A stretch of DNA of 64,000 nt from Mesorhizobium sp. 131-2-1 (GTDB taxonomy: Bacteria; Pseudomonadota; Alphaproteobacteria; Rhizobiales; Rhizobiaceae), in NCBI RefSeq assembly GCF_016756535.1, contig NZ_AP023247.1, positions 558,001 through 622,000 on the forward strand, in the 5' to 3' direction. Below are positions 1-64,000 of this stretch, one piece after another. The notes under the pieces are model-generated. The model saw only the letters and a list, made by a program, of their open reading frames with translations, searched no databases and was not told the origin of the DNA. How positions within the stretch are numbered: position 1 is the stretch's first letter; each line of letters begins with the position of its first letter. Position numbers and translations under genes: made by a program.

Positions 1-141
1 ATCGGCTATTTCGGCGTCGTTTCGGCCTATGCCCACCTGACAGGCCACTCGATCCCGGTTGCGATCGGCACCGGCTTCACGATCATGGACAAGTCCAACA
101 TCGCCGACCCGAACATTTCGAAGTATCTTTACTCCGAATGA
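1..141 (+). CDS. sugar ABC transporter substrate-binding protein, C-terminal fragment (CUT2 family)
   Basis: An open frame enters from the left edge and ends at a TGA at 139-141, giving the last 46 residues, which end in KYLYSE. The segment with AIGTGFTIMD and the position directly upstream of a CUT2 permease and ATPase indicate the periplasmic binding protein of the same sugar transporter. The start, the signal peptide and most of the binding lobes are outside the window, so the ligand cannot be inferred. The assignment rests mainly on gene order. Confidence 0.7.
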   Translation: MGYFGVVSAYAHLTGHSIPVAIGTGFTIMDKSNIADPNISKYLYSE

Positions 142-152
142 GCTCAACCGGC

Positions 153-184
153 CCGGCCTCCTCCGCTTTGCCGGAGAAGGCCGG
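153..184 (+). other. intercistronic hairpin between binding protein and permease
   Basis: A 13-bp stem with one mismatch (CCGGCCTCCTCCG at 153-165 against CGGAGAAGGCCGG at 172-184) closes a 6-nt loop between the binding-protein stop and the permease start. No U-tract follows, so it looks like an mRNA-stabilising or processing hairpin rather than a strong terminator. Similar hairpins follow the binding-protein genes of the other two CUT2 operons in the window. Confidence 0.55.
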
Positions 185-235
185 GGTGTCCCGGGACCCT
201 GTAGACCAAGGCATTGCCGCGGATCGGACCCATTC

Positions 236-1291
236 ATGGCTTCAACATCATCGACCGGCGAAACCCATGTCGCCCCGCAGGCGGACCACGGTGACCAGGC
301 CAAGAGCCTGCTTGGGCGCATCGCCGAAGGGCGCGCCTGGCTGTTCCTTGCCGGCCTGATCATCTGCTTCGAAGTGTGGTCGCGCCTCGCCTTCGGCGCC
401 ACCTTCGTGCTCAACCCGTTCAATGTGCAGTCGATCCTGATCTTCGCCGTGGCGCCGCTGCTGCTGGCGACCGGGCAAACCTTCGTCATCATCTCGGGTG
501 GCATCGATCTGTCGCTCGGCTTCATCATGGGGCTTGCCGCCGTCATCGCCGCGCATGCCACGAACATGGCCGGAGCCGTGATCCCTGTGCCTTTGGCCAT
601 GCTGGCCGGTATGCTGGCCGCCGTCATCGTCGCCGGCGTGCCCGGCGTCATCAACGGGCTGCTGATCTCGCGGCTCCGGATCCCGCCGTTCATCGGCACG
701 CTCGGCATGTTCGGCGTGGCGCGAGGTGCGGCCTTCCTGCTTGCCGGCGGCACCACCGTGCCGGTGCAGAACTCCTGGTTCGCGCTGCTCGGCAACGGCA
801 AGCTCTACGGCGTGCCCTATCTGGTCATCATCACCGCGATCTTCGTCGTCGTCATGCACTACATCCTCAGCCAGACCCGGTTCGGCCAGCACAATTACGC
901 CATCGGCGCCAATGTCCAGGCCGCGCGCCGCGCCGGCATCGACATCAAGGACCATATATTGCGCCTCTATGTACTGTCGGCGATGTGCGCCGGCCTCGGC
1001 GGCGCGCTCTACGCCGCGCGCTTTACCGCGGGTGCGGCGCAGGCCGGCGAGCCCCTGCTGCTCGACAGCGTCGCGGCCGTCGTCATCGGCGGCGCCAGCC
1101 TGTTCGGCGGCTCCGGCACCATCCTCGGCACCGTCGCCGGCGCGCTGGTGATCGCGGTCATCCAGTACGGGCTGGTCTTCGTCAATGTCGAGCCGTTCTG
1201 GCAGTTCATCGCCGTCGGCGTCGTCATCATCATTTCCGTCCTCATCGACCAGGCGCAACGCCGGTTCAGTGGAGCCCGCCAGGATGAATAG
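236..1291 (+). CDS. sugar ABC transporter permease (CUT2/RbsC-like)
   Basis: This 351-residue, strongly hydrophobic inner-membrane protein belongs to the BPD_transp_2 (RbsC/XylH) family. The family motif QTFVIISGGIDLS lies at residues 81-93, and the C-terminal half has the usual GGASLFGGSGTILGT segment. The ATG at 236 is preferred because the in-frame upstream TTG lies inside the preceding binding-protein gene. The N-terminal 30 residues are polar and cytoplasmic. The stop overlaps the start of the ATPase gene, so the two are translationally coupled. It forms the channel of a transporter for an unidentified sugar or polyol. Confidence 0.88.
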   Translation: MASTSSTGETHVAPQADHGDQAKSLLGRIAEGRAWLFLAGLIICFEVWSRLAFGATFVLNPFNVQSILIFAVAPLLLATGQTFVIISGGIDLSLGFIMGLAAVIAAHATNMAGAVIPVPLAMLAGMLAAVIVAGVPGVINGLLISRLRIPPFIGTLGMFGVARGAAFLLAGGTTVPVQNSWFALLGNGKLYGVPYLVIITAIFVVVMHYILSQTRFGQHNYAIGANVQAARRAGIDIKDHILRLYVLSAMCAGLGGALYAARFTAGAAQAGEPLLLDSVAAVVIGGASLFGGSGTILGTVAGALVIAVIQYGLVFVNVEPFWQFIAVGVVIIISVLIDQAQRRFSGARQDE

Positions 1292-2039
1292 CCAAGACCA
1301 GACCGCTCCGCTGCTGGAAGTCCGCAACCTTTCCAAGCACTTCGGCGCCGTGCGCGCGCTGAACGACTTCTCCATGGTCGTGCGGCCGGGCGAGGTGGTG
1401 GCGCTGGCCGGCGATAACGGCGCCGGCAAGACGACGCTGATCAAGGCGATTTCCGGCGTCTTCCAGCCGACGGGCGGCGAGATCCTGCTGAGGGGTCAGC
1501 CGGTGAGCTTTTCGACACCGCACGAGGCGCGCGAAAAGGGCATCGAGACCATCTACCAGGATCTGGCGCTCGCCGACAATCTGTCGATCGGCGCCAACAT
1601 CTTCCTTGGCCGCGAACCGATGCGCAAGGCGTTCGGCTTCCTGCCGGTGCTCGACCGCAAGGCGATGGCGGAAGCCGCCAGGGCGACAATGGGCCGGCTG
1701 GACTTCCACGTCAGCCGGCTGGAGGCGCCGGTCAGCAATTTCTCCGGCGGACAGCGGCAAGCGGTCGCCATCGGCCGCGCCGTCTATTGGGACGCCCAGA
1801 TCCTGATCATGGACGAGCCGACGGCGGCGCTCGGCGTGCCGGAGCAGCGCAAGGTCATCTCGCTCATCCACCAGCTCAAGGCGCAAGGGCGCGGCGTGAT
1901 CTTCATCTCGCACAATCTGCAGGACATTTTTGCCGTCTCCGACCGCATCGTCGTGCTGAGGCGCGGCGTCCAGGCCGGCGAGCGCAAGATCTCCGAGACC
2001 AACCACGACGAAGTCGTCAAGCTGATGGTCGGCGGATAG
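1284..2039 (+). CDS. sugar ABC transporter ATP-binding protein, single-domain
   Basis: This 251-residue ATPase has a Walker A motif (GDNGAGKTT, residues 43-51), the signature FSGGQRQ (about 153-159) and Walker B LIMDEP (about 174-179), followed by the switch histidine in FISHN. Unlike RbsA-type proteins of about 500 residues it has a single nucleotide-binding domain and presumably acts as a homodimer. It overlaps the permease stop by 8 bases. It closely resembles the ATPase at 28059-28829, sharing the segment with ADxLxxxxNxFLGRE, so the two systems are paralogous. The start is the ATG at 1284, not an upstream alternative inside the permease gene. Confidence 0.88.
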   Translation: MNSQDQTAPLLEVRNLSKHFGAVRALNDFSMVVRPGEVVALAGDNGAGKTTLIKAISGVFQPTGGEILLRGQPVSFSTPHEAREKGIETIYQDLALADNLSIGANIFLGREPMRKAFGFLPVLDRKAMAEAARATMGRLDFHVSRLEAPVSNFSGGQRQAVAIGRAVYWDAQILIMDEPTAALGVPEQRKVISLIHQLKAQGRGVIFISHNLQDIFAVSDRIVVLRRGVQAGERKISETNHDEVVKLMVGG

Positions 2040-2095
2040 GCCAGCAGCCAGCCAGGATGGAATTCAGCCGCCTCGGACGGCAATGCATTCCGATA

Positions 2096-3178
2096 TCATT
2101 GAGTTGGCGAGAGGGCGCGGAATATCGCATCCGCTTCAGCGACAAGCATCCGCAACAGCTGCGCTGCCGGAAGCTCCCTGTTCAAGGCGGCCGCCTGTCC
2201 ATAGAGGTGAAAGGCGAAGTCCCCGCGCCCCATTGCCGCATCGGCATCGCCGAGCGGGCCGCTGAGGGCATACATTTGCGGGAAATCCGGAAGGCGCGTT
2301 TGCTGCTCTTCCATCTCCAGGGCGTAGCGCGTGCGCTTCGTTCGTGCCGCGCGGCCGGAAAAGGCATTGCTGACCATCGTGTCCATATCCGTCGCGGAGC
2401 GGATCAGGGCGCGGCGCGGTCGGTCGGTGCCGGCTTCGTCGCAGGAGAGAAAGCCGGTGCCGATCTGCACGCCGCTGGCGCCAAGGGCGAAGGCGGCCGC
2501 AATGCCCCGGCCATCGGCGATCCCTCCGGCGGCAATTACCGGTAGATCGACAGCATCCACGACCTGGGGAACCAGAGCCATCACTCCCACGCCGTCACCT
2601 GGACCCGTCGGGGCATGAGCGCCGCGGTGGCCTCCGGCTTCCCAGCCCTGGGCTATGACCGCGTCGGCTCCACCATCGGCTAGCTTGCGCGCCTCGGCGA
2701 CGTTGGTCGCCGTGCTGATGACCACGATCCCGGCCTGTTTCAGCCTGGCGACCTTGGCCACGTCCGGCATGCCGAAGTGGAAACTCACAACCGGCGGGCG
2801 GATCTCGAGCACGAGATCGAGCCTGGTATCGTCGAAACCCGGTCCCATCGCAGGAAGCCTCGCCGGCGGTTCGCCAAGCGACAGTTCCTTGTAGTAGGGC
2901 CGTACCCTTTCAAGGGCACGCGCCAGGATGGCATCGCTCGTGTCGGGCCGCGGGTGGACGAAGAAATTGAGGTTGAACTGACGTCCGGTCGAGGCTCGCA
3001 TCTGGCGCGCTACGGCACGCAGATCATCCGGCTGCATCATTGCGCAGCCAAGCGATCCCAACCCGCCTGCATTGCTCACCGCCGCCGCGAGTTCCGGCGT
3101 TGCCGAGCCCGCCATCGGAGCCTGGATGATCGGATGCTCGACCTTCAGCAGATCGCATAAACGACGGTTCGGCCACAT
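2096..3178 (-). CDS. nitronate monooxygenase (2-nitropropane dioxygenase family)
   Basis: This protein of about 360 residues is an FMN-dependent TIM barrel. The N-terminal PIIQAPMAG segment and AQGWEAGGHRG (about residues 176-186) are hallmarks of the NMO/2-NPD family, which oxidises alkyl nitronates such as propionate 3-nitronate. The ATG at 3178 is used; a TTG five codons upstream is also possible. It is convergent with the ABC operon and separated from it by only 56 bases. The fold assignment is firm but the physiological substrate is not shown by the sequence. Confidence 0.85.
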   Translation of the reverse strand: MWPNRRLCDLLKVEHPIIQAPMAGSATPELAAAVSNAGGLGSLGCAMMQPDDLRAVARQMRASTGRQFNLNFFVHPRPDTSDAILARALERVRPYYKELSLGEPPARLPAMGPGFDDTRLDLVLEIRPPVVSFHFGMPDVAKVARLKQAGIVVISTATNVAEARKLADGGADAVIAQGWEAGGHRGAHAPTGPGDGVGVMALVPQVVDAVDLPVIAAGGIADGRGIAAAFALGASGVQIGTGFLSCDEAGTDRPRRALIRSATDMDTMVSNAFSGRAARTKRTRYALEMEEQQTRLPDFPQMYALSGPLGDADAAMGRGDFAFHLYGQAAALNRELPAAQLLRMLVAEADAIFRALSPTQ

Positions 3179-3288
3179 AAGCGTCTGTCCCAAACCAACG
3201 AGGATCGTACGCAGTGCCCAGCATAGGCTTGCGATAAGATCCGGTCACCGGAATTGTAGTAGACCACCGGCAGTCATCAGCCGATGCC

Positions 3289-4089
3289 TCAGGGAACAAC
3301 GCCCCGGCAGGCCCAGGCGACATTGGCGAAAGAGCGCGGCCCGTCGGGGCGGCCGGCCTGATAGGCATCGCGGACGGCGGCTTCGGTGCGTGTCCGCTCG
3401 GCTGCGTCGAGCGTTGTCATGTATTTGCCGAGCGGCCCCTCGCCGGCGGCGATCGGCGCCCAGTAGTCGTCGAAATTCCCGTAATCCATGCGGATCATCA
3501 GCTCGGTTTCGGTGACCTCGGCCAGGCCCTGCTCCACAAAAGTCCGCTTCATCTCGCCGGGCTGCATCATCGGCTGGAAGCAATAGCGGCTGCGCATCTG
3601 GCGGCCGCTTTCGCTAAGCGCCGCCACGGTGTCGATCATCATGCGCATGCCGGGCATGCCGCCGAGATGGTCCCACACCACTGCCGCGACCACGCCGCCC
3701 GGCCGCACCACGCGGCGCATCTCGGCCACCGCCTTGCCGGCTTCCGGCACGAAATGGAGCACGAGCAAAGCCAGCGCACGGTTGAACGCGCCATCCCCGA
3801 ACGGCAAGGCGGTGGCGTCGGCCTGGCTGAAGGTGATGCGTGGGTCGGTGTTGTGCTGCCTCGCCGCCTCGACGAAGACGAGCGAGAAATCGATGGCCTG
3901 GATTTCCGCGAGATCGGCGGATTTGGCCAGCTCGAAGGTCAGGCTGCCGGTGCCGCAGCCGACATCAAGGATCTTCTCGCCACCGGCCAAGCCCGCGAAG
4001 TCGATGAACTTGGGCGCGAGCCTGCGGCTCCATCGGCCCATGAGCTGCTCGTAGCCGGAGGCTGCATGAACGGTGAAGCTCGACGTCAT
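3289..4089 (-). CDS. class I SAM-dependent methyltransferase
   Basis: The 266-residue product has the SAM-binding motif I as ILDVGCGTGSL (residues 40-50), motif II around QAIDFS, and RRVVRPGGVVAAVVWD typical of UbiE/Methyltransf_11 proteins. The start ATG at 4089 follows a GGGAAGAG ribosome-binding site. The acceptor substrate is unknown. It is transcribed in the same direction as the nitronate monooxygenase, with a gap of about 110 bases, so co-transcription is possible but not shown. Confidence 0.8.
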   Translation of the reverse strand: MTSSFTVHAASGYEQLMGRWSRRLAPKFIDFAGLAGGEKILDVGCGTGSLTFELAKSADLAEIQAIDFSLVFVEAARQHNTDPRITFSQADATALPFGDGAFNRALALLVLHFVPEAGKAVAEMRRVVRPGGVVAAVVWDHLGGMPGMRMMIDTVAALSESGRQMRSRYCFQPMMQPGEMKRTFVEQGLAEVTETELMIRMDYGNFDDYWAPIAAGEGPLGKYMTTLDAAERTRTEAAVRDAYQAGRPDGPRSFANVAWACRGVVP

Positions 4090-4199
4090 CTTGCTCTTCC
4101 CTTACTTCGCTCGATCTCAGGCTAGACCTCGACCGGATCGATGCCAAGGCGGGGTAACGGGCGTAACTGGAACAAGGATAGCGCGGCGCGTAGCAACGC

Positions 4200-5312
4200 T
4201 TATGTGGGCGACTTCACGGTCGCCACACTCTCCCTTTCCACCAGCGGGCATTCGAGCTTGGTGATGGGGTAGCGGCCGCGGCCGGGAGGCTGGGGCGCTT
4301 CCAGCTGCTCGATCGCCCATTGGCCCATCGCCATATGTGGCAGGATCGAGGTCGTCAGCGGTGGGAACAGGTGACGGGCGATCTCCTCGTCGTCGTAGCC
4401 GACCACGGAAATATCCGCGGGGATATGCAGGCCGGCCTCCTTCAGCGCCTCGTAGCAGCCGATCGCCGTGCGGTCGTTCTGGCAGAAGATGGCGGTCGGA
4501 CGATCCTTCAACGCAAGCAGCTTGACGGTCGCGGCATAGCCAGCACTTGCCGACCAGTCGCCCTCGACCACCAATTCGGGCTCGAAGGGGATGTCGGCGG
4601 TGGCGAGCGCGCGGCGATAGCCCTTCAGCCTGTCCTGAGCCGCCTGCATCCAGGGCTCGCCGGTGATGGTGGCGATGCGGCGGTGGCCGTGGCTGATCAG
4701 ATGCCGGGTCGCGCTCTGGCCGCCGGCGATCTCGGAGGGCACCACGGCGGGGAAGGCATAGTCCGACGTATAGCAGTTGAGCAGGATGACCGGGATGTCG
4801 AGGCTGTAGAGGAAATCGGGCGCCACGATCTCGCGGGTGAAGATTGTCATGTAGATCAGCGCCGAGATGCTGCGTCTGGTCAGCGCCTGGATGGCGCGCG
4901 GCTCCATGACGGCATCGCCCATCGTCTGCGCCACCAGCAGCACGTTGCCGGCATTCCACGAAGCCTGGCGCGCGCCCTCGATGGCGACCACCGCCTCCGG
5001 GCTGGTGGCGAGCTGGTCGACGGCGAAACCGATGACGCCGTCCAGTCCCTCGAAGGGCGTCACCGGCGGTCGCAAGGCGGAAAAGACCGGCGGCGAATAA
5101 CCCAGCGCCCTGGCTGCCTCGATCACCCGGTCGCGGGTCTGCTGCGAGAGCCTGATGCCCGGCGAATTGTTGAGCACGAACGACACCGTCGCCTGCGAGC
5201 AGCCGGCGGCGCGCGCGATGTCGGTCATGGTGACGCGACCCTTGGGCTTGGCAGCCGGCTTGCGCCGCCTGGACGCCTCCGGGGGATCGCGCAATTCCGT
5301 CGGTTCGCTCAT
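4200..5312 (-). CDS. LacI-family transcriptional regulator of the adjacent sugar ABC operon
   Basis: The 370-residue protein has an N-terminal LacI helix-turn-helix (TMTDIARAAGCSQATVSFVL, about residues 28-47), a hinge, and a periplasmic-binding-protein-like effector domain. The ATG at 5312 fits the domain start; an upstream extension would add 50 residues of non-conserved sequence. It is divergent from the ABC operon beginning at 5927 across a 614-bp region containing repeated and palindromic sites. It is therefore probably the local, sugar-responsive repressor, though the ligand is unknown. Confidence 0.85.
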   Translation of the reverse strand: MSEPTELRDPPEASRRRKPAAKPKGRVTMTDIARAAGCSQATVSFVLNNSPGIRLSQQTRDRVIEAARALGYSPPVFSALRPPVTPFEGLDGVIGFAVDQLATSPEAVVAIEGARQASWNAGNVLLVAQTMGDAVMEPRAIQALTRRSISALIYMTIFTREIVAPDFLYSLDIPVILLNCYTSDYAFPAVVPSEIAGGQSATRHLISHGHRRIATITGEPWMQAAQDRLKGYRRALATADIPFEPELVVEGDWSASAGYAATVKLLALKDRPTAIFCQNDRTAIGCYEALKEAGLHIPADISVVGYDDEEIARHLFPPLTTSILPHMAMGQWAIEQLEAPQPPGRGRYPITKLECPLVERESVATVKSPT

Positions 5313-5926
5313 GATCGTTTCCCAAAACCCGGCGGTTGTTAAGCAAAGGCCGGCGGCGACGGCAACATCGTTTTCGTCTGGCGCACTTATCGAAAACGTA
5401 GATTGATTATAACTATTACCTCGCGCGACGCAATCCACGCTAACCGCACCGCATGCCGACAAAACGGCCGAACAAGGTCAGCAAAGCTGACGATTTACTG
5501 AAATTTCGTTACGAACGCGCGTTCTGCCGGCGACGCTCCCTTTCCTCCCTGGCGCACCCCGCTCCGACACTCTCCCCGCTACGGGCGCGCCCTTTCGTCT
5601 CCATAACTAATACTATTTACTAATATCTGTAAGCGTTCTACTGTCAACTCGTCGTGACCGGGCCCGAGCTACCGGCCGGTGGCGGCAAGGCGTGCGATGC
5701 GTCGCGCCATCGAGCCGGCAAGCTGCCGGAAGAAGGCCGCCGCACACTCACGAAAATGTCAGACAAATCGGACTATTTACGAACGACGAATGAGTGTCTA
5801 GTGTTTCGGTCGCGGCTGGATTGGCGCCATTGTTAGGTTGCCAGACCTAGGGCCAACCCTTGAGGAGAGGGGCGTCCGCGCCGCGCGCGACACATTCTCA
5901 TCTGTGTTTCAAAAGGGAGGTTGAAC
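5313..5926. promoter_or_regulatory. divergent control region between the LacI-type gene and the sugar ABC operon
   Basis: This 614-bp stretch has no convincing gene. It contains an 8-bp inverted repeat CGTTTTCG/CGAAAACG (5369-5376 and 5391-5398), a CGTT-ACG-AACG palindrome (5507-5517), and a second copy of TTACGAACG (5777-5785). It also has related ACTATTTAC sequences near 5612 and 5772 and an AT-rich patch near 5603-5640. The LacI-type protein next to it is the natural candidate to bind these. Assignment as operators is inference from symmetry and position. Confidence 0.45.
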
Positions 5927-6889
5927 ATGAAATCTGTGATCCGTACCGCGTCCATCGCCGCCGCGGCCTTGGCGCTCGGCCTGTCGGCAAGCGCGATTGC
6001 GCGTGCCGACGACAAGCCGACGCTGGCCTTCGTCGTCAACGGCGCGTCCGACTTCTGGAAGGCGGCGGAAGCCGGCGTGAAGAAGGCGCAGGGCGAGTTG
6101 CCCGACTACAATCTGGAGCTGAAATATCCCGAGCAGTCGTCGGTCGCCATCCAGCAGCGGCTGATGGACGACCTGGTGACGGCCGGCGTCAAGGGCATCA
6201 TGGTCTCCGCCGTCGACCCCAAGACCTCGACCGACGGGCTGAACAAGATCGCGTCCGAAACGGCGCTGTTCACCACCGACTCGGACGCCCCGCAGACCAA
6301 GCGCGTCGCCTATATCGGCTCGTCCAACGTCGATGCCGGCAAGCAGGCGGCCGAGATCGCCAAGAAGGCGATGCCGGACGGCGGCAAGTGCCTCGGCTTC
6401 GTCGGCCTGCTCGGCGCCGACAACGCCAAGGAACGCATCCAGGGCATGAAGGACGGGCTGGCCGGCACCAAGATCGAGCTGGTCGACGTGCGCGGCGACG
6501 ACATCGACCAGGCGCGCGCCAAGAAGAACGTCGAGGACGCGCTGGTCGCCAGCCCCGACATCACTTGCATGGTCGGCTTCTATTCCTACAACACGCCGCG
6601 CATCTATGAGGCGCTGCGCGACGCCGGCAAGCTCGGCTCGATCACCGTCGTCGGCTTCGATGACGATCCGATCACGCTGGGCGGCGTCAAGGAAGGCACC
6701 GTGGCCGCCACTGTCGTGCAGCAGCCGTTCGAATGGGCCTATCAGGGCATGAAGCTGATGGCGGCCTATCTCAAGGGCGACAAGTCGGGCATCCCGGCCG
6801 ACGGCCTGATCATCGTGCCGACCAAGATCATCGGCAAGGACGATGTCGACGCCTACGCTGCCAACCTCAAGGCGATGGCCGGCAAGTAA
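5927..6889 (+). CDS. sugar ABC transporter substrate-binding protein (CUT2 family)
   Basis: The 320-residue periplasmic protein has a cleavable signal peptide (residues 1-27, ending ARA before DDKPT) and a Peripla_BP_4 fold like ribose or xylose binding proteins. The ATG at 5927 is chosen because AGGGAGG ends at 5920; an in-frame TTG at 5921 abuts that site and is unlikely. It opens an operon with a double-domain ATPase and a permease. The ligand is not identifiable. A pair of strong hairpins follows the stop, as expected for a gene expressed above its partners. Confidence 0.87.
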   Translation: MKSVIRTASIAAAALALGLSASAIARADDKPTLAFVVNGASDFWKAAEAGVKKAQGELPDYNLELKYPEQSSVAIQQRLMDDLVTAGVKGIMVSAVDPKTSTDGLNKIASETALFTTDSDAPQTKRVAYIGSSNVDAGKQAAEIAKKAMPDGGKCLGFVGLLGADNAKERIQGMKDGLAGTKIELVDVRGDDIDQARAKKNVEDALVASPDITCMVGFYSYNTPRIYEALRDAGKLGSITVVGFDDDPITLGGVKEGTVAATVVQQPFEWAYQGMKLMAAYLKGDKSGIPADGLIIVPTKIIGKDDVDAYAANLKAMAGK

Positions 6890-6902
6890 GACGACGCCGT
6901 TG

Positions 6903-6964
6903 CGCCGGCTCAAGGATCTGCCTTGAGCCGGCGATCATATTGACGGGCCCGCGAAGGCCCGTCA
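6903..6964 (+). other. tandem intercistronic hairpins after the binding-protein gene
   Basis: Two perfect hairpins lie between binding protein and ATPase. The first is a 13-bp stem (CGCCGGCTCAAGG, 6903-6915, with its complement at 6921-6933). The second is a 9-bp stem (TGACGGGCC, 6941-6949, with its complement at 6956-6964). Neither has a U-run, so partial termination or 3'-end protection of the upstream message is more likely than full termination. Confidence 0.6.
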
Positions 6965-7002
6965 GTCTGAAGCCAAACGCCCACCGGCTGCTGTCAGGCG
7001 TG

Positions 7003-8547
<1,545 letters not shown>

Positions 8548-8574
8548 CTGGTCGCTGATATTGGGGAGAAGACG

Positions 8575-9570
8575 ATGAGCAAGAAAGATCTCGGCCTGCT
8601 GGTCCTGATCCTGGTGGTGGGCACGGTGGTGGCGATCATCAATCCGCGCTTCCTCTTGCCGATCAACCTTGCCAACACGTCCAACCTGATCGGCCTGTTC
8701 GGCATCCTCTCGATCGGGCAGGCCTTCGTCATCATCACCGGCGGCATCGAGCTGTCGGTCGGCTCAGTGGTCGCGCTGCTCGGCACGCTGTTCATCGACT
8801 TCATCGCCGTGCGCGAGCTGGACTGGCCGCTGGCCTTCGTGCTGATCATCGCGCTCGGCGCCATCATTGGCCTGGTGCATGGCTGGCTGATCACACGGCT
8901 GAAGCTGCAGCCTTTCGTGGTGACGCTCTGCGGCCTCCTGATCTATCGCGGCGTGGCGCGCTTCTACACCGCCGACGGCACGGCGGGCTTCGCCTTCGGC
9001 CAGAATTTCCCGGACCTCGAATTCCTCACCGCCGGCCGCAGCTACGGCGTGCCGAACAGCTTCATCGCGCTGATCATCATCGCCATCGTCATGTGGGTGG
9101 TGCTGCACCGCTCGGTGTTCGGGCGCTACCTCTACGCCATCGGCAAGAACGAGGAGGCGGCGAAATATTCGGGCATCCGCACCGGCCGGGTGGTGATGGC
9201 GGCCTATGTCATCTGCGGCGTGCTGACGGCGCTGTCGGCGATCTACTTCGCCATGTACACGCGCTCGATCTCGCCGGCCAGCCACGGCCAGTTCTACGAA
9301 CTCTACGCCATCGCCGCCGCCGTGCTCGGCGGCTTCTCGCTGCGCGGCGGCGAAGGCTCGCTGATCGGCGTCATCCTCGGCACGGTGCTGCTGCAGGAAT
9401 TGCAGAACCTGGTCAACCTGCTCGGCATCCCCTCCTCGCTCAACTTCGCCGTGATGGGCGGGGTTATCCTGATCGGCGTGCTCGTCGACCAGCAATGGGG
9501 CGTGTTCCGGGCGCGGCGGCAGATGATCGACGCGACGCGCAGGAACGTCGCCGGCGCACCGGCGGAGTAG
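8575..9570 (+). CDS. sugar ABC transporter permease (CUT2/RbsC-like)
   Basis: This 331-residue integral membrane protein starts close to the N-terminus with a hydrophobic segment and carries the RbsC-family motif GQAFVIITGGIELSVGS near residues 48-64. GGFSLRGGEGSLIGVILGT lies near the C-terminus. The ATG at 8575 is preceded by GGGGAGAAG. It lies 27 bases after the ATPase stop and ends the operon. A large palindromic repeat follows directly. Confidence 0.9.
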   Translation: MSKKDLGLLVLILVVGTVVAIINPRFLLPINLANTSNLIGLFGILSIGQAFVIITGGIELSVGSVVALLGTLFIDFIAVRELDWPLAFVLIIALGAIIGLVHGWLITRLKLQPFVVTLCGLLIYRGVARFYTADGTAGFAFGQNFPDLEFLTAGRSYGVPNSFIALIIIAIVMWVVLHRSVFGRYLYAIGKNEEAAKYSGIRTGRVVMAAYVICGVLTALSAIYFAMYTRSISPASHGQFYELYAIAAAVLGGFSLRGGEGSLIGVILGTVLLQELQNLVNLLGIPSSLNFAVMGGVILIGVLVDQQWGVFRARRQMIDATRRNVAGAPAE

Positions 9571-9582
9571 CCAGCGCTGCCT

Positions 9583-9722
9583 CTCCTTCTCCCCTTGTGG
9601 GAGAAGGTGGATCGGCGCGCAGCGCCGAGACGGTTGAGGGGTGCGCGACGGATAACCGGCGGTGCCAAGCTGGAGCACCCCTCATCCGACCTCGCTTCGC
9701 GAGGCCACCTTCTCCCACAAGG
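9583..9722. repeat. large Rhizobiales-type intergenic palindrome, interrupted by an IS
   Basis: The left arm (about 9583-9610, containing CTTCTCCCCTTGTGGGAGAAG) is complementary to a right arm that begins at 9705 and continues, after the insertion sequence, at 10882-10889. Inside is a second stem (GAGGGGTGC near 9637 with GCACCCCTC near 9674). Removing the IS and one copy of CACAAGG restores the right arm exactly. The element resembles hairpin repeats abundant between genes in rhizobial genomes. Confidence 0.7.
9716..9722. repeat. left copy of target-site duplication CACAAGG
   Basis: CACAAGG directly precedes the terminal GGCCTGTTGCG of the IS and recurs at 10875-10881 after the other end. 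Because one more base could belong to the inverted repeats, the duplication could also be read as 5 bp (ACAAG). Confidence 0.6.
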
Positions 9723-10874
9723 GGCCTGTTGCGTAGTTATCGGGGAGAGGCTTGCGGAGCGATTTCGCCGTTGGCTTTCGCTTTGCTTCTGGGATTGGGC
9801 TTCTGGTTGGGGGTTTAAGGGTGGTGGTCCGGCCCTTTGGCCGGTCGCTAGGCGCACCTATCCCGTGATGGCGGCCCATCGGCGCATGTTGAAGGCGATC
9901 GCTGCCATCGTCACCTGACCAGCAGCCTTGGCCAGTCCGACATAACGGATCGTGGTCAGCCTCATGCGGTTTTTGAGCGTGGCGAAGGTGGTCTCCACCG
10001 CCGCTCGCCGTCTGGCGATCAGACGATTGTAATGCTTGAGCCGCGCCGGCAGCGCATGATGCTTGTTGGGGCGGCGCGCAATGCGCACCTTCTTGCCCTC
10101 AGCCTTGAGCCGGGCACGGCGGGCATGGGTGTCATAGGCGGCATCCGCCCACACCGTCTTCTCGTCGCCGCAGATCAAGCGATCGGCCGGCACTGTGTCG
10201 TTGACGTTGGCCGGTGTAGTGATCACCGTGCGGATCAGGCCCGATCCCTCATCCACCCCGACATGAGCCTTGTAGCCGAAGGTGAGGCCGCCCTTGCCCT
10301 TGCGTGCGGTTATGCGAGCGTCTGCGTCCTTCGACGCCCGCTCCGGCGTCGGCGGCGCCGAGACGGCATCGATCAGCGTGGCATCCAGCATCGTGCCACG
10401 CTTCAGGATCACACCGGCTTTCTCCAGCTGTCGGTCCAGTTCGCCAAACAGCTTCTCCATCAACCCTTCGCCGACAAGCAGATTGCGAAAGCGTGACAGC
10501 ACCGTGTGATCGGGGATGCTTTCCTCAAGACCAAGCCCGACAAAGCGGCGGAACGACAACCGGTCGCCCAGCGCTTCCTCCAGTTCGCGATCCGACAGCC
10601 CATAGAGCGATTGCAGCAGCAGCGCCTTGAACAGCACCAGCGGCGGCCAGGCCGCGCGTCCCGGCCCGCCATCGCGCAGCGCGACAAGCAGCTTCTCGAA
10701 GCGGTACCACTTCACCAGACCAGACAGCCGATCGAGTGGCGAAGAGCCACCTGGAAGCTTGCTGCCAAGAAACGCCTCCGCCAAGCTCAACTGACCTGTC
10801 TGCTTCACCGCCATTGCGACTCTCCACGGCTTCCGCCCTCAGAGAATCACAACCAGCCAATTACGCAACAGGCC
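9723..10874 (-). mobile_element. IS5-type insertion sequence, about 1152 bp
   Basis: The ends are imperfect inverted repeats: GGCCTGTTGCGTAGTT at the left and, on the other strand, GGCCTGTTGCGTAATT at the right. They enclose a single transposase gene on the minus strand. A CACAAGG direct repeat flanks the element. Both ends, the transposase and the duplication are intact, so the copy is recent and possibly still active. The insertion lies in an intergenic palindrome and breaks no gene. Confidence 0.85.
9858..10814 (-). CDS. IS5-family transposase
   Basis: The 318-residue protein has an N-terminal DUF772-like region with the SDRELEEAL segment (about residues 73-81), then a DDE_Tnp_1 catalytic domain. 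D and E candidates lie in TMLDATLIDA, VWADAAYD and AAVETTFATLKNR. The length is normal for the family and no frameshift is seen. It covers most of the element between the terminal repeats. Confidence 0.9.
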   Translation of the reverse strand: MAVKQTGQLSLAEAFLGSKLPGGSSPLDRLSGLVKWYRFEKLLVALRDGGPGRAAWPPLVLFKALLLQSLYGLSDRELEEALGDRLSFRRFVGLGLEESIPDHTVLSRFRNLLVGEGLMEKLFGELDRQLEKAGVILKRGTMLDATLIDAVSAPPTPERASKDADARITARKGKGGLTFGYKAHVGVDEGSGLIRTVITTPANVNDTVPADRLICGDEKTVWADAAYDTHARRARLKAEGKKVRIARRPNKHHALPARLKHYNRLIARRRAAVETTFATLKNRMRLTTIRYVGLAKAAGQVTMAAIAFNMRRWAAITG

Positions 10875-10897
10875 CACAAGGGGAGAAGGTAAGAGCC

Positions 10898-11527
10898 TCA
10901 GATCATGCTCGACAGGTCGGAAAAGGCCATCGCCTTGCGCAGCACCTCGGCGAAGCGCTCGCCGGCGATGTCACGGGCGCCGCTGTTGTCGATCGAGGTG
11001 ACGTCAGGTCCCGAAAGCGCGACGGCGGCGCTGCGCGCCAGGCGCGCCAGCACCTCGCCGCGCGATTCGCGGCCGCGCGCGGCCAGACGCTCGGCGAGGA
11101 TTTCCGGCGTCGCGGTGATCTCGACCACCGCCAGGTTGGCGTAACGCTCACGCAGCGCCGGGATGACCGAGCGGGATACATTCGCCACGGCGACATGGCC
11201 GTTGGCGACGGCCCAGTCGACATCGGCGGGCAGGCCATAGCGCAGGCCATGGGCGTCCCAGCATAGCGCGAAGGCGCCGTCGGCCTCGGCCTCGGCGAAG
11301 GCGGCGTCGGCCAGCGTGTCGTGGTCCTCGCTCGCCGCATCACTCGGACGGGTGATGACGCGACGCACGAATTCCAGCCGCGTCTCGTCGGCGAAGCGGC
11401 TCTTGGCGTAGCCGATCACCGTGTCCTTGCCGGCGCCGCTCGGGCCGACCACGGCGACGAAGACGCCGTTGCGGATCGGGAACGTCTCGGCCGACAGTTC
11501 GCGTTCGAGCAAGGCCGATACCATCAT
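10898..11527 (-). CDS. phnN: ribose 1,5-bisphosphate phosphokinase (PhnN)
   Basis: The 209-residue guanylate-kinase-like protein has a P-loop GPSGAGKD (residues 28-35) and the RRVITRP segment conserved in PhnN. PhnN makes phosphoribosyl diphosphate from ribose 1,5-bisphosphate in the carbon-phosphorus lyase pathway. Its ATG overlaps the phnM stop by four bases (ATGA), so it is translationally coupled to phnM. The stop lies 9 bases beyond the palindrome disrupted by the insertion sequence, so the gene itself is intact. Confidence 0.88.
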   Translation of the reverse strand: MMVSALLERELSAETFPIRNGVFVAVVGPSGAGKDTVIGYAKSRFADETRLEFVRRVITRPSDAASEDHDTLADAAFAEAEADGAFALCWDAHGLRYGLPADVDWAVANGHVAVANVSRSVIPALRERYANLAVVEITATPEILAERLAARGRESRGEVLARLARSAAVALSGPDVTSIDNSGARDIAGERFAEVLRKAMAFSDLSSMI

Positions 11528-12663
11528 GCGACCCGGAGCCCCTGGCGCCAGACGGTGCGGACGACCGGAACGTGGTCGTCGACGCGCACGCGCACCAGGT
11601 CGGCGCGCCGGCCCGGCTCGATGACGCCGCGATCGTCGAGGCCGACAGCCTCGGCCGGGTTTTTCGACACCATGGCGACCGCCTGCGGCAGCGAAATGCC
11701 CTCGACGACGTCGCCGAGGAAAAAGGCCGACTGGATCAGGCTGAAGGGAATGTAGTCGGACGACAAGATGTCGAGCAGCCCGTCGCCGGCCAGCGTGCGG
11801 GCCGAGACGTTGCCGGAATGCGAAGCGCCGCGCATGACATTGGGAGCGCCCATCAGCACGCCGAGACCCGCCGCTTTCGAAGCCCGGGCGGCCTCTTCCG
11901 TGGTCGGGAACTCGGCGACGCGCACGCCCTGCTCGATGGCTTCCTCGACATGGCCGGCGGTGGCGTCGTCATGGCTGGCCAGCACGATGCCGCGCTCGCG
12001 GCAGGCGGCGGAGATGAAGACCCGGTTCGGGCCGGAATTCACGGCCGATTCGGCCATGCGCTTTTCGCAGAACTTCTGGAAGTCGCGATCGGAGAGCTTC
12101 AGCTTGCGCTGGTAGTAGTAGGCATAGGTCTCGAGATTGACGAACTGGCGCTGGCCCGGCGCATGGTCCATCAGCGAGGCGAGCTTCACCCTCTCGTCGG
12201 TCTCGAAATTAGCGAAGGCCCTCAGGCAATCCGGCGCCGACACCTCGCAGCGCAGATGGATGAAGTGGTCGGCCCTCAGTCGCTCCTGCTCGACACTGTC
12301 CTCGATGGCGTCGGCCAGCTTGCGGATGTCGGCGGAGGTGAGGTCGGCGTCCTCGTCCATGCCGACGCGCAAGGCATCGAGCACGGTGGTGATGCCGGCG
12401 GTCGCCACCTGAGCATCATGGGCAAGCACTGCGGCGATCGGATTCCAGCGCACCTTCGGGCGCGGCGCGTAGTGGCCTTCGAGGTGGTCGGTGTGCAGCT
12501 CGACCAGACCGGGAATGATGTAGTCGCCCGCCATGTCCTCGCCGGTGCGGGCAACACCGGGATCGATGGCGGCGATCAGGCCGTCGCGCAGCACCAGCGA
12601 GCCCTCGACGATCTCGTCGGCAAGCACGATGCGGGCATTGGTGAGAACGGTCTCGGCGGTCAT
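11524..12663 (-). CDS. phnM: alpha-D-ribose 1-methylphosphonate 5-triphosphate diphosphatase (PhnM)
   Basis: The 379-residue amidohydrolase-fold protein has metal-binding HTDHLEGH (residues 57-64), an HLR segment after the mid-region, and LASHDDAT (about residue 229), all characteristic of PhnM. It removes diphosphate in the C-P lyase pathway. It lies between a DUF1045 gene and phnN on one strand with a 33-base gap upstream and an overlap downstream. The core lyase genes phnGHIJKL are not in this window. Confidence 0.9.
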   Translation of the reverse strand: MTAETVLTNARIVLADEIVEGSLVLRDGLIAAIDPGVARTGEDMAGDYIIPGLVELHTDHLEGHYAPRPKVRWNPIAAVLAHDAQVATAGITTVLDALRVGMDEDADLTSADIRKLADAIEDSVEQERLRADHFIHLRCEVSAPDCLRAFANFETDERVKLASLMDHAPGQRQFVNLETYAYYYQRKLKLSDRDFQKFCEKRMAESAVNSGPNRVFISAACRERGIVLASHDDATAGHVEEAIEQGVRVAEFPTTEEAARASKAAGLGVLMGAPNVMRGASHSGNVSARTLAGDGLLDILSSDYIPFSLIQSAFFLGDVVEGISLPQAVAMVSKNPAEAVGLDDRGVIEPGRRADLVRVRVDDHVPVVRTVWRQGLRVA

Positions 12664-12696
12664 TTCAGGCAGTCCTTGATCTTAGGCAGTTTTGTC

Positions 12697-13404
12697 TCAA
12701 GCAGTTTTTCGGGCCGAGCGGCGCCCGAGCGCGTGATGGGACAGCACCATGAACGGGGCGCCAGGTTCGGTTTCGACGAAAAGCGTCAGCGCATCGACCG
12801 GCACCGGCCGCAGCAGCACCTCCGCGAACAGGCCCTCTATTGCTGCGCGCAGACGGGGGCTTTCCTGTGGCGCGGCGCGGCCGGACAGCGTCATGTGGAA
12901 GCGGAAGGTCTCGAAGACGTAGGGATAGCCCCATTGGCAGAGGTTGCGGAACTCGTCCGGCTTCAGTGAATCGGGGCTGCGGCGTTCGATCTCGGCCTCG
13001 GTCAGCGGCGCGCGAAAGCGGTCGAAGGCGAGCACGACGTCGCCGGCGAAGCGGTTGAGCGCCGGCACCGGCGCTTCCGGCACCAGGGCGAAGAAGCCGT
13101 CGATCTGGCCGACGACGAGGCGCGGGATGATGACCGGCTGGGTTGCTTCGGCAAAGCTGTCGAGCGCGGCGCGCAGTGAAGCTTCCGTCTCGTTCCCGGC
13201 CAGCAGGAAGGGTGCCTTCAGCGTCGCGTGGAAGCCATAGCGCCGCGCCGAGGCGGTGTGGAAGGCGACTTCCGCCGCCGACAGCTGACCCACGGCCTCG
13301 ACCGGCCTTGTGGCGGCGCCGAACGGGTCGCGTCCCAGCCAGTTGGCGGCGATCCGCGCCAGCGGCTCGTCCTGCCTTGGGGTGAAGTAGATGGCGTAGC
13401 GCAT
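12697..13404 (-). CDS. DUF1045 phosphonate-associated protein, 2H phosphoesterase fold
   Basis: The 235-residue protein has the two H-x-T/S motifs of the 2H phosphoesterase superfamily, FHATLK (residues 58-63) and FHMTLS (169-174). DUF1045 proteins are regularly linked to phn genes. A role in handling cyclic phosphoribose intermediates is plausible but not shown. The ATG at 13404 follows a GAGGA site and the gene is first in the DUF1045-phnM-phnN operon. The frame on the same strand from 13483 overlapping it is out of phase and is a shadow. Confidence 0.8.
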   Translation of the reverse strand: MRYAIYFTPRQDEPLARIAANWLGRDPFGAATRPVEAVGQLSAAEVAFHTASARRYGFHATLKAPFLLAGNETEASLRAALDSFAEATQPVIIPRLVVGQIDGFFALVPEAPVPALNRFAGDVVLAFDRFRAPLTEAEIERRSPDSLKPDEFRNLCQWGYPYVFETFRFHMTLSGRAAPQESPRLRAAIEGLFAEVLLRPVPVDALTLFVETEPGAPFMVLSHHALGRRSARKTA

Positions 13405-13537
13405 AAGAAGTCCTCGTCAACTCCGCTGCCATAGGTGATTTCCATGACGGATTGACGAAGCTTATGAGGGTTTTCGATGGCAAATCGGCCCGGCAGGTCC
13501 TTAGCCGACGATTTTTCCGTGCTGGACCAACGGCTTC

Positions 13538-13555
13538 GACCGGCCTCGGCCGGTC
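13538..13555 (-). terminator. possible hairpin at the end of the iol operon
   Basis: An 8-bp perfect stem (GACCGGCC, 13538-13545, with GGCCGGTC, 13548-13555) overlaps the stop codon of iolB. No T-run follows on the minus strand, so it would be a weak or factor-dependent terminator, or a 3'-protecting structure. Confidence 0.3.
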
Positions 13556-14375
13556 ATGCCTTCATCAACCATTCGTGCTCGGGCGCGTTGTGGAATTTCC
13601 AGGTGCGCTTCGGGCCGGCCATGACATTGAGATAGTAGAGATCGTAGCCATGGCAGGCGGCGCATGGGTGATAGCCCTTCGGCACCAGCACGACATCGCC
13701 ATCCTCGATCGCCATTGCCTCGTCGAGATCGCGGGCGCCATTCTTGTCGGCGTCGGTATAGACGCGCTGGAAGGCGAAACCTTGCGGCGGGTTGAGGCGG
13801 TGGTAGTAGGTTTCCTCGAGATAGGACTCGGCCGGCAGATTGTCCTGGTCGTGCTTGTGCGGCGGATAGCTGGACGTGTGGCCGCCGGGCGTGATGACCT
13901 CGACCACCAGCAAAGAGTCGGCCGGCTTGCCTTCCGGCAGGATGTTGGTGACGTAGCGTGTGTTGGTGCCCTTGCCGCGCACTTCCTGGCCGAGGTCGGC
14001 CGGTCCGATGACGCGCACGGGCAAGCCACCGCCAAGGCCGGGCGCCGAGCAGACCGCCAGTTCCAGTCCGGTGTCGGCGGTGACCGACCAGTCGGACCCC
14101 TCGGGCACGTAGACCGACCAAGGCTTGCCCTCGAAGGGCGACATGCGCTCGCCGAGCAGGCCGAGATCCTTGCCGCCGGCCGACGCCTTGCCCTTGCCGG
14201 TGACGAAGACCAGGCAGACCTCTCGGTCGCCCGTCTCGCCGGACGCCGTCTCGCCGGGCTTGAGCCGATGAAGGTCGAAGCCGACATAGGTCCAGCCGGC
14301 GCTTTTGGGCGTGACATGGGCGACGCGGCCATGGCCCTTGTCGGCTTTGACGAGCAGTTTCGACATAACGGTCAT
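13554..14375 (-). CDS. iolB: 5-deoxy-glucuronate isomerase (IolB)
   Basis: The 273-residue bicupin matches IolB, with the metal-binding cluster SSYPPHKHD about residues 167-175, an EETYYHRL segment and VPKGYHPCAACHGYDLYYLN. It converts 5-deoxy-D-glucuronate to 2-deoxy-5-keto-D-gluconate in myo-inositol breakdown. The ATG at 14375 overlaps the stop of the upstream small gene by four bases; an internal ATG at 14366 is an alternative. It is the last gene of the iolCDE-B operon. Confidence 0.93.
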   Translation of the reverse strand: MTVMSKLLVKADKGHGRVAHVTPKSAGWTYVGFDLHRLKPGETASGETGDREVCLVFVTGKGKASAGGKDLGLLGERMSPFEGKPWSVYVPEGSDWSVTADTGLELAVCSAPGLGGGLPVRVIGPADLGQEVRGKGTNTRYVTNILPEGKPADSLLVVEVITPGGHTSSYPPHKHDQDNLPAESYLEETYYHRLNPPQGFAFQRVYTDADKNGARDLDEAMAIEDGDVVLVPKGYHPCAACHGYDLYYLNVMAGPKRTWKFHNAPEHEWLMKA

Positions 14376-14584
14376 TCCTTCGGTTCGGTGTCGGCCTTGC
14401 CCTCTTCGGCCGGCTTGTAGAGATAGAAGAACTGCCAGACGGCGTAGCCGGCAAAGCCGAGCGCGATGACGCCCCAGAAAGGCGTGCCCGAGGCGAACTC
14501 GATCACCGACCAGACCAGGCAGACGGCCACCACGGCGATGCGCCGCCAGAGAGGCCGGAAGAAGGGGTGCTCATAGTCTTTCAT
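14372..14584 (-). CDS. small two-helix membrane protein in the iol operon
   Basis: A 70-residue protein has two predicted membrane helices (about residues 17-32 and 36-56), a basic PLWRR segment before the first and a polar acidic tail. It may match DUF3329 but that is from memory. The ATG at 14584 is preferred over a TTG eight codons upstream. The stop overlaps the iolB start as ATGA, so it is translationally coupled inside the inositol operon. The function is unknown; possible roles are an accessory membrane subunit or a regulator. Confidence 0.7.
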   Translation of the reverse strand: MKDYEHPFFRPLWRRIAVVAVCLVWSVIEFASGTPFWGVIALGFAGYAVWQFFYLYKPAEEGKADTEPKE

Positions 14585-14648
14585 CGCGCCAATCCAGGCT
14601 TTATCCAAAGCGCATCAGATAGACCGTGCGCCGTGGCGAATCCACCGT

Positions 14649-15563
14649 TCAGGCCGGAAAACCTTGCGTCTCCACCGTGTAGCCGGCGGCGCTCATCACC
14701 CGCATCAGCTCCTTGTAGCCGACCTGCGCCATCTTGAGCGGCGGATTTGCTTTCGGGTCCTGCTCGGCCTCGACGACGAACCAGCCTTCATAGCCATAGT
14801 CGGCGAAGCGCTGCACGATGGCACCGAAATCTAGCGAGCCGTCGCCCGGCACGGTGAAAGCGCCAAGCGCCACGGCGTCGAGGAAGGACTGCTTTGTGCG
14901 ATCGAGCCCGTCGATCACGCCCATGCGCACGTCCTTCACATGGACGTGGTTGATGCGCTTGTGGTGGTTGTCGATGGCTCGCAGCACGTCGCCGCCGGCA
15001 AAAGCGAGATGGCCGGCATCGAGCAGCAACGGAATGCCCTCGCCGGAATGGCGCATGAAGGCGTCGAGCTCCGGCTCGGTCTCGACGACCGCCGCCATGT
15101 GGTGGTGGTAGGAGAGCGGCATGCCCTGCTCGGCGCACCATTCGCCGAATTCGGTCAGGCGCCTGCCATAGGCCTTCATCTCGTCGCCCGACAGCTTCGG
15201 CTTGGTGGCGAGCGGCTTGGAGCGGTCGCCCTGGATGGAGCGGCCGACCTCGCCATAGACGATGCAGGGCGCGTTGACCGCCTTGAACAGGTCGATCATC
15301 GGCTGGATGCGGTCCTTGTTCCTGGCCATCTCCTCGTCGACCAGCGTGCCGGAGAACCAGCCGCCGCAGAGCGTGACATCGGCCTCTCTCAGGATCGGCA
15401 GCATCACCTTGGGATCGTTGGGGAAGCGGCGGCCCATCTCCATGCCGGTGAAGCCGGCCGAGCGCGACTGTCGCAGACACTCCTCCAGCGACACGTCATC
15501 GCTTAATTCCACGAGATCGTCGTTCCACCACGCGATGGGGGACATGCCCAGTTTGGCTTTCAA
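14649..15563 (-). CDS. iolE: myo-inosose-2 dehydratase (IolE)
   Basis: The 304-residue xylose-isomerase-like TIM barrel begins MKAKLGMSPIAWWNDD, the conserved IolE N-terminus. It carries SYHHHMAAVVE and LLLDAGHLAFAGGD with metal ligands. It dehydrates 2-keto-myo-inositol to 3D-trihydroxycyclohexane-1,2-dione. The start is a TTG at 15563: GGAG lies 7 bases upstream, and the first six residues are conserved in the family, so the downstream ATG would be too short. It lies 42 bases after iolD. Confidence 0.92.
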   Translation of the reverse strand: MKAKLGMSPIAWWNDDLVELSDDVSLEECLRQSRSAGFTGMEMGRRFPNDPKVMLPILREADVTLCGGWFSGTLVDEEMARNKDRIQPMIDLFKAVNAPCIVYGEVGRSIQGDRSKPLATKPKLSGDEMKAYGRRLTEFGEWCAEQGMPLSYHHHMAAVVETEPELDAFMRHSGEGIPLLLDAGHLAFAGGDVLRAIDNHHKRINHVHVKDVRMGVIDGLDRTKQSFLDAVALGAFTVPGDGSLDFGAIVQRFADYGYEGWFVVEAEQDPKANPPLKMAQVGYKELMRVMSAAGYTVETQGFPA

Positions 15564-15605
15564 GTCGTCACTCCAATGTCAGTTCGTTGCGAGGTGGGCG
15601 CGGGC

Positions 15606-17450
15606 TCAGCCCTGCCGGCTGCCCACGGCTTCCTCATACTTCTTGCGCGCGGCATTGACCTGCGGCCGCGCCGAGACTTCGGGCACTGCGACATCCCACC
15701 AGTGACCGCCGGCATCGGTCGAGACCAGGGGGTCGGTGTCGATGACCAGCACGGTGGTCTTGCTGTTGCCTTTCGCCTTCTCGAGCGCCGTCTCCAGTCC
15801 GGCGATCGAATCCACCTTCTCGGATATGGCGCCGAGACTTGCCGCATGCGCGGCGAAGTCGATGTCGGGCATCACCTCGTGGCGCGAGTCCTTCAAGAGA
15901 TTGTTGAAGTTGGCGCCGCCGGTCGCCATCTGCAGCCGGTTGATGCAGCCATAGCCGCGGTTGTCTAGCAGCACGATGGTGAGCTTGAGGCCGAGCATGA
16001 CCGAGGTGGCGATCTCGGAATTGAGCATCAGATAGGAGCCGTCGCCGATCATGACGACGACCTCCTCGCCGGGCTTGGCCATCTTGACGCCGAGGCCACC
16101 GGCGATCTCGTAGCCCATGGTCGAGAAGCCGTATTCGGCGTGGTAGGAGCCGGGAGCGCCGGCCTGCCAGAGCTTGTGCAGTTCGCCGGGCAGGCCGCCT
16201 GCCGCATGCAGCAAGGTGACGCCCGAGCCCATCGCGCGCTGCACGGCGCCGATGACCTGCGCGTCCGACGGATAGGCGGCGTTGGTCGACGCCGTCACCT
16301 TGGCGGCGGCGGCCTGCCAGTCCGTCTTGCCCTTCAGCGCATTGTCGGTCCAGGCGGCCGGCGCCTTCCAGCCCTTCAGCGCGGCACCGAGTTCGGAGAG
16401 CCCTTCGGCTGCGTCGGCGACGAGCGGCAGCGCCCAGTGCTTGCCGGCATCGAAGACCTGCGTGTTCAGGCCGACGATGGTCTTGCCGGCATTCTTGAAC
16501 AGCGCCCAGGAGCCGGTGGTGAAATCCTGCAGCCTGGTGCCGACGGCGAGCACCACATCGGCCTCTTCCGCCAGCTGGTTGGCGGCGGAGGTGCCGGTGA
16601 CGCCGACAGCAGCCATGTTGAGCGGATGATCGTCCGGCAGCGAAGACTTGCCGCCTTGCGTCTCGCAGACCGGAATGCCGGCGCCCTGCACCAGCTTGGC
16701 CAGCTCGCTCGAAGCCTGCGAATAGAGGACGCCGCCGCCGGCGATCACCAGCGGCTTCTTGGCACCCTTCAGCGCCGCGACGGCGGCGGCCAGTTCGTTG
16801 CGGTCCGGGCGAACCCGGCGCGGCGTCCAGACGCGCTCGGCAAACAGGCTTTCCGGATAGTCATAGGCCTCGGCCTGGACATCCTGGCAGAGCGACAGCG
16901 TGACCGGGCCGCATTCGGCCGGGTCGGTCAGCACCTGCATGGCGCGGTTGAGTGCCGGGATGATCTGCTCCGGTCGGGTGATGCGGTCGAAATAGCGCGA
17001 CACGGCGCGGAAGCAGTCGTTGACGGTGGCCGTGCCGTCGGAAAAGTCCTCGGCCTGCTGCAGCACCGGATCCGGCAAGCGGTTGGCGAAGACATCGCCC
17101 GGCAAGAACAGGACAGGCAACCGGTTTACATGCGCCAGGGCGGCCGCCGTCACCATGTTGAGCGCGCCGGGGCCGATCGACGAGGTGGCGGCCATGAAGC
17201 GGCGGCGGAAATTGGCCTTGGCATAGGCGATCGCGGCATGCGCCATCGCCTGCTCGTTGTGGGCGCGGAAGGTCGGCAGTTCGTCGCGCACCTGGTAGAG
17301 CGCCTCGCCGATGCCGGCGACGTTGCCATGGCCGAAGATCGCCCAGACGCCACCGAATATCGGCACTTTTTTGCCGTCGATCTCGGTCATCTGGCGCGAC
17401 AGGAAGCGGGTCACAGCCTGCGCCATTGTCAGGCGGATTGTCTTGCTCAT
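15606..17450 (-). CDS. iolD: 3D-(3,5/4)-trihydroxycyclohexane-1,2-dione hydrolase (IolD)
   Basis: The 614-residue ThDP enzyme has the usual three domains: an N-terminal PYR domain with the IGPGALNMVTAAA loop, a central domain, and a C-terminal PP domain with the GDGSYLM motif and the DNRGYGCINRLQ segment. It hydrolyses the cyclic dione to 5-deoxy-glucuronate. The ATG at 17450 has GGAGG 8 bases upstream; the in-frame extension to 17513 overlaps the end of iolC and is rejected. It is the second gene of the operon, 34 bases after iolC. Confidence 0.93.
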   Translation of the reverse strand: MSKTIRLTMAQAVTRFLSRQMTEIDGKKVPIFGGVWAIFGHGNVAGIGEALYQVRDELPTFRAHNEQAMAHAAIAYAKANFRRRFMAATSSIGPGALNMVTAAALAHVNRLPVLFLPGDVFANRLPDPVLQQAEDFSDGTATVNDCFRAVSRYFDRITRPEQIIPALNRAMQVLTDPAECGPVTLSLCQDVQAEAYDYPESLFAERVWTPRRVRPDRNELAAAVAALKGAKKPLVIAGGGVLYSQASSELAKLVQGAGIPVCETQGGKSSLPDDHPLNMAAVGVTGTSAANQLAEEADVVLAVGTRLQDFTTGSWALFKNAGKTIVGLNTQVFDAGKHWALPLVADAAEGLSELGAALKGWKAPAAWTDNALKGKTDWQAAAAKVTASTNAAYPSDAQVIGAVQRAMGSGVTLLHAAGGLPGELHKLWQAGAPGSYHAEYGFSTMGYEIAGGLGVKMAKPGEEVVVMIGDGSYLMLNSEIATSVMLGLKLTIVLLDNRGYGCINRLQMATGGANFNNLLKDSRHEVMPDIDFAAHAASLGAISEKVDSIAGLETALEKAKGNSKTTVLVIDTDPLVSTDAGGHWWDVAVPEVSARPQVNAARKKYEEAVGSRQG

Positions 17451-17484
17451 CTTGTTTCCTCCGCAGTCCTTGTGCCGCGTTTTC

Positions 17485-19413
17485 TTATGCTGCTTTACGG
17501 CCGCGCGCGGCAAGCCATGCCTCGGTCAGCTGCTCGAAACGGGACGCCATGTCGGCGACGGCCTCGTCATCCGACATCTTGCCGGCCAGCCATTGTTCGG
17601 CGGCGTTGATGAAGATGGTGCGACCGACGGCGAAGCCCTTGACGATAGGCGCGTTCGCCGTGGCGGCAAAGGCCACTTCAAGCTCGTCCTGGGGCGCTTC
17701 CAGCCCAAGCAGCACGACACCGCGGCACCATGGATCGTTCTTGACGATCACCGCCTCGATCTTTGCCCAGGCGCTTGCCGAAGCCTGCGGCTCGAGCTTC
17801 CACCAGTCGGGCTTGATGCCCAGCGCGTAGAGTTCCTCCAGCGCGCGCGGAATGGTGGTGTCGTCGAGCTTGCCATGCTTGCCGGCGATGATCTCGACCA
17901 GCAATTCGCGTCCGACCTTGCGGGCGGCTTCGAACAGGCTGCGCAGCTTCTGCTGCTGCTCGGTCTTGAGCTCGACCGGATCGTCTGGATGATAGAAGCA
18001 CAGGCATTTGATACAATGCTCGACCGGCCAGTCGACAAGCTGCGAGCCAATGTCCTGGGAGAATTCGAAGCGCAGCGGCCGCGAGCCAGGCAATTCGACC
18101 GGACGGCCAAGCCAGGCGAACGGATGGCGGGCGAATTCGAACATGGCGTCGCGGCCGTATTTCTCATCGAGCAGCATGCCGTAGCCGTCGCGCCCGACGG
18201 CAACCCTGGCCGCCGCCTTGACGGTCAGCACCTTGAAATCCTCGATGCGGGCGGCGTCGGCGCCGGTCTTGGCGGCGACGTCCTCGAGCTGGACGCGGTG
18301 GTCGCAGGCCAGCGCCATCAGCGAGGGGATATCGCGCCGGCGCGTGGTCGCCCAATGGATGTGGTTGATCGCCTCGTCCTTGCGCAGCGCCAGGTGCTTG
18401 CTGCCGTGCTTGAGGAAGTACTGCAGCTCCTCGAAGGTCGGGTATTCCGGCGCGCAGAGCAGCCGCGACACGGCGAAGGCGCCGCAGGCGTTGGCCCAGG
18501 TCGCGGCGGTGGCATGGTCTTCGCCGCCGAGCCAGCCGCGCAGGAAGCCGGACATGAAAGCGTCGCCGGCGCCGAGCACGTTGTAGATCTCGATCGGAAA
18601 GCCCATGCCGACAATGCCGTCCTCGAGGTCGTCGCTGATCGGCCCGGCATAGACGATGCAGCCCTTGGCGCCGCGCTTGAGCACGATGGTGGCCGATGAC
18701 AGCGCGCGGATCGTCTTCAAGGCGCTCAGGCAATCGTCGGCGCCGGAGGCGATCATGATCTCCTCCTCGGTGCCGACGATGAGGTCGCAATCAGGCAGCA
18801 CCGTCTTCATCTGCGCCGAGACGCGGTCGGACTTGACATAGCGCTCGAAGCCCTCGGCATGGCCGGCAAGGCCCCAGAGGTTGGGGCGATAGTCGATATC
18901 GAACACCACCTTGCCGCCCCTGGCCTTCATGACGCGGATCGCCTTGCGCTGCGCGGCATCGGTATTGGGGCGGGAAAAATGCGTGCCGGTGACGACGACC
19001 GAGCGGGCAGAGGCAATAAACGCCTCGTCGATATCTTCCGGCGCCAGCGCCATGTCGGCGCAGTCGGAGCGGTAGAAGATCATCGGCGAGACGCCTTCGT
19101 CCTCGACCGACAGGAGCACCAGCGCGGTCAGCCGCTCTTTGTCGGTCTTGAGGCCATCGACGGAAACGCCCTCGCGCTTCAGCTGCTCGCGGATGAACCG
19201 GCCCATCTGCTCGTCGCCGACGCGGGTGAGCAGCGCTGAGCGCAGGCCGAGCCGCGCCGTGCCGACCGAGATATTGGCCGGGCAGCCGCCGACCGACTTG
19301 GCGAAGGAGGTGATGTCCTCCAGCCGCGAGCCGATCTGCTGGCCGTAAAGGTCGACCGAGGCGCGGCCGATGGTGATGACGTCGAGCGGTTTCGCGTCCA
19401 CGGCTTCGCCCAT
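17485..19413 (-). CDS. iolC: 5-dehydro-2-deoxygluconokinase fused to a DUF2090 aldolase-like domain (IolC)
   Basis: The 642-residue protein has an N-terminal PfkB sugar-kinase domain (about 1-335), with SVGGCPANIS near the start and the NVLGAGDAF catalytic signature near residue 285. It is followed by a DUF2090 domain (about 340-640) that resembles class I aldolase barrels. Bacillus IolC is only the kinase, at about 325 residues. In many Proteobacteria the fused form is annotated as kinase plus 2-deoxy-5-keto-gluconate-6-phosphate aldolase. No separate iolJ is seen in the window. It is the first gene of the operon. Confidence 0.9.
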   Translation of the reverse strand: MGEAVDAKPLDVITIGRASVDLYGQQIGSRLEDITSFAKSVGGCPANISVGTARLGLRSALLTRVGDEQMGRFIREQLKREGVSVDGLKTDKERLTALVLLSVEDEGVSPMIFYRSDCADMALAPEDIDEAFIASARSVVVTGTHFSRPNTDAAQRKAIRVMKARGGKVVFDIDYRPNLWGLAGHAEGFERYVKSDRVSAQMKTVLPDCDLIVGTEEEIMIASGADDCLSALKTIRALSSATIVLKRGAKGCIVYAGPISDDLEDGIVGMGFPIEIYNVLGAGDAFMSGFLRGWLGGEDHATAATWANACGAFAVSRLLCAPEYPTFEELQYFLKHGSKHLALRKDEAINHIHWATTRRRDIPSLMALACDHRVQLEDVAAKTGADAARIEDFKVLTVKAAARVAVGRDGYGMLLDEKYGRDAMFEFARHPFAWLGRPVELPGSRPLRFEFSQDIGSQLVDWPVEHCIKCLCFYHPDDPVELKTEQQQKLRSLFEAARKVGRELLVEIIAGKHGKLDDTTIPRALEELYALGIKPDWWKLEPQASASAWAKIEAVIVKNDPWCRGVVLLGLEAPQDELEVAFAATANAPIVKGFAVGRTIFINAAEQWLAGKMSDDEAVADMASRFEQLTEAWLAARGRKAA

Positions 19414-19696
19414 TCGAACCTCCCATCGGCCTTATTATGTTGAGCAACCCCATTTTGGGGTACACGCGCGAGCGGCAGCGTGATGCCGGGATTATGAAAT
19501 AATAATTCCAATCCATAGTCAATATGGAATGAGCATTCCCTGACTGAAAAGTGCCGACCAGCGGTCAAACACGGTGCGGCCTTTTTACTCGTCTTCGCGC
19601 CGCGCTCTTTATGGGTTCGGCAGCGTCTGCCAACGGATGATCCCGTAGCCTGGGCGCCGCCAGGCGTCCAGGTCGTTCATCAGGGATGGTGCGGGT
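19414..19696. promoter_or_regulatory. promoter region of the iol operon
   Basis: This 283-bp gap lies between iolC and the convergent end of a hydrolase gene. It contains the GGAA-N6-TTCC box described separately and an AT-rich patch at 19495-19530 with a longer inverted repeat (ATTCCA near 19505, TGGAAT near 19525). No confident -35/-10 pair can be assigned. The distal half (19570-19690) shows nothing recognisable. Confidence 0.45.
19526..19539. promoter_or_regulatory. candidate IolR operator (GGAA-N6-TTCC)
   Basis: The 14-bp palindrome GGAATGAGCATTCC lies 113 bases upstream of the iolC start. It fits exactly the GGAA-N6-TTCC motif reported for the RpiR-type repressor IolR of Sinorhizobium meliloti. 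An iolR homologue is encoded at 22294-23160. The match is visible; binding is inferred. Confidence 0.65.
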
Positions 19697-20398
19697 TCAG
19701 TTCCTGGCGACGCCGGCGGCGGCCTGTTCGATGAGCTTGGCGACGGCGCCTGGATCGGAGACGTAGACTGCGTGGCTGCCGGGCACTTCGACCGTCGTGG
19801 CGCCAGCCCGGTTTGCCATCTGGCGCTGCGCCGGCGGCGGGATCATGTGATCGTCGGTGGCGACGAGATACCAGCTCGGCTTCACTCTCCACGCCGGCTT
19901 GGTGACCTTGCCTTCGAGCGCCGCCACACCCCAGGGAACCTGCGAGTCCGCCATGAAGGAGGCGAGTGACGGGCGGACATCGGCGGCGAAGGAGGCGGCG
20001 AACTTTTCCTTGTCGAGCATCAGGAAGCCGTCGACGGGCGGCAGGATCGGGGGCACAGGGGCGCCGGGAGGCGGGTTGGCGATCAGGGACGAAACCGACT
20101 CGCCGGTATCCGGCGCGAAGGCGGCGATATAGACGACGGCTGCGACCTTGGGATCGGTGCCGGATTCCGACACCACGACGCCGCCATAGGAATGACCGAC
20201 CAGGATGACATTGCCCGGAGCGGCGGCGATGGCGCGCTTCGTCACCGCGACATCGTCGGCGAGCGAGGTGGTGGGGTTCTGGACGATGGTGACGTCATAG
20301 CCATCCTTCTTGAGCTGGTGATAGACCCCCTCCCAGCCTGAGCCATCGACGAAGCCGCCGTGAACGAGGACGACTGAATTTGCTGCGTTGTTCGACAT
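19697..20398 (-). CDS. alpha/beta hydrolase
   Basis: The 233-residue protein has an oxyanion-type HGGF segment near residue 13, the nucleophile elbow GHSYGG (about residues 68-73) and a C-terminal histidine in PGSHAVYVSDP. It resembles the Abhydrolase_6 esterase/MekC-like group. No signal peptide is seen. The ATG at 20398 follows AAGGAG. It is divergent from a CadC-like regulator at 20585, which may control it. The substrate is unknown. Confidence 0.8.
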   Translation of the reverse strand: MSNNAANSVVLVHGGFVDGSGWEGVYHQLKKDGYDVTIVQNPTTSLADDVAVTKRAIAAAPGNVILVGHSYGGVVVSESGTDPKVAAVVYIAAFAPDTGESVSSLIANPPPGAPVPPILPPVDGFLMLDKEKFAASFAADVRPSLASFMADSQVPWGVAALEGKVTKPAWRVKPSWYLVATDDHMIPPPAQRQMANRAGATTVEVPGSHAVYVSDPGAVAKLIEQAAAGVARN

Positions 20399-20584
20399 TT
20401 GAGTTCTCCTTTTTCAAAAGCGTTGTTTGTGTTGATGCAGGAGGACTATGCGACGCAGCCGCCGCGCTCGCTTTGAGGCGACCTTCAGGACCTCTTGATT
20501 TTACCTTGAGATGGCTTTGATTTTGCGGCCACCACACGGCTACAGTGTCCAGAATCGCGAGTAGCCGCGTTACGGAGCAGCAAT
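20399..20584. promoter_or_regulatory. divergent promoter region, hydrolase and CadC-like regulator
   Basis: This short intergenic region contains a repeated TTGATTTT (near 20494 and 20516) within TTGATTTTACCTTGAG and CTTTGATTTTGC. Direct repeats of this kind would suit an OmpR-type winged-helix regulator binding its own promoter. No clear -35/-10 pair was assigned. Confidence 0.3.
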
Positions 20585-22135
20585 TTGCCGTATCTTTTCG
20601 AGGATTTCGCCCTGGACGGCGACCGGCGCGAACTGCGCCGCGGCAACGACCTGGTTCCCGTCGAGCCGCAGGTATTCGACTTGCTTCAATATCTGATCCG
20701 CAACCGCGAGCGGGTGGTCAGCAAGGACGATCTGGTCGATGCGGTCTGGCAGGGGCGCATCGTCTCGGACGCCACACTTGCCAGCCGCGTCAACGCCGCG
20801 CGCAGTGCGCTCCAGGACAATGGCGAGCAGCAGCGGCTCGTGCGCACCATCCTGCGCAGGGGCTTCCGGTTCGTCGGCACCGTGCGCGAGGAGGCCGGCG
20901 CCGAGGCCATCGCGCCGTTCGAGCAGCCGAAGTCGGGCCTGGGCATTCCCGCTCGCCCGTCCATCGCCGTGCTGCCCTTCGTGAACCTGAGCGGCGATGC
21001 GGATCAGGACTATTTTGCCGACGGCATGGTCGAGGACATTATCACTGGCCTGTCACGCATCCGCTGGCTGTTCGTGATCGCGCGGAACTCAAGCTTCACG
21101 TATAAAGGCCGCGCGGTGGATGTGAAGCAGGTCGGGCACGAGCTCGGCGTGCGTTATGTGCTGGAAGGCAGCGTGCGCAAGGTGGGAAGCCGCGTCCGCA
21201 TCACCGGTCAGCTCATCGACGCTGAGGACGGCAGTCATCTGTGGGCCGAACGCTACGACCGCGACCTGACCGATGTGTTCGCGCTGCAGGATGAGATCAC
21301 CGTCAGCGTGGTCGCGGCAATAGAGCCCAATCTGCGCCGTGCCGAGATCGAGCGCGTGCGGCGCAAGCGACCCGACAGTCTCGACGCCTACGATCTTTTT
21401 CTGCGCGCGCTGCCTGACGTCTACACCTTCATGCCGCAGGGCGCCGCCAAAGGCCTGCCGCTGCTCGACCAGGCGCTCGCCATCGAGCCGAACTATGCGC
21501 TTGCCCATGGCTTTGCCGCCTGGGCGCACCAGACCCTGTTCATCCGCGGCGGCATGCTGGCGGAGCACCGCGAGAAAGCGTCCCGCCATGCCCATGCGGC
21601 GATCGAGCACGGTTCGGGCGACGCCATGGCGCTGGCACTCGCCGGCTTCACCATCGGCCTGGTCGAGCATGACCGCAGACTCGCCGACGAAGCGTTTACG
21701 CAAGCGCTGGCGCTCAGCGCGTCCTGCGCCTTTGTCTATGCTTTCGGATGTGTGCCGGTGGCCTATGGCGGCGATGCGCCACGCGCCATCGACTGGGGCG
21801 AGCAGGCGTTGCGGCTCAATCCGCTGGACGCCATGAATTGCGTGCCGCAAGGTATCATCGGCTTCGGCAACTTTCTTATCGGCCGGCATGAGCAGGCAAT
21901 CGCAGCCGGCGGGCGGGCGGTGGAACTGAACCCCGGCTTCAGCATCCTGCACGGATGGCTGGCCGCTCCCCTCGCCAGGCTTGGACGGCTTGAGGAGGCC
22001 AAGACGGCGGGAGCGCGGCTGATGGCGCTCGACCCGCATTTCAGCATTGGCCGCTGGTCGGCGGCCGTGGGAATTGCGCCTGATATCATCGATGACGTCA
22101 CCGACGCCATGAGGATGGCTGGCCTGCCGCAATAG
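20585..22135 (+). CDS. winged-helix transcriptional regulator with TolB-like and TPR domains
   Basis: The 516-residue protein starts with an OmpR/CadC-type winged helix (about residues 5-100, containing VEPQVFDLLQYLI and the RTILRRGFRF wing). A TolB/FlgO-like domain follows (about 125-250: SIAVLPFVNLSGD, VRYVLEGSVRK), then TPR repeats (about 275-490). This is the adenylate-cyclase-like regulator architecture common in rhizobia. It has no membrane segment, so it is cytosolic. The start is TTG with GGAG 7 bases upstream. It is divergent from the alpha/beta hydrolase. Confidence 0.8.
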   Translation: MPYLFEDFALDGDRRELRRGNDLVPVEPQVFDLLQYLIRNRERVVSKDDLVDAVWQGRIVSDATLASRVNAARSALQDNGEQQRLVRTILRRGFRFVGTVREEAGAEAIAPFEQPKSGLGIPARPSIAVLPFVNLSGDADQDYFADGMVEDIITGLSRIRWLFVIARNSSFTYKGRAVDVKQVGHELGVRYVLEGSVRKVGSRVRITGQLIDAEDGSHLWAERYDRDLTDVFALQDEITVSVVAAIEPNLRRAEIERVRRKRPDSLDAYDLFLRALPDVYTFMPQGAAKGLPLLDQALAIEPNYALAHGFAAWAHQTLFIRGGMLAEHREKASRHAHAAIEHGSGDAMALALAGFTIGLVEHDRRLADEAFTQALALSASCAFVYAFGCVPVAYGGDAPRAIDWGEQALRLNPLDAMNCVPQGIIGFGNFLIGRHEQAIAAGGRAVELNPGFSILHGWLAAPLARLGRLEEAKTAGARLMALDPHFSIGRWSAAVGIAPDIIDDVTDAMRMAGLPQ

Positions 22136-22293
22136 CCGCAAAGGCGCATGCCGGCTCACTGGTCGAACACTCCCCATGCAAAGGGAGCTTGCTACAGAGA
22201 AGTCCGCAAAGGGCCAGATCGCCTCATGCGACGCTCGCAGCCGAACGACCGCAAAGGGGTCGAATCGATCGTTCAGCGTGATTGGTTTTGACT

Positions 22294-23160
22294 CTAGCCC
22301 TTGCGCTTGCGGCCCGGGTCGCGCCGCTTCTCGCCGACGGCGACGGTCAGCGCCATGGCCAGCGCCATGGTGGCCGACAGCGAGCGGAAGCCGGCGAAAT
22401 CGGCCTCGGCGACCTCGAACCAGACCTTGGCGAACTGGGCGAGCGGCGAGAACGAACTGTCGGTGATGGCGACGATCGGCACGCCCTGCTCGGAGATGGA
22501 ACGCGTCTCCTCGATGGTCGCCGGCGCATAGGGAGAAAAGCTGATGGCGATGACGGCGTCCCTCGGCGTGGCAAAGCCGATCATCTCGGCATTGAGACCG
22601 GCGGCCGACTCGATCAGCTGGTTGCGGATCTTGAGCTTGCCCAGCGCGTAGGCGATGTAGGAGGCGACCGGATAGGAGCGGCGCTTGGCCAGCACATAGA
22701 TGGTCTCGGCCTTCGCCAGCAGCGCGATCGCCTCCTCGAAATGCGGCTCGTTCAGCGTGCGCGAAATGTCGCTCAGCGAAGTGCTGGCGGCGGCGACGAA
22801 ACCGTCGAAGATCGCCCGGTGGCCGGCGCCTTCCTCGGCCTTGGCGCGCAAGGCGGCCAGACGTTCGTCATAGGAGGAATTGCGCTCGCGCAGGCGTTCG
22901 CGAAACACAAGCTGCAGACTGGTGAAGCCGTCGAAGCCAAGCTGCTGGGCAAAGCGGATCAGGGTCGAGGGCTGGACTCCGGCGGAGGCGGCAATGCTGG
23001 CGGCGGTGCCGAAGGCGATGTCGTCGGGATTGTCGAGCGCATAGGCAGCGATCTGCGCGATGCGCTTGGGCAGGCTGTGGCGCCGCTCCAGGATCGTCGC
23101 GCGCAGGGTCTCGAAATCGCGGGGAACCCGTTCGTCCATCGTCGCTCCGCCCACGGCCAT
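22294..23160 (-). CDS. iolR: RpiR-family transcriptional regulator of inositol catabolism (IolR)
   Basis: The 288-residue protein has an N-terminal RpiR helix-turn-helix (about residues 15-90; IAASAGVQPSTLIRFAQQLGFDGF) and a C-terminal SIS sugar-phosphate-binding domain (about 125-265). Its position beside a Gfo/Idh dehydrogenase and within 3 kb of iolC, plus an exact GGAA-N6-TTCC box at iolC, supports the IolR assignment. It probably represses until an inositol-derived phosphate binds the SIS domain. The start is the ATG at 23160. Confidence 0.82.
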   Translation of the reverse strand: MAVGGATMDERVPRDFETLRATILERRHSLPKRIAQIAAYALDNPDDIAFGTAASIAASAGVQPSTLIRFAQQLGFDGFTSLQLVFRERLRERNSSYDERLAALRAKAEEGAGHRAIFDGFVAAASTSLSDISRTLNEPHFEEAIALLAKAETIYVLAKRRSYPVASYIAYALGKLKIRNQLIESAAGLNAEMIGFATPRDAVIAISFSPYAPATIEETRSISEQGVPIVAITDSSFSPLAQFAKVWFEVAEADFAGFRSLSATMALAMALTVAVGEKRRDPGRKRKG

Positions 23161-23344
23161 ATTGATAGTTCCCTCTCCTGCCTCATCATAGCGACTTCAC
23201 GCAAGAACACCATAAAAAATGATTTGGACGTTCCATTCCAAACAAAAATGGATTAATTCATCCACGCAAGTTCCTTTGACGCAATTCCGGATGGAAAACC
23301 GCTTCAGACTTTCCCGGGATTGCTCCAACGCGGAGACAATCGAC
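23161..23344. promoter_or_regulatory. divergent iolR / dehydrogenase promoter region
   Basis: The region holds GGAC-GTTCCA-TTCC at 23226-23239, one mismatch from the IolR box, in an AT-rich segment. A small palindromic repeat (23281-23323) lies directly upstream of the dehydrogenase. Autoregulation of iolR through the near-match site is an inference. Confidence 0.35.
23281..23323. repeat. small palindromic intergenic element
   Basis: The ends GCAATTCC and GGGATTGC are nearly complementary, with an inner GGAAAA/TTTCCC arm around ACCGCTTCAGAC. It shares its AAAACCG...CAC/GAC-TTT core with the elements at 24492, 39701, 45294, 56086 and 56186. Confidence 0.6.
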
Positions 23345-24454
23345 ATGGTCGGAGTGGGCCTCATCGGCACAGGTTTCATGGGTAAGTGCCACGCCATCGC
23401 CTGGAGCGCGGTCGGCACCGTGTTTCCCGACGTGGCCAAGCCGAAGCTGGTGCATCTGGGCGAAGTCAGTGACGAGCTCGCCAGACGCAAGGCGGGTGAA
23501 TTCGGCTTCGCCAGGGGTTCCGGCGACTGGCGCGCCGTGGTCAACGATCCGGAGGTCGAAATCGTCTCGCTGACGACGCCCAACCAGTTCCATCCGGAAA
23601 TGGCGATCGCCATCCTCGAAGCCGGCAAGCATCTATGGTGCGAGAAGCCGATGGCGCCGGGCTTCGCCGAGGCCGAAGCGATGGCGAAGGCGGCGAAGAC
23701 ATCCGGCAAGGTGGCGGCGCTCGGCTACAACTACATCCAGAACCCGGCCATCCGCCACATCGGCGCGCTGCTTGAGGAAAAGACCATCGGCGAGGTCAAC
23801 CATCTGCGCATCGAGATGGACGAGGACTTCATGGCCGATCCGGAGGCGGCGTTCTTCTGGAAACACGAGGCGGCCTCCGGCTACGGCGCGCTCGACGATT
23901 TCGCCGTGCATCCGCTGTCGCTGATCAAGGTGCTGTTCGGCCGCGTCGGCCGCGTCATGTGCGACATGGCCAAGCCCTATGCCGACCGCAAGGTTGCATC
24001 CGGGGGGCGCCGCGCGGTCGAGACCTACGACATCGCCAGCGTGCTGATGCACCTCGAGAACGGCATCGCCGGCACGCTCTTGGTCAACCGTTCGGCCTGG
24101 GGCCGCAAGGGCCGCATCGCGATCCAGATTTTCGGCTCGAAGGGCTCCATCCTCTACGACCAGGAGCGGATGAACGAGTTCCAGCTTTACCTCACCGCCG
24201 ACCGGCCGACCGAGCAGGGCTACCGCACGATCCTGGTAGCGCCGCATCACAAGCCCTACGATTCCTTCCTGCCGGCGCCCGGCCACGGCCTCGGCTTCAA
24301 CGATCTCAAGATCATCGAATGCCGCGAATTGTCGATGCGGATCGCCGGCAAGCCGGCACGGATCATCGATTTCGACGAAGGGCTGGAGATCGAGCGCACC
24401 GTGCATGCGATGGCGCGCTCGTTCCAGGAGCAGCGCTGGGTGGACGTGCGGTAA
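23345..24454 (+). CDS. Gfo/Idh/MocA family oxidoreductase
   Basis: The 369-residue protein has an N-terminal Rossmann fold (GLIGTGFMG, residues 5-13), the WCEKPM motif near residue 98 and a GFO_IDH_MocA C-terminal domain. Members oxidise inositols, inosamines or sugars with NAD(P). The ATG at 23345 has a GGAG site upstream; in-frame codons reaching back to 23219 run through a palindromic repeat and are rejected. Pairing with iolR suggests an inositol isomer or derivative as substrate, but this is not proven. Confidence 0.85.
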   Translation: MVGVGLIGTGFMGKCHAIAWSAVGTVFPDVAKPKLVHLGEVSDELARRKAGEFGFARGSGDWRAVVNDPEVEIVSLTTPNQFHPEMAIAILEAGKHLWCEKPMAPGFAEAEAMAKAAKTSGKVAALGYNYIQNPAIRHIGALLEEKTIGEVNHLRIEMDEDFMADPEAAFFWKHEAASGYGALDDFAVHPLSLIKVLFGRVGRVMCDMAKPYADRKVASGGRRAVETYDIASVLMHLENGIAGTLLVNRSAWGRKGRIAIQIFGSKGSILYDQERMNEFQLYLTADRPTEQGYRTILVAPHHKPYDSFLPAPGHGLGFNDLKIIECRELSMRIAGKPARIIDFDEGLEIERTVHAMARSFQEQRWVDVR

Positions 24455-24491
24455 CAGCCGCCGCCCACCCGCTTTCGCGCCTTGTTTTGCC

Positions 24492-24536
24492 GCAGATTCT
24501 TGCTGGAAAACCGTGCGACACTTTTCCGGAATCTGC
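24492..24536. repeat. small palindromic element between convergent genes
   Basis: GCAGATTC (24492-24499) pairs with GAATCTGC (24529-24536), and the inner GGAAAA pairs with TTTTCC. It lies between the convergent dehydrogenase and DAHP synthase genes, where it could act as a bidirectional 3'-end structure. Confidence 0.6.
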
Positions 24537-24542
24537 TTGGCG

Positions 24543-25634
24543 TCAAGCAGCGCCCTGGCGGCTGGCGAGCATTTCTCGCTTCACCGAGCGGCGCCATTCG
24601 ACGGCGCCGGCAAGGCCGTGCAGCACCGTCTCGGTGGTCGCCCAGTCGATGCAGCCGTCAGTGATGCTCTGGCCATAGACCAGAGGCTTGCCGGGCACCA
24701 CGTCCTGCCGGCCGGCGACGAGATTGCTCTCGATCATGACGCCGATGATGCGCTCGTCGCCAGCCGCGACCTGGCCAGCCACGTCGGCCGCGACCTTCGG
24801 CTGGTTCTCCGGCTTCTTGGCGCTGTTGGCGTGGCTGACGTCGATCATCAGCCGCGGGGCGACGCCGATGCGAGCGAGCTCCGTAGCTGCAGCATCAACG
24901 CTCGCCGCATCGAAGTTGGGCACAACGCCGCCACGCAGGATGACGTGGCAGTCCTCGTTGCCGGTGGTCGCGGCAATCGCGCTGCGGCCACCCTTGGTCA
25001 CCGCCATGAAATGATGCGGCTGCGCGGCCGACTTCACCGCCTCGGCGGCGATCCTGAGATTGCCGTCGGTGCCGTTCTTGAAGCCGACCGGGCAGGACAG
25101 GCCCGACGCCAGCTCGCGATGGATCTGGCTCTCGGTGGTGCGCGCGCCGATGGCGCCCCAAGCGACGAGGTCGGCGATGTATTGCGGCGTCGTCATGTCG
25201 AGGAACTCGGTCGCCGCCGGCAGACCGAGATTGTTGACAGCCGACAAAACGTTGCGCGCCATGCGCAAGCCCTTGTCGATCTTGAAGCTGCCGTCGAGAT
25301 CGGGATCGTTGATGAGCCCCTTCCAGCCGACCGTGGTGCGCGGCTTCTCGAAATAGACGCGCATGACGATCTCGAGCCGGTCGGCCAGGGCCTCACGCAG
25401 CGCCGCCAGACGGCTGGCGTAGTCCACGGCGGCGACCGGATCATGGATGGAACAAGGGCCGACGATGACAACAAGTCGATCGTCGGCCCCCGTCAGGATG
25501 GAATGGATGGCGTTGCGCGAGGCGGCGACGGTGCGCGTCGCGGTGAGTGATCGCGGGATCTCGCGCATCACCTCGTCCGGCGTGCTCAGGACTGTGAGTT
25601 CTCTGACCCGAAGGTCGTCTGTGGTGGTCAACAC
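24543..25634 (-). CDS. aroG: 3-deoxy-7-phosphoheptulonate synthase, class I (DAHP synthase)
   Basis: The 363-residue protein matches class I-alpha DAHP synthases such as E. coli AroG (350 residues). It has the PEP-binding GPCSIHDP (residues 59-66), RVYFEKPRTTVGWKG and the metal ligand region MIDVSHANSAKKP. It condenses PEP and erythrose 4-phosphate, the first step to Phe, Tyr and Trp. The start is GTG at 25634 with AGGAG 9-10 bases upstream. A longer reading frame to 25721 passes through a terminator hairpin and is rejected. An aromatic leader peptide lies upstream. Confidence 0.9.
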   Translation of the reverse strand: MLTTTDDLRVRELTVLSTPDEVMREIPRSLTATRTVAASRNAIHSILTGADDRLVVIVGPCSIHDPVAAVDYASRLAALREALADRLEIVMRVYFEKPRTTVGWKGLINDPDLDGSFKIDKGLRMARNVLSAVNNLGLPAATEFLDMTTPQYIADLVAWGAIGARTTESQIHRELASGLSCPVGFKNGTDGNLRIAAEAVKSAAQPHHFMAVTKGGRSAIAATTGNEDCHVILRGGVVPNFDAASVDAAATELARIGVAPRLMIDVSHANSAKKPENQPKVAADVAGQVAAGDERIIGVMIESNLVAGRQDVVPGKPLVYGQSITDGCIDWATTETVLHGLAGAVEWRRSVKREMLASRQGAA

Positions 25635-25670
25635 GGCTTTCTGCTCCTGGTTTAGGAGACCTGCCGGCTG

Positions 25671-25701
25671 AAAACAAAAAAGCCGCCAGGTCTGGCGGCT
25701 T
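25671..25701 (-). terminator. attenuator terminator upstream of DAHP synthase
   Basis: On the minus strand AAGCCGCCAG and CTGGCGGCTT form a 10-bp perfect stem with a 2-nt loop (25680-25701). A TTTTT-G-TTTT tract (25671-25679) follows, a textbook intrinsic terminator. It lies 37 bases before the start codon, inside the transcribed leader, so it must be conditional. Confidence 0.85.
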
Positions 25702-25724
25702 GTCGGATTTTTGATCTGCAATCT

Positions 25725-25805
25725 TCAGATCGAGCGCAATCCTCCCGCCGCCAGCGAGCTGCTAAAGTACCAATACGTGGCGGACAAGTTGATCATGCGG
25801 CTCAT
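25725..25805 (-). CDS. aromatic amino acid leader peptide (Tyr-Trp-Tyr-Phe) of the DAHP synthase attenuator
   Basis: ATG at 25805 opens a 26-codon frame ending in TGA at 25725-25727. Codons 11-14 are TAT TGG TAC TTT (25775-25764), encoding Tyr-Trp-Tyr-Phe. CTG GCG GC (25754-25747), just downstream, is identical to the terminator's 3' arm and complementary to its 5' arm. A CCGCCA at 25783-25778, before the aromatic codons, can pair with the same segment, so all four classical attenuator strands are present. No strong ribosome-binding site is seen before the ATG; the ATG at codon 4 is an alternative. Confidence 0.85.
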   Translation of the reverse strand: MSRMINLSATYWYFSSSLAAGGLRSI

Positions 25806-25905
25806 ATAGTCGATGCGGGGGCGTTTGTCACTACTCCGGGGCCGTCGTCTAAAAATTGAGGGCCGCTTCTCGCGACTTAGCCAAAACCCATGTACGCTGG
25901 GCGGC

Positions 25906-26118
25906 ATGGATCCAGAACCTGAAGAACCGATCGATGTGCACGCCCTTCTGCGTGCGGCGGCGGAGGCCCGACTACGAACAGCGCGAGCGATGCTCCGGGC
26001 ATACGAGGCCAACGCTTTCGGGACGCCCCCCACGCTCGAGGACCTTGCCTATTGGAAGCAAGAACTAGCCGATGTTCAGGTGGAGTTGGCGACGTTGCAC
26101 GAAGCGCACCGCGCCTAG
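25906..26118 (+). CDS. small hypothetical protein
   Basis: A 70-residue acidic, probably helical protein starts with MDPEPEEPIDVHALL and ends with LHEAHRA. No domain is recognised. It is divergent from the aromatic leader and convergent with an SDR gene. The ribosome-binding site is weak, and a longer in-frame start at 25813 would enter the leader's promoter region. It may be a real conserved small protein or a spurious frame. Confidence 0.4.
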   Translation: MDPEPEEPIDVHALLRAAAEARLRTARAMLRAYEANAFGTPPTLEDLAYWKQELADVQVELATLHEAHRA

Positions 26119-26158
26119 CGGTACGCATCACCCAGCGCCGTGTCGAACTCCCTGGAGT

Positions 26159-26953
26159 CTACTCGCCGATTACGCCGGCTATGTTCTGGTCGTAGTCGAC
26201 CAGCGAGCCGGTCATGACGCCGGCCTGCGGGCTGACCATGTAGGTGATCAGCCGGGCAAGCTGGGCCGGCTTCACCAGTTGGCCCATGGGCTGCGAAGCT
26301 TCGGCCTTTGCCAGCCAGTCATCGGGCGCATCGTGCCATTTCTTCTGCACGATGTCCTCGCCTTCCGTATCCATCCAGCCAGGCAGCACGGCGTTGCAGC
26401 GGATGCGGTTCTTCCGGTAGGAGCTGGCGACATTCTTGGTCAGCGTCATCAGCGCGCCCTTGCTGGTCGAATAGGGCGTCAGGAACGACTGGCCGGCATG
26501 CGCCGACATCGACAACACGTTGACGATCGAGCCAGGCGCCTTGCGCGACAGCAGATGCGCGACCAGGCCCTGCATCAGGAAGAAGGGCCCGCGTACATTG
26601 GTGTCGAAGATCTGGTCGAAAAGCTCCTCCGAGGTCTCGACCAGCGAGCCGCGCGCCGAGGTGGCGGCGGCATTGACCAGCGCGTTCAGCGTGCCGAAAT
26701 GCGCGATCGCCGTGTCGACGGCGCGCTTGCAGTCGGCGACCTTGGCGACATCGGCGCTGATGAAGATGGCGTCGACGCCGGCCTTCTTCAAAGCGGCAAC
26801 CGCCTTGTCGCCCTTCTCCTGCGAACGCCCGATCAGCGCCAGCGCGCGGCAGCCCTCGTCGGCCAACGCCTCGGCGACGGCGAAGCCGATGCCCTGCGCG
26901 CCGCCGGTGACGATGGCGCGCGTTTCTGAATTGCGACCGGCCAAACCGCTCAT
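26159..26953 (-). CDS. short-chain dehydrogenase/reductase
   Basis: The 264-residue classical SDR has TGGAQGIG (residues 16-23), NAAATS at the NAG position, a catalytic Ser in NVLSMSAHA and Y-x-x-x-K as YSTSK. It is last in an operon with an inositol-type ABC transporter and iolG (30 bases after iolG). An NAD(P)-dependent oxidation or reduction of an inositol or inosamine derivative is therefore likely, but the exact substrate is unknown. Confidence 0.85.
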   Translation of the reverse strand: MSGLAGRNSETRAIVTGGAQGIGFAVAEALADEGCRALALIGRSQEKGDKAVAALKKAGVDAIFISADVAKVADCKRAVDTAIAHFGTLNALVNAAATSARGSLVETSEELFDQIFDTNVRGPFFLMQGLVAHLLSRKAPGSIVNVLSMSAHAGQSFLTPYSTSKGALMTLTKNVASSYRKNRIRCNAVLPGWMDTEGEDIVQKKWHDAPDDWLAKAEASQPMGQLVKPAQLARLITYMVSPQAGVMTGSLVDYDQNIAGVIGE

Positions 26954-26983
26954 CGCTGTGCTCCTGAAATCGAGTTCAAACGT

Positions 26984-27976
26984 TCAGTCGACGCGGACGG
27001 TCTTGCCCGTCTTGGCCGACTTCAGCGCCGCATCGGCCAGCTTCAGGGCCACAAGGCCGTCGGCTCCGCTTGGCGCCGCCTTCTTGCCCTTGGTTGCCGC
27101 GGCGATGAAGGCGGCGATCTCGTTGGAATAGGCGTCGAGGTAGCGAGTCATGAAGAAGTCATGCAGCGGCGGACGCGTATAGCCTTTCTCGTTGGCGAGC
27201 TCGATCGACACCGGCCGCTGGTTCTCGGCGGCGACCATGCCCTTGGAGCCATGCACCTCGATACGCTGGTCGTAACCATAGGTGGCGCGGCGCGAATTGG
27301 AGATGACGGCCTGCTTGCCCGACGCGGTCTCCAGGATGACGCTGACCGAGTCGAAATCGCCGGCCTCACCGATCTTCTTGTCGACCAGCACCGAGGCATG
27401 CGCGCTGACCGCCACCGGCTCCTCGCCGAGCAGGAAACGCGCCATGTCGAAATCGTGGATGGTCATGTCGCGGAAGATGCCGCCGGAGCGGGCGATGTAG
27501 TCGAGCGGCGGGGCGCCCGGATCGCGCGAGGTGATGGTGACCATCTCGACCGTGCCGATGGCGCCGTCGTCGATCGCCTTGCGCACGGCGGCGAAATGCG
27601 GGTCGAAACGGCGGTTGAAGCCGACCATCAGCGTCGCCTTGGCCTTCTCGACCACGGCCAGGCATTTCTCGACGCGCTTGACGTTCAAGTCGATCGGCTT
27701 CTCGCAGAAGATCGCCTTGCCGGCCTTGGCGAAACGCTCGATCAGGTCGGCGTGGGTGTCGGTCGGCGTGCAGATGATGACGGCGTCGATGTCCTTGGCC
27801 TTCTCGATGGCTTCGATGCTGCGCACTTCGGCGCCATAGGCCGAGGCCAAATCGCTCGCCGCCTTCTCGAAGGCGTCCGCCACGGCAACCAGTTTTGCAT
27901 CGGGATTGGAGCCGACGGCGCGAGCATGGACCTTGCCGATGCGGCCGGCGCCGAGAAGAGCGAAGCGGATAGTCAT
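26984..27976 (-). CDS. iolG: inositol 2-dehydrogenase (IolG/MocA-like)
   Basis: The 330-residue Gfo/Idh/MocA enzyme has GAGRIG (residues 9-14), FCEKPIDLN near residue 96 with the catalytic lysine, and IHDFDMARF carrying the catalytic Asp/His region. It closely resembles rhizobial Idh, which oxidises myo-inositol to 2-keto-myo-inositol, the substrate of IolE. Since MocA of the rhizopine pathway is in the same family, scyllo-inosamine oxidation is an alternative. It lies 82 bases after the transporter ATPase gene. Confidence 0.85.
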   Translation of the reverse strand: MTIRFALLGAGRIGKVHARAVGSNPDAKLVAVADAFEKAASDLASAYGAEVRSIEAIEKAKDIDAVIICTPTDTHADLIERFAKAGKAIFCEKPIDLNVKRVEKCLAVVEKAKATLMVGFNRRFDPHFAAVRKAIDDGAIGTVEMVTITSRDPGAPPLDYIARSGGIFRDMTIHDFDMARFLLGEEPVAVSAHASVLVDKKIGEAGDFDSVSVILETASGKQAVISNSRRATYGYDQRIEVHGSKGMVAAENQRPVSIELANEKGYTRPPLHDFFMTRYLDAYSNEIAAFIAAATKGKKAAPSGADGLVALKLADAALKSAKTGKTVRVD

Positions 27977-28058
27977 GAATTGTCCTTTGAGGGTGGTTCT
28001 AAAACATGTCCGCGCCTGTCTGGCGCGGACGATTTGGTTTATCCCGTCGTGACGCCCG

Positions 28059-28829
28059 TCAGGCGGCCTGGAGTTCCGCCTGCCCGGTCTTGGCGCCGGT
28101 GATGTAGGCGACGATGTCGTTGCCGTCGGTGTCCTGCTTGCGCAGATTGGCGACGATCTTGCCGCGCCGGAAGACGACGATGCGGTCGACCAGGTCGAAC
28201 ACCTGGCGCATGTTGTGGCTGATCAGGATCAGCGGTTCGCCATTTGCCTTCAGCGTGCGGATGATGTTTTCGACCTGCGCCGTCTCCTGCACGCCAAGGG
28301 CCGCCGTCGGCTCATCCATGATGATCAGCTTGGAGGCGAAGGTCGCGGTGCGGGCGATCGCCACGCACTGGCGCTGGCCGCCCGACATGTGGCGGATGGT
28401 GCTGGAGAGGTTTGGGATCTTCACCGCGGTGCGGACCAGTGCCGCCTCGGTCGCCTTGCGCATGTACTTGCGATCGAGGATCGAGAACGGCCCGAGATTG
28501 AACAGCACCTTCTCGCGGCCGAGGAACAGGTTGGACGGCACGTCGAGATCGTCGGCGAGCGCAAGGTTCTGGAACACGGTCTCGATGCCCGCCTCGCGCG
28601 CTTCGATCGGTCCGGCGAAGTTCACTTCCTTGCCGTCGAACCAGACCTTGCCGTCGGTGCGCTGCTCGACGCCGGTGATCTGGCGCACGAAGGTCGACTT
28701 GCCGGCGCCGTTGTCGCCCATGATGGCGACATGCTCGCCCTTGCGCAGTTCGAAGTTCGCGCCTTCGAGAGCATGCACGCCGCCATAGCGCTTGGTCAGG
28801 TTTTCGGTTTTGAGAACGATGTCCGACAT
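28059..28829 (-). CDS. inositol-type ABC transporter ATP-binding protein, single-domain (IatA-like)
   Basis: The 256-residue ATPase has Walker A GDNGAGKST (residues 38-46), signature MSGGQRQ (148-154) and Walker B LIIMDEP (168-174). It is a single-domain member of a family usually built from two domains, like IatA of the Caulobacter inositol transporter. The ATG at 28829 begins 2 bases after the permease stop. It sits between the permease and iolG in one operon. Inositol or rhizopine is the likely cargo by context. Confidence 0.87.
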   Translation of the reverse strand: MSDIVLKTENLTKRYGGVHALEGANFELRKGEHVAIMGDNGAGKSTFVRQITGVEQRTDGKVWFDGKEVNFAGPIEAREAGIETVFQNLALADDLDVPSNLFLGREKVLFNLGPFSILDRKYMRKATEAALVRTAVKIPNLSSTIRHMSGGQRQCVAIARTATFASKLIIMDEPTAALGVQETAQVENIIRTLKANGEPLILISHNMRQVFDLVDRIVVFRRGKIVANLRKQDTDGNDIVAYITGAKTGQAELQAA

Positions 28830-28831
28830 GG

Positions 28832-29902
28832 TCAAGCTCCTATCGCGCGGCGACGCTGGCGCCATTGATCGAGAACCACCGCGCCGACGATGATCACGCC
28901 CTTGACCATCTCCTGGTAGTAGGCGTCGAGGCGCAGGAAGGTGAAGCCGGAGATGATGACGCCGAAGATCAGCGAGCCGATGACGGTGCCGATGATCGAG
29001 CCGCGGCCGCCAGACAGCGAGACGCCGCCGATGACCGCCATGGCGATGGCGTCGAGTTCGTACATCACGCCCATGCCGGACTGGGCGGTGAGGTTCTTTG
29101 AGCACAACACCACGGCGGCGAGCGCGGCCAGGATGCTGGCGATGGCATAGACCAGCACCTTGTGGTTGGCGATCTTGATGCCGGACATGCGCGCGGCGTC
29201 CTCATTGGAGCCGATGGCATAACAGTGCTTGCCGTATTTGGTGTAGGTCAGGATCAGCTGGAACAGTATCGCCAGCGAGATGAAGATGACGACCGGCATC
29301 AGGCCCTTGCCGATGGCTGCGAAACCGTCGGTGGGAAACGAGATCGGCTGGCCCTTCGACCACCATTTGGCGATACCGCGCGCGGTGACCATCATGCCGA
29401 GCGTGGCGATGAAGGGCGGAATGCGCGTGTAGGCGATCAGCGCGCCATTGACCAGGCCGGCCAGCAGGCCGCAACCGATCGCGACAAGAACCGGAACGAT
29501 CACCGGCAGGTCGGTCCAGCCGACGAACATCGCCTTGGGGTTCGGGTTGCCATTGACCGTCGACACCTGGGCGAAGCTCATGGCAATCATCGCGGTGGCG
29601 CCGACGACCGAACCGGACGACAGGTCGATGCCGCCGCAGATGATCACCTGGGTCACGCCGATGGCGATGATGCCGACGATCGACACCTGCAGGATGATGA
29701 TTTCGAGGCGCTGCTGGTTGAAGATCGCATCGACATTGTCACGGGTGTTGAACAGGAAACTGTCGCCGAGAAAGACCCGGCCGATCAGCTCGAAAGCGCC
29801 GACGAGGATGATGAGCGCCAGGAAAACGTTGAATTCGGCAGGCCATGCACGTTTCTTCGCATCGTAGGTGAGACCGCCGACGCCATGGGATGTCTGTGCC
29901 AC
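28832..29902 (-). CDS. inositol-type ABC transporter permease (IatP-like)
   Basis: The 356-residue membrane protein has the CUT2 motif GVTQVIICGGIDLSSGSV (about residues 82-99) and GGVSLSGGRGSIIGT near the C-terminus, with about 8-10 membrane helices. The start is GTG at 29902 with GGAGG upstream. It follows the binding-protein gene after a hairpin-containing gap and is immediately followed by the ATPase gene. With iolG in the same operon, inositol or a methylated inosamine is the likely substrate. Confidence 0.87.
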   Translation of the reverse strand: MAQTSHGVGGLTYDAKKRAWPAEFNVFLALIILVGAFELIGRVFLGDSFLFNTRDNVDAIFNQQRLEIIILQVSIVGIIAIGVTQVIICGGIDLSSGSVVGATAMIAMSFAQVSTVNGNPNPKAMFVGWTDLPVIVPVLVAIGCGLLAGLVNGALIAYTRIPPFIATLGMMVTARGIAKWWSKGQPISFPTDGFAAIGKGLMPVVIFISLAILFQLILTYTKYGKHCYAIGSNEDAARMSGIKIANHKVLVYAIASILAALAAVVLCSKNLTAQSGMGVMYELDAIAMAVIGGVSLSGGRGSIIGTVIGSLIFGVIISGFTFLRLDAYYQEMVKGVIIVGAVVLDQWRQRRRAIGA

Positions 29903-29929
29903 GTCTTTTCCTCCATCGGCCGCATGCGT

Positions 29930-29995
29930 CCTCCCGCCCGTACGGGCGGGAGGAAAGAAGGAGCGGCGCTGCTGTTCCGATTGAAGCGCCGCTCC
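29930..29995 (-). other. tandem intercistronic hairpins after the inositol binding-protein gene
   Basis: Two perfect 11-bp stems lie between binding protein and permease. CCTCCCGCCCG (29930-29940) pairs with 29943-29953 across a 2-nt loop. GGAGCGGCGCT (29960-29970) pairs with 29985-29995 across 14 nt. No U-run follows, suggesting a processing or stabilising role. Confidence 0.6.
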
Positions 29996-30006
29996 GTTTG
30001 ACGGCC

Positions 30007-30948
30007 TCAGTTCTTCTTCAGGAACTTGTCGATGTTCGCCGGCGTAACGAGCTGGAACGGCACATAGACCTTGTGCTCGACCTTCTCGCCCTTGGCGAGC
30101 TTCAGCGCCGCATCGAGCGCGCCGGCGCCCTGGCCGGCCGCGTCCTGGAAGACCGTCACGTCGAGATCGCCGGCCTGCATCGCGGCCAGCGCGTCCTGGG
30201 TGGCGTCGACGCCGCCGACGACCACCGTCTTCATGTCGATGTTGGCCGCCTTCATCGCCTGGATGGCGCCGATGGCGCTTTCGTCGTTGTTGGCGATGAC
30301 GCCGTCAAACGGCTTGCCGGTCGACAGCCAGTTGGTCATCAGGTTCTGCGCCTGGTCACGGTCCCAGTTCGAGGTCTGCTTGTCGATGATCTTGATGAAG
30401 CTGCAGTCCGGCGTGGCGATCACTTCCTCGATGTCCTTGGTGCGCTGCACCGCGGCCTGGTTGGAAAGCTCGCCCATGATCACATAGACGTTGGCTTCCT
30501 TCTTGCCGGCTTCCTTGAACAGGCGGCAGGCTTCCTTGGTTTCCAGCGTGCCGGAATCGGCTTCGTTCGAGGCGACGAAGGCCTGGTTTTCGGGCAGCGA
30601 GTCGACGTTGACCGGTTCGCGGTTGACGTAGACGAGCGGGATCTTGGCCGCGGCGGCGGCATCCGACATCGCCTGGGTGGCCGAAGTGTCAACCGGGTTG
30701 ACGATGATGGCGTCGACGCCCGAGGCGGCGAAGTTCTTGATCTGGTCAAGCTGCTTGGCGACATCGTTCTGCGCGTCCTCGACCTGCAGCTCGACGCCGT
30801 CCATGCCCTTGGCCTGCTCGATCATGCCGTTGCGCAGCACAGTGAGGAAGTTGTCGTCGAACTTGGCCATCGACACGCCAACCTTGGCGGCAAAGGCGGA
30901 CGAACACATAAGCGCCGACAGCGCGACGCCCAAAAGCAGTTTCTTCAT
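30007..30948 (-). CDS. inositol/rhizopine-type ABC transporter substrate-binding protein (IbpA/MocB-like)
   Basis: The 313-residue periplasmic protein has a 20-residue signal peptide (MKKLLLGVALSALM..., cleaved after AFA) and a Peripla_BP_4 fold. Segments FDDNFLTVLRNGM, NPVDTSATQAM and NNDESAIGAIQAMK are typical of inositol-binding proteins. The ATG at 30948 follows GGAGGAG. First gene of the transporter-iolG-SDR operon. Myo-inositol or 3-O-methyl-scyllo-inosamine is the probable ligand; sequence alone does not separate them. Confidence 0.85.
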   Translation of the reverse strand: MKKLLLGVALSALMCSSAFAAKVGVSMAKFDDNFLTVLRNGMIEQAKGMDGVELQVEDAQNDVAKQLDQIKNFAASGVDAIIVNPVDTSATQAMSDAAAAAKIPLVYVNREPVNVDSLPENQAFVASNEADSGTLETKEACRLFKEAGKKEANVYVIMGELSNQAAVQRTKDIEEVIATPDCSFIKIIDKQTSNWDRDQAQNLMTNWLSTGKPFDGVIANNDESAIGAIQAMKAANIDMKTVVVGGVDATQDALAAMQAGDLDVTVFQDAAGQGAGALDAALKLAKGEKVEHKVYVPFQLVTPANIDKFLKKN

Positions 30949-31259
30949 TGTATTTCTCCTCCACATTGGTGTCCGGCAGCACCGATCTTGCCCGGAATCC
31001 CCGATCTCCCGAGGAATCTCTCCCGCTTTCCATTCCGGTTCCGGAGGGCGCCCTTTGCGTGATGGAACGCCAAATCCTCTGTTTGAAACAGATGTTCCGG
31101 AACGAAAGAACCAAAATACCCAGTTTGTGAAATATTTATTCCATTTCTGGCGACGACGTCAAGGGCGAATCGGAAGCCGGACGCCGGATTTTCGGACCCG
31201 CCTGATAGATTCTATCATTTTCGCTGGTCGGCGCGCCGGCACGCGCATTGCCGGTGCGG
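30949..31259. promoter_or_regulatory. promoter region of the inositol/rhizopine transport operon
   Basis: This 311-bp gap between the LacI-type gene and the binding-protein gene contains three palindromes. They are a 13-bp CTGTTTGAAACAG (31079-31091), a 10-bp GTTCCGGAAC (31094-31103) and the 15-bp TGATAGA-T-TCTATCA (31203-31217). The last recurs in degenerate form upstream of the regulator gene. The AT-rich segment 31105-31145 is the likely core promoter, without a confident -35/-10 assignment. Confidence 0.5.
31203..31217. promoter_or_regulatory. perfect operator palindrome TGATAGA-T-TCTATCA
   Basis: Two 7-bp half-sites are exactly complementary around a single central T. The site is 255 bases upstream of the binding-protein start and 43 bases beyond the stop of the LacI-type gene. 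A degenerate copy lies at 32340-32354 in front of that regulator, so it is the likely binding site of the regulator. Confidence 0.6.
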
Positions 31260-32291
31260 CTAGATGTTTTCCGGCAGATAGATGTCGAAGGGCAGGAAGG
31301 TCTGGCCAGGCGCGTTGGCGGCGCCAGCCTCGATGGCATGCGCCATCAGATCGACAAGCTCGCGGCAGAGCGCGGCGAGCGGCGTGGAGATGACCATGGT
31401 GAGGATGTTGTCGGCCAGCGCCGCGCGCGACTCTGCATTGATCTCGTTGCAGACGACGACCGGCATATGTGCGGGTCGCGCGGCCCGTAGCGCCGAGACC
31501 GCGCCTTCCATGCCACCACCGGCGACATAGCAGCCGGCGAGGTCCGGATGCCGGGCAAGAAGATCGATCATCGCATCGTGGGTCACCTGGTTCGCTTCCA
31601 GGTTGACCAGAGTCTCCATCACGGTGAATTGCGGGGCATGCTCGCGGAAGAAGGAGCGGAAGCCAATCTCGCGCAGTTCATGACCATGGAAGCGATGGCT
31701 GCCGACGAAAAGGGCGACCTTGCCGGGCTTGCTGGCCGCCTTGGCGATCATCCAGGCCGCGGTGCGACCAACCTTGCGGTTGTCGAGACCGACATAGCCC
31801 TCGCGGATGCCGGCGGCGAAGTCGGACAGCAGGGAGAACACCGGCACGTTCCTGGCCTTCAGGGCCTCCACCGTCGCTGTCAGCGTCGGGTGGTCGGGAC
31901 CGACGACGGCCACGGCCCTGGATTTCGCGGCCAGCCTGCGTGTCTCGGCGGCGATCTCGTCGGCGGCCAGTGACGCGGCGAAATCGATCGTCGCGACGCC
32001 GCGAAAGCGCTGCGATTGCGAGACCGCAAGTTCCAGCTCGCGCGCGAAATCGCCGTAGAAGACATCATTGCCGCGCAACAGCAGAAAGCCCAGCCGGTAT
32101 TCCGGCAATTCCTGGCGCATGCGCTGCCTGATCAGTCCCGCGGCGTGATAGCCGATCTCGGTCGCAGCCTCATAGACGCGGCGCGCCGTTTCCTCCTTCA
32201 CCGGCAGGCGGTTGTTCAACACGCGATCGACGGTGGCAACGCTGACACCGGAGACGCGCGCCAGATCGGTGATGGTCGGCCGCTTTGCCAT
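31260..32291 (-). CDS. LacI-family regulator of the inositol/rhizopine locus
   Basis: The 343-residue protein has an N-terminal LacI helix-turn-helix (PTITDLARVSGVSVATVDRV, about residues 5-24) and a sugar-binding effector domain of the Peripla_BP_4 type, like the binding protein it adjoins. The ATG at 32291 is chosen because GGGAG ends 5 bases upstream; a GTG at 32297 would lie inside that site. It stands between the transporter operon and the divergent mocDEF-like operon and is flanked by related palindromes, so it probably controls both. Confidence 0.85.
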   Translation of the reverse strand: MAKRPTITDLARVSGVSVATVDRVLNNRLPVKEETARRVYEAATEIGYHAAGLIRQRMRQELPEYRLGFLLLRGNDVFYGDFARELELAVSQSQRFRGVATIDFAASLAADEIAAETRRLAAKSRAVAVVGPDHPTLTATVEALKARNVPVFSLLSDFAAGIREGYVGLDNRKVGRTAAWMIAKAASKPGKVALFVGSHRFHGHELREIGFRSFFREHAPQFTVMETLVNLEANQVTHDAMIDLLARHPDLAGCYVAGGGMEGAVSALRAARPAHMPVVVCNEINAESRAALADNILTMVISTPLAALCRELVDLMAHAIEAGAANAPGQTFLPFDIYLPENI

Positions 32292-32466
32292 GAGCACTCC
32301 CTAGCTTGCCGAGTCAGTTTACCTCATTCTGATATGAAATGATAGAAACTATCTTTCTGATATTGAGACTATCATGGCTTGGGGCTATTTTGCATTTCGA
32401 CGCCGACCGTGCACGCGCCCACACCTTACGCGAGGGCTGAGCCGTGAGGCGCTGATGGAGGAAGCG
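32292..32466. promoter_or_regulatory. divergent promoter, LacI regulator and mocD, with TGATA-type half-sites
   Basis: TGATAGAAACTATCT (32340-32354) matches 12 of 15 bases of the palindrome at 31203. It is followed by TGATATTGAGACTATCA (32358-32374), which has the same end half-sites with wider spacing. A further CTGATATGAAATGATAG overlaps these sites. The cluster lies where one bound repressor could block both divergent promoters. Confidence 0.5.
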
Positions 32467-33573
32467 ATGACGGCAATGATGGACGCGGCGCCATCCCGGC
32501 GCGACTACAGCCTGGTCGGCCGCGACGCCAGGCTGGCGGTCGAGAACGGTCTCTCGGCGGCCGAGTGGTACCACACCGACATCCCGCGCAAGCAGATGAA
32601 GGAACTGATGCAGCGCTCGGACCAGCCGGCGATCCGCGACACCATCATCTGGCTCGGCGCCCTGATCCTCAGCGGGGCTGGCGGCGCCTGGTTCTGGGGC
32701 AGCTGGTGGTGCGTGCCGTTCTTCTTCGTCTACGGCACCCTCTACGGCTCCTCGACGGACTCCCGCTGGCACGAATGCGGCCACGGCACAGCCTTCCGCA
32801 CGCAGTGGATGAACGATGCCATCTACCAGATCGCCTGCTTCATGATCATGCGCAACCCGGTGACCTGGCGCTGGAGCCATACGCGCCACCACACCGACAC
32901 CATCATCGTCGGCCGCGATCCGGAAATCTCCGTGATGCGGCCGCCGGACCTGATCCGCACGGCACTGGCCTTTGTCGGCGTCCTCGACGCCTGGCATGCG
33001 ATGAGCGACATGCTGCGCAACGCGGCCGGCAACATCAGCGCGGCTGAAAAGACCTTCATTCCCGAGCAGGAGCAGCCGAAGGCGATCCGCATCGCCCGCA
33101 TCTGGACGGCGATCTATGCCGCCACGATCGCGTCGGCGTTCTATTTCGACTCGTTCCTGCCGCTGATGCTGGTCGGCCTGCCCAGGCTCTACGGCGCCTG
33201 GCATCACGTCATGACCGGGCTGCTGCAGCATGGCGGCCTGGCCGACAACGTCATCGACCACCGCCTCAACAGCCGCACCGTCTACATGAATCCGATCAGC
33301 CGGTTCATCTACTGGAACATGAACTACCACGTGGAGCACCACATGTTTCCGATGGTGCCCTATCACGCGCTGCCCAGGCTGCACGAGTTGATCAAGCACG
33401 ACCTGCCGACGCCGACGCCGTCGATCCTGGCCGGTTACCGCGAGATGATCCCGGCCTTCCTGCGCCAGCTTCGCCACGAAGACTATTTCATCAAGCGGGA
33501 GCTGCCGCCGACGGCCCGCCCCTATCGCGAGGATCTGCACAGCGATCATCCAACGGCTGCTGCGGCCGAATGA
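32467..33573 (+). CDS. mocD: fatty-acid-desaturase-like rhizopine oxygenase (MocD-like)
   Basis: The 368-residue membrane protein has three histidine clusters of the di-iron desaturase/hydroxylase family: HECGH (102-106), HTRHH (138-142) and HVEHH (288-292), with hydrophobic segments near 57-95 and 210-240. It is followed by a Rieske ferredoxin and a ferredoxin reductase, exactly the mocDEF arrangement of rhizopine catabolism, in which they remove the O-methyl group of 3-O-methyl-scyllo-inosamine. The ATG at 32467 follows GGAGGA; the in-frame ATG at 32374 lies in the operator cluster. Confidence 0.78.
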   Translation: MTAMMDAAPSRRDYSLVGRDARLAVENGLSAAEWYHTDIPRKQMKELMQRSDQPAIRDTIIWLGALILSGAGGAWFWGSWWCVPFFFVYGTLYGSSTDSRWHECGHGTAFRTQWMNDAIYQIACFMIMRNPVTWRWSHTRHHTDTIIVGRDPEISVMRPPDLIRTALAFVGVLDAWHAMSDMLRNAAGNISAAEKTFIPEQEQPKAIRIARIWTAIYAATIASAFYFDSFLPLMLVGLPRLYGAWHHVMTGLLQHGGLADNVIDHRLNSRTVYMNPISRFIYWNMNYHVEHHMFPMVPYHALPRLHELIKHDLPTPTPSILAGYREMIPAFLRQLRHEDYFIKRELPPTARPYREDLHSDHPTAAAAE

Positions 33574-33616
33574 CCGGCCCAGGCGCGCCGAACAATCCAA
33601 TTCGCTGGAGGACGAC

Positions 33617-33931
33617 ATGAGTGACTGGGTCGAGGCCTGCGCGGCCGGAGACATCGACGAGGAAGACGTCATGCGGTTCGACCATGGCGGCCGTACCTTC
33701 GCCATCTATCGCAGCCCGGACGACGAATACTTCGCGACCGATGGGCTGTGCACGCATGAGAAGGTGCATCTGGCTGGTGGACTGGTGATGGACGACATCA
33801 TCGAGTGCCCGAAGCACAATGGCCGCTTCAACTACAAGACCGGCGACGCCAGGGGCGCCCCGGTCTGCGTCAACCTCAAGACCTATCCGGTCAAGGTCGA
33901 CGCCGGCAAAGTCCTCATTCAGATCGGGTGA
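33617..33931 (+). CDS. mocE: Rieske [2Fe-2S] ferredoxin (MocE-like)
   Basis: The 104-residue protein has both Rieske cluster motifs, C45-T-H47 and C64-P-K-H67, in an isolated ferredoxin-size domain. It would carry electrons from the downstream reductase to the desaturase-like oxygenase. The ATG at 33617 follows GGAGGACG. It lies 43 bases after mocD and a few bases before the reductase start, so the three genes form one operon. No membrane anchor is present. Confidence 0.8.
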   Translation: MSDWVEACAAGDIDEEDVMRFDHGGRTFAIYRSPDDEYFATDGLCTHEKVHLAGGLVMDDIIECPKHNGRFNYKTGDARGAPVCVNLKTYPVKVDAGKVLIQIG

Positions 33932-33936
33932 TCGCG

Positions 33937-35166
33937 ATGTCCAGGGGAATGGTCGTCATCGGCGCCGGCGAATGCGGCGGGCGCGCCGCGCTCGCCTTGC
34001 GCGACCTCGGCTTCGAGGGCGCGGTGACACTGATCGGCGACGAGCCGCACCTGCCCTATGAGCGGCCGCCGCTGTCGAAGGAGGCGATGACCGGCGAGGC
34101 GCCGGCAATCAAGGCGATCACCAGCGAGGAGCTTCTGGCCGAACGCTCGATTCAGCACATCCGTTCGGTGCGCGCCGTGACGATCGACCGCGCCGCGCAT
34201 CTCGTGCGCCTGTCGGACGATTCTTCGCTGCCCTACGACAAGCTGTTGCTGGCGACCGGCTCGCTGCCGCGCAAGCTGCCGATGCCGGGGCTGGGCGAAC
34301 GCTGTGTCTATCTTCGGACCTTCAACGACGCGCTGGCCATCCGCGCGCATCTCAATCCAAGAAACCGCGTCGCCATCATCGGTGGCGGTTTCATCGGGCT
34401 GGAGCTTGCCGCTTCGTCGCGCAAGCTCGGCGCCACGGTCACGGTCATCGAGGCGCAGCCGCGCATCCTGATGCGCGGCGTGCCGGCCGAGATCGCCGCG
34501 GTGATCCACGCGGCGCATGAGGCCGAAGGCGTGACCATCCTCGCCGGCCAGGGCATCGAAGCGATCGCCGATAACGGTGCCGAGGTGCGCATCACGCTTG
34601 CTGGCGGACGGCAGATCGTCGCCGACCTTGCCGTGATCGGCATCGGCGCCGTGCCGGTGACCGTACTTGCGGCGGAGGCGGGGCTTACGATCGACAATGG
34701 CATCGCGGTCGATGCCGAGCTGCGGACCGCCGACCCCGACATCTTCGCCGCCGGCGATTGCTGCTCGTTCCCGCTTGCCGTCTATGGCGGCCGCCGGGTG
34801 CGGCTGGAGGCCTGGCGTAATGCGCAGGAGCAGGGCGCGCTGGCGGCGAAGAACATGCTGGGCGCCGGCGAGGTGCATGCCGCCGTGCCCTGGTTCTGGT
34901 CGGATCAGTACGGGCTCACGCTGCAGATCGCCGGACTTTCCGACGAGGGCAAGAGCATGGTGCGCCGCGACCTCGACGACGGCGCCTTCATCCTGTTCCA
35001 CCTGGCGGACGATGGACGGCTGGTGGCGGCGAGCGGCATCGGTCCGGGCAATGCGGTGGCGCGCGATATCCGTCTGGCGGAAATGCTGATCGCCAAGCGC
35101 GCGGCGCCGGCGCGCGAGGCGCTCGGCTCGCAAACGATCAAGCTCAAATCGCTGTTGGCGGCGTGA
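33937..35166 (+). CDS. mocF: FAD-dependent ferredoxin reductase (MocF-like)
   Basis: The 409-residue protein has an N-terminal FAD-binding motif (IGAGECGG, residues 8-15), PYERPPLSK, an internal NAD-binding motif (AIIGGGFIGLE) and the second FAD motif IFAAGDCC, as in rhodocoxin/putidaredoxin-type reductases. It has a C-terminal Reductase_C domain. It passes electrons from NAD(P)H to the Rieske protein encoded just upstream. The ATG at 33937 is used; an in-frame GTG at 33928 overlapping the mocE stop is possible. Confidence 0.82.
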   Translation: MSRGMVVIGAGECGGRAALALRDLGFEGAVTLIGDEPHLPYERPPLSKEAMTGEAPAIKAITSEELLAERSIQHIRSVRAVTIDRAAHLVRLSDDSSLPYDKLLLATGSLPRKLPMPGLGERCVYLRTFNDALAIRAHLNPRNRVAIIGGGFIGLELAASSRKLGATVTVIEAQPRILMRGVPAEIAAVIHAAHEAEGVTILAGQGIEAIADNGAEVRITLAGGRQIVADLAVIGIGAVPVTVLAAEAGLTIDNGIAVDAELRTADPDIFAAGDCCSFPLAVYGGRRVRLEAWRNAQEQGALAAKNMLGAGEVHAAVPWFWSDQYGLTLQIAGLSDEGKSMVRRDLDDGAFILFHLADDGRLVAASGIGPGNAVARDIRLAEMLIAKRAAPAREALGSQTIKLKSLLAA

Positions 35167-35215
35167 AGCATAGGGGAAGATGCCGGCATCTCGTGGGCAT
35201 GAGGGGGATCAAGAA

Positions 35216-36022
35216 ATGGCACGCAACAGACCGACGGTCGCCGACCTGCAAGCATTGAAGGGCAAGCGTCAGCTGTCCAAGCTGCGCGTCTTCTCGCTGG
35301 AAGAAGCGGAAGCCGCCGAACGCGCCGGCATCGACATCATCTCGGTTACCTATGACCTGATCTTCGACCCGCGTTTCCGCGACGCCGCGCCGACCTGCTT
35401 CGCCATTCCGGGCGACGAGCAGGCGAAGATGGGCGCCACCACCGACGAGATCCTGCGCACGGCGGTGAAGCTGCGCGCGGCGAGCGCCGATGCGATGTAC
35501 TGCTCGGCCAGCCTGCAGACGATCCGCCGGCTGCGCGACGAGCACATCCCGGTCTGCGGCCATGTCGGCCTGATCCCGGCGCATTCGACCTGGACCGGCG
35601 GCTTCAAGGCAGTTGGCAAGACCGCGGAGAGCGCCACTTTCGTCTGGAAGCAGGTCAAGGACCTCGAGGCGGCCGGCGCCTTCGCCGCCGAGATCGAGGT
35701 GGTGCCGGCCGAAGTGGCGAGCGCGATCTCGCGGCGCACGCCGCTGATCATGATCTCGATGGGCGCCGGCGCCGGCTGCGACGCCCAGTATCTGTTCTCG
35801 GAAGACGTGCTTGGCACCAATCGCGGCCGCTATCCGCGCCACGCCAAGCGCTACCGCGACCTCGCGGCGGAGTTCGACCGCATCCAGAACGAGCGCATCG
35901 CCGCCTTCCGCGAATATGCCGCCGATATCCAGTCCGGGGCCTATCCGGAACCGCGCCACATGGTCGAGGTGGACGCGCAAGAATTGCGCAAGTTCGAGGC
36001 ATTTCTCGAAGCAGAAGGCTAA
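35216..36022 (+). CDS. PanB-like (ketopantoate hydroxymethyltransferase family) protein
   Basis: The 268-residue barrel belongs to the PEP mutase/PanB superfamily. GHVGLIPAHSTWTGGFKAVGKTAE is recognisable as the PanB active-site region, and SMGAGAGCDAQYLF matches PanB's conserved GIGAG-CDGQ block. The ATG at 35216 follows GAGGGGGA. Directly after mocF in the same direction, it is probably in the demethylase operon. PanB family enzymes transfer a C1 unit from methylene-tetrahydrofolate, so a role linked to the methyl group released by demethylation is possible but speculative. It is not assigned as the housekeeping panB. Confidence 0.7.
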   Translation: MARNRPTVADLQALKGKRQLSKLRVFSLEEAEAAERAGIDIISVTYDLIFDPRFRDAAPTCFAIPGDEQAKMGATTDEILRTAVKLRAASADAMYCSASLQTIRRLRDEHIPVCGHVGLIPAHSTWTGGFKAVGKTAESATFVWKQVKDLEAAGAFAAEIEVVPAEVASAISRRTPLIMISMGAGAGCDAQYLFSEDVLGTNRGRYPRHAKRYRDLAAEFDRIQNERIAAFREYAADIQSGAYPEPRHMVEVDAQELRKFEAFLEAEG

Positions 36023-36042
36023 AGGGTCCGAACCCGAGGCGG

Positions 36043-37002
36043 CTAGAACAGCGCCTTAAGCTCATCCAGCTTATCGTTGACCAGCCAGCCGTAATAGTTT
36101 TCCTCGGGCAGTTTTTCCGGCTCGCCGGCGGCGCGGCGCTTCTCGTTCTCGGCCTTCAGCGCAAAGGCGCGCTGCTCGGGATTGCCGACATTGTAGAGCG
36201 TCGCCGTGAGGCCGGGATTGTCCGAAATGTCGAAGCCGGCGATGCTCCTATAGGCATCGATCGACGTCCTGATCGTCGCCGCGACGTAAGCCAGCGTCAG
36301 GTCCGGGTCCATAATGGTCTTGTAGACCGTGTTCGGATCGCCGACGTCGAGCTTCGGCAGGCCGGAGACCTTGTGCACGAGATCGCCCATCTGCAGCGCG
36401 GTCAGCGGATTGAGCTGGCCGAGGCCGAAGGTCTGGCCGGCATAATAGGGCTGGAAGAAGGTGGCGCCGAAGCGGTCGTCGGGGAAGCTTTCGCCGCCGA
36501 CGCTCTTGCCGCGGAAGGAATGGTTCCAGACCTGTTCGCGGCATTCCCAGAGGTCGTAGCTGTCGGTCATGCCGGCGCATTTCCTGAATTCGGGCCGCGC
36601 AACGAAATCGCTGATGTCCTCGCCGTCATAGGCGAAGGAGAGCTTGCTCGACAGATAGGAGATCGCCTTGACGTAGTAGGTCTGCAGTCGGTCGTAGGCG
36701 TCGACATTGTAGGTGTGCTCGCCGACGATGGCGCCGACGATGTGGATCGGGTCGATGCCATAGGCGGCGGCCTCCTTCCTGATCTTGGCGCGCAGATCGG
36801 CGTCGCTCTGCAAGAGCGCGTAGACCTTGCGGTATTTGGCCTGGAAGGTGGTGTTGGTGGCTTGCGTCCGCCGGCTGGAGGCGCCGGGGATGTCGGGCTG
36901 GACGGCGTTGCGGTTCCCCGGCGGCACCAGGGTCTGCGCGTCGGCCACGGCCACAGCTGCCGCCATAGCCAGGCCGAGAAGGAGAAGAAGCCTTTTTTTC
37001 AT
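36043..37002 (-). CDS. DUF1402 family exported protein
   Basis: The 319-residue protein has an N-terminal signal peptide (MKKRLLLLLGLAMAAAVAVADA, about 22 residues). The middle region GIDPIHIVGAIVGEHTYNVDAYDRLQTYY and GLGQLNPLTALQMGD resemble a lysozyme-like or lytic transglycosylase-like fold, as seen in DUF1402 proteins. Its function is unknown. The ATG at 37002 is preferred; a longer start at 37026 lies in a palindromic repeat. The gene is convergent with the PanB-like gene. Confidence 0.75.
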   Translation of the reverse strand: MKKRLLLLLGLAMAAAVAVADAQTLVPPGNRNAVQPDIPGASSRRTQATNTTFQAKYRKVYALLQSDADLRAKIRKEAAAYGIDPIHIVGAIVGEHTYNVDAYDRLQTYYVKAISYLSSKLSFAYDGEDISDFVARPEFRKCAGMTDSYDLWECREQVWNHSFRGKSVGGESFPDDRFGATFFQPYYAGQTFGLGQLNPLTALQMGDLVHKVSGLPKLDVGDPNTVYKTIMDPDLTLAYVAATIRTSIDAYRSIAGFDISDNPGLTATLYNVGNPEQRAFALKAENEKRRAAGEPEKLPEENYYGWLVNDKLDELKALF

Positions 37003-37016
37003 GCGCCGCCGCCCGC

Positions 37017-37057
37017 TAAAGCGCATCGCGGTCGGAACGATCCCGCAATGCGCCTTA
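37017..37057. repeat. small palindromic element (TAAAGCGCAT type)
   Basis: TAAAGCGCAT (37017-37026) pairs with ATGCGCCTTA (37048-37057) with one mismatch. The sequence and the following GTTGT-TCTTC-ATGC resemble the element at 56131-56172 and its downstream neighbour, so both are copies of one composite repeat. It overlaps the leader of the DUF1402 gene. Confidence 0.55.
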
Positions 37058-37259
37058 AGTTGTTGTCTTCCATGCGTGCCCAAGCCGCTCGACCGTTTGG
37101 GCCTGCCCGAGTCGCCGGGCAAACTAGGTAAAGCCGGTGGGAGAGTCGAGAGAAGCCCACCTCCCGCCAGGGCGAAAGCTGGCCAGATGCTTCCATTTGG
37201 CCACACCTTGCCCGCCATGCCTTGCCCGCCCGAAGCCGAGGCCTTGCCCAGCGCTATCC

Positions 37260-38570
37260 TTACAGGATGAATCTGGACAAATCCGTGTTCCTCGAGAGGT
37301 CGCCGACATGCTTTTGCACATAGGCGGCGTCGATGGTGACGGTCGTGCCGTTGCGGTCCGGTGCGTCGTAGGAGATCTCGTCCAGCACCCGCTCCATCAC
37401 CGTCTGCAGGCGTCTTGCGCCGATATTCTCGACGCTGGCGTTGAGATCGACGGCGATGCCGGCCAGCGAATCGATAGCGTCGTCGGTGAAAGCCAGCTCG
37501 ACGCCTTCGGTCTTCATCAGCGCGACATACTGCTTGATCAGGCTCGCCTCGGTCTCGGTCAGGATGCGGACGAAGTCCTCCTTCTCCAGCGCTCGCAGCT
37601 CGACACGGATCGGCAGGCGGCCCTGCAGTTCCGGCAAAAGGTCGGACGGCTTCGACACATGGAAGGCGCCCGAGGCGATGAACAGGATGTGGTCGGTCTT
37701 CACCGGGCCGTATTTCGTCGCCACCGTCGTGCCCTCGACCAGCGGCAGCAGGTCGCGCTGCACGCCCTCGCGCGAAGGCCCGCCCGAAATGTCGCTTCGG
37801 GCCGCGATCTTGTCGATCTCGTCGAGGAAGACGATGCCGTCATTTTCCGTCGCGTCGAGCGCTCGCCGTATCACCTCGTCCTGGTCGAGCAATTTGTCGG
37901 ACTCATCATTGACCAGCAGCGCGTAGGAATCGCGCACCGTGGTCTTGCGGCTCTTGGTCTTGCGGCCGCCCATCGCCTTCGACAGCATGTCGTTGATGTT
38001 GAGCACGCCGATATTGCCGCCCGGCATGCCAGGGATCTCGAAGCCGGGCATGCCGCCGGTGCCGGTGTCGGCCACCTCGATGTCAATCTCCTTGTCGTCC
38101 AGCTCGCCGTCGCGCAGCTTCTTGCGGAAGCTATCGCGCGTGGCCGGGCTCGCCGTCTTGCCGACGAGGGCTTCCAGCACGCGTTCCTCGGCATTGATCT
38201 GGGCGCGCGCGGCGACGTCCTCGCGCATCTTCTCGCGCGCCAGGCCGATGGCGACCTCGACGAGGTCGCGCACGATCTGCTCGACGTCGCGGCCGACATA
38301 GCCGACCTCGGTGAACTTGGTCGCCTCGACCTTGACGAAGGGGGCGCCGGCGAGGCGGGCCAGGCGGCGCGAGATCTCGGTCTTGCCGACGCCGGTCGGG
38401 CCGATCATCAGGATGTTCTTCGGCATCACCTCTTCGCGCATCTGGCCTTGCAGCTGCTGGCGGCGCCAGCGGTTGCGCAGGGCAATCGCCACGGCGCGCT
38501 TGGCGTCCTTCTGGCCGATGATGAAGCGGTCGAGTTCCGAAACGATTTCGCGGGGAGAGAAGGTGCTCAT
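37260..38570 (-). CDS. hslU: ATP-dependent protease ATPase subunit HslU
   Basis: The 436-residue AAA+ protein has Walker A GPTGVGKT (residues 57-64), the YVGRD pore motif, an intermediate I-domain with the Gly/Met-rich [16 protein letters not shown] stretch, Walker [10 protein letters not shown] and the conserved C-terminal RFIL tail that docks in HslV. It unfolds substrates for the HslV peptidase. The ATG at 38570 overlaps the UPF0314 stop (ATGA); frames reaching 39023 are rejected. Confidence 0.96.
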
Positions 38571-39175
38571 GTCACTAAAATTCCACTTTGCCACTGCTTG
38601 ATGGACTCGAACGGATGCAGCAGCATGATCACGTTGAGCGTCAGATTGTCCCGGATGATGTAGCCCGTGCCGAGCTCGAAGATGAGGGCCAGGGCAACGA
38701 CCACCCATATAGGAAGCTTTCGCGCCATCACAAATCCCAGCACCATGGCCAGGGTGTCCGACACCGAGTTGATGATCGAGTCGCCGTAATAGTCGAGCGA
38801 AATGGTGCCGGCGCGGTAGCGCTCGATGATGAAGGGGCTGTTCTCCAGAAGCTCCCAGCCGCCCTCGATGAGGACGGCAAAGGCGAGCCTCAGCCCGATC
38901 GGCGAACGCGGGAAGAGGAACCGTGCCAGCGCGTAGAACAGGAAGCCATGGATGATGTGCGATGGCGTGTACCAGTCCGAAATGTGCTGGGAGTTCTCCG
39001 AGCTCTGCACCACGCCGTGCCACAGCTTGACATAGCCGCAGGTGCAGATCGGCGGATGGCCCATGCCGTAGAGGACGCCGGCCTGGAAGATGAGCAGGGC
39101 CAGCACGAGCAGAAGCCCCATGCGCCAGCTGTCCTCATAGGCCGAAAGCGTCCTGTCCTCGCCGGATGCGTTCAT
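38567..39175 (-). CDS. UPF0314/DUF2585 membrane protein
   Basis: The 202-residue protein has about four membrane helices and the conserved [12 protein letters not shown] and [14 protein letters not shown] blocks of UPF0314. Its location between a GNAT gene and hslU is characteristic of Rhizobiales. Its function is unknown. The stop overlaps hslU, so the two are translationally coupled, and a role in envelope quality control alongside HslUV is possible but unsupported. Confidence 0.85.
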
Positions 39176-39180
39176 CTGCT

Positions 39181-39705
39181 TCAGTCCCCCTCTTCCATGT
39201 CGCCTTCGGCCGCATCGACGGCCATCAGCACGACGTCCCCATATTGCGATTGCCTGCGGCCGATCGGCCTGAAACCCGCCTTCTCATAGGCGCGGATTGC
39301 CCGGCCATTGTCCGGATGCGGATCGATGATGACGCGCGGCGCCCCTTCCTCGAAAAGCTGCTCGACGAACTGCCGCACGATGGCCGAACCATGGCCGACG
39401 CCGACCAGCTCCGCCGGGCCGATCGACAGGTCGATGCCAAGCGTGCCGAACGGCTGGTCGGCATAGGGGTGATCGTCCTCCAGATGCGGATCGTAGCTCT
39501 GTAGGTAGGCGATCGGCCGGCCGTCGAGCTCGACGATCAGCGGCTCGACCGAAACCGAGTCGATGTGCTCGCGGATCTCGGCGATCTCCTTTTCCGGATC
39601 GTCCCACCATTCGGCGACATGCGGCGCGGCCAGCCAGCCGGCGATCATCGGCAGGTCCTTTTCCACAACCGGCCGGAAATCGTAGCTGTTTTCCTGGTCG
39701 ACCAT
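39181..39705 (-). CDS. GNAT acetyltransferase, aminoglycoside 6'-N-acetyltransferase-like
   Basis: The 174-residue GNAT-fold protein has the acetyl-CoA loop in [11 protein letters not shown] and [11 protein letters not shown] near the C-terminus. [25 protein letters not shown] at the N-terminus is typical of AAC(6')-like acetyltransferases. The natural substrate is unknown. Its apparent upstream extension to 39765 is encoded by a palindromic element, so the ATG at 39705 is used; this ATG also lies inside the element. It sits between hslV and UPF0314-hslU. Confidence 0.8.
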
Positions 39706-39746
39706 GATCTTGTCCAAAAACCGGTTCCCACTTTTGGGATCATGGT
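39701..39746. repeat. small palindromic element overlapping the GNAT start
   Basis: ACCATGATC (39701-39709) pairs with GATCATGGT (39738-39746), and inner CCAAAAA pairs with TTTTGG. The ATG of the GNAT gene (39705-39703) is in one arm, so the start would be sequestered when folded. Confidence 0.6.
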
Positions 39747-39754
39747 CGGCCGCC

Positions 39755-40306
39755 TCAGGCGGCATCGAGCGTTTCGATGACGAAGTTGCTGTTGGTGTAG
39801 ACGCAGATGTCGGCGGCGATCTGCATCGCCTTGCGGGCGATCTCCTCGGCGTCCTTGTCGGTGTCCATCAGTGCGCGGGCAGCCGCCAGCGCGTAGTTGC
39901 CGCCGGAGCCGATGGCCATGACGCCATGTTCGGGTTCGAGCACGTCACCGGTGCCGGTCAGGGCCAGCGAGACCGATTTGTCGGCCACCAGCATCATGGC
40001 TTCCAGCCGGCGCAGATAACGATCGGTGCGCCAGTCCTTGGCGAGCTCGACGCAGGCGCGAGTCAGCTGGTCGGGATATTGCTCGAGCTTGGCTTCGAGG
40101 CGCTCCAGAAGCGTGAAGGCATCGGCGGTGGCGCCGGCAAACCCGGCAATGACGTTGCCGCCCGTGCCGATGCGGCGCACTTTCCTGGCATTGCCCTTCA
40201 TGATGGTCTGGCCAAGGCTGACCTGGCCGTCGCCGGCGATCACAACCTTGCTGCCCTTGCGCACTGTCACGATCGTCGTGGCGTGCATGGTCAGTTCATT
40301 CGACAT
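39755..40306 (-). CDS. hslV: ATP-dependent protease subunit HslV
   Basis: The 183-residue protein is an N-terminal threonine hydrolase: a 9-residue propeptide is followed by TTIVTVRKG, whose first Thr is the nucleophile. [23 protein letters not shown] and CVYTNSNF are conserved HslV blocks. It forms the peptidase of the HslUV complex. The ATG at 40306 follows GGAGCAG; longer frames to 40459 are rejected. It is divergent from hisB. Confidence 0.95.
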
Positions 40307-40372
40307 TTTCTGCTCCGATTCGCGCCATCCCAATAAGGCGATTGGCACGGTACGAGTGATTTTGATCGGCCA

Positions 40373-40400
40373 TATGTATGCATGGGGTGGGCGATTGCAA
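40373..40400 (-). promoter_or_regulatory. possible hslV promoter
   Basis: On the minus strand TTGCAA (40400-40395) and TACATA (40378-40373) are separated by 16 bases, about 67 bases upstream of the hslV start. A heat-shock sigma-32 promoter would be expected for hslVU, but the match to either consensus is modest. Confidence 0.3.
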
Positions 40401-40548
40401 ACCACATGCCGGCCAGCCCGATACCGCATGGGAATGGCAACTGGCAATCGCTGGATCATGCTGCTAGAAGGCTCTCGTTTTCAAGCATATGGGCGTTTGC
40501 TGCCTGCGCGCTGCCGCACGCCGCAATGCTCTGGACAAGGAATTGATC

Positions 40549-41148
40549 ATGCCGACGCGTTCCGCCGAAGCCAGCCGCAAGACCAAGGAAACCGACATTT
40601 CGGTGTCGGTCCATGTCGACGGTTCCGGCAAGTCGGACATTTCGACGGGGGTCGGCTTCTTCGATCATATGCTCGACCAGCTGTCGCGCCATTCGCTGAT
40701 CGACATGACGGTGAAGGCCAAGGGCGATCTGCACATAGACGACCACCACACGGTCGAGGATACCGGCATCGCACTCGGCCAGGCGCTGGCCAAGGCGCTG
40801 GGCGAGCGGCGCGGCATCATGCGCTATGCCTCGATCGACCTTGCGATGGATGAGACGCTGACCAGGGCAGCGATCGACGTCTCGGGCCGGCCGTTCCTGG
40901 TCTGGAACGTGACCTTCTCGTCGCCCAAGATCGGCACGTTCGACACCGAGCTGGTGCGCGAATTCTTCCAGGCGCTGGCGCAGAACGCCGGCATCACCCT
41001 GCATGTTACCAACCACTACGGCGCCAACAACCACCATATCGCCGAGACCTGCTTCAAGGCGGTGGCGCGGGCGCTGCGTTCCGCGCTCGAGCGCGACCCG
41101 CGCCAGCCGGACGCCGTGCCGTCCACCAAGGGATCTCTGAAAGGGTAG
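40549..41148 (+). CDS. hisB: imidazoleglycerol-phosphate dehydratase (HisB)
   Basis: The 199-residue single-function HisB has [22 protein letters not shown] and [12 protein letters not shown], which carry the Mn-binding histidines. It catalyses the sixth step of histidine synthesis. The ATG at 40549 follows AAGGA; an in-frame TTG at 40489 is unlikely. It begins the his cluster hisB-DUF2628-hisH-DUF1330-hisA-arginase-like-hisF-hisE. Confidence 0.96.
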
Positions 41149-41151
41149 GCG

Positions 41152-41628
41152 ATGGCCATCTATGTCGTGATGGAGCCGCCGGCGGGCACCAGAAAAGCCG
41201 ATGAGACGACCTTCGTCCGCGACGGCTTCACCTGGCTCGGCTTCCTGGCCTCACCGCTGTGGCTCGCCTGGCACCGGCTGTGGATCGAGGCGGCGCTGAC
41301 CTTTGTCGTCATGGCCATCCTGTCGATGCTCGGCGAGAAGCTCGGGCTTGCCTGGGCCGGCTCGGCTCTGTCGCTGCTGGTCTCGCTCTATGTCGGGCTG
41401 GAGGGCCAAGGCCTGCGCATCGCGGCGCTGCGCCGCCGCGGCTGGCGCGAATGGGGCGTTGTCGAGGCCGACAGGCTGGACGGCGCCGAGACGCGTCATG
41501 CGCTGGAGACTGACGCGCAGCCAGACGAGCAGGTGCCCGCGCCGCGCATCGTGCCGGACGCCGCCCTCGCCCGACCGGCGCAGACCGGCATGGCGCTGGG
41601 GCTGACCCACACGCCGGGAAGGCCCTGA
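41152..41628 (+). CDS. DUF2628 domain membrane protein
   Basis: The 158-residue protein has the N-terminal [23 protein letters not shown] block typical of DUF2628, two or three membrane helices (about residues 28-80) and a polar Pro/Ala-rich tail. Its function is unknown. It lies 3 bases after hisB and 1 base before hisH, the usual rhizobial location, so it is co-transcribed with histidine genes without an obvious biosynthetic role. Confidence 0.82.
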
Positions 41629-41629
41629 C

Positions 41630-42280
41630 ATGCGGGTTGCGATCATCGACTATGGCTCGGGCAATCTGCGCTCGGCCACCAAGGCCTTCGAGCGCGCCGC
41701 GCGCGAGGCGGGCGTTGCCGCGACAATCGAGCTCACCGCGGACGCCGAGCGCGTCCGCACCGCCGACCGCATCGTGCTGCCTGGCGTCGGCGCCTATGCC
41801 GACTGCGCCGCCGGCCTCAAGGCCGTCGCCGGCATGTGGGAAGCAGTGGAAGAGGTGGCGATCGCCAAGGGGCGGCCATTTCTCGGCATCTGCGTCGGCA
41901 TGCAGCTAATGTCGGAACGCGGGCTGGAAAAGACCGTCACCAGGGGCTTCGGCTGGATCGCGGGCGACATCAAGGAGATCGCGCCAGCCGACCCGGCGCT
42001 GAAGATCCCGCAGATCGGCTGGAACACGATCGAGCTCAAGCGCGATCACCCGGTATTCTCGGGCATCGCGACCGGCGCCGACGGGTTGCACGCCTATTTC
42101 GTCCATTCCTATCATCTGGAGGCCAGCAAGCCGGACCAGGTGCTGGCCGTCGCCGATTATGGCGGGCCGGTCACGGCCGCCGTCGCCCGCGACAACCTCG
42201 TCGGCACGCAATTCCACCCCGAGAAGAGCCAGGCGCTCGGCCTCGCGCTGATCACCAATTTCCTGCGCTGGAGGCCTTGA
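41630..42280 (+). CDS. hisH: imidazole glycerol phosphate synthase, glutamine amidotransferase subunit (HisH)
   Basis: The 216-residue class I amidotransferase has [10 protein letters not shown] at the N-terminus, the nucleophile in [11 protein letters not shown] (Cys about residue 87) and the catalytic His/Glu in [10 protein letters not shown]. It supplies ammonia to HisF. The TGA shares a base with the ATG of the next gene (ATG at 42280), indicating translational coupling. Confidence 0.95.
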
Positions 42281-42570
42281 TGAGCAAGAAGGGCTACTGG
42301 GTCGTCATGCTCACCGTTACCGATCCGCAGGGCTACGAGCGCTATCGCGACGCCATCGGCGACGCCATTTCCAGTTTCGGAGGCAGCTATCTCGTGCGTG
42401 GCGGACAAGTCACGAACCCCGAGGGCTCGGATTTTGGCAGACATGTGGTGGTGGAGTTCGACTCCTATGAGACTGCGCTGAGCTGCTATCGATCGGAGGC
42501 CTATCAGTCGGCGCTCAAGCATCGGCGGGCGGCTTCCACCGGACATTTCGCCATCGTCGAGGGCGCCTGA
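42280..42570 (+). CDS. DUF1330 family protein
   Basis: The 96-residue protein has the DUF1330 pattern of a ferredoxin-like dimeric alpha+beta barrel: [31 protein letters not shown] and [23 protein letters not shown]. No catalytic role is known. It overlaps hisH by one base and precedes hisA by two bases, so it is embedded in the his operon; this position recurs in rhizobia but does not define a function. Confidence 0.85.
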
Positions 42571-42572
42571 CC

Positions 42573-43319
42573 ATGATCCTGTTTCCCGCCATCGATCTCA
42601 AGGACGGCAAATGCGTGCGGTTGAAGCACGGCGACATGGCAACGGCGACCATCTACAACGATGACCCGGCGGCCCAGGCAAAAGCCTTTGAACAGCAAGG
42701 CTTCGAGTGGCTGCATGTCGTCGACCTCAACGGCGCCTTCAAGGGCCAGAGCGTCAACAGCGCGGCGGTCGGCGCCATCCTCAAGGCGACGAAGAACCCG
42801 GTGCAGCTCGGCGGCGGCATCCGCACGCTGGAGCAGATCGAGGACTGGCTCGACCGGGGCCTGGCGCGCGTCATCCTCGGCACGGTGGCGGTGCGCGATC
42901 CCGATCTCGTCAGGCAGGCCTGCAAGACCTTCCCGGGCAAGGTCGCCGTCGGCATCGACGCCAAGGGCGGCAAGGTGGCGGTCGAGGGCTGGGCCGAAGC
43001 GTCCAGCCTCGGCGTCGTCGAGCTGGCCAAGAAATTCGAAGGCGCGGGCGTGGCCGCCATCATCTACACCGACATCGACCGCGACGGCGTGCTGACCGGC
43101 ATCAACTGGGACGCCACCATCGACCTCGCCGAGGCGGTGTCCATTCCGGTGATCGCCTCGGGCGGCCTGGCCTCGATCGCCGACATCGTGCGCATGACCA
43201 TGCCGGACGCGCAGCGGCTCGAAGGCGCGATTTCCGGCCGGGCGCTCTATGACGGCCGCATCGACCCCGCGGAGGCGTTGGCCGTCCTGCGCGGCGAGAG
43301 GATGGAGGCAAGGCCTTGA
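42573..43319 (+). CDS. hisA: phosphoribosylformimino-5-aminoimidazole carboxamide ribotide isomerase (HisA)
   Basis: The 248-residue (beta/alpha)8 barrel has catalytic Asp in [14 protein letters not shown] (about residue 8) and a second Asp in [12 protein letters not shown]. Half-barrel phosphate-binding loops GGGIRT and SGGLAS are present. It catalyses the fourth step of histidine synthesis. Its stop overlaps the TTG start of the arginase-like gene by three bases. Confidence 0.96.
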
Positions 43320-44155
43320 AGGTCTCGATCATCCTGGCGTCCTACGACAGCGGCCACTATCACGGCGGCTGCGGCCAGGGTCCGGACGCGCTGATGGCCG
43401 GTGGCCTTGCCGAGGCGCTCAAGCTGGCCGGCCATGACATCGACGTGCACGACATCGGCAGGGTAAGCGACGACGAGCGGGCACGGGAGATCGCTACCGG
43501 CTTCGCCGTCTGCAACGCCGTTTCCGGCGAGGTTCGCATCGCGCTCGACAACGAACGGTTCCCCATCGTGCTCGCCGGCAATTGCCTGACCAGCGCCGGC
43601 GCGGTGGCGGGCGAAGGCGCCGACGCCATCATCTGGGCCGACCAGCATGGCGATATCAACACGCCGGACACCTCGACATCCGGATTTCTCGACGGCATGG
43701 CGCTGGCGACGGTGCTCGGCCTTTGCTGGCGGCCGATGACGGCGCAAATTCCCGGCTTCAAGGCGATTGATCCGGCCCGCTCGGTGCTCGTCAATGCACG
43801 CGACCTCGACGTTGCGGAAAGCGAGCAGCTGGAAAAACTCCCGGTCATCCGGGCCGAATGCCCGGACTGGGCCGGCGCGGCGGAGAGACTGAAGGCGGCC
43901 GGCGCCGGACGGGTCCATATGCACATCGACCTCGACGTTCACGACCCGGAGGAATTGCAGGCCAACCGCTTCGCCACGCCCGACGGTCCGGGACCCAAGC
44001 AGGTGCGGCAGGCGATGTGCGGCATGGTCGGCGCACTGCCCATCGCCGGCCTCACCATCTCGGCCTATGATCCGGCCTTCGATGCCAAGGGCGAGGTGCC
44101 GCCGCTGGTCGGCGAATTGCTGGTCGAGCTGCTCGCGACGATGGAGAGAAGCTGA
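43316..44155 (+). CDS. arginase-family (ureohydrolase-like) protein in the his operon
   Basis: The 279-residue protein has the ureohydrolase metal motifs DQHGD (109-113) and HIDLDVHDP (about 202-210). However, the first motif is AGNC (87-90) where arginase and agmatinase have GGDH, replacing the first Mn-binding His by Cys. Related divergent family members exist, so hydrolysis of a guanidino compound is uncertain. The start is TTG at 43316 with GGAGG upstream, overlapping the hisA stop, and its own stop overlaps the hisF ATG, so it is translated with hisA and hisF. Confidence 0.75.
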
Positions 44156-44946
44156 TGCTGAAGGCCCGCGTCATTCCTTGCCTCGACGTCAAGAACGGTC
44201 GTGTCGTCAAGGGCGTCAACTTCGTCGACCTCGTCGATGCCGGCGATCCGGTCGAGGCGGCCAAGGCCTATGACGCGGCCGGCGCCGACGAGCTCTGCTT
44301 CCTCGACATCACCGCTTCATCAGACAACCGCGAGACGATCTTCGACGTCGTCGCCCGCACGGCGGAGCAGTGCTTCATGCCGCTCACCGTCGGCGGCGGC
44401 GTGCGTCAGGTGGCGGACATCAGGAAGCTGCTGCTGGCCGGCGCCGACAAGGTGTCGATCAACACCGCGGCGGTGAAGAACCCGGATTTCGTCGCCGAGG
44501 CGGCCGACAAGTTCGGCAACCAGTGCATCGTCGTCGCCATCGACGCCAAGAAGGTGTCGTCCGCCGGCGAGGTAGACCGCTGGGAGATCTTCACCCATGG
44601 CGGGCGCGAGAAGACCGGCATCGACGCCGTCGAGTTCGCGCGAAAGATGGTCGATCGCGGCGCCGGTGAGATCCTTCTGACATCGATGGACCGCGACGGC
44701 ACCAAGGCAGGCTACGACATCGCTTTGACACGCGCGATCGCCGACGCGGTGCGCGCGCCGGTCATCGCCTCCGGCGGCGTCGGTACGCTCGACCACCTGG
44801 TGGAAGGTATCCGCGACGGCCATGCGGGCGCCGTGCTTGCCGCCTCGATCTTCCATTTCGGCACGTATACAATTGCCGAAGCCAAGGCGCATATGGCCAG
44901 GGCCGGGTTGCCGATGCGGCTGGACTCGCCGGTTCAACGGGCTTAA
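44155..44946 (+). CDS. hisF: imidazole glycerol phosphate synthase cyclase subunit (HisF)
   Basis: The 263-residue barrel has the catalytic Asp in [14 protein letters not shown] (Asp about 11) and the second in [13 protein letters not shown], with phosphate loops GGGVRQ and SGGVGT. It joins HisH to make imidazole glycerol phosphate and AICAR. The ATG at 44155 overlaps the upstream stop by one base. Confidence 0.97.
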
Positions 44947-44955
44947 ACGGCGAAA

Positions 44956-45279
44956 ATGACTGAGTTTTCGCTGTCCGACCTGGAAAGAACCATTAAGGAG
45001 CGCGCCCATTCCGGCGATCCGGACTCGTGGACGGCGAAGCTGTTTGCCAAGGGCATCGACAAGGCGGCGCAGAAGCTCGGCGAGGAAGCCGTCGAGACGG
45101 TGATCGCCGCCGTCCGCGGCGACAGGCAGAGCCTCGTTTCGGAAAGCGCCGATCTTATGTATCATTGGCTGGTCGTTCTCGGCATCGCCGGCGTGCCGCT
45201 GGACGAGGTGCTGAAGGAACTCGAGGGCCGCACCGGCCGCTCGGGCGTTGCCGAAAAGGCGTCGCGGCCGAAGGGCTGA
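44956..45279 (+). CDS. hisE: phosphoribosyl-ATP pyrophosphatase (HisE)
   Basis: The 107-residue all-alpha protein has [13 protein letters not shown] and the [14 protein letters not shown] block of the HisE/MazG fold. It catalyses the second step of histidine synthesis as a separate protein, whereas in enterics it is fused to HisI. It is the last his gene here; a palindromic repeat separates it from coaA. Confidence 0.93.
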
Positions 45280-45293
45280 CCGGAGAGACGGAT

Positions 45294-45344
45294 AGAGCAT
45301 GATGTCGCCCGAAAACCGCTTCACACTTTTCGGCGTCATGCTCT
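45294..45344. repeat. small palindromic element between hisE and coaA
   Basis: AGAGCATGA (45294-45302) pairs perfectly with TCATGCTCT (45336-45344), and inner CCGAAAA pairs with TTTTCGG around the core CCGCTTCACAC. This is the best-preserved copy of the family in the window. It may mark the end of the his transcript. Confidence 0.7.
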
Positions 45345-45362
45345 AGGAGGGCAGGAAACTCG

Positions 45363-46322
45363 ATGGATCAGCTTGCTCCTACCGAGAAATACTCCCCCTA
45401 TCGTTTCTTCTCGGCCGAGCAATGGTCACGGTTCCGCGCCGACACCCCGCTGACGCTGACCGAGGACGAGATCAACCGCCTGCGGTCGCTGAACGACCCG
45501 GTCGACCTCGAAGAGGTCAAGCGCATCTATCTGTCGCTTTCCCGCCTGCTTTCGGCGCATGTCGAGGCAAGCCAGCTCCTATTCCGGCAGCGCCAGGCCT
45601 TCTTCAACGCGCAGGACGTGGTCAAGACGCCGTTCATCATCGGCATCGCCGGCTCGGTCGCGGTCGGCAAATCGACCACGGCGCGCGTCTTGAAGGAATT
45701 GCTGGCGCGCTGGCCGTCGAGCCCGAAGGTCGATCTCATCACAACCGACGGCTTCCTTCTGCCGAACGAGATCCTGCGGCGCGACAATCTGATGGAGCGC
45801 AAGGGCTTTCCAGACAGCTACGATGTCGGCGCGCTGCTCAGGTTCCTGTCGGGCATCAAATCGGCGCAGCGCAATGTCCGCGCACCGGTCTATTCCCACC
45901 TGACCTATGACGTCATCCCCGGCGAGTTCGTCACCATCGACCGGCCGGACATATTGATCTTCGAAGGCATCAACGTGCTGCAGCCGGGCAAATTGCCGAA
46001 GGACGGCAAGATCGTGCCTTTCCTGTCGGACTTCTTCGACTTCGCCATCTATATCGATGCCGACGAGGAGCTGATCCATCAGTGGTACATCCAGCGCTTC
46101 ATGCGGCTGCGCGAAACCGCCTTCCGCAATCCGGACTCCTTCTTCCACCGCTATTCGCAGCTGTCGGAGGACGCCGCGCGCGCCATCGCCGAAGGCCTGT
46201 GGACCAACATCAACCTGAAGAACCTGCGCGAGAACATCCTGCCGACGCGGGCGCGGGCCGATCTGATCCTGCGCAAGGGCGCCAACCACCTGGTCGAGGA
46301 AGTGGCGCTGCGGAAGCTGTGA
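45363..46322 (+). CDS. coaA: type I pantothenate kinase (CoaA)
   Basis: The 319-residue kinase has the P-loop GSVAVGKST (residues 97-105), [11 protein letters not shown] with a catalytic Asp, RKGFPDSYD and the substrate region [10 protein letters not shown]. It phosphorylates pantothenate, the first step to coenzyme A. The ATG at 45363 is 9 residues before a conserved SPYRFF block. It is in line with the his cluster but separated by a palindromic repeat. Confidence 0.95.
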
Positions 46323-46372
46323 TCCGCCTCGCTGCGAGCGTGCTCGCCGTTCTTCTTGCCAGGCTCCGAAAG

Positions 46373-47488
46373 TCAGGCGGGTTCCAGAGGATCTTTCGAC
46401 CGGCTCTCCAGGAAGCGTGGTCGTTTCACCTGTATTGACTTTCCGCAGGCCCACCAGATGGCGAGCGCCGCCGGAATGGCGACGATTCCATCCACCGCGT
46501 AGTGCCACCCGAGGTGGATCGAGCCGAAAAAGATCAAGGCGCCGAAGGCCAGCATGACATGACCGAACCTGCGATCGATGGAGTATGCAACGACCACAAA
46601 CAGCGCCGCCTGCGCGTTGTGCATGCTGGGCATGGCCGAAATGCCGCCGGGCAGGTCGACCTGGCCGGTATAGACCTGCCAGAGGAAATCCCTGGTCAGG
46701 TTTGACGACAGCGGATAGCTGGCGGCGACGTCGTCAAGGTAGCTCATGAGATCGGCATAGGGCGAGGCTGTTCCCGGCACGACGTCAGCGAAGTAGCAGG
46801 GCCCGGCCGAGGAAAAGATGGTCGCCATGACCAGGCCGATCAGGATCCAGGAGGCGACGGTCGCCCGCCAGTAGCGGACGCGGACCGCTTCCGGGACCCG
46901 CGGGCTGGCGAGCAGGCCCGCCCAGAACAGGAAGACCATCGGCACCCACAAGGTATACGTAACGTCGAACACAAGGGTGATCCACGGCATGCCGACCATC
47001 GGCTGGAGGATTTGCCAAGGTTGATAGCCGCCCAGGAGAGCGGAATCCCAGCGGGCGAAGGTTTCGTCCCACTGGAAGGGAGCGACAACCGGGATCATCG
47101 TCTTGTTGTAGAGGAAGGCCCCCATGAAGAGGGCCAGTATGGCGCTGCCGTAGAGATAGCGCGCAAGCATGCTCGACAGGAGCAAGGCTTTCAGGTTCGC
47201 CACCGCGAAGCTGACCGGGGACTGGTGGCGAGCCTGCAGGAGCGCACGTAAACAAACCCAAGCGACTATGGCCGAACTCAACATCAGAAAGGATTGCCAG
47301 AGGCGGCTGCCATACTCCAGGACATGCTGCAGGATTGAATCACCCCTGATCGTCGCGATCAGCAGAGTGACAAGGACGAATAGGACGATCGTCCCATAGA
47401 GCGCCGCATTGCGGCGTTTCTCTTGCCAGAGCCACACCGGAAACCGGGCTGTCCGCAAGAAATGCTGCCCTATTTCGGTAGAAGACAT
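46373..47488 (-). CDS. PAP2-superfamily membrane protein (Aur1/inositolphosphotransferase-like)
   Basis: The 371-residue multi-pass membrane protein has AMPSMHNAQAAL and IHLGWHYAVDGI in the C-terminal third, the conserved catalytic histidines and aspartate of PAP2 phosphotransferases. About eight hydrophobic segments are seen. Similarity in layout to Aur1/Ipt1-type PAP2_3 proteins suggests a lipid phosphotransferase or phosphatase. A second family member lies directly upstream in the same orientation. The substrate is unknown. Confidence 0.75.
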   Translation of the reverse strand: MSSTEIGQHFLRTARFPVWLWQEKRRNAALYGTIVLFVLVTLLIATIRGDSILQHVLEYGSRLWQSFLMLSSAIVAWVCLRALLQARHQSPVSFAVANLKALLLSSMLARYLYGSAILALFMGAFLYNKTMIPVVAPFQWDETFARWDSALLGGYQPWQILQPMVGMPWITLVFDVTYTLWVPMVFLFWAGLLASPRVPEAVRVRYWRATVASWILIGLVMATIFSSAGPCYFADVVPGTASPYADLMSYLDDVAASYPLSSNLTRDFLWQVYTGQVDLPGGISAMPSMHNAQAALFVVVAYSIDRRFGHVMLAFGALIFFGSIHLGWHYAVDGIVAIPAALAIWWACGKSIQVKRPRFLESRSKDPLEPA

Positions 47489-47737
47489 GGAGAGGACGGG
47501 ACCTCGAGAAATTGTTGGCCTCGGTATGACATGGTGTCTTTTAAAGAATAGTAAGTTCGAAAGTGAAAATGCCGGCTCCAGCTATGGCCGCGCTTGTTCA
47601 GAAGCTTCTAATTTTATGTATCTGCAAAGTGAGGAACTATCCTCGCCACCATCCCGAGGGGAGTCATCTTGGCCTCTTGCGGATAGACGGCCGAAACCTT
47701 TCGCCATGGCTGGCCGCGGCGGCACGTCTCGCAAGCG

Positions 47738-48862
47738 TCAAGAAGCGGTGACGACCGCCTCGGGCCGATTGACGGTGGCGGTCTGCATATCCGGCGCCGG
47801 CCGGGGATCGGCGGGGATCAGTTTGCGCGCAACGGCATAGACGACGAGCGTGACGGCGGCGCTGACATAGCCGTCGATCGCATAGTGCCAGGCCAGATAA
47901 ACCGAGCTGACCGCGACAAAGGCGACATAGAGGAGCGCCAGCGCACCAAGACGGCGGTCGTACTCGCGCAGGAACAGCGCGTTGAGCATTGCCAGGCCGA
48001 CATGCACGCTGGGAAACGCCGATATGCCCGAAGCGAAGCCCGCCTGCCTGGCCTCGTGCAGCGACCATAGATACTGCTGATAGGTAACAGCGGAATTGCG
48101 CGATACAGCGCCATGGGCCAGGAACGCCAGCTGTTCGCCGAACCGGGCCACGTCGCCCGTCACCGCGCCGTAAAATGCCGGACCAGCGGACAGGAACAGG
48201 GCGGCCAGCACGTTGCCGACGATGATCCAGACCGCCATGAAGCAGGCCAGATAGCGCGTTCGAACCGATGCCGCCATGGGTGACGTCGCGACAAAGAACA
48301 GGGCGCCGAAATTCAGCAGGAACCAGAAAACGTTGTAATTCCATTCGACGACGGCGCGAACCAGATCATTTTCGGCCACCGCGTAAAGCCAGCGCCACGG
48401 ATCGGTGCCAAAATGCAGGAAAGCGTCGATGTTGGCTTGCGCCACGTCGAATGGAAAACCCCCCTGCCAGATTGGCATGCCGTTTTTCACCGAGGTGAAT
48501 GTGCCCTGGAAGATCATGAGCGCCATGAGGAGGCACAGGCCCGAGAACGAATACGCCAACCGCGATGTGGAAAAGATCCGTCTTGCCGCAAGGCGACGCC
48601 GGGAATCAAAGCGACGCACAATCACAAGGAAGTCGATAAGGATGGCAAAAGTGGGCAATATCAGGCAGTTCAGAAAGGTCCATCGCCCGAAATATATCGA
48701 GTATGCCTCCAGGTCGGCGGCGCCGATCGCGTTGAGAAACACCAAGCCGGCCAAAGTATAGATCACTATGCACAGATAGAGGGCCGAATCCCTGCGAACG
48801 ACTGGGGCCGCCGCCCTCAATATCATCGGCAACTTATAGAAGGCCAAACTGATATCTTTCAT
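47738..48862 (-). CDS. PAP2-superfamily membrane protein, paralogue of the downstream gene
   Basis: The 374-residue membrane protein shows the PAP2 motifs AFPSVHVGLAML and VYLAWHYAIDGYV near the C-terminus, preceded by LSAGPAFYG equivalent to SSAGPCYFA of the downstream paralogue. The order of motifs and number of helices match, but sequence identity is modest, so the duplication is old or the two were acquired independently. A 249-bp AT-richer gap separates them. Confidence 0.75.
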   Translation of the reverse strand: MKDISLAFYKLPMILRAAAPVVRRDSALYLCIVIYTLAGLVFLNAIGAADLEAYSIYFGRWTFLNCLILPTFAILIDFLVIVRRFDSRRRLAARRIFSTSRLAYSFSGLCLLMALMIFQGTFTSVKNGMPIWQGGFPFDVAQANIDAFLHFGTDPWRWLYAVAENDLVRAVVEWNYNVFWFLLNFGALFFVATSPMAASVRTRYLACFMAVWIIVGNVLAALFLSAGPAFYGAVTGDVARFGEQLAFLAHGAVSRNSAVTYQQYLWSLHEARQAGFASGISAFPSVHVGLAMLNALFLREYDRRLGALALLYVAFVAVSSVYLAWHYAIDGYVSAAVTLVVYAVARKLIPADPRPAPDMQTATVNRPEAVVTAS

Positions 48863-48920
48863 CGTCCCGACCCCGACGGCAATGCCTTGGCGTCTGTACG
48901 AGAAAAATCTGTAGAATCGG

Positions 48921-49541
48921 TTAGCACGCGGGCATCGTCACTCGCCGCAACGTCAGATTGATGCGGCCGCCATTCTTCAGCAGGGCCGAGGTCGACGGGT
49001 AAATGCGGTCGACGCCGTGGAAGCAGAGGCGGCCCTCGCCGCCGAGCACGACGACGTCGCCGCTTTTCAGCCGAAATGACTTGGTGCCGCCATCGCGCGT
49101 CGTCTGGCCGACCCGGAACAGGCAATCGTCGCCCAGCGACACCGAGACGACGGGTGCGGAAAAGTCCTGCTCGTCGCGGTCCTGGTGCAGGCCCATCTTG
49201 GCCTCGCTCGAATAGAAATTGACCAGGCAGGCTTCCGGCGGATGCGGATAGGCCGCCACCTCCCGCCACAATTGCAGCAGCGCATCGGGGATCGGCGGCC
49301 AGGGCAAGCCGGACGCGGGGTGGGTCGGCTGGTAGCGATAGCCGTGCTCCCTGTCGGTGACCCAGCCGAGCGGGCCGCAATTGGTCATGCGCACGCTCAT
49401 CTCCTTGCCGGTGCGCGGCATGGCCGGCACGAACAGCGGAGCGGCGTGCACGACTTTCCTGATCTCTTCGACCAGCGCCTCCTGCACAGGGCGAGGCAGA
49501 TAGCCCGGCATATGGCGCACGCCGTTGGGCAGAACGAGCAT
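48921..49541 (-). CDS. alkB: alkylated DNA repair dioxygenase (AlkB)
   Basis: The 206-residue protein has the Fe(II)/2-oxoglutarate ligands H119-Q-D121 and H175, and the 2-oxoglutarate-binding Arg in RINLTLRR (about 193-200), with LVNFYSSEAKMGLHQDRDE typical of AlkB. It oxidatively removes methyl groups from 1-methyladenine and 3-methylcytosine in DNA. The ATG at 49541 is used; upstream in-frame codons to 49586 add residues not typical of AlkB. Confidence 0.88.
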   Translation of the reverse strand: MLVLPNGVRHMPGYLPRPVQEALVEEIRKVVHAAPLFVPAMPRTGKEMSVRMTNCGPLGWVTDREHGYRYQPTHPASGLPWPPIPDALLQLWREVAAYPHPPEACLVNFYSSEAKMGLHQDRDEQDFSAPVVSVSLGDDCLFRVGQTTRDGGTKSFRLKSGDVVVLGGEGRLCFHGVDRIYPSTSALLKNGGRINLTLRRVTMPAC

Positions 49542-49641
49542 GGGATTTCCGTTCGATCCGGTTAACGCGCCCGAGCATGCCATCAATGGGGAAAGACGGC
49601 GACCCGAAAGCGGCTATCGCGGTTTCCGCGCCGGCTCGACC

Positions 49642-50091
49642 TCAGTCGTTGTCCACCCGGCCGCGCAGCTTCTTCACAGTGGAACGCCCGGCTTTGGTCT
49701 TGAGGCGCCGCTCGACGGCGCCTTTCGAGGGCCTGGTCTTCTTGCGCGGCGGCGGCGGCGGCTCGGCCGCCTTGGCGACAAGCGCCGTCAGCCGCGCCCG
49801 CGCATCGGCACGGTTCTGCTCCTGGGTGCGGAAGCGGCCGGCTTCGATGACGACGACGCCGTCCTTGGTGGCGCGCTGGCCGGCGAGCTTGATGGTGCGT
49901 TCGCGCACGCGCTCGGACAGGCCGGCCGCATTCGCCGCGTCGAAACGCAACTGCACGGCGGTGGCCACCTTGTTGACGTTCTGGCCGCCCGGGCCCGAGG
50001 AGCGGATGAAGTCCTCGTGCAGGTCACCGGGATGGATAACGGCTTCGCCGGTTATGAAGATGTCGTCGTCGCTTGCCATGCGCGCAGTCAT
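49642..50091 (-). CDS. arfB: ribosome-rescue peptidyl-tRNA hydrolase (ArfB/YaeJ)
   Basis: The 149-residue protein has the GGQ motif in SSGPGGQNVNK (about residues 31-41) and a basic C-terminal tail rich in Lys/Arg (KKTRPSKGAVERRLKTKAGR) that enters the empty mRNA channel. Together these identify ArfB rather than a full-length release factor. It hydrolyses peptidyl-tRNA on stalled ribosomes. The ATG at 50091 is chosen; 50079 is possible. It follows a terminator of the upstream pckA gene. Confidence 0.87.
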   Translation of the reverse strand: MTARMASDDDIFITGEAVIHPGDLHEDFIRSSGPGGQNVNKVATAVQLRFDAANAAGLSERVRERTIKLAGQRATKDGVVVIEAGRFRTQEQNRADARARLTALVAKAAEPPPPPRKKTRPSKGAVERRLKTKAGRSTVKKLRGRVDND

Positions 50092-50106
50092 GACGCGGCG
50101 ACGCAA

Positions 50107-50138
50107 AAAAGAAAAGGCCCGGCCGAAGCCGGGCCTTT
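50107..50138 (-). terminator. intrinsic terminator of pckA
   Basis: AAAGGCCCGGC (50113-50123) and GCCGGGCCTTT (50128-50138) form an 11-bp perfect stem with a CGAA (minus strand TTCG) tetraloop. It is followed on the minus strand by TTTTCTTTTTT. It lies 22 bases after the pckA stop. Confidence 0.85.
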
Positions 50139-50160
50139 GACGGCGGCAATGTGCCCGACG

Positions 50161-51771
<1,611 letters not shown>

Positions 51772-52094
51772 CAAATGCTCCTCTCTGGATTTGCCGCGTC
51801 TGACCGGTGGATTTCCGGCGTCCGGGAAGGGACTGAGAGGCTCAGAACCAGAAAAGGCGAATGATATCAAATCATTAATCGATTTAAAAAATTTGAAAGT
51901 TGTTTAAATCGTTTATATGTGCAAAAAATCACGGTGGTTGCCCAAAGGATTGGCAATCATTGTTCGTCCAATCCGCGTAGGGGTGTGAATGTGGCCGCCG
52001 GCACGCTGTGCGTGACACTGCGCGAAGCCTATGCCACATTTTGTACCTAATTTGTCCTGCACAAGCCCCTTCTCGACGAAAGAAGGGACAGCTC
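51772..52094. promoter_or_regulatory. divergent pckA / chvI promoter region
   Basis: This 323-bp region is unusually AT-rich from about 51855 to 51930. It holds a 9-bp inverted repeat CGATTTAAA (51880-51888) / TTTAAATCG (51903-51911). The first arm is part of TTAATCGATTTAA, a near-palindrome of the LacI/GalR type. In S. meliloti pckA is controlled by the LacI-family PckR; assigning these sites to a PckR homologue is inference. The chvI-proximal part (51950-52080) shows nothing else recognisable. Confidence 0.5.
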
Positions 52095-52814
52095 ATGAGG
52101 GAGCCACTTGAAATGGCAACAATCGCGCTTGTCGACGACGACCGCAACATTCTGACGTCGGTGTCGATCGCCCTCGAGTCCGAGGGCTATCGCGTCGAAA
52201 CCTACACGGATGGTGCGTCTGCGCTGGAAGGCCTGGCGGCGCGGCCGCCGAATCTCGCTATCCTCGACATCAAGATGCCGCGCATGGACGGCATGGAGCT
52301 CTTGCGCCGGATGCGCCAGAAATCCGACCTGCCGGTGATCTTCCTAACCTCGAAGGACGACGAGATCGACGAGCTTTTCGGCCTCAAGATGGGCGCCGAC
52401 GACTTCATCCGCAAACCGTTCTCGCAGCGCCTGCTGGTCGAGCGGGTGCGCGCGGTGCTGCGCCGCACCAGCGCCCGCGAGGCGGCGGCCAAGCAGCCCA
52501 GCCAGCAGGCGCGCTCGCTGGAGCGCGGCCAGCTGGTCATGGACCAGGAGCGGCATACCTGCACCTGGAAGGGCGAGCCGGTGACGCTGACGGTCACCGA
52601 ATTCCTGATCCTGCATTCGCTTGCGCAGCGCCCCGGCGTGGTAAAAAGCCGTGATGCGCTGATGGATTCGGCCTATGATGAGCAGGTCTATGTCGACGAC
52701 CGTACCATCGACAGCCACATCAAGCGGCTGCGCAAGAAGTTCAAGGCCGTCGACGACGACTTCGAGATGATCGAAACCCTTTACGGAGTCGGATACCGGT
52801 TCCGCGAAGCGTAA
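52095..52814 (+). CDS. chvI: two-component response regulator ChvI
   Basis: The 239-residue OmpR-family regulator has a receiver domain (phospho-acceptor Asp58 in [13 protein letters not shown], acidic pocket DDD near 14-16, Lys in RKPFS) and a C-terminal winged helix ending YGVGYRF. It closely matches rhizobial ChvI. The ATG at 52095 follows AAGGGA; an ATG six codons later is equally usable. It acts with ChvG in acid and envelope stress and in host association. A palindromic repeat separates it from chvG. Confidence 0.95.
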
Positions 52815-52819
52815 GTTGA

Positions 52820-52865
52820 TGCATGCCGCCCAAAAGTGTACGGCGGTTTTGGTCAACGACATGCA
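52820..52865. repeat. small palindromic element between chvI and chvG
   Basis: TGCATG (52820-52825) pairs with CATGCA (52860-52865) and the inner CCAAAA... / ...TTTTGG arms pair around the core AGTGTACGGCGG, the reverse orientation of the other copies. It falls within the chvIG transcript. Confidence 0.6.
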
Positions 52866-52892
52866 CAGGAACAGGCCGGGAGCTGCTATTCG

Positions 52893-54677
52893 ATGGCAGT
52901 CGACGTAGAGCGGAACAGAAGGGCGGGCACCGTCAGGCGGCCGTCCAGGATGCTGCCGGCATTCCTGTCTAGGATCACGGTGCCGATGCGCCGCTTCCTC
53001 GGCCATCACATCTTTTCCAGCCTGACCCGGCGCATCCTGTTCCTCAACCTTGCCGGCCTGGCGGTGCTGGTCACCGGCATCCTCTACCTCAACACATTCC
53101 GCGACGGGCTGATCGACGCCCGCGTCGAAAGCCTGATGACGCAGGGCGAGATCATCGCCGGCGCAATCGCTGCGTCGGCGACGGTGGAGACCGATTCGAT
53201 CAGCATCGATCCGGAAAAGCTGCTCGAGCTGCAGGCGGGCGAGAGCCTTGGCCCCGGCTCCGACCAGCTCGACAACCTCGATTTCCCGATCAATCCCGAA
53301 CGCGTCGCCCCGGTGCTGCGGCGACTGATCTCGCCGACGCGCACACGCGCCCGCATCTACGACCGCGACGCCAATCTGCTGCTCGATTCGCGCCATCTCT
53401 ATTCGCGCGGCCAGATCCTGCGCTACGACCTGCCGCCGGTCGACGAGGAAGCGCCCGACCTCCTGGAGCGCATCCAGAAATTCGTCTTCGACTTTTTCCG
53501 CAACAAGGACCTGCCGGTCTATCACGAACAGCCGGGCGGCAACGGCGCGGCGTTTCCGGAAGTGGTCAAGGCGCTGACCGGCAGCCCCTCGACCATCGTG
53601 CGCGTAAGCGAGCAGGGCGAGCAGATCGTCTCCGTCGCGGTGCCGATCCAGCGTTTCCGCGCCGTGCTCGGCGTGCTGATGCTGTCGACCGAAGGCGGCG
53701 ACATCGACAAGATCGTCGCCGCCGAGCGCAAGGCGATCCTGCGCGTCTTCGGCATCGCCGCGCTTGTCACCGCCATCCTGTCGATGCTGCTCGCCTCGAC
53801 CATCGCCAATCCACTGCGCCGGCTTTCCGCCGCCGCGGTCAGGGTGCGGCGTGGGGTGAAGAACCGCGAGGAGATCCCCGATTTCTCCGACCGCCAGGAC
53901 GAGATCGGCAACCTGTCGATCGCTGTCCGCGACATGACCAACGCGCTCTATGCCCGGATCGAGGCGATCGAAAGCTTCGCCGCCGACGTCTCGCATGAGC
54001 TGAAGAACCCGCTGACGTCGCTGCGCAGCGCCGTGGAGACGCTGCCCTTGGCGAAGAACGAGAATTCGCGCGCGCGGCTGATGGAGATCATCCAGCACGA
54101 TGTCCGCCGCCTCGATCGGCTGATCACCGATATTTCCGACGCGTCGCGCCTCGACGCCGAGCTGGCGCGCGAGGATGCGGGAACGGTCGACCTGAAGACC
54201 TTCGTCACCGACCTCATCGCGGTTTCGCGCGAAACGACGCGCAACAAGAAGGCGGTCGAGATCGAGCTCAAGGTGGCCAAGCTGCCGCAAGGCGTCAAAG
54301 GCTATTTCGTCGTCGGCCATGACCTGAGGATTGGCCAGGTGATCACCAACCTGATCGAGAATGCCCGCTCCTTCGTTCCCGACGAGCATGGCCACATCAC
54401 CGTCTCGCTGGCGCGCGCCGGCAAGCTCAACATCGTCACCGTCGACGACAACGGGCCGGGCATCCGGGCCGACAACATCGACCGCATCTTCGAGCGCTTC
54501 TACACCGACCGGCCGGCCGGCGAGGCTTTCGGCCAGAATTCGGGGCTTGGCCTGTCCATCAGCCGCCAGATCGTCGAGGCGCATGGCGGCACGCTGACGG
54601 CCGAGAACATTCCCGGCACCAAGCCCGGCGAGATCAAGGGCGCGCGCTTCGTGGTGACGCTGCCGGCCGAAGGTTGA
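52893..54677 (+). CDS. chvG: sensor histidine kinase ChvG
   Basis: The 594-residue sensor has two membrane helices (about residues 45-65 and 285-310) flanking a periplasmic domain, a HAMP region (NPLRRLSAAAVRVRRG), a dimerisation box with the phosphorylated His368 in DVSHELKNPL and a HATPase domain (NLIENARSF, DNGPGI, GLGLSISRQ). It matches rhizobial ChvG/ExoS. The ATG at 52893 has GGGAG upstream; an earlier in-frame start lies inside the palindromic repeat. Confidence 0.94.
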   Translation: MAVDVERNRRAGTVRRPSRMLPAFLSRITVPMRRFLGHHIFSSLTRRILFLNLAGLAVLVTGILYLNTFRDGLIDARVESLMTQGEIIAGAIAASATVETDSISIDPEKLLELQAGESLGPGSDQLDNLDFPINPERVAPVLRRLISPTRTRARIYDRDANLLLDSRHLYSRGQILRYDLPPVDEEAPDLLERIQKFVFDFFRNKDLPVYHEQPGGNGAAFPEVVKALTGSPSTIVRVSEQGEQIVSVAVPIQRFRAVLGVLMLSTEGGDIDKIVAAERKAILRVFGIAALVTAILSMLLASTIANPLRRLSAAAVRVRRGVKNREEIPDFSDRQDEIGNLSIAVRDMTNALYARIEAIESFAADVSHELKNPLTSLRSAVETLPLAKNENSRARLMEIIQHDVRRLDRLITDISDASRLDAELAREDAGTVDLKTFVTDLIAVSRETTRNKKAVEIELKVAKLPQGVKGYFVVGHDLRIGQVITNLIENARSFVPDEHGHITVSLARAGKLNIVTVDDNGPGIRADNIDRIFERFYTDRPAGEAFGQNSGLGLSISRQIVEAHGGTLTAENIPGTKPGEIKGARFVVTLPAEG

Positions 54678-54691
54678 TCGGCGACGTGGTC

Positions 54692-55153
54692 ATGCCCGAA
54701 CCTGCCGTAAAGCCTGAAAACATCCATGGAACCGCAATCCTGATCGGCGAGCGGGGCGTCCTCATCACCGGACCGTCCGGCGCCGGCAAGACGACGCTGG
54801 CGCTGACGCTGATCGACCATTGCCGCGCGCGGGGGCTGTTTTCGCGGCTGATCGGCGACGACAGGCTGCTTGCCATGACTCATGGCGGGCGGCTGGTCTG
54901 CCGCGTGCCGGCGACGATCGCCGGCCTCGCCGAGGTGCCGGGGTTCATCCCACGCCCGCTGCCGTTCGAGCCGGGCGGGGTGATCGACCTCAATGTGCGG
55001 CTGGTGCCGCCAGCGGAAATGGCCCGTTTCCAGGAGGAAATCCGCGAACCGGTCGCGGGCTGCCTGGTGCCGCGCGTCGACCTTGCCGAGCGCAACGCCG
55101 CCACCGCCTTGCCGGCCGTCATGGCGCGGCTCTCTATCGCGCCTTTTTTGTGA
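54692..55153 (+). CDS. hprK: HPr kinase/phosphorylase, short alphaproteobacterial type (HprK)
   Basis: The 153-residue protein consists only of the HprK catalytic domain: P-loop GPSGAGKTT (residues 27-35), LIGDDRLLA and a FEPGGVIDLNV block. The N-terminal domain of the Firmicute enzyme is absent, as usual in rhizobia. It phosphorylates the regulatory Ser of HPr. The ATG at 54692 is chosen; a TTG at 54674 overlaps the chvG stop. The order chvI-chvG-hprK-EIIA-HPr is conserved. Confidence 0.9.
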   Translation: MPEPAVKPENIHGTAILIGERGVLITGPSGAGKTTLALTLIDHCRARGLFSRLIGDDRLLAMTHGGRLVCRVPATIAGLAEVPGFIPRPLPFEPGGVIDLNVRLVPPAEMARFQEEIREPVAGCLVPRVDLAERNAATALPAVMARLSIAPFL

Positions 55154-55318
55154 TTCCGCTTCGGCTTTTTTGCTGCAATGCGTCAAAATGGCCCAGGCCT
55201 GCGCAATTTTGGGCTTGTCAACGCGCCGCGCGTCGACAAGATAGCGCTCCCGCCGCCTGGAATGGCTGGCGAGCATAAAATACGCCTGTGAAGCGGCGAT
55301 GACGGGAGCCACCAAAGA

Positions 55319-55720
55319 ATGATCGGACTCGTGCTCGTGACGCACGGTCAGCTGGCCACGGAGTTCCGACATGCCGTGGAACATGTCGTCGGGCCACAAG
55401 ACAATTTCGAAACCGTGGCGATCGGCGCCGATGACGATATGGAGCAGCGCCGCCGCGACATCGTCGACGCCGTGGCGCGCGTCGACACCGGCGCCGGCGT
55501 GATCGTGCTCACCGACATGTTCGGCGGCACGCCGTCCAACCTTGCCATTTCGGTGATGGAGTCCGGCCGCACCGAGGTCATCGCCGGCATGAACCTGCCG
55601 ATGCTGATCAAGCTTTCCTCGATCCGCAAAGGCGACAACATGGCCGCCGCGCTCGACGAGGCGCAGGCGGCAGGACGCAAATACATCAACGTCGCCAGCC
55701 AGCTCCTGAGCAGCAAATGA
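55319..55720 (+). CDS. PTS EIIA component, mannose family
   Basis: The 133-residue protein is an isolated EIIA-Man domain with the phosphorylated His9 in LVLVTHGQLA and TDMFGGTPSN. No membrane EIIB/C is near, so it belongs to the regulatory PTS of rhizobia rather than to a sugar transporter. The ATG at 55319 has a GGGAG site upstream. Its stop overlaps the HPr ATG (ATGA), so they are translationally coupled. Confidence 0.92.
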   Translation: MIGLVLVTHGQLATEFRHAVEHVVGPQDNFETVAIGADDDMEQRRRDIVDAVARVDTGAGVIVLTDMFGGTPSNLAISVMESGRTEVIAGMNLPMLIKLSSIRKGDNMAAALDEAQAAGRKYINVASQLLSSK

Positions 55721-56013
55721 ACGCGCTGTCGCCGGAACAAGACCACGTCGTGCGGGATTTTCCGATCGTCAACCAGCGCGGCCTGCATGCGCGCGCGTCG
55801 GCGAAATTCGTCCAGGTGGCGAGCAGCTTCGACGCCGCGATCCATGTCGAAAAGGACGGCGTCCAGGTCGGCGGCACCTCGATCATGGGCCTGATGATGC
55901 TGGCGGCGAGCCCGGGCTATTCGATCCGCGTCACCGCCAGCGGACCGCAAGCTCTGCAGGCGCTCGATGCGCTGGAGCAACTGGTGGCCTCGCGCTTCGG
56001 CGAGGAATGCTGA
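55717..56013 (+). CDS. ptsH: HPr phosphocarrier protein
   Basis: The 98-residue HPr has the active-site His24 in QRGLHARASAKF and the regulatory Ser about 55 in GGTSIMGLMMLAA, the site for HprK. It links PTS phosphorylation state to carbon and nitrogen control in rhizobia. It overlaps the upstream EIIA gene by four bases and is followed by a repeat-rich gap. Confidence 0.93.
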   Translation: MNALSPEQDHVVRDFPIVNQRGLHARASAKFVQVASSFDAAIHVEKDGVQVGGTSIMGLMMLAASPGYSIRVTASGPQALQALDALEQLVASRFGEEC

Positions 56014-56379
56014 CGGCGTCTTTGTCGGAGATATGCTGAGAGCGTCTGATGGGGTCGCCGACCCTCTCCGGGTTCTTTTTCCTGCGCAATTCCGGACGGA
56101 AAGCTGATTCGCACTTTCCTGGTTTTGCTCTAAAGCGCGTCGCGCCTAAACGGCCTCATACGACGCACTTTAGAACGTTGTTCTTATGCATGTCGTTATC
56201 CCAAAACCGCCGCGCACTTTTGGGCGACATGCATTGGCAAAGACATGCACGAATAAAGATTTCTTTATATCCCATTGTCGTTTGGATGCCGATCTGCTAG
56301 TCAGGCCGGCAATTCGCGCCCTTCCATGCGCCGTCTGGCGCCGGCGCGTGCCATAGACAAATCACACCGGAGCACTGCC
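56014..56379. repeat. cluster of palindromic elements upstream of ahcY
   Basis: This 366-bp gap has three adjacent small palindromes. The first is 56086-56130 (GCAATTCCGG...GGTTTTGC). The second is 56131-56172 (TAAAGCGCGTCG with CGACGCACTTTA). The third is 56186-56234 (ATGCATGTCG with CGACATGCAT, a 10-bp perfect stem). An ATAAAG palindrome and the ahcY leader follow. No gene is seen. The arrangement 56131-56234 resembles the repeat at 37017, suggesting a composite mobile repeat. Confidence 0.6.
56253..56268. promoter_or_regulatory. ATAAAG-ATTT-CTTTAT palindrome upstream of ahcY
   Basis: This AT-rich palindrome, with 6-bp perfect arms, lies about 110 bases before the ahcY start and is distinct from the GC-rich repeats beside it. 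Its form resembles sites of SAH-responsive ArsR-family regulators (SahR/SamR) described for methionine-cycle genes of Proteobacteria. That assignment is from recollection and is tentative. Confidence 0.45.
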
Positions 56380-57780
56380 ATGACGGGTAGCAAGGACTAT
56401 GTGGTCGCCGACATTTCGCTTGCCGGCTGGGGCCGCAAGGAAATCGAGATCGCCGAAACCGAGATGCCGGGCCTGATGGCCTGCCGCGAGGAGTTCGGCG
56501 ACAAGAAGCCGCTCAAGGGCGCGCGCATCACCGGCTCGCTGCACATGACGATCCAGACCGCGGTCCTGATCGAGACGCTGAAGGCGCTGGGCGCCGACAT
56601 CCGCTGGGCCTCGTGCAACATCTTCTCGACGCAGGACCATGCCGCGGCGGCGATCGCCGAGGCCGGCATCCCGGTGTTCGCCATCAAGGGCGAGACGCTC
56701 GAGGACTATTGGGAATACACCGACAAGATCTTCCAGTGGGCCGATGGCGGCACCTCCAACATGATCCTCGACGATGGCGGCGACGCCACCATGTACATCC
56801 TGATCGGCGCCCGCGCCGAGGCCGGCGAGGATGTGCTGTCCAATCCGGGCAGCGAGGAGGAAGAGATCCTGTTCGCCCAGATCAAGAAGCGCCTGAAGGC
56901 ATCGCCCGGCTTCTTCACCAAGCAGAAGGAAGCGATCCGCGGCGTCACCGAGGAGACGACCACCGGCGTTAACCGGCTCTACCAGCTGCAGAAGAGGGGC
57001 CTGCTGCCGTTCCCGGCGATCAACGTCAATGACTCGGTGACCAAGTCGAAATTCGACAACAAGTACGGCTGCAAGGAATCGCTGGTCGACGGCATCCGCC
57101 GCGGCACCGACACGATGATGGCTGGCAAGGTCGCCGTCGTCTGCGGCTATGGCGACGTCGGCAAGGGCTCGTCGGCCTCGCTGAAGGGCGCCGGCGCTCG
57201 CGTCAAGGTCACCGAGGTCGACCCGATCTGCGCGCTGCAGGCGGCGATGGACGGCTTCGAGGTGGTCACGCTGGAAGATGCCGCGCCGACGGCCGACATC
57301 GTCATTACCACCACCGGCAACAAGGATGTCGTCACCCTCGACCACATGCGGTCGATGAAGGACATGGTGATCGTCGGCAACATCGGCCACTTCGACAACG
57401 AGATCCAGGTGGCGGCGCTGCGCAACCTGAAATGGACCAACGTCAAGCCGCAAGTCGACATGATCACCTTCCCGGACGGCAAGCGGATGATCCTTTTGTC
57501 AGAGGGCCGCTTGCTCAATCTCGGCAACGCCACGGGCCATCCGAGCTTCGTCATGTCGGCGTCCTTCACCAACCAGGTGCTGGCGCAGATCGAGCTCTAC
57601 AGCAAGCACGGCCAGTACCAGAACCAGGTCTACGTGCTGCCGAAGCATCTCGACGAGAAGGTCGCCCGCCTGCATCTCGGCAAGCTCGGCGCACGCCTGA
57701 CCGAACTGTCCGGCGAACAGGCCGCCTATATCGGCGTGACGCCGCAAGGGCCGTTCAAGCCGGAACACTACCGCTATTAA
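56380..57780 (+). CDS. ahcY: adenosylhomocysteinase (AhcY/SahH)
   Basis: The 466-residue enzyme has the NAD-binding [10 protein letters not shown], substrate-binding DDGGDATM and the C-terminal KPEHYRY tail that completes the partner's NAD site. It hydrolyses S-adenosylhomocysteine to adenosine and homocysteine. The length is usual for the bacterial form with the 40-residue insert. The ATG at 56380 follows GGAG. A terminator follows the stop. Confidence 0.97.
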
Positions 57781-57810
57781 CCAAAACAGACGTTACCACC
57801 AGATATTGAG

Positions 57811-57846
57811 GCCGGGCGATTGACTTTTCGCCCGGCTTTATTTTTG
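57811..57846 (+). terminator. intrinsic terminator of ahcY
   Basis: GCCGGGCG (57811-57818) and CGCCCGGC (57829-57836) form an 8-bp stem with a 10-nt loop, followed by TTTATTTTT. Confidence 0.85.
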
Positions 57847-57969
57847 CGCGGAATGATTCTTCACGCCGATTCCAGCAGGCGTTATTGTTGTGATTCGCGG
57901 TCCGGGGGACGCGGGCCGGGATTCGCAATCAGGGCGGTCTTGCATTCAGGCGGCGAAGAGGACCAAGAC

Positions 57970-60531
57970 ATGCCGGGGGAAAACCCGCCTCGCGCGGGAC
58001 AGGCCGTTTCCGGCGGCCAAAGCGATTCGGTGACATCGGGCGCCGCCGTCAGGGGCGGGCGTCTGTCATGGCGTGGCGGTGTCCGCATGGCGGCGCTTCT
58101 CGCTGGCTCGGCGCTTTGCAGCCCGTTGCTTGGCCTTGCGGCGCATGCCGAAACCGTCGCGCAATCGGCCGGGCTCTCGGTCAGCACGGTCGAGGTGATG
58201 CAGCTCGCCATGTTCGCCGGGGTGATGGGGGCCGCCCTTGTCTCGGCCATCTTCCTGATCCGCGAAAGGGCCCGCACCTCGGCGCAGAACGCCGAGCTCA
58301 GGACCCGCATCGCCGACGTCAACGCGGCGCTGCAGCGCTCCGAGGCGCTGCTCAATCTGCGCGACCAGCGTGTCGTGGTGTGGGCTTCCGAGAACAAGAA
58401 GCCCGAGCTCATCGGAACATTGCCGCTGGAGAGCGGCGCGCCCGAGGACCGGGCCGCCTTCCTCGCCTTCGGCCGCTGGCTGATGCCGCGCTCGGCCGCG
58501 GCGCTCGAACATGCCGTGGCGGCGTTGCGGGAAAAGGCGAAGGCCTTCGACCTGATCATCGAAACGCAGGCCGGGGTGCCGCTCGAAGTGCAGGGGCGCA
58601 AGAGCGCGTCGCATGTGCTGGTGCGCTTCGTGTCGCTGTCGGAAACGCTGCGCAGCCAGGCGCGGCTGAAGATCGAGAACCAGCGGCTCAGCGCCGACTA
58701 CGAGACCATGCTCGGCCTGCTCGACGCACTGAAGATGCCGACATGGCTGCGCGCCGCCGACGGGCGGCTGAAATGGGTCAACCGCGCCTATGCCGAGGCG
58801 GTCGAGGCGCAAAATGCCGAAGCGGCGGTGCGCGAAACCAAGGAATTCCTGGGCGGCCAGGCGCGCGAGCAGATCGCCGAGCAGCACAAGGCGCGACCGG
58901 TGTTCGAACAGACGCTGTCCACGGTGATCGAAGGCGATCGCCGGATGTTCTCGGTGACCGATTTCGCCGGCCCCGAGGGCTCGGCCGGGCTTGCCTGCGA
59001 CACCAGCGCCACCGAAACCATCCGCGGCGAATATGAGCGCACGGTGCGCAGCCACGCCGACACGCTCGACCAGCTCAACACCGCCGTCGCCATCTTCGAC
59101 ACCAATGAGAAGCTGCGCTTCTTCAACCAGGCGTTCCAGAAACTGTGGAACCTCGACAGCGGCTTCCTGCACAGCGCCCCGGACAATGCCTTGCTGCTCG
59201 ACCGGCTGCGCAGCGAAGGCAAGATCGCCGAACAGCCGGAGTGGCGGCGCTGGAAGGAAGGCCTGCTCGGCGCCTATCGCGCGGTCGAATCGCAGGAGCA
59301 CTGGTGGCACCTGCCCGACGGTAAGACCATCCGCGTGGTGGCCAACCCGCAGCCCAAGGGCGGCGTGACCTGGGTGTTCGAGAACCTGACCGAGAAGATG
59401 GACCTCGAAAGCCGCTACCAGACGGCGGTGCGCGTGCAGGGCGAGACGCTGGACAATCTTGCCGAGGGCGTGGCGGTGTTCGGTCCGGACGGGCGGCTTC
59501 GCCTGTCGAACCCGGCTTTCGTCGCGCTATGGGGCCTGGACAAGGACGTGATCAAGCCCAATGTCCACGTCTCGGCGATCCGCGACCTTTGCGACCGGCG
59601 CGCCACGGACAGTCCGTGGGGCGGCTTCGTCGCCGCCATCACCGGCTTCGACGACGAGCGCCGCGACCGCCACGGCCAGAGCGAGCTCGTCAACGGCACG
59701 GTGCTTAGCTACGCGGTGATCCATTTGCCCAACGGGCAAGTGATGATGACCTTCGTCGACGTCACCGACAGCGTCAATGTCGAGCGGGCGCTGAAGGACA
59801 AGAACGAAGCGCTGGAGCGGTCCGACCAGCTGAAGAACGAGTTCGTGCAGCACGTTTCCTACGAGCTGCGCTCGCCGCTGACCAACATCATCGGCTTCAC
59901 CGAGCTGCTGTCGCTGCCTTCGACCGGGCCGCTGACGCCGAAGCAGCGCGAATATGTCGAGCATGTCGGCTCGTCCTCCTCGGTGCTGCTCACCATCGTC
60001 AACGACATACTGGATCTCGCCACCGTCGATGCCGGCATCATGCAGCTCGACATTTCCGAGGTCAGCGTCGACCGGACCATCGCGGCGGCCGCCGAGCTGG
60101 TGGCCGACCGGCTGGAAGAGCATTCGATCACGCTCAGGGTCGACGCCGCGGCGGCGCCGAAGAGCTTCCATGGCGACGAGACCCGCATCCGCCAGATCCT
60201 CTACAATCTCTTGAGCAACGCCGCGAACTACGCGCCGGAAGCAAGCACCGTCACCCTTGCCTGCCGCCAGCTCGCCGACGGCGTGGAATTCTCCGTCCAT
60301 GACGACGGGCCCGGCATGCCGCCGGACGTGCTGGATTCGGTGTTCCGCCGCTTCGAGCCGAGGACCAATGGCGGGCGCCGGCGCGGTGCCGGCCTCGGCC
60401 TGTCGATCGTCAAGAGCTTTGTCGAGCTGCATGGCGGCAGCGTCCGCATCGAAACCGGCAAAGACCAGGGCACCACCGTCATCTGCACCTTCCCGGCCGC
60501 GCCTTCGGGCATTCGCGCCGCGGCCGAGTAG
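57970..60531 (+). CDS. divL: DivL-type PAS-containing tyrosine pseudo-histidine kinase
   Basis: The 853-residue protein has one or two N-terminal membrane helices (about 39-98), a coiled-coil linker, at least two or three PAS-like domains (about 240-600), a dimerisation box and a HATPase domain (NLLSNAANYAP, DDGPGMP, GAGLGLSIVKS). In the dimerisation box the phospho-accepting His is replaced: HVSYELRSPLT has Tyr631. This is the diagnostic feature of DivL, which regulates CckA and the CtrA cell-cycle pathway. The ATG at 57970 follows GAGGA; longer frames are possible. Gene order beside tsaE fits rhizobial divL. Confidence 0.85.
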   Translation: MPGENPPRAGQAVSGGQSDSVTSGAAVRGGRLSWRGGVRMAALLAGSALCSPLLGLAAHAETVAQSAGLSVSTVEVMQLAMFAGVMGAALVSAIFLIRERARTSAQNAELRTRIADVNAALQRSEALLNLRDQRVVVWASENKKPELIGTLPLESGAPEDRAAFLAFGRWLMPRSAAALEHAVAALREKAKAFDLIIETQAGVPLEVQGRKSASHVLVRFVSLSETLRSQARLKIENQRLSADYETMLGLLDALKMPTWLRAADGRLKWVNRAYAEAVEAQNAEAAVRETKEFLGGQAREQIAEQHKARPVFEQTLSTVIEGDRRMFSVTDFAGPEGSAGLACDTSATETIRGEYERTVRSHADTLDQLNTAVAIFDTNEKLRFFNQAFQKLWNLDSGFLHSAPDNALLLDRLRSEGKIAEQPEWRRWKEGLLGAYRAVESQEHWWHLPDGKTIRVVANPQPKGGVTWVFENLTEKMDLESRYQTAVRVQGETLDNLAEGVAVFGPDGRLRLSNPAFVALWGLDKDVIKPNVHVSAIRDLCDRRATDSPWGGFVAAITGFDDERRDRHGQSELVNGTVLSYAVIHLPNGQVMMTFVDVTDSVNVERALKDKNEALERSDQLKNEFVQHVSYELRSPLTNIIGFTELLSLPSTGPLTPKQREYVEHVGSSSSVLLTIVNDILDLATVDAGIMQLDISEVSVDRTIAAAAELVADRLEEHSITLRVDAAAAPKSFHGDETRIRQILYNLLSNAANYAPEASTVTLACRQLADGVEFSVHDDGPGMPPDVLDSVFRRFEPRTNGGRRRGAGLGLSIVKSFVELHGGSVRIETGKDQGTTVICTFPAAPSGIRAAAE

Positions 60532-60539
60532 CGGGCCTC

Positions 60540-62045
60540 ATGGCAGGGCTGGAGCGTTTTCTCGCCGACGAAGCCGCCACGGCAAGGCTCGGGGAAGACC
60601 TGGCGATGGCGCTGCGCCCGGGCGATGTGCTGGCGCTCAAGGGCGATCTCGGCGCCGGCAAGTCGACGCTGGCGCGGGCGCTCATCCGGGCGCTGGCCGA
60701 CGATGCCGGCCTCGACGTGCCGAGCCCGACCTTCACGCTGGTCCAGAGCTACGAGACGCGCTTTCCGGTGCATCATTTCGATCTCTACCGGCTGTCCGCG
60801 GCCGGTGAACTCGACGAACTCGGCTTCGACGACGCGCTGGCGCAAGGGGCGGCCCTGGTCGAATGGCCGGAACGGGCCGAGACCGCCCTGCCGGACGGCA
60901 CGCTCTGGATCGAGCTCGCGCATCAGGGCGACGGCCGCCTGGCGAAATTGTCCGGGACGGGGCCCGCCTTCGATCGCGCGACGCGGTCGCTGGCGATGCG
61001 CGATTTCCTGGTCACGGCCGGCTGGGGCGACGCCGGCAGGCGCTTCTTCGTCGGCGATGCTTCCGCGCGCTCCTATGAAATCGTCTCGCTTGCCGGCCTT
61101 GCGCCGCGCGTGCTGATGAACTCGCCGCGGCTCGTGCTCGGCCCGCCGGTGCGCGACGGCAAGCCTTACGCGGTCATCGCCCACACCGCGCAATCCGTCA
61201 CCGCCTTCGTCGCCATCGACCACGCCTTGCTGGCGGCGGGCGTCAGCGTGCCGCGGATCCATGCCGAGGATCTCGACCAGGGTTTTTTGCTGCTCGAGCA
61301 TCTCGGCTCGGAAGGGTTTTTGGGCGGGAATGGCGAACCGATCGCCGAGCGCTATGCGGCTGCGGCCGAGCTGCTGGCCATGATGCATGGCAAGACCTGG
61401 CCCGACAGGATGGAAGCGGCGCCCGGCATCGTCCACGACGTGCCGCCCTTCGACCGCGAGGCCATGCTGATCGAGGCCGACCTCCTGGTCGACTGGTATG
61501 TGCCGATGCTGACCGGCAAGCCGGCGAGCGACGCGCTGGTTGCCGGATACCACAAGGAATGGAACGCGGCTCTCGACCGGCTGCAAGGCAGCGAATACAC
61601 GCTGATGCTGCGCGATTTCCATTCGCCCAACATCATTTGGCGTAGCGACCGCGCCAGTCACGACCGGCTCGGCATCGTCGACGTCCAGGACGCGCTGATC
61701 GGCCCCGCCGCCTATGACGTCGCCTCGCTCGCCATGGACGCCCGCGTGACCATTTCGCCCGCGATCGAGAAGCAGACGCTCGATGCCTACATCGCGGCGC
61801 GCCATGCCGCCGGCGCCTTCGACGAAGCGGCCTTCCGGGAGGCCTACGCCATCATGGCGGCGCAGCGCAATTCGAAGATCCTCGGCATTTTCGTGCGGCT
61901 CGAAAAGCGCGACGGCAAACCCTTCTATCTCAAGCACCTGCCGCGCATCCGCGACTATCTCAGAAGAGCGCTGGCGCACCCCGCGCTTGCCGGGCTACAC
62001 GACTTCTACGCCGCCCATGGCCTGCTGGAAGAACGAACGCCGTGA
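60540..62045 (+). CDS. TsaE fused to an aminoglycoside-phosphotransferase-type kinase (AmgK-like)
   Basis: The 501-residue protein has an N-terminal TsaE domain (about 1-150; P-loop GDLGAGKSTL at 35-44, SPTFTLVQSYE and HFDLYRL). TsaE is the ATPase of the t6A37 tRNA-modification complex. A C-terminal phosphotransferase follows (about 165-495; LRDFHSPNIIW near 356-366 and VDVQDALIGPAAYDV). The second half with the next gene matches AmgK/MurU of cell-wall recycling, where AmgK phosphorylates MurNAc at the anomeric position. The ATG at 60540 lies 8 bases after divL. Confidence 0.87.
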   Translation: MAGLERFLADEAATARLGEDLAMALRPGDVLALKGDLGAGKSTLARALIRALADDAGLDVPSPTFTLVQSYETRFPVHHFDLYRLSAAGELDELGFDDALAQGAALVEWPERAETALPDGTLWIELAHQGDGRLAKLSGTGPAFDRATRSLAMRDFLVTAGWGDAGRRFFVGDASARSYEIVSLAGLAPRVLMNSPRLVLGPPVRDGKPYAVIAHTAQSVTAFVAIDHALLAAGVSVPRIHAEDLDQGFLLLEHLGSEGFLGGNGEPIAERYAAAAELLAMMHGKTWPDRMEAAPGIVHDVPPFDREAMLIEADLLVDWYVPMLTGKPASDALVAGYHKEWNAALDRLQGSEYTLMLRDFHSPNIIWRSDRASHDRLGIVDVQDALIGPAAYDVASLAMDARVTISPAIEKQTLDAYIAARHAAGAFDEAAFREAYAIMAAQRNSKILGIFVRLEKRDGKPFYLKHLPRIRDYLRRALAHPALAGLHDFYAAHGLLEERTP

Positions 62046-62770
62046 CCGCAAATCCCAAGACCGCAATGGTGCTCGCCGCCGGGCTCGGAAAGCGCATGCG
62101 GCCGATCACCGACACGATCCCGAAGCCGCTGGTGGAGATCGCCGGCAAGACCCTGCTCGACTGGGGGCTGGACAGCCTTGCAAGCGCCGGTGTCGATACG
62201 GCCGTGGTCAACGTCCACTATCTTCCAGACCAGATCATCGCCCATGTCGCCGGCCGTGTGGCGCCGAGGATCGCCATTTCCGACGAGCGCGAGATGCTGC
62301 TGGATTCGGCTGGCGGCATCGTCAAGGCGCTTCCCTTGCTCGGGGAAGAGCCCTTCTACATCATCAATGCCGACACATTCTGGATCGACAGCGGCCAGCC
62401 CAGCCTCGAGCGCCTTTCCCTTGCATGGGACGCAGCGAGAATGGATATTCTGCTGATGCTCACCGATCTCGACTCGGCAACCGGACACTGCGTCGGCACC
62501 GATTTCCTGGCGGCGCCTGACGGTGCGCTCCGCCGCTCGAAAGGCGACCCGGCCGGCCTGATCTATGCCGGGGCCGCGATCGTTCATCCGCGCATCTTGA
62601 AGGATGCGCCGACGGGACCGCACTCGCTCAACGCCTATTTCGACACGGCGATTGCCGCGGGACGGCTGTTCGGCATGCAAATGACCGGCCACTGGATCAC
62701 GGTCGGCACGCCCGACGCCATTCCGCTCGCCGAGGCGGCGGTCGCCGGCGCGCTCGCGAAAGCGATATGA
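62042..62770 (+). CDS. murU: N-acetylmuramate-1-phosphate uridylyltransferase-like nucleotidyltransferase (MurU)
   Basis: The 242-residue protein has the nucleotidyltransferase motif LAAGLGKRMRPITDTIPKPL (residues 11-30) and INADTFWID with a metal-binding Asp. Next to an AmgK-like kinase it fits MurU, which makes UDP-MurNAc from MurNAc-1-phosphate in peptidoglycan recycling. The start is GTG at 62042, overlapping the upstream stop (GTGA), and its stop overlaps the addB ATG, so the three genes are translationally coupled. Confidence 0.87.
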   Translation: MTANPKTAMVLAAGLGKRMRPITDTIPKPLVEIAGKTLLDWGLDSLASAGVDTAVVNVHYLPDQIIAHVAGRVAPRIAISDEREMLLDSAGGIVKALPLLGEEPFYIINADTFWIDSGQPSLERLSLAWDAARMDILLMLTDLDSATGHCVGTDFLAAPDGALRRSKGDPAGLIYAGAAIVHPRILKDAPTGPHSLNAYFDTAIAAGRLFGMQMTGHWITVGTPDAIPLAEAAVAGALAKAI

Positions 62771-64000
62771 GCGGCTCGCGCCGCGTCTTCTCCATCCCGT
62801 CCGGAGCGCCGTTCCTGCCGACGCTGGCGGAAGCGTTGCTGGATGGACGACTCGTCCCCGGCTTCCGCTTCGACGGCGATCCGCTGGCGCTTGCCGACGC
62901 CACCATCTATGTGCCGACACGGCGCGCGGCGCGTGCGTTGCGCGGCGCCTTCGTCGACATGCTCGGCGTCCGCTCGGCCATCCTGCCGACCGTTCGCCCG
63001 CTCGGCGAATTCGACGAGGACGAGGACGCCTTCGATGCCGAGGCAGCGCCGGCCATCGAGCTCGCCCCGCCGATCGCCGCGCAGGAGCGGCTGCTTCTCC
63101 TGGCGCCGCTGGTGCGCAGGTGGAAGGAGAGCCTGCCGGCGCATGTCGCGGCGCGGTTCAACGAGGAATTCGTGGTGCCGACGTCGGCGGCCGACGCCAT
63201 CTGGCTGGCGCGCGACCTTGCGCGGCTGATGGACGAAATCGAAACCGAAGGCACGGACTGGGCGAAGCTCGCCACGCTGGTCAGCGGCAACCTCGCCGGC
63301 TGGTGGCAGGTGACGCTCGATTTCCTCGGCATCGTCACCGACAACTGGCCGAAGCTGCTCGCCGAACGCGGCCTCTCCAATCCGGCGGCGCACCGCAGCG
63401 CGCTGATCCGGCTGGAGGCGGCGCGGCTGAAGCGCAGCCCGGCCGCCGGCCCGGTGATCGCCGCCGGCTCGACCGGCTCCATCCCCGCGACGGCCGAGCT
63501 GCTCGGCGTGATCGCCGGGCTGCCCAATGGCGCCGTCGTGCTGCCCGGCCTCGACAAGGGGCTGGACGAGGCCTCCTTCGCCGCCATTTCCGCGCCCGGC
63601 GCGCGGCCGGCGACGCTCGGCCACCCGCAATACGGCCTGGCGAAGCTGATCGGCGGTATCGGCGTGCTGCGCGCGGATGTCGAGGAGATCGTCGCGGCGG
63701 ACCGAGCGCTGGCAATCCGCGCGGCCCTTGTCGGCGAAGCGCTGCGACCGGCCGAAACCACCGAATTGTGGACCGAGACGCGCCCTGGCTTCGAGGCAGC
63801 GGACATCCGGCAGGCGCTGACCGGCGTGACGCTGGTGGAGGCTGCCAACGAGCGCGACGAGGCGGTGGCGATCGCGATCGCGCTGAAGCGCGCCGTCGAG
63901 CAGCCGGGCCAGCGTGCAGCGCTCGTCACCGGCGATCGCGCGCTGGCGCGGCGCGTATCGGCCGAACTGCTGCGCTTCGGTGTCGCCGCCGACGATTCCG
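62767..64000 (+). CDS. addB: double-strand break repair protein AddB, 5' part
   Basis: The first 411 residues are present and the frame is open to the window edge. VFSIPSGAPFLPTLAEALL, YVPTRRAARALRGAF, LPTVRPLGEFDED and AAGSTGSIPATAELL are typical of alphaproteobacterial AddB, the exonuclease/helicase-like partner of AddA. The Fe-S nuclease region would be beyond the edge. The ATG at 62767 overlaps the murU stop. addA is expected downstream. Confidence 0.92.
   Translation, partial: MSGSRRVFSIPSGAPFLPTLAEALLDGRLVPGFRFDGDPLALADATIYVPTRRAARALRGAFVDMLGVRSAILPTVRPLGEFDEDEDAFDAEAAPAIELAPPIAAQERLLLLAPLVRRWKESLPAHVAARFNEEFVVPTSAADAIWLARDLARLMDEIETEGTDWAKLATLVSGNLAGWWQVTLDFLGIVTDNWPKLLAERGLSNPAAHRSALIRLEAARLKRSPAAGPVIAAGSTGSIPATAELLGVIAGLPNGAVVLPGLDKGLDEASFAAISAPGARPATLGHPQYGLAKLIGGIGVLRADVEEIVAADRALAIRAALVGEALRPAETTELWTETRPGFEAADIRQALTGVTLVEAANERDEAVAIAIALKRAVEQPGQRAALVTGDRALARRVSAELLRFGVAADDS

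Follow-up and report, generated by a model that had tools for sequence, protein, structure and literature searches.

A probable ribosome-mediated attenuator with a mixed aromatic codon run ahead of the class I DAHP synthase gene in Mesorhizobium and its relatives

The window analyzed here is a stretch of 64,000 nucleotides from Mesorhizobium sp. 131-2-1, and the whole arrangement that concerns us lies on its minus strand. Read directly from 25850 to 25600, the DNA carries, in order, a promoter, a leader open reading frame (ORF), an antiterminator, a terminator with its T-tract and a gene for a class I DAHP synthase. The promoter (25804–25831), predicted from sequence, consists of GTGACA (25831–25826), a 16-nt spacer and CTATAT (25809–25804). 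The leader ORF, MINLSATYWYFSSSLAAGGLRSI (25725–25796), has 23 codons followed by TGA and includes the putative sensor codons TAT TGG TAC TTT (25764–25775), which specify Tyr-Trp-Tyr-Phe. Segment 1, CCGCCA (25778–25783), is a possible protector that pairs with segment 2 when the whole leader is folded. Segment 2 (25738–25754), the 5' strand of the antiterminator, comprises CTGGCGGC (25754–25747) plus GGATT and lies within the leader ORF. The shared strand, segment 3 (25692–25709), is AATCC plus GCCGCCAG (25699–25692) and can pair either with segment 2 or with segment 4, which is again CTGGCGGC (25689–25682). The intrinsic terminator formed by segments 3 and 4 (25671–25701), identified by hairpin scan, folds and compensating changes, has a perfect 9-bp stem (25701–25680) with a loop of four and is followed by the T-tract, whose end at 25671 is 36 bases 5' of the GTG start codon at 25634. 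A preliminary description had noted the ORF, the aromatic codons, the hairpin with its T-tract and the four segments, and on direct reading each was found where it had been placed.

The structural gene (24543–25634, minus strand, GTG start, 363 amino acids) is preceded by a Shine-Dalgarno-like AGGAG (25644–25648). Its product is assigned to the class I DAHP synthases (aroFGH type): the protein scores 518.5 bits against TIGR00034, for which the cut-off is 173.2, and matches PF00793. The AroG-specific equivalog cut-off was not reached (531.1 versus 568), and the best-scoring solved sequences include entries for phenylalanine-regulated DAHP synthases, for example 1gg1 and 5cks. The next long ORF past the gene is convergent, so the leader and the class I gene look like a monocistronic unit. 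Elsewhere in the window, a hairpin of 9–10 pairs (28007–28031) has T-containing tails on both strands and is perhaps a bidirectional terminator. The same genome also holds a class II DAHP synthase gene (G000:C1:3338533-3339843), as do all 55 alphaproteobacterial relatives checked. The earlier proposal that the leader tunes entry into the shikimate pathway therefore stands in part: a DAHP synthase does lie downstream, but it is not the sole point of entry, and the attenuator would set a second isozyme. The class II gene was considered as another target of the leader and rejected. No aromatic leader was seen by eye in the stretch upstream of it (L114), and a search of the window genome with the leader model gave a single strong match (E 3e-24), the next being at 0.125.

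The class I gene occurs in 136 of 146 genomes of the genus. Upstream stretches were read for 72 of the 136 (the 30 best matches, window genome included, 40 divergent ones and two others, with four partial matches skipped) and for 48 genomes from other genera and families, giving 120 with enough upstream sequence. All 120 (72 of the genus, including the window, and 48 others) have an aromatic leader ORF and a terminator. Conservation of the aromatic run among relatives, which the preliminary description had put forward as a check, is thus evident. Within the genus, the sequence from segment 2 through the stop codon is nearly invariant. Leader folds have z-scores of -2.5 to -6 relative to dinucleotide shuffles, and these, together with recurrence in every relative with enough upstream sequence, place the arrangement beyond chance. 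Leaders were called by a script that took ATG-initiated ORFs of 15–45 codons ending near the terminator and chose the one densest in aromatic codons; where several candidates were possible, it is biased toward aromatic ORFs. The script missed L106, whose parts were set by hand, and the duplicates L074–L076 were dropped. L119 stops at a contig end, and its leader was found on another contig of the same genome. A larger set of 191 leaders was made up of the 120, six genomes of family f35, the other contig of the L119 genome and 64 of 66 leader-bearing named loci (see below); overlap removal between the two collections was limited to two recognized repeats. A script for terminators found one in 190 of the 191, missing that of L233.

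The preliminary description gave the leader peptide 26 codons. An ORF of that length does run from an ATG at 25805 to the TGA at 25727–25725, but its start codon, the first of two in-frame ATGs, lies partly within the -10 box and is missing in relatives such as L015, L028 and L035. The start that relatives conserve is the second ATG, at 25796; it gives 23 codons and is kept where the first is lost. It lies 7 nt past the -10 box, so the leader RNA is probably leaderless, with a predicted 5' end at or near this ATG. In a promoter scan, the best-scoring -35/-10 pair ended 6–9 nt 5' of the leader ATG in 168 of 191 leaders, and in 26 of 190 with the scan anchored 50 nt upstream. The predicted placement of the promoter argues against a transcription start downstream of 25750. 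In the main texts of papers on start sites and small ORFs in Bradyrhizobium and Methylorubrum (PMC4842269, PMC5082802, PMC9320726), no passage on aroG, DAHP or attenuators was found, one reference title excepted. In L010, L012, L023 and L030, the -35 box of the leader abuts the stop codon of an upstream ORF resembling a short-chain dehydrogenase, whereas about 330 bases separate the two in the window.

Covariation was assessed in an alignment of 60 sequences (12 from the genus and 48 others) by five measures, each compared with 500 shuffles. For the 3:4 terminator, 96.3% of cells were paired and 14 were double-change cells, against 2.1 in the shuffles; changed pairs numbered 3 versus 1.4 (reached by 17 of 500 shuffles) and pair types 7 versus 5.5 (reached by 56 of 500). 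For the 2:3 antiterminator, 80.5% of cells were paired, double-change cells numbered 41 versus 22.0 and the covariation score was 0.161 versus 0.087; none of the 500 shuffles was as high on any of these three measures. In the same alignment, changed pairs (6 versus 5.3) and pair types (18 versus 17.8) did not rise above the shuffles for 2:3. Paired cells, double-change cells and the covariation score can be inflated by relatedness, and it is the counts of changed pairs and pair types that are least affected. All five 2:3 measures dropped when the partners were slid by 1–3 columns. The 1:2 helix forms in the minimum free energy fold of the whole window leader, but in the alignment it showed no covariation above shuffles (2 double-change cells versus 2.0) and scored higher after a slide of +3 columns; with covariation counts at shuffle level, a role as a conserved protector is not supported. 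The alternative pairings proposed in the preliminary description are thus upheld for 2:3 and 3:4, which are kept with compensating changes (2:3 on three of five measures), and for 1:2 covariation lends no support. Taken as a duplex, 2:3 was better than dinucleotide shuffles at the 5% level in 68 of 72 genus leaders, 33 of 55 others and 43 of 63 named ones. It was not so in 46 of 190 leaders, and for five of these misses (L144, L167, L168, L171 and L172) the script had likely shortened segment 2 at a shifted-frame TGG inside it.

Natural variants show how the segments change. In L104–L106 and in L143 and L144, segments 2 and 3 change together while segment 4 is unchanged, and the terminators of these leaders then use G-U pairs or a mismatch. 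L143 and L144 have the same segment 2 nucleotides read in two frames, owing to a one-base difference just behind an intact, in-frame aromatic run; the leader region of these two lies at about 1430–1760 on the minus strand of the loci. This frame difference indicates that behind the aromatic run it is the RNA that is conserved and not the peptide. A similarly shifted peptide is seen in the Devosia leaders L167, L168 and L171 and in the Hyphomicrobiales leader L172. The linked changes in segments 2 and 3, the statistics for 2:3 and the stepwise folds described below all point to an antiterminator that is mutually exclusive with the terminator.

The effect of a translating ribosome was calculated by taking its edge to lie 12 nt downstream of the first base of the codon in the A site. 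Stepwise folding of the window leader gives 1:2 plus the terminator for the complete RNA, 2:3 when only the part downstream of the Phe codon is free, and the terminator once more when the free RNA begins midway through segment 2. The calculated terminator probability was 0.99 with the RNA free and 0.00–0.03 with the ribosome before the run. Within the run, the four A-site positions (Tyr, Trp, Tyr and Phe, in order) gave 0.00, 0.18, 0.49 and 0.02, and the codon after the run gave 1.00. A pause before the aromatic run is therefore also predicted to antiterminate, and selectivity must come from the positions of pausing. Averaged over 190 leaders, the terminator probability was 0.96 for free RNA, 0.54–0.63 with the A site on any of the five codons preceding the last aromatic one, 0.58 on the latter and 0.99 on the codon that follows. 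When averaged over the aromatic codons of each leader, it fell below 0.5 in 85 of the 190; in the other 105, the finished terminator was favored at equilibrium, so that antitermination there must rely on 2:3 forming first. For the stage that precedes synthesis of segment 4, the mean probability that segment 3 is held was 0.89–0.93 across the six codons that end with the last aromatic one (0.89 there) and 0.23 three codons past it. We used this averaged curve because the per-leader "last codon holding segment 3" is broad at a threshold of 0.5 (67 of 190 leaders at +11). By this calculation across 190 leaders, the sensor codons are so placed that segment 2 stays accessible while a ribosome is paused on them and becomes covered once it moves on.

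We propose the following sequence of events. Transcription would start at or next to the leader ATG at 25796, and the peptide would be translated from a leaderless RNA. A shortage of charged tRNA for Tyr, Trp or Phe would make the ribosome pause in the Tyr-Trp-Tyr-Phe run; segment 2, just ahead of it, would pair with segment 3 as this emerges, the 3:4 terminator would not form and the gene would be transcribed. When all three are plentiful, the ribosome would cover segment 2, the 3:4 hairpin would form and transcription would stop at the T-tract. Termination is likewise predicted for a leader that is not translated.

The codon content of the run indicates which amino acids might be read. Phe codons are present in the run of all 191 leaders, Tyr codons in that of 189 (L206 and L222 lack them) and Trp codons in 165. 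At least four aromatic codons fall within eight in 190 of the 191; the exception, L118, has Phe-Tyr only, and the order and the codons vary. By group, Trp is in the run of every leader from the genus (72 of 72) and from the Xanthomonadales (10 of 10), of 73 of the 83 from other Alphaproteobacteria and of 10 of the 25 from Betaproteobacteria; the single unplaced leader lacks it. In these counts, named loci are classed by record title (L170, titled Mycobacterium, being counted with the Alphaproteobacteria), and use of the densest eight-codon window causes borderline Trp codons to drop out (L216, L234) or to enter (L196). A leader without Trp does not mark the presence of a second DAHP synthase, an idea we rejected because class II occurs in all 55 genomes checked, with or without Trp in the leader. 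Among the 468 Phe codons of the 191 leaders, many of which come from close relatives, TTT outnumbers TTC by 371 to 97; the corresponding figures for six genes of the window are 7 and 74. This preference could raise sensitivity to low levels of charged tRNA-Phe, or it could reflect constraints on the RNA. The preliminary suggestion that one leader senses all three aromatic tRNAs is borne out at the level of codon content, from which we predict a response to each amino acid.

Sensing of Trp, in the genus of the window, is in our judgment reasonably probable. The competing possibility, which we hold to be somewhat doubtful, is that the same mechanism effectively senses one or two amino acids, Phe and perhaps Tyr, and that the Trp codon is tolerated or minor. 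The near-universal occurrence of Phe (191 of 191) and Tyr (189 of 191) would fit this, as would the 26 runs that lack Trp. A quick tree built from 61 class I proteins requires at least four changes in the Trp state, though its well-supported branches force only one. The aroR leader ahead of aroF in C. glutamicum is a relevant case; it contains adjacent Phe-Tyr-Phe codons and has been interpreted as ribosome-stalling attenuation (PMC11802643, PMC4046766), and, as described, it responds to the availability of Phe and not of Tyr despite having codons for both (PMC11802643). Against such narrow sensing, Trp is retained in every run of the genus and of the Xanthomonadales while neighboring positions swap Phe for Tyr. 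This pattern suggests that Trp is kept for a reason, an argument weakened by close relatedness within the genus. A more radical alternative does away with sensing altogether: the leader would be translated, the 5'-UTR terminator would be constitutive and the aromatic run would be incidental. The equilibrium fold of untranslated leaders does favor the terminator (the mean of 0.96 given above), but the dense aromatic runs noted above for 190 of 191 leaders (though the script favored aromatic ORFs), a downstream gene whose product makes an aromatic precursor and the finding that the last aromatic codon is the last place where segment 2 is predicted to be free make this very improbable.

Outside the genus, the class I gene is sporadic, occurring in 12 of 247 genomes drawn from the family, 39 of 297 from the order and 14 of 385 from the class (draws that include some members of the genus). 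A covariance model of the leader gave strong matches (E <=3e-11) in 14 of the 385 class genomes, and these are the same 14 that have the class I gene; 13 of the 14 leaders were part of the model, and the cut between strong and weak, from 3e-11 to 4e-5, was set after viewing the list. At E 0.01, 65 of the 385 genomes match; the best weak match (E 4e-5) is partial, and most weak matches span only the terminator end of the model. In family f35, the 11 genomes (of 110) with the leader are also those with the gene, and six of them were not in the model. A search of a phylum draw with the leader model matched 19 of 219 genomes. In each of the five that were new, the class I gene adjoins the leader, and for four of them a simple ATG script recovered the leader ORF. 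The gene thus adjoins the leader in all 11 matching genomes newly met in these two later draws. A leader-only search in the family of genome G1024 matched 2 of 39 genomes, both already in the collection.

Named genomes were scanned by way of the enzyme, using the best 80 of 591 relatives among the matches listed. The leader was found in 66 of these 80 loci (E <=1.8e-5), lying about 460 nt upstream in L236. By record title, the bearers include Devosia, Kaistia, Bradyrhizobium, Mesorhizobium, Methylosinus, Caulobacter and Leisingera, as well as Bordetella, Achromobacter, Burkholderia, Caballeronia, Massilia, Cupriavidus, Xanthomonas, Dyella and Rhodanobacter, so that the range extends to Betaproteobacteria and Xanthomonadales. 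Two of the 14 misses have short upstream sequence (157 nt in L193 and 52 nt in L230). The remaining 12 loci have the gene and enough upstream sequence and yet no match to the model (L205, L212, L217, L219, L229, L232, L235, L239, L240, L243, L245 and L246). The class I genes of L170 (Mycobacterium sp. KBS0706), L205 and L232 are 69–80% identical to an alphaproteobacterial query; their records, titled Mycobacterium, Melainabacteria or Planctomycetaceae, are possibly mislabelled or contaminated, and L170 has the leader too. The tree of the 61 class I proteins crosses families. It joins the genus to g524 of f35 (98%), puts g539 of f35 inside f50 (95%, 94%) and sets g30 and g106 of family f1 beside f112 (90%); this is a quick tree, and some of its branches are weak. 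The leader type appears to follow the gene tree, which suggests that leader and gene have moved together between lineages.

We give very little credence to the view that the stretch mainly yields a trans-acting small RNA or a functional peptide, as with rnTrpL and peTrpL of S. meliloti, the cis switch being secondary: near invariance from segment 2 to the stop codon within the genus and a probably leaderless RNA, like rnTrpL as described (PMC7298713), are in keeping with it, but the peptide behind the run is not conserved, L143 and L144 reading segment 2 in two frames, and in draws where both were searched for, strong model matches come only from genomes that hold the gene. It is very likely, in our assessment, that a classical ribosome-mediated transcription attenuator controls the class I DAHP synthase. 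The attenuator reading draws on the parts, their conservation, the compensating changes, the linkage to the gene and the calculated geometry, and from these we infer the start site, the termination and the response to amino acids. Our confidence is not higher because two covariation measures do not support 2:3.

The leader shares its logic of regulatory codons, antiterminator and terminator with the Phe_leader family of Rfam (RF01859) and with the pheA and trp attenuators of E. coli. The window scores 23.7 bits against Phe_leader, for which the gathering score is 55. One difference from the E. coli trp leader is that segment 2 lies inside the leader ORF here, unlike trpL, where it comes after the stop codon. 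No Rfam family was found at its gathering score in the window, nine relatives or ten named loci, and the sub-threshold candidates (Phe_leader, RNAI, BjrC1505, RcsR1 and isrK) were rejected, all being far below theirs. With no Rfam match in the window or in these 19 relatives, the leader is probably unannotated in many genomes. Among alphaproteobacterial systems, the trpL/rnTrpL leader of S. meliloti is described as a ribosome-dependent attenuator whose leaderless RNA starts at the leader AUG (PMC7298713, PMC10117765). Our leader resembles it in being alphaproteobacterial and, by prediction, probably leaderless; trpL, as described, differs in having consecutive Trp codons and in controlling trpE(G).

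Aromatic leaders ahead of DAHP synthase genes are not new in principle, given the account of aroR. Likened by description only, aroR and the present leader both encode a peptide with neighboring aromatic codons ahead of a DAHP synthase gene; aroR belongs to a different phylum, and no Trp codon appears in its description. A further predicted element, uORFC-13-1, precedes aroF in 24 sequences from Acholeplasma and environmental samples and is described as a uORF with at least one Phe codon plus a terminator (PMC8632094). Like our leader, it has a Phe-containing uORF and a terminator placed before a DAHP synthase gene; its description includes no mixed aromatic run. Attenuators have also been predicted for aroF in Shewanella and for aroAI-alpha-Y>tyrA in Vibrio (PMC2659441, PMC1173090); these precede a class I DAHP synthase of the Tyr type, and no leader peptide figures in their descriptions. 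Two loci from Enterovibrio and Photobacterium, L243 and L246, gave no match to the leader model. In the parts of the openly licensed literature covered, and among the matches listed, no description was found of this leader ahead of a class I DAHP synthase gene in Alphaproteobacteria or Betaproteobacteria, and an earlier prediction is possible. What we describe is best regarded as a widespread variant of the ribosome-mediated attenuator, with a mixed aromatic run that usually includes Trp, a segment 2 inside the ORF, a probably leaderless RNA and linkage to one enzyme family.

A broader interpretation, on which we consider the evidence evenly balanced, is that an ancient attenuator common to Alphaproteobacteria, Betaproteobacteria and Xanthomonadales acts as a three-input OR gate on the first-step enzyme of the shikimate pathway, the second of two isozymes in the 56 alphaproteobacterial genomes checked. 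On this view, codon changes would edit its amino-acid alphabet, Trp having been acquired or dropped on more than one occasion, against an RNA switch of constant design and spacing that travels between lineages with its gene. We do not rate it higher because the well-supported branches force only one change in the Trp state. If the leader works as predicted, many bacteria that live in soil or with plants would set their entry into the shikimate pathway partly by a single RNA switch that reads several charged tRNAs; in E. coli, the corresponding role is attributed to the repressors TyrR and TrpR (PMC5343134). Natural leaders with and without Trp codons could reveal how a mixed leader weighs its inputs, and the presence of the switch would concern breeders of strains that produce aromatic compounds.
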